This document shows, piece after piece, positions 1 to 41,310 of a DNA stretch of 41,310 bases. The position numbers were made by a program, and so were the translations under genes. The stretch spans positions 1 to 41,310 of the forward strand of contig JAIPAE010000007.1 of assembly GCA_021740245.1 (NCBI GenBank). Direction: 5' to 3'. Numbering within the stretch: the first letter of the stretch is position 1; each line of letters opens with the position of its first letter. The notes beneath the pieces were generated by a model that saw only the letters and a program-made list of their open reading frames with translations, made no database searches and was not told the origin of the DNA. This stretch comes from Bacteroidales bacterium (GTDB lineage: Bacteria; Bacteroidota; Bacteroidia; Bacteroidales; PWNQ01).

Positions 1-673
1 ATATGATTTTCGAGGTTTGATATGCATAACGGAACAAATTGGAAGCAACGCGTGACTTTCCCTTTTCACGTTGTCCGAGTACCTCTACCGGAACTTCCAT
101 GATATCAATATTTTTAAAGGCAAGGTCGATAAAGGTTTCCTGGGTGTAGGTAAAACTTCCAAACAGGTTCATACGGTAAAGGACTTCCCGTTTGTAAGCC
201 CGGAAACCGCAACTGACATCATAAAATTTTTGTCCGGTAAGCCAACTGATAAGCCCGGCCATGCGATAATTGCCCCATTTTTTCATTCGTGGCATCACAG
301 GGATATAATCCCGATGTATAAACCGTGAAGCTGTGACAAAGTCTGCCTTTTCTGCGATGACCGGGTCCAGCAAACGGTGAATGTCTTCGGCTTTAAACTG
401 GCCGTCAGCATCCATATTCACCATAATGTCGATATCAGTATCCAGCATATTTTTAACTCCGGTATTAAATGTAGCCCCAACGCCTTTATTGGCTTTGTGT
501 GAAATCACCCGGGCTCCGTGCTGCCGGGCTATCTCCACAGTCTGATCTTGCGAACCATCATTTACTACCAGAATATGATCGATATACTCTGGAATACTTT
601 CCAGCACAGCCCCAATATTTTCGGCTTCATTAAAGGCCGGAATAAGCAGGCCGATTTTAAAGTTTTTATACAT
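1..673 (-). CDS. Glycosyltransferase family 2, 3' end cut by window edge
   Basis: The reverse strand reads open from an ATG at 673 to base 1 without a stop, giving about 224 residues. The start reads MYKNFKIGLLIPAFNEAENI, the usual opening of a GT-A fold family 2 glycosyltransferase of the dolichyl-phosphate-mannose-synthase type. VVNDGS follows at about residue 46 and the metal-binding DADGQ motif at about residue 104. A later stretch (VSCGFRAYKREV) matches the acceptor-side region of this group. Such enzymes move a sugar from a nucleotide sugar to a lipid carrier or glycan at the inner membrane. The C-terminus, which would show any membrane helices, lies outside the window. A TAnnTTTG box lies about 30 bases upstream. 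Substrate cannot be told. Forward-strand open frames here are shadows. Confidence 0.9.
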   Translation of the reverse strand, partial: MYKNFKIGLLIPAFNEAENIGAVLESIPEYIDHILVVNDGSQDQTVEIARQHGARVISHKANKGVGATFNTGVKNMLDTDIDIMVNMDADGQFKAEDIHRLLDPVIAEKADFVTASRFIHRDYIPVMPRMKKWGNYRMAGLISWLTGQKFYDVSCGFRAYKREVLYRMNLFGSFTYTQETFIDLAFKNIDIMEVPVEVLGQREKGKSRVASNLFRYAYQTSKII

Positions 674-936
674 AAAGATTGTATTTCAAGCCCTTTTATC
701 GCACCAAAGTTATGAAAAATGTGATAGTAAAGGTGTATTTTGGAGGTGGAAAGGTAAAAGGAGAATGTTTAACGTAGATAAGGGATTTACACAATACACA
801 TCACGCACAATGCAACACACTTCTAAGGTCTCTTTGTCATCGCTGTTTGCACTCTCGTTTTGTCGTACCTGCGTTACTGCGGCTTCGTGTGAAAAAATAC
901 CAGATCAATGATTCAAAAAGTTCTCCCGATTATTTA
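674..936. other. Intergenic stretch, no gene seen
   Basis: This separates the start of the glycosyltransferase from the end of the C10 protease. Apart from the promoter box near its left end I see no coding sequence, terminator or tRNA. Bases about 830-893 look richer in G+C than the AT-rich surroundings, which could mark a remnant, but no repeat or reading frame supports that. Confidence 0.5.
705..712 (-). promoter_or_regulatory. Candidate -7 box for the glycosyltransferase
   Basis: On the minus strand this reads TAACTTTG, an exact match to the Bacteroidota -7 form TAnnTTTG, 31 bases ahead of the ATG at 673. No convincing TTTG -33 box sits at the expected distance. Confidence 0.45.
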
Positions 937-3396
937 TTAGCGAACCATGATTTTCTGACGCACGATGTGTTGTTCTCCAACAACTTCTAGCAAATACAAT
1001 CCCTGACTAAATTGATCCAGATCGAAAACAGTGATCTGATCGGGATTAACTTTTTGAAGCACTGTTTTACCCGTTATATCAATAATTTTCAGCTGCCGGA
1101 TTGCTTCCGGATTATTGAGTTCAACTTTTAGCAAGTCACTGGCAGGATTGGGATAAGCTTTAAATTCCAATTCTTGATGAGTTTTCACTCCCGTTCCGCT
1201 AACGCTAATAAGATCAGCTTTAGTTAGTGTATCACTACCTGCAGAATTAGTAACCATTAGGGAAACGGTATAAACTCCGGGATTACTGTATGCATGGGTT
1301 GGGTAACGTTTTGAGGATGAATTTCCATCACCAAATTCCCAATAGTAATTGTCAACAATGCCCTTGGACTGATCAATAAACTGAATAGATTGACCGTCAA
1401 CAGTTGAAGTATTGGAAACCGTAAAATCAGCTATTGGTGGAGACTGATACACATAAATGTAATTCTGTTTAATAATGCTGTCAGCACCGTAGCTGTTGGT
1501 TACAACAAGCTTTATGGTGTAATGTCCTGTATCCTGATACTGATGTGTCGGATTTTGATAGGAAGATGTATAGCCATCTCCAAAGTCCCATTCCCATTGG
1601 GAGGGCTGATTTGTTGTAAGGTCATAAAATTTGGTATCTGTTCCTGCTGCAACAGAAACGGTATCTGCCTCAAACTCTGCTGAAGGAACAGGAGCAGGAA
1701 GAATTACGATACTTTCAGATGTAGTATCAGAGCCGGTGCTGTTTGCTGATGTCAGATGAACCGTGTAATTTGCTGCAACGCTATATGTATGTTTTGGCTG
1801 AGTATTATTCGCATAATTATTATCTCCAAAATCCCAGGTTGATGCTGTGGGATTCCCGGAGGAGACATCTTTAAATGTGATCTGATCAGAGACATAAGCT
1901 GTATCTGTTGGCAAATAAATATTGGCAGTGATGTTTGAATTCTGGACAACATTGATATGGCCGGATTTTAAAACTGAATCCGTTCCGTAACTATTATCCA
2001 CAAACAGTTTCACATTATAAGTACCGACAGAGTCATAAGTGTGAACCGGAAACTGCGTGGAACTGGTATTTCCATCACCAAATTCCCAGTGCCAGGATGT
2101 AGGAACATAATCCGTCAGATCGGTAAAGAACACGGAGCCTCCCGGACTAACTGTAGTTGTGTTGGCGCAGAAGTCTGCTACCGGGGAAGTTTTAGGTGGT
2201 TCTACGTCAAAAATAGCCTGCTGATTGTTGGTATAATTCCCGGTTCCGCCACCTGTTCCTGTACCACCGGGAACAATGCTGTTCAGGTAACAATAACTAT
2301 TATACATTCCGCCCCAGCCCCAATTAAAATGAAAATGATTGTTGGAAGAACCCTGATATCCGTCGCAAACAAAGGCATGAACACCTCCGGCGTAAAGAAC
2401 CGGGTTTAAGCTGTCAAGATTATCACGCAGCCGGTTTTCCCAGGCTGCAAAACTGTAGCTTGATTTATCTTCCCAGTCTGCATTTGGATATTTAAAATGA
2501 TTTTTCAATGCTGTTTCGGCTGTTGGTGTATAATAGGAGTGTCCAAACAAAGCGCCTGAGCCATTTGCCGAATAATTCATATTGACAGCAACCCCGGCAT
2601 GATATGATATTTTGGCAACTTCAGCATTGTGATTATTCAGTTGATTGGGCATATTATCCCAGTCATAAATCGTATTTCCAAAATCAACGCTTAATTGACC
2701 GTAATTGCTGTTATAAGTTTCAGTACCTGAGCCGCTTGAAGGGTAGGAGTGATACTTCATAACAATTCCCATTGCCGTGGCCACACAACCCACCGGTACA
2801 TGATTACACAATCCGGCGCCTGCATTGGGATCAGTTGGGCAAAGTGCATTAAAATAACAATCCTGATTCCAGGCAATGCTGTCTGTTAATGGCGCCTGGC
2901 CTTTTACCTGTGATTTTAGCGAGGAGGTGGAATACTTTTTCCACGCCTCGGAAGTCTGCTGATTCGACGAAATATCTTTTTCAACTGCATAGGCGATTTG
3001 CTGTTTATATCCTTCGATAAAATATCTCAGGCCTTCAGGAATGTTCTCATCTTTAGGATTATAATGGCCCTTAAAGGCATAATTTAGTATGGGAAATGCT
3101 TTGTCATCGGCTGATACAAGAATATAACCCCCATTATATGGGCGGTTAAAGACATAAATCAATGTCTGATTGTGATCCTCAATAAGTTTTGCTTCTTCAA
3201 ACTGAATTTGTCCGGGACGGATATCAGAAGTTAACGCTTTATTATTGCCAAGTAAATAGTTGTAATATCGTTCAGCAAAGAAATTTCTGGCAATTGTTTC
3301 AGCTTCTTGCTCAGGGACAAATTTTGCAAATGCCTCAATTGAAATAAGTAAAAGCAAAACTGAAATGAAGCTGGTGGTGATGGTTTTTAATTTCAT
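937..3396 (-). CDS. Secreted C10-family cysteine protease with four PKD domains and T9SS tail
   Basis: The protein has 819 residues if it starts at the ATG at 3396. That start gives a clean signal peptide (MKLKTITTSFISVLLLLISI...). A longer in-frame start at 3636 exists but adds about 80 non-signal residues and abuts the ppiD start. Residues 25-160 resemble the streptopain inhibitory propeptide. The protease domain follows, with catalytic Cys204 in VPVGCVATAMG and His340 in GGVHAFVCDGY, then HFNWGWGG. Four PKD domains (about 404-485, 488-566, 571-649, 652-733) carry the typical W-(E/D)-FGD core. Residues 745-819 form a type A T9SS sorting domain (YPNPASD ... QGLYLLEV). By family, it is exported by Sec, crosses the outer membrane by T9SS, and degrades extracellular protein. 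The PKD modules probably act as spacers or binding units. Confidence 0.92.
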   Translation of the reverse strand: MKLKTITTSFISVLLLLISIEAFAKFVPEQEAETIARNFFAERYYNYLLGNNKALTSDIRPGQIQFEEAKLIEDHNQTLIYVFNRPYNGGYILVSADDKAFPILNYAFKGHYNPKDENIPEGLRYFIEGYKQQIAYAVEKDISSNQQTSEAWKKYSTSSLKSQVKGQAPLTDSIAWNQDCYFNALCPTDPNAGAGLCNHVPVGCVATAMGIVMKYHSYPSSGSGTETYNSNYGQLSVDFGNTIYDWDNMPNQLNNHNAEVAKISYHAGVAVNMNYSANGSGALFGHSYYTPTAETALKNHFKYPNADWEDKSSYSFAAWENRLRDNLDSLNPVLYAGGVHAFVCDGYQGSSNNHFHFNWGWGGMYNSYCYLNSIVPGGTGTGGGTGNYTNNQQAIFDVEPPKTSPVADFCANTTTVSPGGSVFFTDLTDYVPTSWHWEFGDGNTSSTQFPVHTYDSVGTYNVKLFVDNSYGTDSVLKSGHINVVQNSNITANIYLPTDTAYVSDQITFKDVSSGNPTASTWDFGDNNYANNTQPKHTYSVAANYTVHLTSANSTGSDTTSESIVILPAPVPSAEFEADTVSVAAGTDTKFYDLTTNQPSQWEWDFGDGYTSSYQNPTHQYQDTGHYTIKLVVTNSYGADSIIKQNYIYVYQSPPIADFTVSNTSTVDGQSIQFIDQSKGIVDNYYWEFGDGNSSSKRYPTHAYSNPGVYTVSLMVTNSAGSDTLTKADLISVSGTGVKTHQELEFKAYPNPASDLLKVELNNPEAIRQLKIIDITGKTVLQKVNPDQITVFDLDQFSQGLYLLEVVGEQHIVRQKIMVR

Positions 3397-3436
3397 AAAA
3401 GATATATGTTTATATAAAATCTCAAAATTTGGTGGG

Positions 3437-3444
3437 CAAATATA
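3437..3444 (-). promoter_or_regulatory. Candidate -7 box for the C10 protease
   Basis: The minus strand reads TATATTTG (TAnnTTTG), 41 bases upstream of the ATG at 3396. This supports that start over the longer one, because the box lies inside the would-be extension. The -33 region is weak. Confidence 0.5.
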
Positions 3445-3602
3445 GTAAGTTAAGCTGCATAAATTCATTAAAAACTGTGAAAAATCGGGGTATAAAAGAA
3501 TAAAAATAATATCTTTGCATAGCTTTTTAGCTGATAAAAAGCAAAATATAGAATTCGGCGGGAGTATTTCAAAAATAATTTTCAATCCTCCTGTATGAAT
3601 AT

Positions 3603-3610
3603 TAAATTTG
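3603..3610 (+). promoter_or_regulatory. Candidate -7 box for the PpiD-like gene
   Basis: TAAATTTG matches TAnnTTTG 24 bases before the ATG at 3635. A second exact match, TATCTTTG, lies at 3510-3517, so either could be used. Neither has a clear TTTG box upstream. Confidence 0.4.
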
Positions 3611-3634
3611 CAAATTATTTTAAAACTGTGATAC

Positions 3635-5815
3635 ATGGCAATAATAGGAAAAATCAGAAGCTATTCAGGACTGCTCGTGATTGTAATTGGAGTTGCTCTG
3701 GCAGCCTTTGTTTTGGGAGACCTTTTCAAAAATTCGGGTACGCGGAAGATGCCCCCGTTAGCTGAAATAAATGGTGAAGAAATTACAAATGCTGAGTTCA
3801 GGCAGAAAGTCGAAGAAGTTAAGGAAAGGATCAAACAGCAAAACAGGACCAATGAGTTGACATCGGAGCAGAGTTATCAGGCAATGCAGGCAGCATGGGA
3901 AAGTATGGTCATGGATCAGCTTATGATGGAAGAATACAAAGAGCTTGGTTTAGCTGTCAAACACAACAGAAAGAGAAAGCCTTCTATTAGTAGTGAAGAA
4001 TTGATGTATTTGCTCACCAGTGAAAATCCACATCCGTTTATACGCCGGGAGCCGGCTTTTCAGGATCAGCAAACCGGTCAGTTTAACCCTGCGTTGGTTC
4101 AGCAGTTTATAAGTATGCTGGATCAACAGGAACAGGAAACCCTGGAACTATGGAATAACCTGGAAAAACAAATCAAAAAAGACCAATTAAGGTCAAAATA
4201 TTATACGCTTATTAGCAAAGGCTATTATTTACCAGATAAAATGGCAGAAATGTTTTATCGTGAGCAAGGCGATAAGGCAAAAGCTGCTGTTGTTGGCATG
4301 CTGTATCGCGCAATACCGGATACTTCAATAACCTTAACAGATGAAGATTATCAAAAGTATTACGATGAGCATAAGAAGCAATACGAAACAAAAGAACCAT
4401 CGGCTAATATAACCTACATAAAATATGATGTAAAGCCTTCTCGTAAAGATTATCTTAAAATTCAAAAGCAGGCACAGGAATATTATCAGGAACTGGAAAA
4501 TGCTCCGTCCGAAGATATCCCAACGCTTGTCAGTACGATCCAGATGAATAATTACGACAGTACCTGGAAAAAAGAAGGAGTGCTTCCTGCCCGAATAGAT
4601 ACGGTATTATTCAATGCAGAGCCTGGTGAAATGGTTTCCATGTACCAGGAAGATGGAGCTTTTCATATGGCTCGTTTGATGGAAATTGAATACCGTCCTG
4701 ATTCAATGCGTGCCAGTCATATTCTGGTTCGTTATGGTCAGGACCAACAAAGCGGAGAAATGATACGTTCCCGCGAAGCAGCAAAAGAAAAGGCCGATAG
4801 TTTATACGAAGTTGTTCAGAATAATCCTGAACAATTCGGAAATCTTGCCTCCACTGTATCAGATGATCCTAAAGCTGCTCAAAGCGAAGGTGATGTGGAA
4901 TGGTTTGCGGACGGAACAATGCTGCCGGAGTTCAATGAAGGCGTCATTAATCATGAGGTGGGTGAAATATTTCAGACTGAGACTCGTGCTGGTTTTCATA
5001 TTGTAAGAGTTACTGGCAAGAAAGAACCCGTCAAAAAGATACGGGTGGCGCAACTTGAAATCCCGATAGAACCTACAACTGATACGTATGACAGTGTTTG
5101 GGCAGAAGCAAGCCAGTTTATAGCTACTTACCGAAGTGCTGAAGAATTTGAGCAAGCGGTTAAAGAACAAAATCTGGAACCACGTGAGCAAACAATTCGC
5201 CCAATGCAGGGAGAAATTCCGGGTGTTGGCTCAGCGCGGGAGATTGCCCGTTGGGCTTTCAATGAAAAAACGAAAGAAAATACAGTAGCTGAGAATGTTT
5301 TCGAAGGTGAGGATACTTATGTTGCTGTTCTGTTAAAAGAAAAAACAGAGTCTGGCATTCCTTCTTTGAATGATGTAAAAGACAGAATCAAAACACTGGT
5401 AATCCGGGAAGTAAAAGCCAAAGTGTTGAAACAGCAAATGCAGAAACAACTTTCGGGAAATTCGGGCCTGGCTGTTATAGCCAGAAATATGAATGCCAGT
5501 GTGGATACAATTCCTAATCTTTCAATGGCTTCCGTCAATATACCGAAATTTGGTCCTGAGCCTAAAGTGGTGGGCACTATTTTGAATTCCCCAAAAGGTG
5601 AGATTAAAGGACCAATCCAGGGTACTATGGGGGTTTACCTTTTTAAAGTTCTGGAATTTACAAAAGCACCTGAAACGAATAACTATGCCCGCATAAGGCA
5701 GCAGAAACAAAGCAGCTTTAAACAACAGGTAACCGGAAGAAACGGAATGGGCATGGTATACAGCGCCCTGAAAGATATAAGCGATATTGAAGATAACCGC
5801 ATAAGATATTATTAA
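3635..5815 (+). CDS. ppiD: PpiD/SurA-like peptidyl-prolyl isomerase, membrane anchored
   Basis: The protein has 726 residues. One membrane helix lies near the N-terminus (about residues 11-31, YSGLLVIVIGVALAAFVLGD) and the rest is predicted periplasmic. A SurA-N-like helical chaperone region follows. A parvulin (rotamase) domain at about 358-465 begins RASHILVRYG and ends GFHIVRVTGKKE. A second, more diverged isomerase-like segment follows at about 465-600. By family it assists folding of secreted and outer-membrane proteins at the periplasmic face of the inner membrane. In several Bacteroidota, from memory, a homologue sits beside the coaX-lptC-gldE genes. Here it stands alone, about 8 kb away and on the other strand, ending in its own terminator. 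The symbol is by architecture; function as a foldase is inferred. Confidence 0.88.
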   Translation: MAIIGKIRSYSGLLVIVIGVALAAFVLGDLFKNSGTRKMPPLAEINGEEITNAEFRQKVEEVKERIKQQNRTNELTSEQSYQAMQAAWESMVMDQLMMEEYKELGLAVKHNRKRKPSISSEELMYLLTSENPHPFIRREPAFQDQQTGQFNPALVQQFISMLDQQEQETLELWNNLEKQIKKDQLRSKYYTLISKGYYLPDKMAEMFYREQGDKAKAAVVGMLYRAIPDTSITLTDEDYQKYYDEHKKQYETKEPSANITYIKYDVKPSRKDYLKIQKQAQEYYQELENAPSEDIPTLVSTIQMNNYDSTWKKEGVLPARIDTVLFNAEPGEMVSMYQEDGAFHMARLMEIEYRPDSMRASHILVRYGQDQQSGEMIRSREAAKEKADSLYEVVQNNPEQFGNLASTVSDDPKAAQSEGDVEWFADGTMLPEFNEGVINHEVGEIFQTETRAGFHIVRVTGKKEPVKKIRVAQLEIPIEPTTDTYDSVWAEASQFIATYRSAEEFEQAVKEQNLEPREQTIRPMQGEIPGVGSAREIARWAFNEKTKENTVAENVFEGEDTYVAVLLKEKTESGIPSLNDVKDRIKTLVIREVKAKVLKQQMQKQLSGNSGLAVIARNMNASVDTIPNLSMASVNIPKFGPEPKVVGTILNSPKGEIKGPIQGTMGVYLFKVLEFTKAPETNNYARIRQQKQSSFKQQVTGRNGMGMVYSALKDISDIEDNRIRYY

Positions 5816-5840
5816 AAATCATTAAATATCAAACTTATTA

Positions 5841-5867
5841 AAGCTACCTTAACGGGTAGCTTTTTTT
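5841..5867 (+). terminator. Rho-independent terminator after ppiD
   Basis: AAGCTACC (5841-5848) pairs perfectly with GGTAGCTT (5855-5862) around a six-base loop and is followed by a run of T to 5867. It lies 25 bases after the ppiD stop, between two convergent genes. Confidence 0.85.
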
Positions 5868-5894
5868 GCTAAATTGATGAAAAATAAGCTTAGC

Positions 5895-7163
5895 TTAAAA
5901 CAATTCCTGATGGTTTGCATCAAGTTTTATAAATATAAAGAGTAAAACGGTAAATCCCCACAGGGAGGAACCCCCGTAACTAATAAAAGGGAGCGGAATA
6001 CCGATGACAGGAAGTAAGCCAATTGTCATACCCAGGTTTACAACGAAATGGAATAATAAGACCGATGCTAGGCCATAGCCATAGATACGGCTGAAATCGG
6101 ATCGTTGACGTTCGGCAAGGTTGATAATTCTGAAGAGCAGTAAAACATAGAGAGCAATAATAATAAAACTACCGATGAAACCCCATTCTTCGCCAATGGT
6201 ACAGAAAATGAAATCGGTACTCTGCTCGGGAACAAAGTTGAATTTTGTCTGTGTGCCTTCCAAAAAACCTTTGCCGGCAAAACCGCCGGAACCAATCGCA
6301 ATTTTCGATTGGTTTACGTTATATTCTGCACCCTGAGGGTCGCTTTCTTTACCTAACAGTACATTAATCCTTGTTCGCTGATGTCTTTCCAGAACGTTGT
6401 TGAATACATATTTTGTGCTGTAAACAGCTCCAAGGCTAATGACAAGCACAACAAGAATAATAGCTATATTTTTTAGAGACTTTTTGGTGAAAACAATAAA
6501 AAGAAGCGCAATTAATCCTAATGCAATCATAACATACCATTGATTAAAAAGAAGAGTCGCCAGAAACAGCAGGATGAGCGAACCACCAATAATGAATAAG
6601 CGTTCTGAAAACCCTTCCCGGTAGAAAACAATCAAAAAAGAAAGATATACCAATGCTGAGCCTGCATCGTTTTGTAAAAGTATTAACCCGGCCGGAAGAG
6701 TAATGATCAGCAATAATTTGATTTTGGTTTTGAGCTTGGAAATATCCACATTAAACATACTGAGGTAACGGGCTACCGCTAAACTCGTAGCAAATTTTGC
6801 AAATTCAGTAGGCTGTATACGGATGTTACCAATGACAAACCATGACCGGGACCCGGCTATTTCTTCACCCACTAAAAGAACAGCAATTAACAGAAGTAGG
6901 GTGCCGGCATAGATGGGATAAGCAAAGGTTGAGTAAAATTTTGAATCCAGCAGAATAACTACTAAAGCAAGAATAATAGCAGTGATAATCCAGATAAGTT
7001 GCTTGCCGTATTGTTGAGAAAAATCAACAATATTCTGATGCTGCTCGTCATAAACCGCTGAATAGATATTAATCCACCCAATAATTACTAGGCTCAGGTA
7101 GAGTATAACTAAAATCCAGTCAATACGTGATTGTTTTCTGAGTTTATTCTCGAACAGTGGCAT
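5895..7163 (-). CDS. rodA: Rod-shape SEDS glycosyltransferase RodA
   Basis: The protein has 422 residues and about ten membrane helices. It carries the SEDS hallmarks RIQPTEFAKFATSLAVARYL in the middle, a VPEQSTDFIF loop, and the C-terminal FISYGGSSL. RodA polymerises lipid II into glycan strands during side-wall elongation, working as a pair with a class B PBP. The partner mrdA lies directly upstream and overlaps this start by 20 bases, so the two are almost certainly translated from one message. I chose RodA over FtsW because the partner is PBP2-like and no division genes are nearby. Confidence 0.93.
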   Translation of the reverse strand: MPLFENKLRKQSRIDWILVILYLSLVIIGWINIYSAVYDEQHQNIVDFSQQYGKQLIWIITAIILALVVILLDSKFYSTFAYPIYAGTLLLLIAVLLVGEEIAGSRSWFVIGNIRIQPTEFAKFATSLAVARYLSMFNVDISKLKTKIKLLLIITLPAGLILLQNDAGSALVYLSFLIVFYREGFSERLFIIGGSLILLFLATLLFNQWYVMIALGLIALLFIVFTKKSLKNIAIILVVLVISLGAVYSTKYVFNNVLERHQRTRINVLLGKESDPQGAEYNVNQSKIAIGSGGFAGKGFLEGTQTKFNFVPEQSTDFIFCTIGEEWGFIGSFIIIALYVLLLFRIINLAERQRSDFSRIYGYGLASVLLFHFVVNLGMTIGLLPVIGIPLPFISYGGSSLWGFTVLLFIFIKLDANHQELF

Positions 7164-8976
7164 CTTTAATAAAATTGGCGTTTAAAATACGGTTTTCTTT
7201 AGCCGGATTATGAATGCTGTCTGTAAGATATTTTTCTATCATCAAACCGGCAATAGGAGCGGCCCATGTTCCACCAAAACCTGAATTTTCCACATAAACA
7301 GAAATAGCAATTTTTGGATTTTCTTTAGGAGCAAAAGCTATAAATGCAGAATGGTCTTCACCATGAGGGTTTTCAGCGGTACCGGTTTTACCGCATACAT
7401 TTATCCCGGGAATTCTTGCTCTGCGCGCGGTTCCTCCTGATTCTTCCACGACTCCCTGCATAGCATCTGCTACTAAATCATAATATTCTTTGCTGATCCC
7501 TGTTTTTTTAGAATTTAAATTTTCATTCTCCAGGGGTAAACCATCAATCTTTTTTACCAGATGTGGCTCCACATAATATCCGCGATTGGCAAAAATTGCT
7601 GCCAGGTTAGCCATTTGAATAGGTATTACTTCCAGTTCTCCCTGTCCGATACTTAAAGAATAAATTGTGGAAAAAGCCCAGCGGTTTTTGCCATACCACA
7701 TATCATAAAAATCTACTGAAGGTACATAGCCTGCTTTGACATTCTGAAGGTCAAGACCAATTTCTTTACCAAGGCCAAACGTTAATACCTCTTTTCTCCA
7801 TTCTTTTAAACCAAGCCTGCTGTCAGTAAATACAGAGTTGGTTTTTCCCTGTTGAATGATGCGTTTAAAGACATTATAAAAATAAGGATTACAGGAATAT
7901 TTAATTCCCTGCCGGACATTTTTTGCGTTTGGATGATTATGGCAACCAACCAGTGCTTTATTACACCGGAAGCCGGTTTCCGTTGTTATAACATTAAGGT
8001 CTAAGCCTATTAAAGCCTGGACAATTTTAAAAATTGATCCGGGAGGATAAGGAGCCATTAAGGCCCGGTTAAATAAAGGATTTAGTGAATCATTTTGCAG
8101 TTTATTGTAGTTTTCCGAACGGATTCGCCCGACCAGTAAATTCGGGTCGTAGCCCGGAGAGCTCACTAAAGCCAGTATTTCACCTGAATTTGGCTCAATA
8201 GCTACAATACTGCCGATCTTATTCTGCATTAGCTTCTCGCCGTATTGTTGCAGTTTTATATCCAATGTTGACTGAATATCTTTCCCGGCAATAGCAGCAG
8301 TATCATAATGGCCGTTCATATAGCTGCCCATTTCCCGGTTATGTACATCAACAAGTAATTTTTCCACACCTTTTTTTCCACGGAGCACTTTTTCATAGCG
8401 TTTTTCAAGTCCGCTTTTTCCAGTATAATCTCCGGAAACGTAATAGGCGTCTTTTTTGATCTCTTTATTATTAACTTCACCAATATAGCCCAGGACATGA
8501 GCAGCTACTGGTTGCGGATAACTACGAAGTCGCCTGGGACGCATGTAAAAACCAGGATATTTATAGAGCTTTTCTTTGATATAACCAGCTTTCTTCTTGC
8601 TGATTTGTTTTTCAAAGATAGATTGTTTTAGCGGTGAGTAATCCCAGGCTTTCTTCAATTTGGCTTTAAAGACATCGGGTTCTATTTCAAGCAGGTTCGC
8701 AAATTCAGTTGTATCCTTTAATTCAGTTTGTGCCGGTACAACCATGAGGTCGTAAACAGCTTCATTATACACCAGTAGCTTATTGTTACGATCGTAAATC
8801 AATCCTCGTGATGGATATATTGTCACATCCCGGCGTGAATTATTACTGGCAGAGGCTTTGTAACTCATGTCGAACAATTGCAACCAGGAAAGCCGGACTA
8901 AAAAGATGACAGAAACAATCACAATAACAGTTAAAATGATTATTCGCCTGTTTGAGTAAGCCTGTGATTTTTTCAT
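7144..8976 (-). CDS. mrdA: Penicillin-binding protein 2 (elongation transpeptidase)
   Basis: The protein has 610 residues from the ATG at 8976. An earlier in-frame ATG at 9003 would add only nine residues and is less likely. One membrane helix (about 12-33) anchors it. A PBP dimerisation region follows, containing SRGLIYDRNNKLL near residue 56. The transpeptidase domain shows the SxxK motif SIFK (Ser314), the SxN motif SCN (361-363) and the KTG motif (530-532), so the active site is complete. It crosslinks peptidoglycan during cell elongation together with RodA and is a beta-lactam target by family. In many Bacteroidota, mreB, mreC and mreD precede this pair; here the upstream neighbour is a lipoprotein gene. 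Confidence 0.94.
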   Translation of the reverse strand: MKKSQAYSNRRIIILTVIVIVSVIFLVRLSWLQLFDMSYKASASNNSRRDVTIYPSRGLIYDRNNKLLVYNEAVYDLMVVPAQTELKDTTEFANLLEIEPDVFKAKLKKAWDYSPLKQSIFEKQISKKKAGYIKEKLYKYPGFYMRPRRLRSYPQPVAAHVLGYIGEVNNKEIKKDAYYVSGDYTGKSGLEKRYEKVLRGKKGVEKLLVDVHNREMGSYMNGHYDTAAIAGKDIQSTLDIKLQQYGEKLMQNKIGSIVAIEPNSGEILALVSSPGYDPNLLVGRIRSENYNKLQNDSLNPLFNRALMAPYPPGSIFKIVQALIGLDLNVITTETGFRCNKALVGCHNHPNAKNVRQGIKYSCNPYFYNVFKRIIQQGKTNSVFTDSRLGLKEWRKEVLTFGLGKEIGLDLQNVKAGYVPSVDFYDMWYGKNRWAFSTIYSLSIGQGELEVIPIQMANLAAIFANRGYYVEPHLVKKIDGLPLENENLNSKKTGISKEYYDLVADAMQGVVEESGGTARRARIPGINVCGKTGTAENPHGEDHSAFIAFAPKENPKIAISVYVENSGFGGTWAAPIAGLMIEKYLTDSIHNPAKENRILNANFIKDATVRE

Positions 8977-9000
8977 AGTAGATATTAGTCTTTCGAAGGG

Positions 9001-9008
9001 CAAAATTA
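9001..9008 (-). promoter_or_regulatory. Candidate internal promoter for mrdA-rodA
   Basis: The minus strand reads TAATTTTG (TAnnTTTG), 24 bases before the mrdA ATG and after the lipoprotein stop. It could let mrdA-rodA be expressed apart from the upstream genes. The -33 box is unclear. Confidence 0.35.
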
Positions 9009-9028
9009 CAGATTAATCCTGTTATTGC

Positions 9029-9529
9029 CTAAAAGGAGTTCAATATAATAGGCGGTGTGCGAACTGTGTTGCTGTGGTGTAGCGCTCTGTCAACAATGAA
9101 TATATCAAAAACAACAGTATCACCCGGTATAAAAACATCCATTGAAAAGATATCCAGCTCCATTTCTATTTCACCTTCTATGCTTTCGCCTTCTTGCACG
9201 TTTTCAAGCAGTGGAATTCTACCGTGATAAGGGATGCTGGTCTGTACAGAGTCATACTGACCGTTTTTACGTTCAAAAATGTAAAGAAAAAAATTATAAA
9301 AATAGGTGCTGTCATAAGGATAAAGTGTATCGGATTTGGCCAGGCCAATGTCCCCATCCCCGTCGGTATAACTCAAGGTAATAATGCCTGTGGAATCCTG
9401 ATTTACTTTTCGAAAATCCTCAAATTTGATCTTTGGCTCAATTGGATAATCCTTATCATCCGTGCATGAACTAAGAAACATCAAACCGGAAAGGATAGCG
9501 ATTAAAATGTATATCAGTAATTTTTTCAT
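9029..9529 (-). CDS. Small lipoprotein of unknown function
   Basis: The protein has 166 residues from the ATG at 9529, which gives a proper lipoprotein signal: MKKLLIYILIAILSG followed by the lipobox LSSC with Cys22. A longer in-frame start at 9589 would bury the signal. The mature part contains YTDGDGDIGL near residue 54, an acidic stretch common in small Bacteroidota lipoproteins. The remainder looks like beta strands. No catalytic motif is seen. It lies between deoC and mrdA with a 52-base gap to mrdA, so it may share their transcript. I do not recognise a named family. Confidence 0.8.
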   Translation of the reverse strand: MKKLLIYILIAILSGLMFLSSCTDDKDYPIEPKIKFEDFRKVNQDSTGIITLSYTDGDGDIGLAKSDTLYPYDSTYFYNFFLYIFERKNGQYDSVQTSIPYHGRIPLLENVQEGESIEGEIEMELDIFSMDVFIPGDTVVFDIFIVDRALHHSNTVRTPPIILNSF

Positions 9530-9602
9530 ATTTGTTATTAAACGATGTTTTGTTTGCCTTATTTTGTTTATCAGGATAAAACAGAACAAATCCTGTTATT
9601 AA

Positions 9603-10448
9603 TTACAATTCATTCACAATTTTTGTTGTCAATCGGCTGGCTCCGATCCGAAAAAGCTTTTTATTAAGCCAATCTTTGCCAAGGTGTCCATAGAGTACCC
9701 GGATGTAGTCTTTTGCTGCTTCGGGGTCGGAAATACCACCAGCCGGTTTAATGCCAATTTTTCGATTTTCTTTGTAGTAATATGTTTTTATAACATCTAG
9801 CATGGCCAAATAAGCCTCTAGAGTGGCAGCAGGTTTTATTTTGCCTGTGGAAGTTTTGATAAAATCAGCGCCGGCCTGAATAGCGATCTCGGCAGCTTTG
9901 CGGATAATGTTAATGTCTTTTAACTCTCCGGTTTCCAGGATCACCTTCAGATGCGTATTTCCAATGGTTTTTTTTATTTCATGTATTTCATGATACACAT
10001 GACGGTAATTGTCATCCAGCATTTGACCACGGGAAATGACCATATCAATTTCTGTTGCTCCGCTTGCAACTGCGTAATTGGCTTCTTCAACTCTTAGGTG
10101 CATCGGACTTTGAGCCGATGGGAAAGCACCTGCAACGCAGGCAATATTTATTTCTGTGTTTTGTAGTTCCCGCTTTGCCGTTTCAGCAAATACCGGATAA
10201 ACACAAACAGCAGCTACTGTTGACTGATTTCCGGTTTTATTTTTTATATCCAGCGCCTGATGACATAAATCCTGTATTTTTTTTTCGTTATCGGTTCCCT
10301 CTAGGCTGGTATGATCAATGACATTGAGTATAAACTGATTCAATTGATGTTGGTTCTCAAATGGGACATCAATCTTTAAGTACTCATCCAGCTTTTCTTT
10401 TATTGTATCAAGCGGCAATTCCGGACAAATAAATTTCATATCCTTCAA
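9603..10448 (-). CDS. deoC: Deoxyribose-phosphate aldolase
   Basis: The protein has 281 residues. DeoC cleaves 2-deoxyribose-5-phosphate to glyceraldehyde-3-phosphate and acetaldehyde in deoxynucleoside breakdown. The expected residues are present: Asp in DHTSL (about 45), Lys168 in LKVILETGEL, the Schiff-base Lys198 in ADFIKTSTGK, and the relay Lys234 in GIKPAGGI. The length fits the longer class of DeoC. The start could be the ATG at 10448 or the one at 10439 (MKFICPELP). Nearby genes are not deoxynucleoside catabolism genes, so the context adds little. Confidence 0.93.
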   Translation of the reverse strand: MKDMKFICPELPLDTIKEKLDEYLKIDVPFENQHQLNQFILNVIDHTSLEGTDNEKKIQDLCHQALDIKNKTGNQSTVAAVCVYPVFAETAKRELQNTEINIACVAGAFPSAQSPMHLRVEEANYAVASGATEIDMVISRGQMLDDNYRHVYHEIHEIKKTIGNTHLKVILETGELKDINIIRKAAEIAIQAGADFIKTSTGKIKPAATLEAYLAMLDVIKTYYYKENRKIGIKPAGGISDPEAAKDYIRVLYGHLGKDWLNKKLFRIGASRLTTKIVNEL

Positions 10449-10470
10449 TCGGTTTGTGTTAAACGAAGTT

Positions 10471-10478
10471 CAAATATA
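10471..10478 (-). promoter_or_regulatory. Candidate -7 box for deoC
   Basis: The minus strand reads TATATTTG (TAnnTTTG), 22 bases before the deoC ATG, in the divergent gap shared with the symporter gene. Confidence 0.5.
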
Positions 10479-10514
10479 ATTCATAATCTGAAAATAGCAG
10501 CTTATTTCAATTGA

Positions 10515-10548
10515 TTTGTTGGGAAATTCAAAGATTTCTGTATTTTAG
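10515..10548 (+). promoter_or_regulatory. Candidate promoter for the symporter-Omp85 pair
   Basis: TTTG at 10515-10518 and TATTTTAG at 10541-10548 are 22 bases apart. The second box differs from TAnnTTTG at one base. It lies 19 bases before the ATG at 10568, which fits that start and not the upstream in-frame ATG at 10511. Confidence 0.45.
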
Positions 10549-10567
10549 TCAACGCCAAAAACGAGCT

Positions 10568-11914
10568 ATGGGAACTTTATCTACCGGTAATTTAATAATG
10601 TTGATTACTTATGCCCTGATTTGTGTTGGGATAGGACTTTGGAGTTCCAGGAGGCAGAAGGAAGAGGATTATTTGATCGCAGGCAGAAATATGAGCCTCT
10701 ATGGATTTATGGCTTCTGTTGTTGCGAGTTATATCGGAGGTGCAGCTATTGTTGCATATACTGCCTTTGTTTATCAGTTCGGGCTGGCAGCGATGATGGT
10801 TTTTGTGGGAACAGCCATAGGCTTTCTGGTGTTTATCCCCTATGCGCTGAAGCTCAGGAAAATTAGCTATGAAAAGAAATTTTACACCCTTTCCGACTGG
10901 TTCTATTTTAATTACGATAAAAAAACCGGATTGTTGTCTGCCCTGATACTTTTTGTAGTTTATTTCGGAATGCTGTTAAACCAATTCATTGCAGGCAGCA
11001 GTATTTTGCATTCCATCAGTGGGTGGAGTTATGAAACCGCATTGATATTTTCCAGCCTGATCATTACAATTTATTTGATGGCCGGAGGCTTTCGGAGCGT
11101 TATTAAAACAGATATGTTTCAGTATTTTGTGTTGCTGGTTTTGTTTATACTGATTGGTTATTTGCTTATGCATGAAGGAGAAAGCCGCGCAGTGGATTTT
11201 TATCAAAAATCAAATATGAAATTTTCTGATGCAGTATCATTTATTTTTTTCGGAGTGTTTATCATCTTTCAATCGGCAGAGTATTGGCAGCGAGTTTATG
11301 CTGCTAAGAATAAGAAAGTAATAAAACAAGGGTTTATAGGGTCTTCTGTTTTGGTTTTGATCACAGGATTAGCATTAACTTTTATTGGAATGGCTGCACG
11401 GACAGGGAATGCTGATCTGGATGCTAATCATGCAATTGCTTACGGACTTTCTGATATGTTACCCACGCCGATGCTGGGTTTTGGTTTGATCCTGATTTTT
11501 GCAGCTATCATGAGTTCAGCCGATACAATCATATTTGTTTTGGCATCCAGTTTGGCTGAAGATTATTTCGGGCATTTTTCAAAAAAAGAGAAAACACCCA
11601 AACGCTTAATGAAACAAACCCGTATTTTTATTTTGCTGTTTGGAATTGGCGGTTTTGCGTTGGCGTGGTTTTTTCGCGATATTATTGAGGTATTGAAATT
11701 TATAACCGGATTGGGATTTACAATTATACCGGGGATTATCGGGTCTTTTCACTGGAAGATTTCTTCACGGGCAATTTTCATAAGTTTTTTAAGCGGTTTG
11801 ATTTATATTTTCGTAATCATATTATTGGGTGTTTTAAGGATTGAAGCAGCAGTTGCTTCTATTCTGGTAGCTGCGATTGCTTTAACTATAGCTCATCAGT
11901 TTACAAAAAAATAA
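10568..11914 (+). CDS. Sodium:solute symporter family transporter
   Basis: The protein has 448 residues from the ATG at 10568; a longer frame from 10511 adds 19 unlikely residues and overlaps the promoter. It has about 12-13 hydrophobic helices. The N-terminal pattern (YALICVGIGLWSSRR, then EEDYLIAGRNM) is typical of the SSS (solute:sodium symporter) family, as is the glycine-rich helix SYIGGAAIVAYTAF. By family it uses the sodium gradient to import a small organic solute across the inner membrane. The substrate cannot be read from sequence. The next gene starts four bases after the stop, so the pair is probably one operon. Confidence 0.88.
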   Translation: MGTLSTGNLIMLITYALICVGIGLWSSRRQKEEDYLIAGRNMSLYGFMASVVASYIGGAAIVAYTAFVYQFGLAAMMVFVGTAIGFLVFIPYALKLRKISYEKKFYTLSDWFYFNYDKKTGLLSALILFVVYFGMLLNQFIAGSSILHSISGWSYETALIFSSLIITIYLMAGGFRSVIKTDMFQYFVLLVLFILIGYLLMHEGESRAVDFYQKSNMKFSDAVSFIFFGVFIIFQSAEYWQRVYAAKNKKVIKQGFIGSSVLVLITGLALTFIGMAARTGNADLDANHAIAYGLSDMLPTPMLGFGLILIFAAIMSSADTIIFVLASSLAEDYFGHFSKKEKTPKRLMKQTRIFILLFGIGGFALAWFFRDIIEVLKFITGLGFTIIPGIIGSFHWKISSRAIFISFLSGLIYIFVIILLGVLRIEAAVASILVAAIALTIAHQFTKK

Positions 11915-11918
11915 AACC

Positions 11919-13232
11919 ATGAAAAAACATTTGTTTATTTCGATAATTTGGATCATCATATCTTTTGCTGCGATAGCACAAAAAGATACTGCTGAAATAA
12001 AAAAAGGATGGAATATAGGTATTTTACCGGTAATTAGTTATGATTCCGATTTGGGATTGAAATACGGGGGATTGACCAATATCTATGATTATGGTGATGG
12101 TTCTCTGTATCCTGGTTACAAGCACTCTGTTTATCTTGAGGTTTCACGCACAACAAAGGGAAGCGGAATTAATCAGTTATTTTATGATTCTAAAAATTTG
12201 TTTCCCGGTAAAGATATACGAGTTACTGCTGACCTTAGTTATTTGACAGAGAAAGCCCTGAACTTTTACGGGTTCAATGGATATCAGTCTGTATATAATC
12301 CGGATTGGGAAGACCGGGAGCATGAAGATTATCATTCCCGTATGTTTTATCGTTTGGAAAGGAAAATATTCAGAACTTTTCTGGATTTTCAGGTACCATT
12401 AAGGGGAAACTTTCGCTGGCTGCTAGGGGTCGGGCACTTTAATATAAAAGTCGGAGAAGTGGATATCGATAATTTGAATGAAGGGCGCGACCCGGAAGAT
12501 CTTTTGCCGGATACATTTTCGTTGTTTACCAGATATAAAGAACGAAACTGGATAGATGCAAAGGAGAGTGATGGGGGAATAGTAAATTATTTTAAAACCG
12601 GTGTGATATATGATAGCCGGGATAACGAGCCAAATCCGATGAGCGGAATGTTTTCAGAGATTCTGTTTATGACAGCCCCGCGGTTTCTGGGAAATAATGA
12701 ACATCCCTACACTAAAATAGCGCTTACACATCGGCAATACTTTACGCTTGTTCCCCAAAAGCTTTCATTTGTTTACCGGATCAATTATCAAAGTACGATA
12801 AGCGGAAAAGCGCCATTTTACATGGAACCCTATATGATCATGTCTTTTAGTCCTAATGTTTCAAATGAGGCATTGGGCGGGGCGAAAACCCTCAGAGGCA
12901 TACTCAGGCAACGTTTAACCGGAGAAGGTTATATTTTCGGAAACTTTGAAACCCGATGGAAGTTATATAAATTCAAACTGATAAAACAAAATTTTTACCT
13001 GGCGCTCAGCGGATTTTTTGATACGGGTCGGATAACAGATTTCCGGGAAACCGCAGCCCCTGCATCAAGTAAATATTTGTCAGGAGATCAGGAAGAGTTC
13101 CATCATAGCCTTGGCGTTGGCTTCCATGCTGCCATGAATGAAAATTTTATCCTAGCGGTTGATTTTGGAAAAGCTTTGGATAAAAGAGATGGTAATTCAG
13201 GAATTTATGTAGGTATGAACTGGTTATTTTAA
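11919..13232 (+). CDS. BamA/TamA (Omp85)-like outer-membrane barrel protein
   Basis: The protein has 437 residues with a signal peptide (MKKHLFISIIWIIISFAAIAQ). The rest is alternating beta-strand sequence ending in GIYVGMNWLF, with a terminal aromatic as expected of a barrel. GGAKTLRGILRQRLTGEG near residue 320 resembles the conserved L6 RG(F/Y) loop of Omp85 barrels. It lacks a recognisable set of POTRA domains, so it is a short barrel-only Omp85 relative and not BamA itself. It follows the symporter by four bases, which suggests an outer-membrane step linked to that transporter, but this is inference. Its 3' end overlaps the convergent gldE end by four bases. Confidence 0.8.
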   Translation: MKKHLFISIIWIIISFAAIAQKDTAEIKKGWNIGILPVISYDSDLGLKYGGLTNIYDYGDGSLYPGYKHSVYLEVSRTTKGSGINQLFYDSKNLFPGKDIRVTADLSYLTEKALNFYGFNGYQSVYNPDWEDREHEDYHSRMFYRLERKIFRTFLDFQVPLRGNFRWLLGVGHFNIKVGEVDIDNLNEGRDPEDLLPDTFSLFTRYKERNWIDAKESDGGIVNYFKTGVIYDSRDNEPNPMSGMFSEILFMTAPRFLGNNEHPYTKIALTHRQYFTLVPQKLSFVYRINYQSTISGKAPFYMEPYMIMSFSPNVSNEALGGAKTLRGILRQRLTGEGYIFGNFETRWKLYKFKLIKQNFYLALSGFFDTGRITDFRETAAPASSKYLSGDQEEFHHSLGVGFHAAMNENFILAVDFGKALDKRDGNSGIYVGMNWLF

Positions 13233-14503
13233 GACTCAATCAATTCAACGCGAACCTGGTCAATGCGGGTTTCGCTGGCTTTCAATATAGTAAACCGGTA
13301 ATTATTGATCTCAATTTCAGAACCTGTTACAGGGATGTTTTCGTATTGATGCAAAATGTATCCTGCCAGCGTTTCATATTCTTCGGTATCCGGCAAATCC
13401 AAATGATATTTTTCATTCAGTAGGTCTATTTCCAGACGGCCGGAAAAGACATATTCATTTTCACCGGTTTGTTTTTCAATGAGTTCATCCATGTCAAACT
13501 CATCATTGATCTCCCCAAAAATTTCTTCAATTACATCTTCAAGTGTAAGCATTCCTGATGTTCCTCCAAATTCGTCGACAACAACAGCGATACTTTTTTG
13601 TTCTTTGATAAGCCTGGAAAGTAACTGATTGGCCATCATTGTTCCGGGGACAAATAAAATTGGTTTCAGTATGGCTTTGATAGTTTTGGGTTTGCTAAAC
13701 ATGTCATAAGCATGCGTATACCCGATGATGTTGTCAATACTTTCCCGGTAGATGATTATTTTGGAGTGACCGCTTTCTACATAAGCTTGCTGTAATGTTT
13801 CAATGTCGTTGTTTTCTTCAAGGGCGATAATTTCCGTACGAGGGATCATACATTCTTTTAACCGGATATTCTTGAACTCTATCGCATTGTGCAACATTTG
13901 GATCTCAGGATTCAGCATTGTTTCTTCTTCCCGTTTTTCATGGGTGTATTCCTTTACATACATGTCAAGGTCTATTGGAGCTAAAGGAAAACTTTCTTCA
14001 TTAAATTCCATCTTAAAAATTTTTCTCAGAATGAATTTGGCTGTCTGGAAGAAAAACATATTTAACGGATAGAATATGACATAAAGTATTTTCAGGGGAA
14101 TAGCAAAAATACTGAGTACTCTGTTTGAATAGATTCTGAAAATCACTTTAGGCAAAAATTCAGCGGTCACTAAAATGATAAGAGTGGCAATAATAGTTTG
14201 AGATGTTAACAGAAATGTATTATAAGATGCCAGTTCGGGGAACTGGTTTTTTAGGGTGGGTTCAATAATCCGGGCTGCAGCAATACCATATATGACCAGA
14301 GCAATATTGTTACCCAGCAATAATGATGAAATAAAACTGGAGGGAGACTTTACAAAGGAAGAAAGTATCCGGCCGCTGAGCTTTCTCTTATGCCTGTCAA
14401 GTTCAACCAGAAGTTTGTTTGAACTGACAAATGCTATTTCCACACCTGAAAAGAAGGCAGAGAAAAGAATTGTAATAAAAATAATTAACCAGTTTACATC
14501 CAT
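13229..14503 (-). CDS. gldE: CNNM/CBS domain protein, GldE-like (CorC/HlyC family)
   Basis: The protein has 424 residues. Residues 1-190 form a CNNM (DUF21) membrane domain with about four helices and the motif FFSGVEIAFVSSNK. A CBS pair covers about 205-340 (CMIPRTEIIALEEN, then VVDEFGGTSGMLTLEDVIEE). A CorC/HlyC C-terminal domain follows. Members are linked to magnesium or other cation export. In gliding Bacteroidota the homologue is called GldE and supports the GldD/GldE steps of motility or secretion. No gldD is seen here. It is the last gene of the coaX run, 33 bases after lptC. Symbol assigned by family and context; a plain CorC-like transporter is the alternative. Confidence 0.82.
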   Translation of the reverse strand: MDVNWLIIFITILFSAFFSGVEIAFVSSNKLLVELDRHKRKLSGRILSSFVKSPSSFISSLLLGNNIALVIYGIAAARIIEPTLKNQFPELASYNTFLLTSQTIIATLIILVTAEFLPKVIFRIYSNRVLSIFAIPLKILYVIFYPLNMFFFQTAKFILRKIFKMEFNEESFPLAPIDLDMYVKEYTHEKREEETMLNPEIQMLHNAIEFKNIRLKECMIPRTEIIALEENNDIETLQQAYVESGHSKIIIYRESIDNIIGYTHAYDMFSKPKTIKAILKPILFVPGTMMANQLLSRLIKEQKSIAVVVDEFGGTSGMLTLEDVIEEIFGEINDEFDMDELIEKQTGENEYVFSGRLEIDLLNEKYHLDLPDTEEYETLAGYILHQYENIPVTGSEIEINNYRFTILKASETRIDQVRVELIES

Positions 14504-14536
14504 GGGGATCAGTTAAATTTCATTCAAATTTATAAA

Positions 14537-15166
14537 TTACCTGGATTTTGCGGTATCTTTTTTTGTGTTCTTTTTTTTCCCGAAGTCTTCATTCAGATAG
14601 ATAGGCCCCCGAGGCTTAAGAATAGTGTAGTTGTTCATTTCTTCGTCGGCCTCAAGTCCTTCCCCGGATAAAATTTTATCATCCGTGGTTATCTTAACGT
14701 ATTCATCGGAGAATATTTTTCTTTTCTTCTGATCCCAGATTAGATGCTCAGTGTTAAGTCTTTCGTTTTTTGCATTTACGACCACAACATCGTTTCTGGC
14801 TTCCATTATTCTGGATTTTTCATAACTGACGGCGTAATTGGATGTGAGGGTTGTTTTAATGCTTCCTGTACTGTCAAAAAATCTCACGTACAAGCCTTCC
14901 GGCATTTCCATGTAAGGTTCTTCCCCTTCATAGGTTTTCATAAGCTCACTATTGAGCCGCATTTTGATATTTCCGGAATCGGAATAAGTGATCTGAACAT
15001 CCTTTGCGATATCCACCGGCATTTCCTCTTCTTCCGATATGCTGGAAACCGTAGCCATATCATTAGAGCAGGCAAAGAGCAACAACATGCCAAACATGCA
15101 GATGCTCTTTGCTATTTTTTTTATGAGCGGAGTTGCTCTATTTCTGTCTAATGATTGTAGTTTCAT
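14537..15166 (-). CDS. lptC: LPS export protein LptC
   Basis: The protein has 209 residues. Its N-terminus has a hydrophobic stretch ending in a lipobox-like LLFACS, so it is probably a lipoprotein, as is common for Bacteroidota LptC. The body is beta-jellyroll-like and contains the repeating LptC pattern (DVQITYSDSGNIKMRLNSEL, then LTSNYAVSYEKS and IFSDEYVKITTDDKILSGEG). LptC bridges the LptBFG transporter and LptA in lipopolysaccharide transit through the periplasm. The start overlaps the 3' end of the TPR gene by 29 bases, indicating translational coupling. A start further downstream, nearer the hydrophobic segment, is possible. Confidence 0.85.
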   Translation of the reverse strand: MKLQSLDRNRATPLIKKIAKSICMFGMLLLFACSNDMATVSSISEEEEMPVDIAKDVQITYSDSGNIKMRLNSELMKTYEGEEPYMEMPEGLYVRFFDSTGSIKTTLTSNYAVSYEKSRIMEARNDVVVVNAKNERLNTEHLIWDQKKRKIFSDEYVKITTDDKILSGEGLEADEEMNNYTILKPRGPIYLNEDFGKKKNTKKDTAKSR

Positions 15167-16547
15167 TGATCCAACAACCTACAGTATATTTATCCCCGGG
15201 ATTATAATTTTCAAAGAAGAGTTCATCCCGGGTGGGGAAATACTGACTAAATTTATTTATCTTTTGTTGTGCTTTTTCTGCTACATCAGGATCAACACTT
15301 TTTGCCTTTTGATATTTATCTACGGCTGCCCAGTAAATCGATTTGCTTTCAACCTTATTGTCACTCTTACATACTGATGCACTGTTGGCATAAAGATCAC
15401 CAATGAGGATGTAGCACCTGCCGTCATCAGGCTTGTAATCAAGAGCTTTCAGTGCATTTGTTCTTGCTGAAGAACGTTTACCCTGAGCATTATTCACATT
15501 GGCCAGTAAATAATAGGCCTCATTGATTTTCGTTGAATCCTTGAATAATGTTGCAGCCTGTTTAAGATAATTCTCGGCATCATTAAACATTTCTCGTTTA
15601 ATGGACATCTTACCCATTAAGAAGGCGGATTCAGCACTTGGCTCCAGACTGTGTAATTTCCTGGTTGCATTGAAATAAAGATCACTTTCCGTACATCCCT
15701 TATCGTTCAGCATAGAAGAAATACGTTTAAGCAATTTCAGGTCTTCAGGATTCTCTTTGAATCGTTTATTGAAAATCTCATTCAAATCTTCACAATCAGC
15801 AAACGGGTCAAACATTTGTTCAATTCTTGGTTTCAGATTCTCGAAAGACTCATAGTTTTTAACTTTATTATCAATGGCATTTTCATAAACAGTTATTACC
15901 TTGTCGTATGTTCTGACAATAATGTCTTTATCTGCTTTACCCATTCTAAACATGTTGATGGCAGAATAAAGATGATAGTAAAGAACAGGAGCGATGTAGT
16001 TATCTTCTTTCACATAATTAAAGGATTTTTCAAAGAGCTTAAAACTTTCTTCGATGTGTCCTTTTTTGTATTTCATATGATCAACGGCTTTTCGTCCGAG
16101 GATATATCCAACGCCCTCTTTCCAGCCATACATTTCCAGTCGCTGATCGTAAACATTCATCAAAGTATCGGCATATGCCGGTTTGTATTCGTCTTCAGTA
16201 TTATTGTACAGGTACTTGATAATCTCAGCTCCATCACGGTAAATATTCTGACTGGCAACCGGGCAGTTATTGAAAACCCAGCGCCAGGGCTGAATGGCAC
16301 TTTGCATATAATCTTTTGCTTCATCCAGTTTACCGGCATCTTTGGTCTTTTTGTAATTTTTATAATATTCACGGTAAAGAGAAAAGTTTTTTACACATTT
16401 AGCGCTGTCTTCTCCCCATTTGGGCAAATCAGGTTTGGAAACATTGATGGCTTTTGTTCTACTGGTATCTTCCTGCCCATACACTGATATTGTCAAAAAG
16501 CCTGGTAATACTATAAGCAACAATAATTTTAAATAACTCGATTTCAT
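15138..16547 (-). CDS. Secreted tetratricopeptide-repeat protein
   Basis: The protein has 469 residues from the ATG at 16547, which gives a signal peptide (MKSSYLKLLLLIVLPGFLTISVYGQ). A longer in-frame start at 16601 would place 18 residues ahead of it and is less likely. The C-terminal half contains TPR-like helix pairs (SAESAFLMGKMSIKREMFND, then AYYLLANVNNAQGKRSSART and CYILIGDLYANSASVC). TPR proteins form scaffolds for protein contacts, here in the periplasm. The gene lies between the outer-membrane protein and lptC in a run whose order I recall as conserved in Bacteroidota, so a role in envelope assembly is plausible but not shown. Confidence 0.82.
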   Translation of the reverse strand: MKSSYLKLLLLIVLPGFLTISVYGQEDTSRTKAINVSKPDLPKWGEDSAKCVKNFSLYREYYKNYKKTKDAGKLDEAKDYMQSAIQPWRWVFNNCPVASQNIYRDGAEIIKYLYNNTEDEYKPAYADTLMNVYDQRLEMYGWKEGVGYILGRKAVDHMKYKKGHIEESFKLFEKSFNYVKEDNYIAPVLYYHLYSAINMFRMGKADKDIIVRTYDKVITVYENAIDNKVKNYESFENLKPRIEQMFDPFADCEDLNEIFNKRFKENPEDLKLLKRISSMLNDKGCTESDLYFNATRKLHSLEPSAESAFLMGKMSIKREMFNDAENYLKQAATLFKDSTKINEAYYLLANVNNAQGKRSSARTNALKALDYKPDDGRCYILIGDLYANSASVCKSDNKVESKSIYWAAVDKYQKAKSVDPDVAEKAQQKINKFSQYFPTRDELFFENYNPGDKYTVGCWINETTIIRQK

Positions 16548-16566
16548 TGTTTTCTCTTTTAAGTTT

Positions 16567-17856
16567 TTAATCATATCTTCGTTTAATAAACCATCTTTCA
16601 AAAATGGACAACCCTAATGAGAATTTAACATATTTCTCTTTGATAAGGTTATGGTCTGTGGTGCCTAACTGGCCGACTTCTACACCTAAATCAATAGTGG
16701 AAGCCGAACCAGGTACCGGGAAACCCAATCCAAAACTTATGCCAAACTGGTTAAGTTGTGTTCCTCTTAGTTGCAGATAGGACTGATGATATTTCACTCC
16801 CAGGCGGTAGTTTACTTTTTTCCAGTAGGGTGAAATGCTGGTGCTTTGAGGTGATGCCTCATAACCCAGAGCAGCCGTTAATGAATTTTTCAGAGAGTCT
16901 TTCACCCCAAAGGATTCGTAATTTTCCCAGTTTTCATAGGTGAAATCACCGGCCAGTTGCCAGGAGTTTGTTTTGCTGTAGACAAAGCCTGCACCAAACC
17001 TGTTTGGTAAAACAATATTTCCTTTCTCACCCTGGTTCTGTATTATTGTATCAAAAACAGCCGAAATGTCGTTGGACGTCACCTTCATGCTCTCTACCAG
17101 ATAATCACGGTTTGTACCTATGGATGTTTTATTGCTGAAGGTGGCTCCGAGTGCAAGCCTGCGTTCTTCTTTTAGTTCCTTTTCATAATGAATGCCATAG
17201 CTAAAAGCATAATCTCCGGGACTTTGTGTTTCTGTTATCCTGGTATCCAGATAATTGATTGAATCCGGGAAAAGACTGGAACGTGTAAAATCCATACGAC
17301 CAAAATAATAGGTGGCATTTACACCTATAGATAATTCGTCAGTAATTGAAACTCCTGTCCCCAGATAAAACTGGTTGATACCTCCGCTGCCTTCATATTG
17401 ATAAGCAACATGACCGATGTTATCCAGAACATAGTCATCGTTAATATTATAACCGACATTACTGTATGGAATTAAACCGAAAGAAACGCCAAGCCATTTT
17501 GTAATTGGTGTGCCGAATTGTAAATAACCCAATGATGTATAATTGGATTTTTCAGTTTGATTGTTAGTAGAAAGTTCGGTTTGCTGCGAACGCAATCCGC
17601 CATTGAAAACAAAGGATTGCTGCATAAACCTTGAATAAGTTGCCGGATTATCATAGTTGATATACAAGCGGCTTGCCATTGCCTGGTTTACGCCACCCAT
17701 CCCTAACGTCCTGGCATTGGTCGTCTGATTCAGGGCCCCGATTCCATAACGGGAATAAGGGGAAGAAATGCGGGTCTGGGATTTTAAGGAAATGCTTATG
17801 AGGCAAAAGATAACAAGAGCCAAAGCAACTGAGATATTTTTTTTCTGTTTATACAT
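16567..17856 (-). CDS. Outer-membrane protein, FadL/OMPP1-like barrel
   Basis: The protein has 429 residues with a signal peptide ending near SISLKSQ. The mature start RISSPYSRYGIGALNQTTNA, followed by RTLGMGGVNQA and NYDNPATYS, is the N-terminal pattern of FadL-like outer-membrane proteins in Bacteroidota. The remainder is rich in alternating beta strands and aromatic girdle residues. It may be a channel for hydrophobic compounds, but no substrate is known. The start overlaps the coaX stop by eight bases, and the TPR gene begins 20 bases after its stop, so it belongs to one transcript with both. Confidence 0.82.
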   Translation of the reverse strand: MYKQKKNISVALALVIFCLISISLKSQTRISSPYSRYGIGALNQTTNARTLGMGGVNQAMASRLYINYDNPATYSRFMQQSFVFNGGLRSQQTELSTNNQTEKSNYTSLGYLQFGTPITKWLGVSFGLIPYSNVGYNINDDYVLDNIGHVAYQYEGSGGINQFYLGTGVSITDELSIGVNATYYFGRMDFTRSSLFPDSINYLDTRITETQSPGDYAFSYGIHYEKELKEERRLALGATFSNKTSIGTNRDYLVESMKVTSNDISAVFDTIIQNQGEKGNIVLPNRFGAGFVYSKTNSWQLAGDFTYENWENYESFGVKDSLKNSLTAALGYEASPQSTSISPYWKKVNYRLGVKYHQSYLQLRGTQLNQFGISFGLGFPVPGSASTIDLGVEVGQLGTTDHNLIKEKYVKFSLGLSIFERWFIKRRYD

Positions 17857-18568
17857 TAAACTCCATTATTTCATTCAATCCAATTAATACTAAATTTGGA
17901 ATTGCAAAGATGTTATTTTTTAGGTTTTTATCAAAGTGTTTTGCATCTCCACCGGTTAAAATAATTTTTAAATTACCAAATTCTTTTTCATAAAGCCTGA
18001 TAAATTCTTTTATTTCTCCGGTGATGCCTTGTAGAACACCTGCAGCAAGGGACGTTTCAGTTGTTGTTCCCGTAAAGCCTGAAAATTTACAGTAATCAAC
18101 TAACGGTAATTTTTCCGTAAAATTATTCAAAGCTTTAAAACGCATATTCATGCCCGGTGATATGGCTCCGCCGTGATATTGTCCTTTGTTATCCAGAAAA
18201 TCATACGTAATTGCTGTTCCTGCGCTTATGATCAACGTGTTTTCAGAAGGAAATATTACCCGGGCCCCGCTTACTAATGCTTTCCTGTCATTGCCAAGTG
18301 TCTCCGGAGTTTCATAAAGGTTGTTAAAAGGTAATTTTACAGATTGATCCATTATGATAAAATGGGCCTTTTTTGTTAAAAAATCAAAATAACCGGGTTT
18401 ATGGGTACGAACGGATGAAATAATGACCTTTTGTACTGAAAAATCTGATATCAAATCCAGAATGATTTGCTTCTCCGGATCGGATAAGATTAATATATGT
18501 TTTATCTGTTCTTGTTCAAAAACCGCAAGCTTGGTTTTTGAATTGCCAATATCAATAGCAAGATTCAT
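17849..18568 (-). CDS. coaX: Type III pantothenate kinase
   Basis: The protein has 239 residues. CoaX phosphorylates pantothenate in the first committed step of coenzyme A synthesis. The ASKHA-fold motifs are visible: MNLAIDIGNSKTKLAVFE at the start (phosphate 1), GNDRKALVSGA near residue 94, SAGTAITYDF (phosphate 2) and GGAISPGMNMR, and ILTGGDAKHF (adenosine). Length is typical. It opens the five-gene run that ends with gldE and has a good promoter about 20 bases upstream. The link between CoA synthesis and the envelope genes is positional only. Confidence 0.93.
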   Translation of the reverse strand: MNLAIDIGNSKTKLAVFEQEQIKHILILSDPEKQIILDLISDFSVQKVIISSVRTHKPGYFDFLTKKAHFIIMDQSVKLPFNNLYETPETLGNDRKALVSGARVIFPSENTLIISAGTAITYDFLDNKGQYHGGAISPGMNMRFKALNNFTEKLPLVDYCKFSGFTGTTTETSLAAGVLQGITGEIKEFIRLYEKEFGNLKIILTGGDAKHFDKNLKNNIFAIPNLVLIGLNEIMEFNV

Positions 18569-18588
18569 AATAGCTTGTTATATAAATG

Positions 18589-18619
18589 CAAAAGTACATG
18601 ATTTAAATTATCTGATAAA
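18589..18619 (-). promoter_or_regulatory. Candidate promoter of the coaX-gldE run
   Basis: On the minus strand TTTA (18619-18616) and TACTTTTG (18596-18589) are 19 bases apart. The -7 box matches TAnnTTTG and the upstream box differs from TTTG at one base. It lies 20 bases ahead of the coaX ATG. Confidence 0.6.
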
Positions 18620-18658
18620 CTTTTTTCAAAAGTTATGTTTCTTTTTCAAAAAATGTTT

Positions 18659-18666
18659 TACCTTTG
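18659..18666 (+). promoter_or_regulatory. Candidate -7 box for tRNA-Phe
   Basis: TACCTTTG matches TAnnTTTG and ends 16 bases before the mature tRNA 5' end. The -33 box is poor. Confidence 0.55.
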
Positions 18667-18682
18667 TGCCACGCTTTGAAAG

Positions 18683-18755
<73 letters not shown>

Positions 18756-18796
18756 CGCTTCAGAAATTTTTAAGGCTTGATAAAGCCGGAAATGAT

Positions 18797-18834
18797 AAAG
18801 GCCAGCAATTTTACTAAGTTGCCGGCCTTTTTTT
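18797..18834 (+). terminator. Terminator downstream of tRNA-Phe
   Basis: AAAGGCC (18797-18803) pairs with GGCCTTT (18824-18830). After one A/C mismatch, GCAA pairs with TTGC inside. A T run to 18834 follows. It lies about 40 bases after the tRNA and just before the convergent end of the C1 protease gene. Confidence 0.8.
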
Positions 18835-18840
18835 ATGTAG

Positions 18841-20805
18841 TTACTGCTTGATAACTTTAACAACATGCAAATTATTTTTTGTCTGGAGTTGCAGGAAATA
18901 AACGGCAGGTGTTAGGGGAGACAAATCTAACTGAAAAGATTGGCTAACCGGATGCTTTAAACCCTCAATCTTTTCACCCTGGCAATTTATCAGGCAAAAA
19001 GATATGATATCCGGAATTCCAGATATGTTTATCCGTTCCTGGGTTGGATTTGGAAATACCTTAATTGAGGAATTTACTATTGCAATTACATGGGTGGGGG
19101 TAAAGATAAACGGTTGTGAAACCGAATTACAGCCATACTGATTAAAAACCTGCACGTAATAAGTTCCTGGTGCTGCTGGTGTGAAATTCTGATTTGTAGC
19201 TCCGGAGATAACTTGCATATTACTATCTAGCCATTGATAAGCAATTGCGCTTCCGGTAGTTAATGTGTTGCCATTTTGACTGATAACAGGGGTTGCCGGA
19301 TTAGTAAATACGGAAATGCTTTTTGTTGTGGTATCGGAATTGTTGCCAATCCATGCTACTAGTTGGATAGAGATATTACCGGATTGGCTTAACGTGTACA
19401 TTGTTACCGGGAGATTTGAATAATAGTTGTTGTTGACTAACCATTGAACGCTATCGGTAACTGGAAAACTCAAATCCATTAGTTGTAATGAGGAATTCAC
19501 ACAGTTTGTGTCACTCAATGGACCCATTTTTGCAAAGGATGCATTTTCGGTGTATAGTTTTATACAAGGATCAAAATTATATGGTGTATTTTTACCGCAG
19601 AGAGTCCAGGAATTTCCGCTTTGACTTATCCAGCATGAATTTGATGATGCATTGAATCCATTAGTTGTATGATAAGCTTCTGCTTTTTCAACAGGAATTG
19701 GATTAAGAGTACCCGTTGGAGAGCTATATTTCACTTTAATATAATAACTGGTTTGGAGTGTATCAGTGCCGATATGAACCGGAACAGTATAAAAGCCTTT
19801 ATGGCTGCAATTAAGCGAATAACTACCTGATAATCCGCTGAGTGTATTTCCGTTTTTTGATCGATAAATCTCAATTTCAACGGAAGTATTTTCAACTACG
19901 GCATAAGTTCCGATTCGTTTGATTTGTTGAGGACTCAAATTTCCGGATTCGGGTCGGAGGGTGTATTTTAACAGTGCATAGGCTACATTATCAGGATAAC
20001 CGAAATTGTCAACCCAGCCCAAAGTATCATGAGCATAAACATGAGAATTGTTGACTGCCTTGGGTAACTCTTGCTTGACAGGGAAAATAGCGTTTTCAGA
20101 CAAGATACCGGCATCTTCAAACGAACAGTAAAAATATCCGCCATTAGCCCAGGAAGAGCCGTAGGAATCTTTGATGATCCAGCCACCAGGGTTTGTGGCT
20201 CCTGAAAAACTCATAGTATCATTCCAGCCTACAATAGTAATGCAGTGGGCATTAGGATAATCGGTTGTATCGATGACGGAATCGTAATATTTATAATTTG
20301 CAGGATTATAGTTGCTCATAGTAAAATACATGGATGAAGCAACAGCTCCGTGATCCATTATGGCTGCTTTTATGGTGTCGATTAACGGTGACAGAAATCT
20401 GACTTCTTCAACATAAGCTAAAGGTGCAGGAGGGAAAGATGCGTTAAAAGCACAGTTTTGTGATAATGGGGTGTATGGATCCGCAGACTCGCTCAGAATA
20501 CCTTTGTGCATGGATAATAATGCCTGGGTCATGTAAAAACTACCGCCGGCGCAAGGAGCTTCATTAAAACCGTGGCAATCGATCAAATTATCTTCTGATA
20601 AATCCACAGCATTACCACCCTGTCGTAGCCAGGATGACTCTATGGCAGCACAGGAGGCAAATGCCCAACATGAACCACAATTATTACCTTGATCTTTGAC
20701 GGAACTTACCCAACCATGGTTTCGCGAGTCAAAAAAGGAAGGGAGTTGTGCTGATAATTTACCGGCACTTATGAACAGAAGAATTAATAACAGATATTTG
20801 TACAT
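18841..20805 (-). CDS. Papain-like (C1A) protease with lectin-like domain and T9SS tail
   Basis: The protein has 654 residues with a signal peptide (MYKYLLLILLFISAGKLSAQ). The C1 peptidase domain follows at once, without the usual propeptide. Gln39 and Cys46 sit in DQGNNCGSCWAF and His187 in NAHCITIVGW. The residue expected to be the catalytic Asn is Asp213, in GGWIIKDSYGSSWANGGYF, where the family normally has (K/N)NSWG. Residues about 250-430 resemble the lectin-like domain found after C1 domains in bacteria and archaea. A PKD/Ig-like region follows, then a type A T9SS sorting domain (VFPNPTQERINI). The protein is probably exported by T9SS and surface-bound or released. Activity may be altered by Asp213. 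Confidence 0.9.
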   Translation of the reverse strand: MYKYLLLILLFISAGKLSAQLPSFFDSRNHGWVSSVKDQGNNCGSCWAFASCAAIESSWLRQGGNAVDLSEDNLIDCHGFNEAPCAGGSFYMTQALLSMHKGILSESADPYTPLSQNCAFNASFPPAPLAYVEEVRFLSPLIDTIKAAIMDHGAVASSMYFTMSNYNPANYKYYDSVIDTTDYPNAHCITIVGWNDTMSFSGATNPGGWIIKDSYGSSWANGGYFYCSFEDAGILSENAIFPVKQELPKAVNNSHVYAHDTLGWVDNFGYPDNVAYALLKYTLRPESGNLSPQQIKRIGTYAVVENTSVEIEIYRSKNGNTLSGLSGSYSLNCSHKGFYTVPVHIGTDTLQTSYYIKVKYSSPTGTLNPIPVEKAEAYHTTNGFNASSNSCWISQSGNSWTLCGKNTPYNFDPCIKLYTENASFAKMGPLSDTNCVNSSLQLMDLSFPVTDSVQWLVNNNYYSNLPVTMYTLSQSGNISIQLVAWIGNNSDTTTKSISVFTNPATPVISQNGNTLTTGSAIAYQWLDSNMQVISGATNQNFTPAAPGTYYVQVFNQYGCNSVSQPFIFTPTHVIAIVNSSIKVFPNPTQERINISGIPDIISFCLINCQGEKIEGLKHPVSQSFQLDLSPLTPAVYFLQLQTKNNLHVVKVIKQ

Positions 20806-21102
20806 GGGTATATGGGTTTTTAGTGAATTTTAGTGTATTGAATCCATGCACTATTCCTGTCTTATATCTGATGATCAGTGTTCAAATTACCGGCCTTTAC
20901 AAAATGCTACTCAAATCACTGATAACATCAATAGGAAAACACCTGTTATCATAATCTCTATCATGGATAGCTTCTAGCAATCAGTAGTAAACAAAAATAC
21001 AAACCCAGAACACTTTTTCCAAACTAAATAAATGCCATATGATATATAAATAAAACAAAATCAGATAAATAAATTATGAAATTCTATTCAGGCAAATATG
21101 TA
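20806..21102. other. AT-rich intergenic stretch
   Basis: This lies upstream of the C1 protease. I see no gene. A minus-strand TATTTTTG box at 20992-20999 matches TAnnTTTG but would give a leader of about 180 bases, which is long. No terminator for the upstream dehydrogenase gene is evident here. Confidence 0.45.
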
Positions 21103-22035
21103 TTATTTTGTTTTTAAAAAGCTTAAAATTTTGTCAGACAAAACTTTACCAAGCTTATATTTGGATTCATGTGTCCATCCGGCAATATGAGGGCTTAGAA
21201 TGACACGGTCATGACCAGTCAGCAGCTTAAAAGTTTCCGGTATCTCATCCAGGTTTTCAAATGAATATTTTTCAAATTCCAAAACATCAAGTGCAGCGCC
21301 TTTTACTTTAGCTGTATTCAAAGCATTTAACAGGGCTGCTGTATTTACGACAGGGCCACGCGCCGTGTTGATCAGCCATATAGGTTTTTGAAAACGATTT
21401 ATATATTCTACATCAACAAGTTGAGAAGTTTCATCCGTTAGTGGAACATGCAAGCTCAAAATGTCTGTTTCCCTGTAAATGGTTTCATAATCTACTTCAG
21501 TTACCAAGTCATTTCCAAATTCCTTTTTGTATTTATCATATGCGATGATATTACATTCAAAACCCTGAAGCCTTTGCGCAAAAGCTGAGCCCATATTCCC
21601 ATATCCGATAATGCCGATAGTTTTTCCTTTAATTTCTGTTCCGCGGTTTTCTTCCCGTTTCCAGATTCCTTTTCGCACTTCAGCATCTGCACGGCGTATA
21701 TTATTCATGAGTGAAAGCAGCATTCCCAGTGTATGTTCACCAACAGCATCACGGTTGCCCTCTGGTGAGTTAAAAATTTGTATTCCTTTTTTCTCTGCAT
21801 AGCGGACATCGATATTTTCAAGTCCGGCACCCACCCGGCCGATAAATTTCAGATTTTCGGCTGAATCGAGGATCGGTTTGTCTATTTTAATTTTACTTCG
21901 AACAATGATACCAATGTAACTTTTAGCAATGGAAGTAACTGGAGCTATACCGTTCCAGAAATCACAGATATAGCCTTCATTTTCCAGTTCCTGCCGGATA
22001 ACTTCATGAGTGGTGTCAAGGAATAATATTTTCAT
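21103..22035 (-). CDS. D-2-hydroxyacid dehydrogenase (phosphoglycerate dehydrogenase-like)
   Basis: The protein has 310 residues from the ATG at 22035 (MKILFLDTTHEV); a start at 22062 would add nine residues and cover the promoter box. The NAD-binding Rossmann motif is GIIGYGNMGSAF near residue 140. The catalytic residues of the family are present: Arg in NTARGPVVN, an acidic residue around LDVLEFEK, and His in LSPHIAGWTHES. It oxidises or reduces D-2-hydroxyacids with NAD. It resembles 3-phosphoglycerate dehydrogenase without the C-terminal ACT regulatory domain. The neighbour gapA makes a 3-phosphoglycerate branch to serine plausible, but serC is not here, so no symbol is given. Confidence 0.85.
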   Translation of the reverse strand: MKILFLDTTHEVIRQELENEGYICDFWNGIAPVTSIAKSYIGIIVRSKIKIDKPILDSAENLKFIGRVGAGLENIDVRYAEKKGIQIFNSPEGNRDAVGEHTLGMLLSLMNNIRRADAEVRKGIWKREENRGTEIKGKTIGIIGYGNMGSAFAQRLQGFECNIIAYDKYKKEFGNDLVTEVDYETIYRETDILSLHVPLTDETSQLVDVEYINRFQKPIWLINTARGPVVNTAALLNALNTAKVKGAALDVLEFEKYSFENLDEIPETFKLLTGHDRVILSPHIAGWTHESKYKLGKVLSDKILSFLKTK

Positions 22036-22051
22036 AGTCGTTGCTTTGTGA

Positions 22052-22059
22052 CAAAGATA
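22052..22059 (-). promoter_or_regulatory. Candidate -7 box for the hydroxyacid dehydrogenase
   Basis: The minus strand reads TATCTTTG (TAnnTTTG), 16 bases before the ATG at 22035 and just after the gapA terminator, which fits separate transcription. Confidence 0.5.
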
Positions 22060-22069
22060 CAATATCCAT

Positions 22070-22102
22070 AAAAAAACCGCTCTGCAACGGCAAAGCGGTT
22101 TT
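22070..22102 (-). terminator. Rho-independent terminator after gapA
   Basis: AAAACCGCT (22073-22081) pairs over nine bases with AGCGGTTTT (22094-22102), with a small inner TGC/GCA stem. The minus-strand transcript runs into U residues from 22076 down to 22070. It is 18 bases after the gapA stop. Confidence 0.85.
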
Positions 22103-22119
22103 ATGATGATTTGTACTTT

Positions 22120-23215
<1,096 letters not shown>

Positions 23216-23558
23216 TCATTTCTTGAATGCTTTAAGGCAAATATGTTCGTTTCATATTCGGGTTATTGTTAAAGATAAATCTTAACGATCAATAGGCATC
23301 ACTATTTAGATTGTTTGTTTTTAATGTTCTGACAATTAATTCAACCAGACTAATTAAAAATCTGTTGTTGTATTCAACAAAGATAATAAAAGTAAGTTTA
23401 AAAATCTGGTCTAAATCATAGCTTTTGAAAAGGAAACAAAAGTAACTTTTATTCTTCAGGGATTCATTTTCGGGATGGGGTATAGTTTTATGCCAGGCTT
23501 GCCAAACCACAGTTTATCAATTTTTCTTTAAGCAATTTTTAGGATTAATCTGCCTTTC
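23216..23558. other. Intergenic stretch upstream of gapA
   Basis: No convincing gene is seen. CAAATATG at 23238-23245 gives CATATTTG on the minus strand, one base from TAnnTTTG, and could be the gapA promoter, putting both hairpins in its leader. Confidence 0.35.
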
Positions 23559-23747
23559 ATGGCGACAGTAAGTGAGTATTTTAACCAGAAGCGTTGCTAT
23601 TGGGCTGAAATAAAGCATGATTTCAGCCTGCCGGGAGGTACATTTGTAATTTCCGCCAATAAGTGGCAGCTTATTCCAGACCATGGAAAAGCCGTTAGGG
23701 AAATTATTAAAATCATAGTTAATGATTATCCGGGCTTATCCCCATAG
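23559..23747 (+). CDS. Possible small protein of 62 residues
   Basis: This frame starts with ATG ([20 protein letters not shown]) and ends 29 bases inside the convergent 3' end of the DUF255 gene. Most of it lies in otherwise empty DNA, and its composition looks protein-like with no rare-codon oddity. I recognise no family, see no clear promoter, and cannot exclude a chance frame. Confidence 0.3.
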
Positions 23748-25746
23748 ATTCCAACACATCTCCTACAATTGTTAAAGGTTTTTGGCATATGTTATTCCGG
23801 CAGATAAAAATACGAGTTTCATCCGGTGCGTAGCGGTTTTTGAAAACCGGAAGATCAGATTCATGATTTTTCCAAACCAGCAAAAGAGCAGGTAAATAAT
23901 ACTGTTGGAGCTTTTCTGCTTTTAGTCTGGCTTGTGTACCGGAAACGACTATCTCGAAAGGCGGATTAACAAACCACAACCACAGTTGCATCCAGTTAGA
24001 GAAAAATGGTCCTTTATGTTGGATTTTCGATTTCATATTCCGGAGCATTTGTAGGGATTGTTCCTGATAGTCCGGTGTTTCATCCAGGACAGAAAACAAG
24101 TAAAGATTTTGAGCCATAACCGAGTTAGCAGAGGGGATGACATTATCCATGATCTCCATTTTGCGCATTCCGAGAGGTGTATTTTGCTTTTCCGCCTGAA
24201 AGAACATAGCTGAATCCGGATCTTTGAAGTTTTTACGGGTATAGCTCAAAAGTTTTTTGGTTGTCTTTAGCCATTTATCATCAGCGGTTGTTTCAAATAG
24301 TTTGACCATAGTCCGGATCGTAAAAGCGTATTCCTCAAGCAGTCCGGGAATGGCGTGTTCATCTTTCCGGCAATTGCGGATGATACTTCCGTTTTCACTG
24401 ATGGCATGCTTGATCAGGAAGTCGCCGGCATTTTGTGCAATTGTAAGCCATTCATTTTTGTTCAGGGCCTGAAAAGAATTCAACAAACCTTCTATGGCCA
24501 TTGCATTCCACGATGCCAGTTGCTTATTGTCCAATGCAGGTTTTACACGATTGCTTCTTACTTGTTTTAAGGTTTGAAGGGCATCCTTTATGATTTTTTT
24601 ACCTTCTGTTGGATTAATATTATGGTTTTTACAAACAGCAGCCAAAGGTGTTTCCGTGTATAAAATGTTTTTTCCGTTTTCCCAGTTTCCAGCTTTTTGG
24701 ATATTGTAGTATTCGATGAAAAGATCAGCGTTTTGACCTAAATGATTGCGGATCTCATCAATGGTCCAGACATAGAATTTGCCTTCTTCACCTTCACTGT
24801 CAGCATCCCAGGATGAATAAAAACCATGATTTTCAGCCAGCATGTTCTGTTTTAAAAAGCCGGCAGTGTTTGTTATGGCCTCTTCGATTATTTCTGAAGG
24901 CTCAAACTTGTAAAAGTCAGCCAGCAGGTTAAGGATTTGCCCGTTATCATAGAGCATTTTTTCAAAATGCGGAACGCGCCATTTTTTATCGGTAGCATAA
25001 CGGGCAAAACCACCACCAATATGGTCGTGGATGCCTCCCTGTATCATGCGTTCCAGTGTCAGGCGCACATGTTCGGTAATATTACTGGCTTTATAGCGCA
25101 TGCCGTAATTTAACAGGAAGCTGAGGCTGGCAGGCAGTGGAAATTTAGGAGAGCCGGAATTACCACCCCAGTATGAATCGAACTGAAACTCCCAGCTATT
25201 GATAAATTCGTGCAGATAAGCATCATCCGGTTTATTATTATTGATAACATCACCTTTTATGATATCTGTTTTAACTAAGCCCTCTTTTACTTGCCTTGCT
25301 GCCTCCAATATCCGGTGGCTTTCTTTCAGCCAGGTGGCCACGAGGCTTTGTAAAATGCCTTCAAACTCTTTCGGCGGGAAATACGTTCCGCCAAAAAACG
25401 GTGTCCCATCAGGCAAGGCAAAACAGCTCAAAGGCCAGCCACCTTGACCCGTCATAATCTGAACGGCATTCATGTATATTTGATCCACATCAGGACGTTC
25501 TTCACGATCAATTTTAACAGGTATAAAGTGCTTATTGATCAAGCCGGCTATATCGTTGTTGGTAAAAGATTCTTTCTCCATCACGTGACACCAGTGGCAG
25601 GCTGCATATCCAATGCTGATGAAGATCATTTTGTTTTCCCTTTTTGCCAGCTCGAAGATGTCATCACTCCATGGTTTCCAGTTTACCGGGTTATTGGCGT
25701 GCTGAAGCAAATATGGGCTCTTGCTGTGTGCTAATTCATTGGCCAT
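23719..25746 (-). CDS. DUF255 / YyaL-SPATA20-like protein with thioredoxin fold
   Basis: The protein has 675 residues from the ATG at 25746, where the family's usual start [20 protein letters not shown] is found; a start at 25821 adds a hydrophobic tail not expected. The N-terminal DUF255 domain is thioredoxin-like with the motif Cys50-His-Trp-Cys53 in [15 protein letters not shown], followed by [20 protein letters not shown]-like sequence. The rest resembles an (alpha/alpha)6 barrel ([38 protein letters not shown]). Homologues are widespread, and their biochemical role is not settled; a redox or sugar-epimerase-like activity has been suggested from folds. Neighbours do not clarify it. Confidence 0.9.
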
Positions 25747-25845
25747 AAAAAGATATTTACTTAACCAACAAATAAAAAAGATTGCGGTTTTGGCTAATGA
25801 CCATTTTCGCAAAGAATTCATTCTTAAAACGCAAAAGTATTTTGG

Positions 25846-26856
25846 TTAGAGCTGTGCTTCAAAATAGCTCAGCAGCTTATCTGTAAAATCGAGATGTGTA
25901 ACAAACCGAACAAGATGCTTGCCAAATGGGACGCAGAGTATGTTCTTCCGGGCCATTTCATTTACAAAATCTGTGGCAGCTTTGTTATGGGCGAGTTCAA
26001 TGATTACAATGTTTGATTCTATTGGATAGATACTTTTCACATAGTCTTTATCTGAAAAGATACGACCGATTTTAGCAGCACGCTGATGGTCTTCTTTTAA
26101 TCGTTCAATGTGATGATCCAGGGCATAAATTCCTGCAGCCGCCAGAAATCCGGCCTGGCGCCAACCCCCGCCCATCACTTTGCGAAAACCTCTTGCACGG
26201 TGGATATCTTCATGACTACCCAGCAATAATGATCCTACAGGACAACCCAAACCTTTGGATAAGCATATGGAAATAGTATCAAAGATTTTTCCATAATCAC
26301 CAGGTGTTTCTAAGGTCTCAACAAGAGCATTAAATAAACGAGCGCCATCCAAATGTAGCTTTAATCCGTGATGGTCACAAATTTCCCTGATCTCAATAAA
26401 ATCATGGAAATTATAAATGCTTCCACCTCCTTTATTCATAGTGTTTTCCACGGAAACAAGGCGGCTAACAGGTTTATGAATATCTTCCGGGTTATTAATG
26501 CTTTCCTTCACCTGTTCTGCTGTTATTCTGCCACGATTACCATCCCGTAGTTTAATGGAGGATAATGCATTTAAGCCGATACCTCCACCTTCATACTGAT
26601 AAATATGGGAATATTTGTCACAGATCACTTCACTTCCCGGCAAACAATGAATGCGAATGGCCAGCTGATTAGTCATGGTGCCGGAAGGGCAAAACAAAGC
26701 AGCTTCCATGCCAAACATAGCTGCTGCTTTTTTTTCCAACTGTTCTATGGTAGGGTCATCCTGGAAAACATCATCTCCTACCTCTGCTTCCATCATGGCT
26801 TCTTTCATGAGAGCTACTGGCTTTGTAACAGTATCACTTCGTAAATCGATAAGCAT
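25846..26856 (-). CDS. ltaE: Low-specificity L-threonine aldolase
   Basis: The protein has 336 residues from the ATG at 26856 (MLIDLRSDTVTKP), the family's normal start; one at 26880 would add eight residues. It is a PLP enzyme of fold type I that splits L-threonine or allo-threonine into glycine and acetaldehyde. The PLP lysine is Lys201 in CLSKGLGCPVGS. His84 in KYSHIYQYEGGG, VENTMNKGGGS and LHLDGARLFNA are the expected family motifs. A promoter box lies 21 bases upstream. Acetaldehyde is also a DeoC product, but no metabolic link is implied by position. Confidence 0.92.
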   Translation of the reverse strand: MLIDLRSDTVTKPVALMKEAMMEAEVGDDVFQDDPTIEQLEKKAAAMFGMEAALFCPSGTMTNQLAIRIHCLPGSEVICDKYSHIYQYEGGGIGLNALSSIKLRDGNRGRITAEQVKESINNPEDIHKPVSRLVSVENTMNKGGGSIYNFHDFIEIREICDHHGLKLHLDGARLFNALVETLETPGDYGKIFDTISICLSKGLGCPVGSLLLGSHEDIHRARGFRKVMGGGWRQAGFLAAAGIYALDHHIERLKEDHQRAAKIGRIFSDKDYVKSIYPIESNIVIIELAHNKAATDFVNEMARKNILCVPFGKHLVRFVTHLDFTDKLLSYFEAQL

Positions 26857-26877
26857 ATTAGTCCTGTTTTTATTGAT

Positions 26878-26885
26878 CAAACCTA
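26878..26885 (-). promoter_or_regulatory. Candidate -7 box for the threonine aldolase
   Basis: The minus strand reads TAGGTTTG (TAnnTTTG), 21 bases before the ATG at 26856. No good TTTG is seen at the -33 distance. Confidence 0.45.
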
Positions 26886-27093
26886 CATAATTTTTTGCGA
26901 AGCTATCTTCTTATTGAATGAATTCTTTTAACTACCTGGACGATTCTCGATTTGACCTTGGATTTATCAAGCTTCATGAATTATTTTTCTAAAAAACATA
27001 CAGCATAATTTATTATATTGACTCAAATAAATTCTATATAAGAGTCTATAATACATGGCTATGGAAATTTGCAACAGTATGTAAAAATTAAAA

Positions 27094-27126
27094 TTTGCAT
27101 TCACAGGTTTTGATGTTGTAATTTAG
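27094..27126 (+). promoter_or_regulatory. Candidate promoter for the kinase-receiver gene
   Basis: TTTG (27094-27097) and TAATTTAG (27119-27126) are 21 bases apart, the second one base from TAnnTTTG. The ATG follows 24 bases later. Confidence 0.5.
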
Positions 27127-27150
27127 TACAAACAAAACATCATTAAAGTT

Positions 27151-28377
27151 ATGCAAAAAGAAAAGTTTACTCCATTGGGACTTACAAAAAACGAGTTGGA
27201 ATTAAAACTATGGAAAACCCACCGTTTCAATAAACTACGTGAAACTTACCTCTCGTATATGCAACAAAACATACGAACTCAGATGAATAACATTAATGGT
27301 TTTTCAAAATTGCTGGCCGAAGATGAAGATAATCATGAAAAACGGGATGCATATTTTGATCAAATCGAAAAGAGTACTGAAAAATTAGACCGTTTGGTAT
27401 CAGAAACGCTTAATATAGCGGTGATGTCACTGGATGAGATCAATGTACAAACACAACCTTGTTTTGTTAATCAACTGATGGATGAATTATATGTTTATTT
27501 TTCACAGCAGAAGAAGGTTTATTCCAAAGCGTATGTTGAATTATATTTAAACCAGGATGTAGATTTTAATGATTTTGCCATCTTAACGGATTGCAGCAGG
27601 CTTCGCCAGATATTTGCACAGCTTGTTGGAAATTGTCTGGCTAATTGTTCAGACGGCGATGAGATAGAATTTGGCTATAAGCTGCTGGATGAAGGTAAAT
27701 CCGGAATTTTGTTTTATGTAGAAGACAATGCAACTTCATATACCAAAGATGATATTGCTCAAATTCTGAAACAACCGGAGCTTTATCTGGAATCGTCCGC
27801 TCACGATCTTAAAATGGAGAGTGTGGATTTCATTGTTTTGAAGACATTAATTGATATGCTGGATGGAGAAGCAGATATAATAACTAAAGATGGAAAAGGT
27901 ATTCGCTATGAATTTGTATTACCCTACAGCCCTTATGAATCTAAAGAAAATACTATGGACAAATCAGTAAAAGAAATTATGGATCTGAAAAAATCTTTTG
28001 AATGGAAAGGCCTGAAAATTATGGTTGCAGAAGATGATGACTCTAACTACACATTGCTTGAAGAAGCTTTATCAAATACCCAGGCTACCATACTGAGGGC
28101 CGAAAATGGTAAAGAAGCAGTTAAGGTTTTTGAAGACAATCCGGATATTAATATTATTTTGATGGATATCAAAATGCCTGTTATGGATGGTCTTGAAGCG
28201 ACAGAAAAAATTAAAAAAATGAACCCGGATGTTCCGGTTATTGCACAAACAGCCTTTGTGGTCGATTTTGATAAAGAAATGGCTATGAAAGCAGGGTGTG
28301 ATGACTATGTGAGTAAACCGATCAATTTTGAAACTTTGTTTAAGATCATGGATTTGTATTTGAAAAATCTGGTGTAG
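27151..28377 (+). CDS. Hybrid histidine-kinase-like protein with degenerate kinase and intact receiver
   Basis: The protein has 408 residues, with no membrane helix, so it is cytoplasmic. Residues 30-95 align with a HisKA helix pair, but the normal MSHEIRTPLN reads MQQNIRTQMN, so the phosphorylated His is Gln39 and the following Glu is Asn40. Residues 140-260 resemble a HATPase domain that keeps the N-box Asn161 and Asp192 of the G1 box but lacks its glycines and the G2 glycine motif. Residues 287-405 form a full receiver: acidic pair Glu294/Asp295, phospho-acceptor Asp339 (LMDIKMPVMDG), Thr367 and Lys389. Phosphoryl transfer from this kinase half is therefore unlikely. It may be a receiver controlled by another kinase, or a scaffold. 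It stands alone between oppositely directed genes. Confidence 0.88.
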   Translation: MQKEKFTPLGLTKNELELKLWKTHRFNKLRETYLSYMQQNIRTQMNNINGFSKLLAEDEDNHEKRDAYFDQIEKSTEKLDRLVSETLNIAVMSLDEINVQTQPCFVNQLMDELYVYFSQQKKVYSKAYVELYLNQDVDFNDFAILTDCSRLRQIFAQLVGNCLANCSDGDEIEFGYKLLDEGKSGILFYVEDNATSYTKDDIAQILKQPELYLESSAHDLKMESVDFIVLKTLIDMLDGEADIITKDGKGIRYEFVLPYSPYESKENTMDKSVKEIMDLKKSFEWKGLKIMVAEDDDSNYTLLEEALSNTQATILRAENGKEAVKVFEDNPDINIILMDIKMPVMDGLEATEKIKKMNPDVPVIAQTAFVVDFDKEMAMKAGCDDYVSKPINFETLFKIMDLYLKNLV

Positions 28378-28482
28378 ACATTTAGGTTCTTATGAAGTGA
28401 CGCCTTTACAAGACTATAAATATCTTATGTGATTGTATATTTTTCACAGCTATGTAATCTTGAATCATAAAAGGGCTCAAGG

Positions 28483-29034
28483 TTAAAAGATATTCTGAAT
28501 TTCTTTTTTAACAGCCACCAGGGCACGGTCGGTGGGTGTATTACCTTTTTGAACTGATAATTCGATTACTTTGGATGCCAGGTCATTTGCTGTGGCATCT
28601 TCTTTTAGCTCGCCAAAGGCTGAATTAACAAGCTTCACCAGTTCTTCTTTTGCATTTTTAACAATTTCCCAGGCCTCAACAGAAATGTAAACCTGCTGAG
28701 AAAGATTATGTTCATATTCATTCCGAATGGCAGTGATCAGTTTAGAACGCATTTGCGCAGCAGTCATATCACTTTCAACAGAACGCAACAATAAAGAATT
28801 AGGCGAGATTCTTTCCAGTAATAATACGATACGCTCATAAGCCTGTAATCTTAAAGGACTTACTATTTTCCGGTTTTCAGTTTTTATCTGAGCCATTACT
28901 TTGCGTTGTTCATCCTGTTGAATTTCACGCAATATGCTTTCATGTTTTTTCATAAAATCACGCATCAGAAAGAAAGCAGTTGCAAATACGATTACTGCTG
29001 GTATGGTTGCTGCTAAAATGATATCCCAGTTCAT
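28483..29034 (-). CDS. Membrane-anchored coiled-coil protein of unknown function
   Basis: The protein has 183 residues. One N-terminal helix (about residues 4-24, WDIILAATIPAVIVFATAFFL) is followed by a charged, probably coiled-coil region (MKKHESILREIQQDEQRKVM) and a helical body containing SPLRLQAYERIVLLLERI. I remember proteins of this layout as conserved and uncharacterised in Bacteroidota, but I cannot name the family with certainty. A near-consensus box (GATATTTG, minus strand, 29063-29056) precedes it. No partner gene is adjacent. Confidence 0.75.
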   Translation of the reverse strand: MNWDIILAATIPAVIVFATAFFLMRDFMKKHESILREIQQDEQRKVMAQIKTENRKIVSPLRLQAYERIVLLLERISPNSLLLRSVESDMTAAQMRSKLITAIRNEYEHNLSQQVYISVEAWEIVKNAKEELVKLVNSAFGELKEDATANDLASKVIELSVQKGNTPTDRALVAVKKEIQNIF

Positions 29035-29135
29035 AATTTTGTTATTTTATTTTTGCAAATATCTGAAATATTAAGCAAATGAACTTCTTTTATTGGAAAG
29101 AACTTCAAAAGCGTCATAATTCAGGGAAATCCTAT

Positions 29136-29143
29136 TAAATTTG
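29136..29143 (+). promoter_or_regulatory. Candidate -7 box for the aminotransferase operon
   Basis: TAAATTTG matches TAnnTTTG, 25 bases before the ATG at 29169. The -33 box is not clear. Confidence 0.45.
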
Positions 29144-29168
29144 TCACAAAACAAAAAAATCAAAACAC

Positions 29169-30371
29169 ATGACACATATATCCGAACGGGTATTAAACCT
29201 TTCTGAATCAGAAACGCTGGCAATGACGCGGATGAGCCGGGAGCTGGCTTCTCAGGGGCATGATGTGATCAACCTGAGCATTGGGGAACCGGATTTTGAT
29301 ACTCCGACCTTTATCAAGGATGCCGCGAAAAAAGCGTTGGATGAGAACTATACACATTACACCCCGGTTAATGGCTATATAGAATTAAGGCAATCGATTG
29401 CGCAAAAACTAAAACGCGATAATGGGCTGAATTATTCAGCCGACCAGATCGTGGTTTCAACAGGAGCCAAGCATTCCCTGGCCAATGCTGTTCTCAGCCT
29501 GATTGATCCCGGAGATGAAGTTGTTGTTCCTACGCCTTATTGGGTGTCTTACAGGGAAATCATAAAGCTGGCAGGAGGGAAGCCGGTTTATGTGAAAACA
29601 ACCCTGGAAAATGATTTTAAGATAACTGTAGATCAGTTGGAAGAGGCGATATCACCAAAGACAAAAATGTTGATGATCAACACGCCTTGCAATCCTTCAG
29701 GAACAGTTTACACTGAAGATGAGATGAAATCCCTGGCAGGTATACTGAAAAAACACCCTGAGGTTTTTATCCTTTCAGATGAAATTTACGAACATATTTT
29801 ATTTGATGGCAAACATGTTTCGTTTGCATCTTTTAGTGAGATCAAAGACCAGACAATTGTTGTGAATGGAGTATCGAAAGGCTTTGCTATGACCGGCTGG
29901 CGACTTGGATTCATAGCAGCTTCCAAAGAAATTGCCGGAGCCTGCAATAAATTACAGGGACAATTTACCAGCGGAACGAATTCCATTGCACAGAGAGCTG
30001 CTATAGCTGCTTTTAATGCCGATCCGAAAGAAATAAGTGAAATGCATGTAATGAACAAAGCGTTCCTGGAGCGACGGGATTTACTTTTATCTTTGCTGGA
30101 GAAAATACCCGGTATTGAAGCCAATGTTCCGGGTGGTGCTTTTTATATTTTCCCGGATGTGAGTTACTATTTTGGGAAATTCAATGGAGAAGAAAAAATT
30201 GAAACTGCCAAAGATTTGTGCATGTACTTGTTAAATTCGGCATATGTTGCGTTAGTACCCGGAGAAGCCTTTGGAGATGCTAATTGTGTAAGGTTCAGTT
30301 ATGCAACTTCCACAGAACGCATAAAACAAGCAGCAGAACGCATAAAACAAGCATTAGCGAAATTATCATAA
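29169..30371 (+). CDS. aspC: Aspartate aminotransferase-like PLP enzyme, class I
   Basis: The protein has 400 residues. It shows the fold type I pattern of family I-gamma aspartate aminotransferases: LSIGEPDFDTPTFIKDAA, HYTPVNGYIELRQSIA, NTPCNPSGTVY, LSDEIYEHILFDG, the PLP lysine Lys237 in GVSKGFAMTGWRLGF, and a C-terminal VRFSYATSTERI holding the substrate arginine. It exchanges the amino group between aspartate and 2-oxoglutarate; related members also act on prephenate or aromatic substrates, so the exact substrate is not certain. The kinase gene starts six bases after its stop, so it probably heads this operon. Confidence 0.9.
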   Translation: MTHISERVLNLSESETLAMTRMSRELASQGHDVINLSIGEPDFDTPTFIKDAAKKALDENYTHYTPVNGYIELRQSIAQKLKRDNGLNYSADQIVVSTGAKHSLANAVLSLIDPGDEVVVPTPYWVSYREIIKLAGGKPVYVKTTLENDFKITVDQLEEAISPKTKMLMINTPCNPSGTVYTEDEMKSLAGILKKHPEVFILSDEIYEHILFDGKHVSFASFSEIKDQTIVVNGVSKGFAMTGWRLGFIAASKEIAGACNKLQGQFTSGTNSIAQRAAIAAFNADPKEISEMHVMNKAFLERRDLLLSLLEKIPGIEANVPGGAFYIFPDVSYYFGKFNGEEKIETAKDLCMYLLNSAYVALVPGEAFGDANCVRFSYATSTERIKQAAERIKQALAKLS

Positions 30372-30377
30372 AGGATC

Positions 30378-31358
30378 ATGGATTATAATAAGATTTTTGA
30401 AGCATTTAACCATCAAAAAGTAATGATCATTGGTGATGTGATGGTGGATGCCTACCTATGGGGGCATGTGGAACGGATATCCCCTGAAGCACCGGTGCCT
30501 GTCGTTGCAGTGGATAAAAGGGCAAACCGCCTGGGGGGTGCGGCTAATGTGGCACTAAATGTAAAAGCCTTGGGCGCTACACCCATTCCCTGCGCTGTCA
30601 CCGGAAAAGATGAGAAAGGTAAAGAATTCAGGGAACTGCTGGGAAAAAGAGGAATCTCTGATGAAGGTATTATAACAAGTAAATACCGGTCAACAACAAC
30701 GAAATTCAGGGTAATTGGAAATAATACTCAAATGTTGCGCGTGGATGAAGAAACCACAGATGACCTGAACCAGGAAGAGCAACATTTATTTCTGAATAAC
30801 AGTAAGCTGGTAATGAAACAGCTCAAACCGGATGTGATCATTTTTGAGGATTATGATAAAGGGTTGATCACAAAAGAGATAATACATGAGATTACCTCAT
30901 TGGCAAAAGTAATGAGTATCCCTGTAGTAACAGATCCCAAACGGAATAATTTTTCAACATATAAACATATGTCACTTTTCAAACCTAACCTGAAAGAATT
31001 AAGAGAAGGGCTGGGGTTGAATGATCTGGATACTTTTGACAAAATCGAGAAGGCTATATTCAAACTGCAGGATATGCAGGGACATGATTTGATTATGGTA
31101 ACACTATCCGACCATGGAGTAATGATCAGCGACGGGTATGAAATTATCCGGGTGCCTGCACATTATCGGTCGATTACGGATGTTTCCGGTGCCGGAGATA
31201 CGGTTGTTAGTGTAGCGGCACTCTGCCTGGCCCAGGGTCAGGATAAAAAAATGATTGCTTCGCTGTCAAACCTGGCCGGTGGTATTGTGTGTGAACATGT
31301 AGGTGTTGTGCCTGTTAATAAAGAAAACTTCTTAAGTGAAGCAAACAGGTTGTTATGA
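30378..31358 (+). CDS. hldE: D-glycero-beta-D-manno-heptose-7-phosphate kinase domain (RfaE1)
   Basis: The protein has 326 residues and covers only the kinase half of HldE. It is a PfkB/ribokinase-fold enzyme that phosphorylates heptose-7-phosphate at C1 in ADP-heptose synthesis for the LPS core. Typical sequence includes IIGDVMVDAYLWGHVERISP, GGAANVALNVKALGA, VTDPKRNNFSTY, and the anion hole and base in DVSGAGDTVVSV. The adenylyltransferase half is not in this window, so it must be encoded elsewhere (as hldC) or be absent. The stop overlaps the pdxH start by four bases. Confidence 0.88.
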   Translation: MDYNKIFEAFNHQKVMIIGDVMVDAYLWGHVERISPEAPVPVVAVDKRANRLGGAANVALNVKALGATPIPCAVTGKDEKGKEFRELLGKRGISDEGIITSKYRSTTTKFRVIGNNTQMLRVDEETTDDLNQEEQHLFLNNSKLVMKQLKPDVIIFEDYDKGLITKEIIHEITSLAKVMSIPVVTDPKRNNFSTYKHMSLFKPNLKELREGLGLNDLDTFDKIEKAIFKLQDMQGHDLIMVTLSDHGVMISDGYEIIRVPAHYRSITDVSGAGDTVVSVAALCLAQGQDKKMIASLSNLAGGIVCEHVGVVPVNKENFLSEANRLL

Positions 31359-32005
31359 AAAATACAGACCGTGAAATATATGATCTGAGAATAAATTACA
31401 GCAAAGCCAGTTTAAACGTAGAAGATGTTTCGGATGGGCCGGTAGAACAGTTTAATACATGGTTTGCCGAAGCATTAAAGAGCAAAGTGTATGAACCCAA
31501 TGCTATGGCATTATCCACTGTTCGAAAGGATGGTGTTCCTTCATCACGCATAGTGTTACTTAAAAAGATGCGCATGGATGGATTCGTTTTTTTTACTAAC
31601 TATAATAGTGATAAAGCCTTGGATATTAGTCAGAACCCTGCGGTTTCGCTGGTGTTTTTGTGGCATGAACTGGAACGTCAGATTCGTGTTGAGGGTTATG
31701 CAGAAAAAATCCCCGATCAGGAATCGGACGATTATTTTTTGAGCCGGCCACGGGAAAGCCGTTTAGGTGCGTGGGCATCACCGCAAAGTGAGATCATTGA
31801 AGGCCGAAATGTATTGGAACAGAAAGCGCATAAAATTCATCAAAAATTTGAAGGGAAGGAAGTTACTCGTCCTGACTTTTGGGGAGGCTATGTGGTTAAA
31901 CCACAGATGATTGAATTCTGGCAGGGAAGGCCCGGACGCCTGCACGACCGGATAAGGTACGTTTGGAAAAATAAGGAATGGATAATTAACCGGCTGGCGC
32001 CCTAA
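31355..32005 (+). CDS. pdxH: Pyridoxamine 5'-phosphate oxidase
   Basis: The protein has 216 residues, a normal PdxH length. It oxidises pyridoxamine or pyridoxine phosphate to pyridoxal phosphate using FMN. The FMN and substrate motifs are visible: SSRIVLLKKM, FFTNYNSDKALDI, RQIRVEGYAEKI, SRPRESRLGAWASPQS, and the C-terminal EFWQGRPGRLHDRIRY. It starts within the hldE stop (ATGA overlap), so translation is coupled. It makes the cofactor of the aminotransferase that heads this operon, a sensible but not proven link. Confidence 0.95.
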   Translation: MKNTDREIYDLRINYSKASLNVEDVSDGPVEQFNTWFAEALKSKVYEPNAMALSTVRKDGVPSSRIVLLKKMRMDGFVFFTNYNSDKALDISQNPAVSLVFLWHELERQIRVEGYAEKIPDQESDDYFLSRPRESRLGAWASPQSEIIEGRNVLEQKAHKIHQKFEGKEVTRPDFWGGYVVKPQMIEFWQGRPGRLHDRIRYVWKNKEWIINRLAP

Positions 32006-32013
32006 AATTCATT

Positions 32014-32586
32014 ATGATGGAAACGATTCCGGCTAAAATTGATAAAATTTTTATTTCACAGGTTGCGAAACTTGGAAATTTCAGACTACCGGTTTTTATT
32101 CTTTTGCTGTTGTTAATTGCAGTTCTGGGAGCTTTGTTATGGGGCGCTGCTGCAATTGGATCATCGCGTCAATTCAGATTATTGTCCATCGTTGCTCCTG
32201 TATTGATAAGGTATGTAGTACATATTTATGCCGTAGATAAGAAAAAGCCCTTATTGGTACTTTACGGCTGGCTGTTTTTTTTGATAAGTTTTTTCATTGG
32301 AAAATATCTTGTGTTTTCCCATTTCTATTCCTTTCTACAAGGTTGGATAAAAGCACAGGAATTGAATGATTTTTCTGTTGCGGTATCCTATTTGCCTTAT
32401 ATATTCAATAAAATTCACTTTGGACTTTTTACCGAAAATTTCAGCAAACTGTTTGATTATGCTGATTTTATATGGGTATTGGCGGGGTTTTATATAATTT
32501 GGCGTCATACTATTTTTTCAGGTAAAAAAGCAAATCAAAAAACCGGTAACAAAAGGAAATATTTTAACCGGAGGTTTCATTCATAA
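32014..32586 (+). CDS. Multi-pass membrane protein of unknown function
   Basis: The protein has 190 residues. About four hydrophobic segments are visible, the clearest at residues 26-48 (PVFILLLLLIAVLGALLWGA), 54-72 and 80-104, with another near 150-165. The C-terminal tail is basic (GKKANQKTGNKRKYFNRRF). I see no catalytic motif and recognise no family. It follows pdxH by eight bases and precedes the TPR gene by 13, so it is probably co-transcribed with both. A downstream start at the second codon is equally possible. Confidence 0.75.
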   Translation: MMETIPAKIDKIFISQVAKLGNFRLPVFILLLLLIAVLGALLWGAAAIGSSRQFRLLSIVAPVLIRYVVHIYAVDKKKPLLVLYGWLFFLISFFIGKYLVFSHFYSFLQGWIKAQELNDFSVAVSYLPYIFNKIHFGLFTENFSKLFDYADFIWVLAGFYIIWRHTIFSGKKANQKTGNKRKYFNRRFHS

Positions 32587-32599
32587 AAACATCAGTCTC

Positions 32600-33802
32600 A
32601 TGCGTTATATACTTTTAATTTCATTTGCTATCATGATTTTAGCAGGAAAGAGCCAGTCACAAAGCAGTGCTCTTATGGATTCTGTGGATCAATTAATTGA
32701 ACAAAAACAATATAAAACCGCTTTTCGCTTGCTTCAAAAAGCGGATCCGAAAAACAATAAACCGGAGGTATTGTTTAAGAAAACAGATTTACTCACCCGG
32801 TATTATGTAACTTCCATCAATCATATGATGTTTGCTGTAAAAGATTTAAAGCCTGGTAAAACAGTGATGGATTATCGTGGCAAACCCGGTGATTACAGTT
32901 TGTATTATTTCGATGCTGATTCTTTGATCCGTCGTTTGATTCGTAAGAAAGGTGAAAGTGTGGAACTTTACAGGGAGTTGGCCGATTATTGGTTTGAAGT
33001 CTATTTACGATATGGTGATAAGCCGAAAGGGAGGAAAGCACCGTTGGATTCCGTGAAAAAGTTTTCCGGGTTGGCTATAAATGCCGGGGATCAACATTTT
33101 GATACGTATTATAAGCTCGCCTATTGTTATCTGGAAGAAGAAAACTTCCCAAAAGCCATTCCGCTTTTTAAAGAAAGTATCAAACGAAATGACACATTTC
33201 CCTCTTCTCATTATAACTTGAGCTATGCCAACTTATCGATGAATATGTATTCTACAGCAGTGATCCATGCCAATAAAGCATTTGAATTATATGATGATCC
33301 GGCTCAGAAAGCTGATGCAGCCCGTTTAGCCGGCATTGCACTGTTAAGTATGAAGCGCCCGGACAAAGCATTGCATTTTTTTGATCAAAGCACAAAGTAT
33401 GACCCTGATAATCACTATACATTACAGGGAAAAGTGCAGGCATATTTTATGCTTGAAAAATTAAATAAGGCCGATTCTTTGACACAAAAGCTTTTTAATC
33501 GCTTTCCGAAAAATCCGCGAATAGCTAATCTTATCAGTAGTCTTTATGCGGATAATGATCAGGTAGAGCGATTTATCAGCATTATGAAAGATCACATCAA
33601 AACATATGAAAATGAACCGGAGGTTAAAGCAAATATTTACTTTGCACTTGCGAATGTTACACTGAAAACAAATGCTGACAAAGCCCGGGAATATATTCTA
33701 AAAGCAAAAATGAGTTACGAAAAAATATATCCGGAAAATCATCAGATTTTTGAAACCATACAAAGAGCATTAGAGTATATAGAAAAACAGAAAAAACAAT
33801 AA
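32600..33802 (+). CDS. Secreted TPR-repeat protein
   Basis: The protein has 400 residues with a signal peptide (MRYILLISFAIMILAGKSQSQ). Tandem TPR-like helix pairs cover most of the mature protein (about 150-400): DTYYKLAYCYLEEENFPKAI, SSHYNLSYANLSMNMYSTAV, ARLAGIALLSMKRPDKALHF, and YTLQGKVQAYFMLEKLNKAD. It is probably a periplasmic scaffold. It closes the operon begun by the aminotransferase gene, and porT follows after 80 bases with its own promoter box. A part in secretion alongside PorT is possible but not indicated by motifs. Confidence 0.8.
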   Translation: MRYILLISFAIMILAGKSQSQSSALMDSVDQLIEQKQYKTAFRLLQKADPKNNKPEVLFKKTDLLTRYYVTSINHMMFAVKDLKPGKTVMDYRGKPGDYSLYYFDADSLIRRLIRKKGESVELYRELADYWFEVYLRYGDKPKGRKAPLDSVKKFSGLAINAGDQHFDTYYKLAYCYLEEENFPKAIPLFKESIKRNDTFPSSHYNLSYANLSMNMYSTAVIHANKAFELYDDPAQKADAARLAGIALLSMKRPDKALHFFDQSTKYDPDNHYTLQGKVQAYFMLEKLNKADSLTQKLFNRFPKNPRIANLISSLYADNDQVERFISIMKDHIKTYENEPEVKANIYFALANVTLKTNADKAREYILKAKMSYEKIYPENHQIFETIQRALEYIEKQKKQ

Positions 33803-33832
33803 AACCGGATTAATACGTTTACCATAAAATAA

Positions 33833-33840
33833 TATTTTTG
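33833..33840 (+). promoter_or_regulatory. Candidate -7 box for porT
   Basis: TATTTTTG matches TAnnTTTG, 42 bases before the porT ATG. It supports separate transcription of porT from the TPR gene. Confidence 0.45.
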
Positions 33841-33882
33841 CACATTCGTTAAAAACAGATTGACAAACAGCGACATTCATAT

Positions 33883-34590
33883 ATGAAATCCACGCAATGG
33901 GCCATATTCGTTCTATTGATAGGTGTTAGCTTAACACTTCAGGCACAAAAGCCAAAGAATCTACCCCGGTACGATCAGAAAAAATTTCATTTTGGCTTTA
34001 CTTTGGGGTTTAACACCATGGACTTTAGGGTAACACCGGTTGATAAATCAAAGATGGTATCAGATTCTGTTATACTGATCGAGCCGGTTCCTGAGCCAGG
34101 GTTTAACATTGGGATCGTTTCCAGCATGAGGCTGCACAAATATCTGGACATTCGCTTTGTTCCGACTTTATCGTTTGGTGAACGTCGTCTGCGCTATAAA
34201 CTTCGATTTAATGACAGTACGATTGTTTCCGATTATCAGTCCGTTGAATCCACATATATTGATTTTCCAATTTTTCTTAAATATAAGTCGAAGCGGCTAA
34301 ACAATGTCAGGGCCTATGTTACAGCGGGAGCAAGATACAGCCTTGATCTAGCTTCTCAATCAAAAAAAGATAATACAAGCGATGAAATACAGATCAAACT
34401 CAATCCACATGATGCATCTGCAGAACTGGGAGTTGGATTCGACTTTTATCTGACCTATTTCAAATTCGGAACAGAATTAAAAATGGCATATGGCTTACTT
34501 AATTTATTGAAAGAAGAAAGTAATCTTTATTCGAAAGGTGTAGATCGTTTAAACTCTAAAATGTTTTGGCTAACGTTTACTTTTGAATAA
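33883..34590 (+). CDS. porT: Type IX secretion protein PorT
   Basis: The protein has 235 residues with a signal peptide (MKSTQWAIFVLLIGVSLTLQAQ). The mature start KNLPRYDQKKFHFGFTLGFN and TMDFRVT match the PorT pattern, and the rest is an eight-strand-like barrel (PorT/OprD-type outer-membrane fold) ending in an aromatic-rich strand (MFWLTFTFE). PorT is required for type IX secretion in Porphyromonas and Flavobacterium. The window also encodes three proteins with T9SS sorting tails, so the system is evidently in use. Its frequent neighbour ubiE is not next to it here. A general porin-like protein is the alternative. Confidence 0.82.
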   Translation: MKSTQWAIFVLLIGVSLTLQAQKPKNLPRYDQKKFHFGFTLGFNTMDFRVTPVDKSKMVSDSVILIEPVPEPGFNIGIVSSMRLHKYLDIRFVPTLSFGERRLRYKLRFNDSTIVSDYQSVESTYIDFPIFLKYKSKRLNNVRAYVTAGARYSLDLASQSKKDNTSDEIQIKLNPHDASAELGVGFDFYLTYFKFGTELKMAYGLLNLLKEESNLYSKGVDRLNSKMFWLTFTFE

Positions 34591-34649
34591 ACTGTAATTC
34601 AGCCGCTATAAGTAAAAATACAACTGAACCAAAAAAAAGATTTCCGAAA

Positions 34650-34681
34650 TTTGGCCATTTCAAAAAACTGTTATACATTTG
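34650..34681 (+). promoter_or_regulatory. Promoter of tRNA-Glu
   Basis: TTTG (34650-34653) and TACATTTG (34674-34681) are 20 bases apart, an exact match to the Bacteroidota -33/-7 pattern TTTG-N19-21-TAnnTTTG. It ends 27 bases before the mature tRNA. Confidence 0.8.
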
Positions 34682-34708
34682 CACTCGCTTAAAGCAAAAG
34701 TTCTTAAA

Positions 34709-34782
34709 GGTCCGTTCGTCTAGTCAGGTCAGGACGCCAGGTTTTCATCCTGGTAACAGGGGTTCGAATCCCCTACGGACTA
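34709..34782 (+). tRNA. tRNA-Glu (anticodon TTC)
   Basis: Acceptor GGTCCGT pairs with ACGGACT, with one G-U at the end, and discriminator A at 34782. The anticodon stem CCAGG/CCTGG holds loop TTTTCAT with anticodon TTC at 34744-34746. The T arm is AGGGG/CCCCT with loop TTCGAAT. The 3' CCA is not encoded. It stands alone downstream of porT. Confidence 0.96.
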
Positions 34783-34793
34783 CCGAAACAGTG

Positions 34794-34839
34794 AGGAGCA
34801 AGAGTACTGAGCATAGCTTGTACTCTTGCTCCTTTTTTT
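34794..34839 (+). terminator. Strong terminator after tRNA-Glu
   Basis: A perfect 14-base stem (AGGAGCAAGAGTAC, 34794-34807, with its complement at 34820-34833) surrounds a 12-base loop and runs into seven T to 34839. It is the strongest terminator in the window. Confidence 0.95.
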
Positions 34840-34920
34840 GTGCGTTATTTTCAATATTTCCTTTACTCGTTATTTTTAGCGGAATTGAGCGAATTTTAGC
34901 ATTTTTATGTCGGCGGCATT

Positions 34921-34960
34921 TTTGTTACTTTTTTTTGCTGCAGAAAAAAGTAAAAACAAA
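34921..34960. repeat. Imperfect inverted repeat centred on CTGCAG
   Basis: TTTGTTACTTTTTT and, on the other side, AAAAAAGTAAAAACAAA pair apart from a three-base bulge, around a CTGCAG centre. Similar T-rich/A-rich palindromes occur between genes in other Bacteroidota, from memory. Copy number cannot be judged here. Confidence 0.5.
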
Positions 34961-35092
34961 GAAATATGGATGATTATTTAAAGCTACAGTGCGCACTGCT
35001 TAAAATGGATTAAATACAATTAAGAAGGTGATTAAAGAAGTTGATGCTCCTAATATTATGTGTTAGGGGTCAGCAGGTAATATTATACATTG

Positions 35093-35429
35093 TTGTCCGG
35101 TTAATTTATAAGAACCCATACTAATGATTTGTAAAATTCTTCGAGTGCCTTAGTGAAAATCCTTTGTTTTCTTTGTGATTATTTTTATACCACGAAGTGG
35201 CCTTTAGATTTCTACCGCAAAGGGCCGCTAAGGAGCAAAGAACCGCAAAGGAATTTCTGAAGTGTCTTTAATGTAATGAATAGTAAATTTCCGGATAATA
35301 CAAAGCTCTGTAAAGTGGCATTATGGTAGAAAATAATAAATTACAAAAACAGAGATCCAAAAAGTAAACGCATTTCAAAAGAAAGAAATACAATGCTTAA
35401 TATCTTTTTATTTATTTTTAACCGGACAA
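35093..35429. repeat. 12-bp inverted repeat pair flanking 313 bp
   Basis: TTGTCCGGTTAA (35093-35104) recurs exactly inverted as TTAACCGGACAA (35418-35429). The flanking sequence is also loosely similar. The interior has no gene, only the ACCGCAAAG direct repeat. It could be the ends of a decayed insertion sequence or a MITE-like element. Confidence 0.5.
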
Positions 35430-35546
35430 TAGTGATTATTATATTTATATGTACAAATCAATAACTTCAAGCGTAACCCCGATGCCAGCAGAAGTGATGA
35501 TGATATGGAAATGTAATTCTGATAATTAACGAATTAACAAAATAAC

Positions 35547-35583
35547 AAAAGGCCCTGCTCTTGATATAGATACAGGGCCTTTT
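35547..35583 (-). terminator. Terminator of the T9SS cargo gene
   Basis: AAAAGGCCCTG (35547-35557) pairs with CAGGGCCTTTT (35573-35583), an 11-base stem. On the minus strand it is followed by a mixed T-rich run. It lies about 20 bases after the stop at 35603. Confidence 0.8.
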
Positions 35584-35602
35584 CCTTAGGGCAGGATATT
35601 GC

Positions 35603-37771
35603 TTAGTGCTTGATCATAACAGGTTTGGTATAGCAGCCATTTTCATTTTCTATCTTCACAAAATAAATCCCTTCAGCATATTCTGAAGTATTGATCTGTA
35701 GATTATTTTCTGCTTCTGAAGTAATTTGTTTCTCATAAACGAGCTGTCCGGTATTGCTCATTACTGAAACCGTATATTGTTTCAACTTTTCAGCCTTAAA
35801 AGTAACATTCAACATATCAGCAGCAGGATTTGGATACATATTCAGTTCCAGCTTGCTGATTTCATCTTTCATTCCTACAGTTACTGAAGAATAAGCTGAT
35901 TGATAAACCATACCATCGGAATAATTCTGAATCCAAACAACGGCAATCAGGTCTGAAAATTCTTCAACAGAATGCTCTATTGCGTGATTAATAGGATCGT
36001 TAGCACTACTTGGAAGGCGATAGGAACCATTGAAGGTATAAGACAATGATTCGTTGGTTGTAGTACCCTGAGTGAGTGGCCCAATCACAGTACCACCGGC
36101 ATCAGGAAGCATTTTTTTCATTACCCAGTCAAATTCAGTTTCACCATTGGTGCCCACATTCTGTGTTGTTTTCTTTTCAACAATACCAACAAACAGACGT
36201 GCAGAAGCCGGCAAGTCAATATTATTCAGAATCTGAACATCAAGAGAAACAGTTTTGGTTCCTACTGTGATAACCAGGTCTGCAGTAAGGTCAACAAATG
36301 AAGGATCGGCATAAGCGGTGTTCAGGTCAGTAGCGGCATAGCTGCTACTGTTTCCATCGTAGTAATAGCCACCACCAACTTTAAGGTTCGGCACTGAGTT
36401 AACTCCATAATACTGTCTGCGCACACCACCCTCATCGGTATAATAAGGATCACCGGCACCCGGCCAACTCATCTGATATTTAATACAAACGTATTTATTC
36501 GGATTCGCAGTAAAGATGGTACTCAGGTTTGCATTTCCAGCTACACAAGGGCCGCATGTAGAACTTGTAAATGCTTCATGCAATGGCATGCGTTGAACAG
36601 CACTTGCAGGGTCATAACTTACAGTGGTAACGGTAATTGTGTCGTTTGTATTCATCTGGTCGTTATTCCCATTCGGATTGCTTACCCAAACTTTCACAGT
36701 GTGTGAACCTGCTGTTGGTGTCCAGGCAGTGGAGTGTGTATAATTATAGGTATCATAAGAATTCAGATTAACAGATGTAATATTTTCAGTAACCACACTT
36801 CCATTATCAACCTTATAATTCAGGTCAAAAGAAGTAATGGTCGCCTGACCCTGGTTCTCAATCTCACCTGTGATATCCACGCTTTGTCCCTGAGGCACCA
36901 TAGCCGGAAGGTTAAACGTATTAACGGCCAGGTCTAATGTATCAGGTTGTGTAGATTCCAGTTCAATACCAAAGAGGCTTACGTTCTGAATCAAACCGCC
37001 GATTGTAGTGGTTCCGGTAACGATATCCGGCTCAATAAACAGTCCACCACCAATTTCACCAACATTACAAACATTTGTGGTAAGGTCTTTTTGCAGCCCT
37101 GTAGGCACTCCTGTGGTAGCATCAAGCTGTGTAATCGTAGTATTCACAGAGCTGTTGGCATTGATCATCCAGATAAAAGGTCCACCTGGAGAAATAGTGT
37201 CATATGCACTACCATACACACTGGTTTGTCCGTGTGTGTTCGAAGGAATGGTCTGTAGCACCACACCGTTTCTGCTTACCAGGGTGAGATCAGTATCCCA
37301 GTTGGCAACCCAGAAACCACCGTTACCGCTATCGGCATTCGGATCATAACATATATTTCTTACAGTAACGCTGGGTGAAGCAATGGTTCCAACCAATGTT
37401 TGGTTTGTAAAGTCCATTTTGTAAATTACATTTCCAGAAGTCCCGCCATAAAAGTGAGTTCCATCATAGGCAAGGTCTCTGAGCCCGGAAACACCGGCAA
37501 TACTAAAGCTGTCAACCAGCACACCTGAACTGTTCAGTTTCCATATTTTGTTTCCACTCCATTGGGTAATGTAAAAGTTATTTCCATCGGTTTCACAACC
37601 GGCAGAGCCACCACCGGGAATGCTATAGTTAAACTGTACATTCCATGATCCTTTGGTTATGTTCTGCTGGGCAGGAGCATTGGGTGAGATTTCGTTAAAT
37701 GCGTTTCCTTTCTGCCCAAAGGCAAAAACTACACTTAATACTAAAAATAAAGAGAATAATGTTTTCTTCAT
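35603..37771 (-). CDS. T9SS cargo protein with Omp28/thioredoxin-like CGPC domain
   Basis: The protein has 722 residues from the ATG at 37771, giving a signal peptide (MKKTLFSLFLVLSVVFAFGQ); a start at 37798 would add nine residues. Residues 45-270 look like repeated beta blades (GLRDLAYDGTHFYGG, WKLNSSGVLVDSF), suggesting a propeller. Residues 278-390 resemble a CARDB/Ig-like domain. Residues 395-480 look like the Omp28/thioredoxin-like fold: EAFTSSTCGPCVAGNANL with CGPC at 406-409, and a candidate cis-proline at 461 (NSVPNL). A beta-rich part follows. The last 80 residues are a type A T9SS sorting domain (MYPNPAADMLNV, EGIYFVKI). The likely role is at the cell surface; a redox role is inferred from the CGPC motif only. 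Confidence 0.85.
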   Translation of the reverse strand: MKKTLFSLFLVLSVVFAFGQKGNAFNEISPNAPAQQNITKGSWNVQFNYSIPGGGSAGCETDGNNFYITQWSGNKIWKLNSSGVLVDSFSIAGVSGLRDLAYDGTHFYGGTSGNVIYKMDFTNQTLVGTIASPSVTVRNICYDPNADSGNGGFWVANWDTDLTLVSRNGVVLQTIPSNTHGQTSVYGSAYDTISPGGPFIWMINANSSVNTTITQLDATTGVPTGLQKDLTTNVCNVGEIGGGLFIEPDIVTGTTTIGGLIQNVSLFGIELESTQPDTLDLAVNTFNLPAMVPQGQSVDITGEIENQGQATITSFDLNYKVDNGSVVTENITSVNLNSYDTYNYTHSTAWTPTAGSHTVKVWVSNPNGNNDQMNTNDTITVTTVSYDPASAVQRMPLHEAFTSSTCGPCVAGNANLSTIFTANPNKYVCIKYQMSWPGAGDPYYTDEGGVRRQYYGVNSVPNLKVGGGYYYDGNSSSYAATDLNTAYADPSFVDLTADLVITVGTKTVSLDVQILNNIDLPASARLFVGIVEKKTTQNVGTNGETEFDWVMKKMLPDAGGTVIGPLTQGTTTNESLSYTFNGSYRLPSSANDPINHAIEHSVEEFSDLIAVVWIQNYSDGMVYQSAYSSVTVGMKDEISKLELNMYPNPAADMLNVTFKAEKLKQYTVSVMSNTGQLVYEKQITSEAENNLQINTSEYAEGIYFVKIENENGCYTKPVMIKH

Positions 37772-37795
37772 AAGATTAATGTTTTGATTCAGTTC

Positions 37796-37830
37796 CAAAG
37801 ATAAAAAAAACAGAACTAATAAGTGTCAAA
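37796..37830 (-). promoter_or_regulatory. Candidate promoter of the T9SS cargo gene
   Basis: On the minus strand TTTG (37830-37827) and TATCTTTG (37803-37796) are 23 bases apart, at the long end of the usual spacing. The ATG at 37771 lies 24 bases downstream. Confidence 0.55.
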
Positions 37831-37899
37831 AAAAGAAAAATAACTTACTATAAATAATTTTCTGACTTGGTGTGAATAATTTCTATAATTTTTTGCCTG

Positions 37900-40521
37900 C
37901 TATATGCCCAGTTCCAAACGCAAGCGAATGCCAAAACCCTGAAAAGATAATTCATCCCATGAAGTGAAAGCTTCCAGGGCCATTTGGTTTTGGACATACC
38001 CCAAGCCGTAACCGGCCTCCCAATAGTTTGGCGAATATTCCGTACGCAGATAATTCAGACAAAGATATTCGCTAAAGCCCAATAGACTTACTGCCGGAAA
38101 TTGTGAAAACAAAAACTTATTGGGTTTGACGATGCTTTTGACGTTTAACCAGGCTCCGGATGTGGAATAGTTGTAATAATCCAGTAATCTGAATGCTTCC
38201 AGAGAATTGCTTTTTTGAAATAGGGTTTGGTTTCCGTTAAAATGTTTAAAATCAGTGAAAGAAATGTCTTTTTTAGCAAAAGTATTCCCGGCATTAATCC
38301 GTATGCCATAACCTAGAAAAACACCTTGCGATTGATGTTCAAAGTCTGCTTCAATCCTGTGCCAATCAGGACGGGTATTAAAAATACCGGGGATAGCGCC
38401 GGAATATTTTATACGAATAATGGGGTATGCCGAACGAATAAGTGTCAGGTGCCCATTTCTTTTCATGAATTTTTGAGTAGGCCGGTATGTGAGGGCGGCT
38501 TTAACTATGAATGCTTCTTCATTCTTAATTGAAATTTCTTTTTGTTCGATATTCTTCGGCAGGTTGGAAGTGAAATCTTTTTTGTCTTTATAAAAGAATG
38601 AGTAATTTGATTGATTATGAAGTGATCTTCTTCTGGCATATTCGCTGCTGCCATTTAGTAATATCTTCGGGCTCAATTGCTTTTTTCCTTCAAGCAATAC
38701 AAATTCTTTTTCGTAAAATTTTGCATGGTTTTGCCGGAGAAAAAGGGTGTAAAGCGTATTAGTAAAAGTCGCTATGGGTTCATTATCATTAAATTGACTA
38801 ATATATTTCCCTCCTTTGATGGAGATAGTATTGGTTTGCCATGAGTCTATGTCATAATCCTTGTTCAGCCCTGTTTTCCAATATAGCTTTTTGCTGTTAA
38901 TCCCATACCGGATATTGGCAGAAAGTTCATATTTTCGTTCCGGCAAAAATGTTAACGTAGCCGGTAATTCCAGTGCCAGGCCTTCAACAGTGTTAAACTT
39001 AGTGTTAGTTACCAATGATCCCAGGTGGAGGTAGAGCTTTTTGCCTAGAAACTGTCGTCTACCTGTGATGATAGTTGAATAAATTGATTGAAATATGCCG
39101 GAACCGGTAGTATCAACTTCTGGCGATTTAATTGTGTCGCTTTCTTCTTCATCATAAAGTTTTTTCATTAAACCAGTTGTTTTTTCTTCTTTGCTGAGCG
39201 GGATCGGTCTGACTTGTTCCCAATAGGCGGAATCGCGCTCAAAAGCTGTTGAATCCACTGTTTTAGAGGCGATAAATGATGCAGCAGGTTCTTGTTGTGT
39301 TTTTTCTTCTTTTCTTTGCTTCTTTTTTAATTCTTTTTTGATCTTCTTTACAGCTTTATTGAAATCTTTGAGTGATTTGAAATTTATTTCTGAAAAAGCT
39401 GTGCTATCCTCATTATTGGTTTTTGCGTTATTCAAATCACCCAGGCCTGTGGTGTCAATTTGTGCAGCTTCTGATTTGATATTATAAGCCAGTTCTGTGT
39501 CCAGTTTAATGTTGTAATTACTTAAAGACGCCAGATATTGGCTGCTGATGTCCAATCCAAAAAGATTTCCTTCCAGTTGGTAATTGTGATTCACCGGAAA
39601 CCAGATTGTATTGTCTATTGGTGCAAATACCTGTTTTAGCGTTACTTCCCCGGGATAGGCAAGTGTAGATAATGAAAAGCTGTGTACACCCCACGAACCT
39701 TCTACAATATAGAGTTTGCCCCGGAAAGTCAGCTTGCTTTTAGCTTTGGGGGTTACTTTGATTTTGTGTATGAGATTGTCCCCTTCAATAAAAGTGTTTT
39801 CCAGCCGGAATTTATAGTAGCGAAAAGTTTTGGCTGAGAGGGGCGAAACTCCGCCCATAAAGTCCGGATCATAGATCGTCTTTATAACAAAATCGTTCAT
39901 CAACTGGTTTGTGTCCTGGTCATTGTTCCGGGTGGAAATAATGTGTGTTTTCCAGGTATTGGGCGCAATGTAATGTGTTTTTAATACTGTTTCCCTGACA
40001 AAGTAGCCTGTTGTATCTTCTTCTTCAAGCTCCGATAATTTTCTCATATACCCGGGTACTTCCATAGTTGTAAATGTTTTTACATAAGCTCTGGCCTGGT
40101 AGCTCTTAATCACCAGGCGGTAATATTTTGCCGCGGCTACAGCTTTTCTGATAATTGCATAAGCCGGGTCTTCGTCTCCCGAAGAAACTATGAATGCTGG
40201 CAATTGAAGAGCCTGGGCTGCTAATTTTATGTTGACAGTTCTTAGCTGTTCGTCCACAGCTATTTGCTTTTTTTCTGATTTGTAACCCAGATGCTGATAT
40301 TTTATGGTGTAATTTCCTTTGGGCAGGTGTAATTGATATTCGCCGTGCCGGTTCGTGATTGTTCCGGTTTGGGTTTCTTTGACATAAACAGATGCAAATG
40401 CTATCGGATTGCCATTTTCATCGCCGATTTGCCCTTTGATACCGGATTGCCCGAAAGCCTGAACTTCCAGAATAGCAAAAAGCAGGGAGCAAAAAAGCCA
40501 AATACATGGTCTCAATGGCAT
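37900..40521 (-). CDS. DUF5686 outer-membrane protein with carboxypeptidase-like domain
   Basis: The protein has 873 residues with an N-terminal signal peptide ending near EVQAFGQ. Residues 27-100 form a carboxypeptidase-regulatory-like (CarbopepD) domain: IKGQIGDENGNPIAFASVYV, then TNRHGEYQLHLPKGNYTIKY. DUF5686 follows (about 105-870). It includes a lysine/glutamate-rich linker (about 386-411), the family's WEQVRPIPLSKEE at about 434, and a beta-strand-rich C-terminal part that ends in a likely barrel strand. The layout is that of outer-membrane proteins common in Bacteroidota, related in plan to TonB-dependent transporters but without a plug. Function is unknown. A box one base from TAnnTTTG (TATACTTG, minus strand, 40564-40557) lies upstream. 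Confidence 0.87.
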   Translation of the reverse strand: MPLRPCIWLFCSLLFAILEVQAFGQSGIKGQIGDENGNPIAFASVYVKETQTGTITNRHGEYQLHLPKGNYTIKYQHLGYKSEKKQIAVDEQLRTVNIKLAAQALQLPAFIVSSGDEDPAYAIIRKAVAAAKYYRLVIKSYQARAYVKTFTTMEVPGYMRKLSELEEEDTTGYFVRETVLKTHYIAPNTWKTHIISTRNNDQDTNQLMNDFVIKTIYDPDFMGGVSPLSAKTFRYYKFRLENTFIEGDNLIHKIKVTPKAKSKLTFRGKLYIVEGSWGVHSFSLSTLAYPGEVTLKQVFAPIDNTIWFPVNHNYQLEGNLFGLDISSQYLASLSNYNIKLDTELAYNIKSEAAQIDTTGLGDLNNAKTNNEDSTAFSEINFKSLKDFNKAVKKIKKELKKKQRKEEKTQQEPAASFIASKTVDSTAFERDSAYWEQVRPIPLSKEEKTTGLMKKLYDEEESDTIKSPEVDTTGSGIFQSIYSTIITGRRQFLGKKLYLHLGSLVTNTKFNTVEGLALELPATLTFLPERKYELSANIRYGINSKKLYWKTGLNKDYDIDSWQTNTISIKGGKYISQFNDNEPIATFTNTLYTLFLRQNHAKFYEKEFVLLEGKKQLSPKILLNGSSEYARRRSLHNQSNYSFFYKDKKDFTSNLPKNIEQKEISIKNEEAFIVKAALTYRPTQKFMKRNGHLTLIRSAYPIIRIKYSGAIPGIFNTRPDWHRIEADFEHQSQGVFLGYGIRINAGNTFAKKDISFTDFKHFNGNQTLFQKSNSLEAFRLLDYYNYSTSGAWLNVKSIVKPNKFLFSQFPAVSLLGFSEYLCLNYLRTEYSPNYWEAGYGLGYVQNQMALEAFTSWDELSFQGFGIRLRLELGI

Positions 40522-41102
40522 ATGATATGGGTTTTTATGGGCTAACCATTTTTATGCAAGTATACCGCTATGAAACGATATAGACAATTAGATTAGTATG
40601 AAAATTTTGGGACTTTTTTGTCTAAATCTGTTTGGCTGATTCTTTTTTAAACTAATTATAAATAATACTTTGATTTTAATTTTTTATTTCTATACATTTT
40701 AAAATTTTTAACAAATGCATTAAATGACAGTATAATATTGTTTTAATTCCCATTAGTTTATAAAAGAAAGAATATTACATATGAAATAAAGCAAACTTTA
40801 AATACTAACATTAGTTCAAATATACCTAAAATAATAGATAATATAATATACTTTTCATTTTTGCAGCCATCTGTTTAATAAATTCATCAAATGATTAATA
40901 TATATTGTTCATATATGTTTTAAATAGGGAAGTATACAACTTTTTTAGGTGTCAAAGTTAAAACAAATAAATATGTGAAATATATGTATTGCATATAAAA
41001 TCAGGTTTTAGCATAAATATTTTTTTATTTAATAGAGATTCTTCCTATATTTGGATGCTATTCTTATAAAAAGCATATTCAAAAACCAATTGGAATTATA
41101 TT
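40522..41102. other. Very AT-rich intergenic region
   Basis: This lies between the divergent DUF5686 gene and the secreted protein gene at the right edge. From about 40660 it is strikingly poor in G and C compared with the coding DNA. I see no gene, tRNA or terminator. It carries the promoter box of the following gene. Confidence 0.55.
41046..41053 (+). promoter_or_regulatory. Candidate -7 box for the right-edge gene
   Basis: TATATTTG matches TAnnTTTG, 49 bases before the ATG at 41103. The -33 region is a T run only. Confidence 0.5.
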
Positions 41103-41310
41103 ATGAGGAAACTTTTACTCTCTTTTTTAGGATTAATGGTAGTTGGTTTTCTTGGAGCCCAGAGTTTGGCTTTCCATGAAGACTTTGAACAACCATCAGG
41201 AGCGGATAGCGTAGCAAGCTATTCATCATCAAGCTCAAATACCTGGGGACTTTCGACCAATTTATATGCCGGCGGCTTACAGTCCGATTCGGCAATATGT
41301 TCCCCAAATG
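41103..41310 (+). CDS. Secreted protein, 3' part beyond the window
   Basis: An ATG at 41103 opens a frame that continues to the window end (69 codons seen) without a stop. It starts with a signal peptide (MRKLLLSFLGLMVVGFLGAQ) followed by SLAFHEDFEQPSGADSVASY, a pattern seen at the start of secreted Bacteroidota proteins with a T9SS tail (an FxEDFE-like opening). The tail itself is out of view, so cargo status is inferred. A reverse-strand frame over the same bases is a shadow. Confidence 0.8.
   Translation, partial: MRKLLLSFLGLMVVGFLGAQSLAFHEDFEQPSGADSVASYSSSSSNTWGLSTNLYAGGLQSDSAICSPN

Follow-up and report, generated by a model that had tools for sequence, protein, structure and literature searches.

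The window analysed here, a stretch of 41,310 nucleotides from a Bacteroidales bacterium, carries a gene for a 408-residue protein in which a kinase half stripped of its catalytic residues is fused to an intact receiver. From the lost residues and from purifying selection we infer that it is a pseudo-histidine kinase, probably missing one or more kinase functions and still taking part in two-component signalling. It is a sensor-less, doubly dead pseudo-hybrid kinase; pseudo-histidine kinases as such are already known, and this one has so far been found in one genus only. Because the dead kinase is kept in three genomes of that genus, the protein probably acts as a brake or scaffold and not as a kinase. 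We give roughly even chances to the full proposal, a soluble pseudo-histidine kinase whose working receiver makes it a phosphorylation-responsive brake or scaffold. The gene and its parts are as follows.

27151-28377, plus strand: pseudo-hybrid kinase gene (DHp-CA-receiver, sensor-less), an open reading frame with an ATG start encoding 408 aa, with Pfam domains and orthologues 66-69% identical
27235-27435, plus strand: degenerate DHp (HisKA), residues 29-95, from Pfam; 13 of 33 conserved columns kept and 16 lost in the orthologues
27256-27288, plus strand: altered H box YMQQNIRTQMN, residues 36-46, from alignment with the orthologues and 73 hybrid kinases
27589-27930, plus strand: degenerate CA (HATPase_c), residues 147-260, from Pfam; 11 of 39 conserved columns kept and 21 lost
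27766-27831, plus strand: former F box plus G2 box/ATP lid, residues 206-227 (LKQPELYLESSAHDLKMESVDF), from alignment; pLDDT below 50 at residues 210-222
28018-28347, plus strand: intact receiver domain, residues 290-399, Pfam 86.4 bits; 27 of 32 conserved columns kept and 1 lost
28165-28167, plus strand: codon of Asp339, the predicted receiver phosphorylation site; Asp in 97% of the 73 kinases and in the covering orthologues

Pfam assigns three domains to the protein: HisKA (residues 31-90, 28.6 bits against a cut-off of 26.9), HATPase_c (residues 147-259, 27.8 against 26.4) and Response_reg (residues 290-399, 86.4 against 30.2). The first two pass narrowly and the third by a wide margin. These are all the matches at the curated cut-offs, and no sensor, DNA-binding or PAS domain is among them, which agrees with the original prediction of a HisKA-type half fused to a receiver, with neither a sensor nor a DNA-binding domain. 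About 30 residues lie ahead of the HisKA match, so a sensor domain would not fit. No transmembrane stretch is apparent; the highest Kyte-Doolittle mean over 19 residues is 1.07, and a membrane span is therefore not expected.

The catalytic residues were compared with those of 73 hybrid kinases that match the query at a BLAST E value of 1e-15 or better and span residues 45-390, a set taken from the loci at hand after removal of near-duplicates and not a random sample. Columns conserved in at least 70% of this set were counted as conserved, and those neither kept nor lost are mixed. In the H box, Gln39 stands for His, Asn40 (H+1) for Glu and Gln44 (H+5) for Pro, and Ile41, Arg42, Thr43 (H+4), Met45 and Asn46 are kept. 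The column of residue 39 has His in 71 of the 73 kinases, Phe in one (L064) and a gap in one, presumably the frameshifted L050, whose alignment begins past the site; the orthologues have Gln. The original prediction had read Gln for the phospho-accepting His in MQQNIRTQMN, and the comparison confirms it. With HisKA above its cut-off and Gln39 in all three orthologues, the protein is a pseudo-histidine kinase by its sequence. In CpxA, the Pro near the His is described as kinking the helix, a bend linked to the asymmetric form in which the kinase is active (PMC3904827), so the loss of Pro at Gln44 would fit a lost kinase function.

The CA domain has been altered throughout. The N box is lost in every covering orthologue (Asn157 to Gln, Lys164 to Ala or Ser, Phe165 to Asn), as are the F box (Phe206 to Leu, Phe209 to Pro) and the G2 glycines Gly222, Gly224 and Gly226. 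In G1, Gly196 is gone in all covering orthologues and Gly194 in the window and in G002, with Gly194 present in G001. The ATP lid has been swapped residue for residue, with no deletion. The predicted loss of the ATP-lid glycine motifs thus stands, and among the hallmarks of an active hybrid histidine kinase, namely the His and acid of the H box, the N-box Lys and the glycines of G1 and G2, the sole survivor is Gly194 in G001. Asn161 and Asp192 are kept in the orthologues; we take them to be the Mg and adenine contacts of ordinary kinases, so residual nucleotide binding is conceivable, a point that counts against a dead scaffold.

The receiver has the residues of an active PF00072 domain in the covering orthologues: the acidic pair Glu294/Asp295, Asp339, Thr367 and Lys389. 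Three of these, Asp339, Thr367 and Lys389, had been named before, and the acidic pair is added here. The picture drawn at the outset, of a kinase half unable to phosphorylate beside a working receiver, is likewise well supported by the sequence, in which the His, the adjacent acid and the lid are gone and the receiver site is complete; the accompanying idea of a switch or scaffold driven by another kinase is a proposal.

Orthologues occur in both of the other genus genomes examined, with 69% identity in G001 and 66% in G002, so that all three genomes of the family examined, which are the same three, carry the gene. The three copies all come from draft genomes, and that of G002 is spread over two contigs whose ends overlap exactly by 121 bp. 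Gln39, Asn40 and Gln44 are identical in the three genomes. Synonymous codon differences occur among them at Asn40, Ile41, Arg42 and Thr43, and Gln39 (CAA) and Gln44 (CAG) have the same codon in all three. Between the window and the other two copies, pS ranges over the stretches from 0.63 to 1.07, and dS after correction exceeds 1.3 or is infinite, which places synonymous sites near or at saturation; the same substitutions in three genomes are therefore more than chance. The proposal to see whether Gln39 and the loss of the G2 glycines are conserved in homologues is answered positively for this genus, to which the orthologues are confined in the samples searched. No orthologue has His at position 39, and the relatives that do are distant ordinary hybrid kinases.

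The pN values against G001 and G002 are 0.13 and 0.15 for DHp, 0.15 and 0.19-0.21 for CA, and 0.17 and 0.18 for the receiver; in the linker (residues 261-285) pN is 0.47-0.49. Since DHp and CA are close to the receiver, the dead domains, taken whole, are constrained about as strongly as the live one, and selection in the three genus genomes seems to be purifying on both the kinase half and the receiver. The former lid, at 0.21 and 0.26, is looser than the remainder, which counts against a scaffold. Decay or an assembly artefact was rejected, as separate genomes carry an open copy in a syntenic position and the degenerate domains are constrained. A hidden phosphorylatable His was rejected as well: ten alignment columns contain His, and in none of them is it present in all covering orthologues, so the suggestion that a nearby His might be phosphorylated finds no conserved candidate.

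In a tree of 75 rows, the stem of the two full-length orthologues is 1.65 changes per column long, against a median end branch of 0.55, and their tips measure 0.16 and 0.26. The long shared stem and short tips suggest rapid change followed by constraint. The pair is placed among ordinary hybrid kinases with L059 as its neighbour, at an approximate support of 93/81 in a tree whose bootstrap has not settled and in which many forks are open.

By prediction, the dead half retains the DHp-CA fold. AlphaFold2 gave a pLDDT of 52.3 with two sequences, and a mean pLDDT of 77.8 with a pTM of 0.51 with 37 sequences. In the latter model two long DHp helices are predicted, and pLDDT is below 50 at residues 1-11, in the lid (210-222) and in the linker (265-277); given these values and the pTM, the domain arrangement was not used. 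The alignment behind the model is dominated by ordinary kinases and so biases it towards a kinase fold, which counts against the prediction. The best 50 Foldseek matches include the DHp-CA structures DivL 4q20 and RetS 6dk7, the hybrid ShkA 6qrj, and WalK, HK853 and LvrB 8vc9. VIA-align, among the matches listed, covered only the receiver, which was superposed on VicR 8fk2_A with a Z of 22.7 and an rmsd of 1.0 over 120 residues.

Profile searches covered overlapping samples from the class (395 genomes), the order (393) and the phylum (395); neither these nor searches of 60 relatives and of the three family genomes turned up an orthologue outside the genus. The samples were drawn from larger groups, at most four candidates per genome were scored in the class, order and phylum searches, and absence was judged by the score gap and by reading the boxes of the next-best loci. 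In the order, copies and fragments from the genus scored 384.6-831.9 bits and the next best locus 276.2. The two best loci outside the genus in the class, at 246.8 and 241.2 bits, are short hybrid kinases of the ordinary type, their boxes intact. A DNA pattern for QNIRTQMNNI matched one of the 395 phylum genomes, the window's own, and a scan of genome contigs returned two loci, L038, taken as the G001 orthologue, and L039, a receiver-only match of 29%. HisKA domains without the His made up 722 of 76,471 (0.9%) in a survey (PMC12632262). A literature search for pseudo-histidine kinases of Bacteroidota found no paper on such a protein, as judged by title, and among the matches listed for sensor-less hybrid kinases nearly all concerned engineering. 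To our knowledge, few His-less HisKA proteins have a known job.

In the three genus genomes, HisKA matches at E 0.01 or better fill 64 rows that represent 63 domains, one frameshifted domain being in two pieces. Fifty-eight of the domains have His, three have Gln (the family of the window) and two have Glu or Asp. The last two form a second dead hybrid-kinase family in the same genus, at G001 C98:8072-11122 on the minus strand (L151:4073-7123) and G002 C96:6403-9462 on the minus strand (L152:6403-9462). Its members have TPR and PAS domains followed by a DHp with Glu or Asp for His (SEELRIPLNN, SDDLRIFLNN). Inspection by eye adds a membrane-spanning stretch, a degenerate CA and, at the C terminus, what resembles a decayed receiver. 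In Pfam, HATPase_c is recognised in the G001 copy alone and Response_reg in neither copy, and HisKA is below the cut-off in G002. The acid at H+1 is kept and H+4 is Ile, the reverse of the window family. The two copies are 39% identical, and no match at E 1e-30 was seen in G000, a genome 66.6% complete. Elsewhere, L064:1-2688 (plus strand, G837) is a hybrid kinase whose phospho-His position holds Phe (MSFEIRTP) and whose CA boxes and receiver look intact by eye. An ordinary hybrid kinase at G000 C32:13154-13350 (L050, L150) is split by an H-box frameshift (MSHEIRT, with NSLNGIIG in the next frame), and G001 C44 holds an open relative; the frameshift may be a sequencing error or a real break. 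Contigs filed under viruses also encode relatives of hybrid histidine kinases, at 65 loci (L153-L217) of which two share a contig; these may be viral genes or lie in host flanks.

The surroundings of the gene contain these features.

25846-26880, minus strand: open reading frame, the upstream neighbour, divergent
27094-27126, plus strand: putative Bacteroidota-type promoter TTTGCAT-N18-TAATTTAG, found by eye in the upstream sequences of the window and G001; its end lies about 25 bp before the start codon
28483-29034, minus strand: downstream neighbour, convergent, DUF7935 (PF25589, with Pfam run on the window copy only); a similar open reading frame adjoins the gene in all three genomes

The promoter was assigned on what we take to be the Bacteroidota consensus, and the form common to the window and G001 is TTTGCAT-N18-TAnnTTAG; the upstream region of G002 has only a TAACTTAG, lying further upstream. 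A search of the window with the pattern, chosen post hoc, gave one match against 0.02 expected, and a looser pattern without CAT gave five against 2.08. A sigma-70 promoter scan gave five matches against 7.2 expected, and Rfam had no match above the gathering score in 26800-28700. The DUF7935 neighbour faces the pseudo-kinase gene and so is not an operon partner. In all three genomes the convergent DUF7935-type frame is followed by aminotransferase-like and PfkB-like genes, and a PdxH-like gene lies further along in two of them, the contig of the third ending before it; these names come from sequence alone. No operon or signalling partner was seen beside the gene in the three genomes, where the neighbours look metabolic or of the DUF type, and this counts against a scaffold.

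Hpt matches above the Pfam cut-off are present in all three genus genomes. They include three orphan Hpt genes, with 42.5-49.7 bits against a cut-off of 24.6.

G000 C87:467-817, plus strand: orphan Hpt gene
G001 C5:7513-7878, plus strand: orphan Hpt gene
G002 C193:4093-4503, plus strand: orphan Hpt gene

Their products are candidate phosphate donors for Asp339. An Hpt gene is about 3.5 kb from the pseudo-kinase on the same contig in G002, and in G000 and G001 the Hpt genes are on other contigs, with none in the window; linkage in one genome of three is not conserved, which again counts against a scaffold. The orphan Hpt gene adjoins an amidophosphoribosyltransferase-like gene in G000 and G002 and is about 3 kb from one in G001, and in G001 and G002 it lies beside a peroxiredoxin-like gene, both names being taken from sequence.

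The kinase half, with neither the His nor its acidic neighbour nor the ATP lid, lacks what autophosphorylation by the known mechanism requires. In the mechanism that we propose, the DHp halves would pair into a dimer, and Asp339 would be phosphorylated in trans, with an orphan Hpt or one of the cell's active hybrid kinases as the most plausible donor. Phosphorylation of the receiver would then alter the binding of a partner by the dead DHp-CA body, and protein binding would be the only output.

Two alternatives dispute that the protein is a conserved dead kinase at all. A decaying relic of an ordinary hybrid kinase, a pseudogene in progress, would account for the many catalytic residues that are gone; we hold it to be extremely improbable, because identical substitutions persist in three of three genomes while synonymous sites are near or at saturation, the frames are open (in G002 across the overlapping contig ends), and a promoter-like site is common to the window and G001. 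The constraint on DHp and CA, similar to that on the receiver, argues in the same direction and speaks against selection on the receiver alone. Nor is it at all probable that the protein is still an active kinase working through another residue or another His: the kept Asn161 and Asp192 would suit such a kinase, but none of the His columns is conserved, and neither the ATP lid nor the H-box acid nor the N-box Lys is left.

The other alternatives accept the dead kinase and give it a different task. The protein may be kinase-dead and phosphatase-competent (K-P+), its DHp helix dephosphorylating its own receiver or another response regulator and so acting as a phosphate sink that drains an Hpt relay, a reading that we consider unlikely. 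In a report on CrdS and three other HisKA kinases, kinase activity depends on the acid at H+1 and phosphatase activity on Thr or Asn at H+4 (PMC3510030), and the orthologues show the matching pattern, with the kinase positions Gln39 and Asn40 lost and the phosphatase position Thr43 kept. In the same report, CrdS H371A still dephosphorylates its partner, CrdA~P having a half-life of 2.6 min in its presence, 0.7 min with wild-type CrdS and 53.5 min by itself; both E372A and E372Q retain phosphatase competence (PMC3510030). That report also describes, however, that P376A (H+5) lost much of the phosphatase activity, the matching Pro being Gln44 here, and that a His mutant of PleC lost both activities (PMC3510030). 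Thr occupies H+4 in 95% of the 73 ordinary hybrid kinases, so its retention as Thr43 is weak evidence for a phosphatase, and phosphatase activity is called unlikely as a general function of pseudo-histidine kinases by the authors of the survey (PMC12632262). A more specific version, which we rate as rather improbable, is an evolved, dedicated phosphate sink: having shed its sensor and every kinase residue, the protein would take phosphate from the orphan Hpt on its receiver and hydrolyse it with the Thr43 helix, so that a genus-specific protein would set the drain rate of a shared phosphorelay. It is also possible, though doubtful, that the protein forms a heterodimer with an active hybrid kinase encoded in the same genome, and that this partner either phosphorylates the receiver of the pseudo-kinase or changes its own output under the influence of the dead protomer. 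Consistent with this are the two long DHp helices of the model and three hybrid kinases in the genome of the window that are 29-33% identical to the query over nearly its whole length. Heterodimerising kinase pairs are usually closer paralogues, however, and these relatives, at most 33% identical, do not single out a partner. A precedent exists in the pairing of the ChrS pseudokinase with HrrS (PMC9491836), and a heterodimer is one possibility raised by the authors of a study of CCNA_03265, a protein without the His and with the Asp kept (PMC11481889).

The protein would also be of wider use. With 408 soluble residues, a dead kinase, a live receiver and three diverged orthologues, it offers a small, clean system in which to ask what a dead kinase body does: bind, hydrolyse or heterodimerise.

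Several known systems resemble the protein in part. ChpT/Spo0B-type phosphotransferases have a degenerate CA and keep the phospho-accepting His, and the window family, which has no conserved His column, does not belong with them. DivL of Caulobacter has Tyr at the His site and is reported to bind DivK~P without kinase activity (PMC4211667). The two share a conserved replacement of the phospho-accepting residue and the DHp-CA fold, predicted in our case, and DivL works by binding a phosphorylated response regulator, an output that for our protein is a proposal (PMC4211667). DivL as described, however, keeps the N, G1, F and G2 boxes, has PAS domains and has no fused receiver, whereas our protein has lost the lid and carries a receiver; with Gln rather than Tyr or Ala at the His site, the boxes lost and no PAS domain, it falls outside the DivL family as defined in that account (PMC4211667). 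CCNA_03265 (CC3162) of Caulobacter is likewise a hybrid kinase in which the conserved His is absent and the receiver Asp is kept, and its authors suggest that an Hpt may phosphorylate the receiver or a heterodimer may form, unless a nearby His serves (PMC11481889). That protein has a nearby candidate, H151, whereas the window family has no conserved His (PMC11481889). The ChrS variant of Corynebacterium glutamicum, CA-dead and heterodimerising with its paralogue HrrS, is described as a laboratory-evolved frameshift, unlike the conserved natural hybrid studied here (PMC9491836). In LvrB of Leptospira, whose structure 8vc9 was among the Foldseek matches, the receiver controls the attached DHp-CA module; LvrB is presented as a histidine kinase that has an activation mechanism and so is presumably active, unlike our protein (PMC13269768). 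L055 and L056 are short canonical hybrid kinases, frames of 419 and 416 aa from the same class that match our protein in size, have the same DHp-CA-receiver arrangement and no evident sensor; they differ in their intact H, G1 and G2 boxes and form a pair of their own, apart from the window family, in a tree whose deep forks are unsettled.
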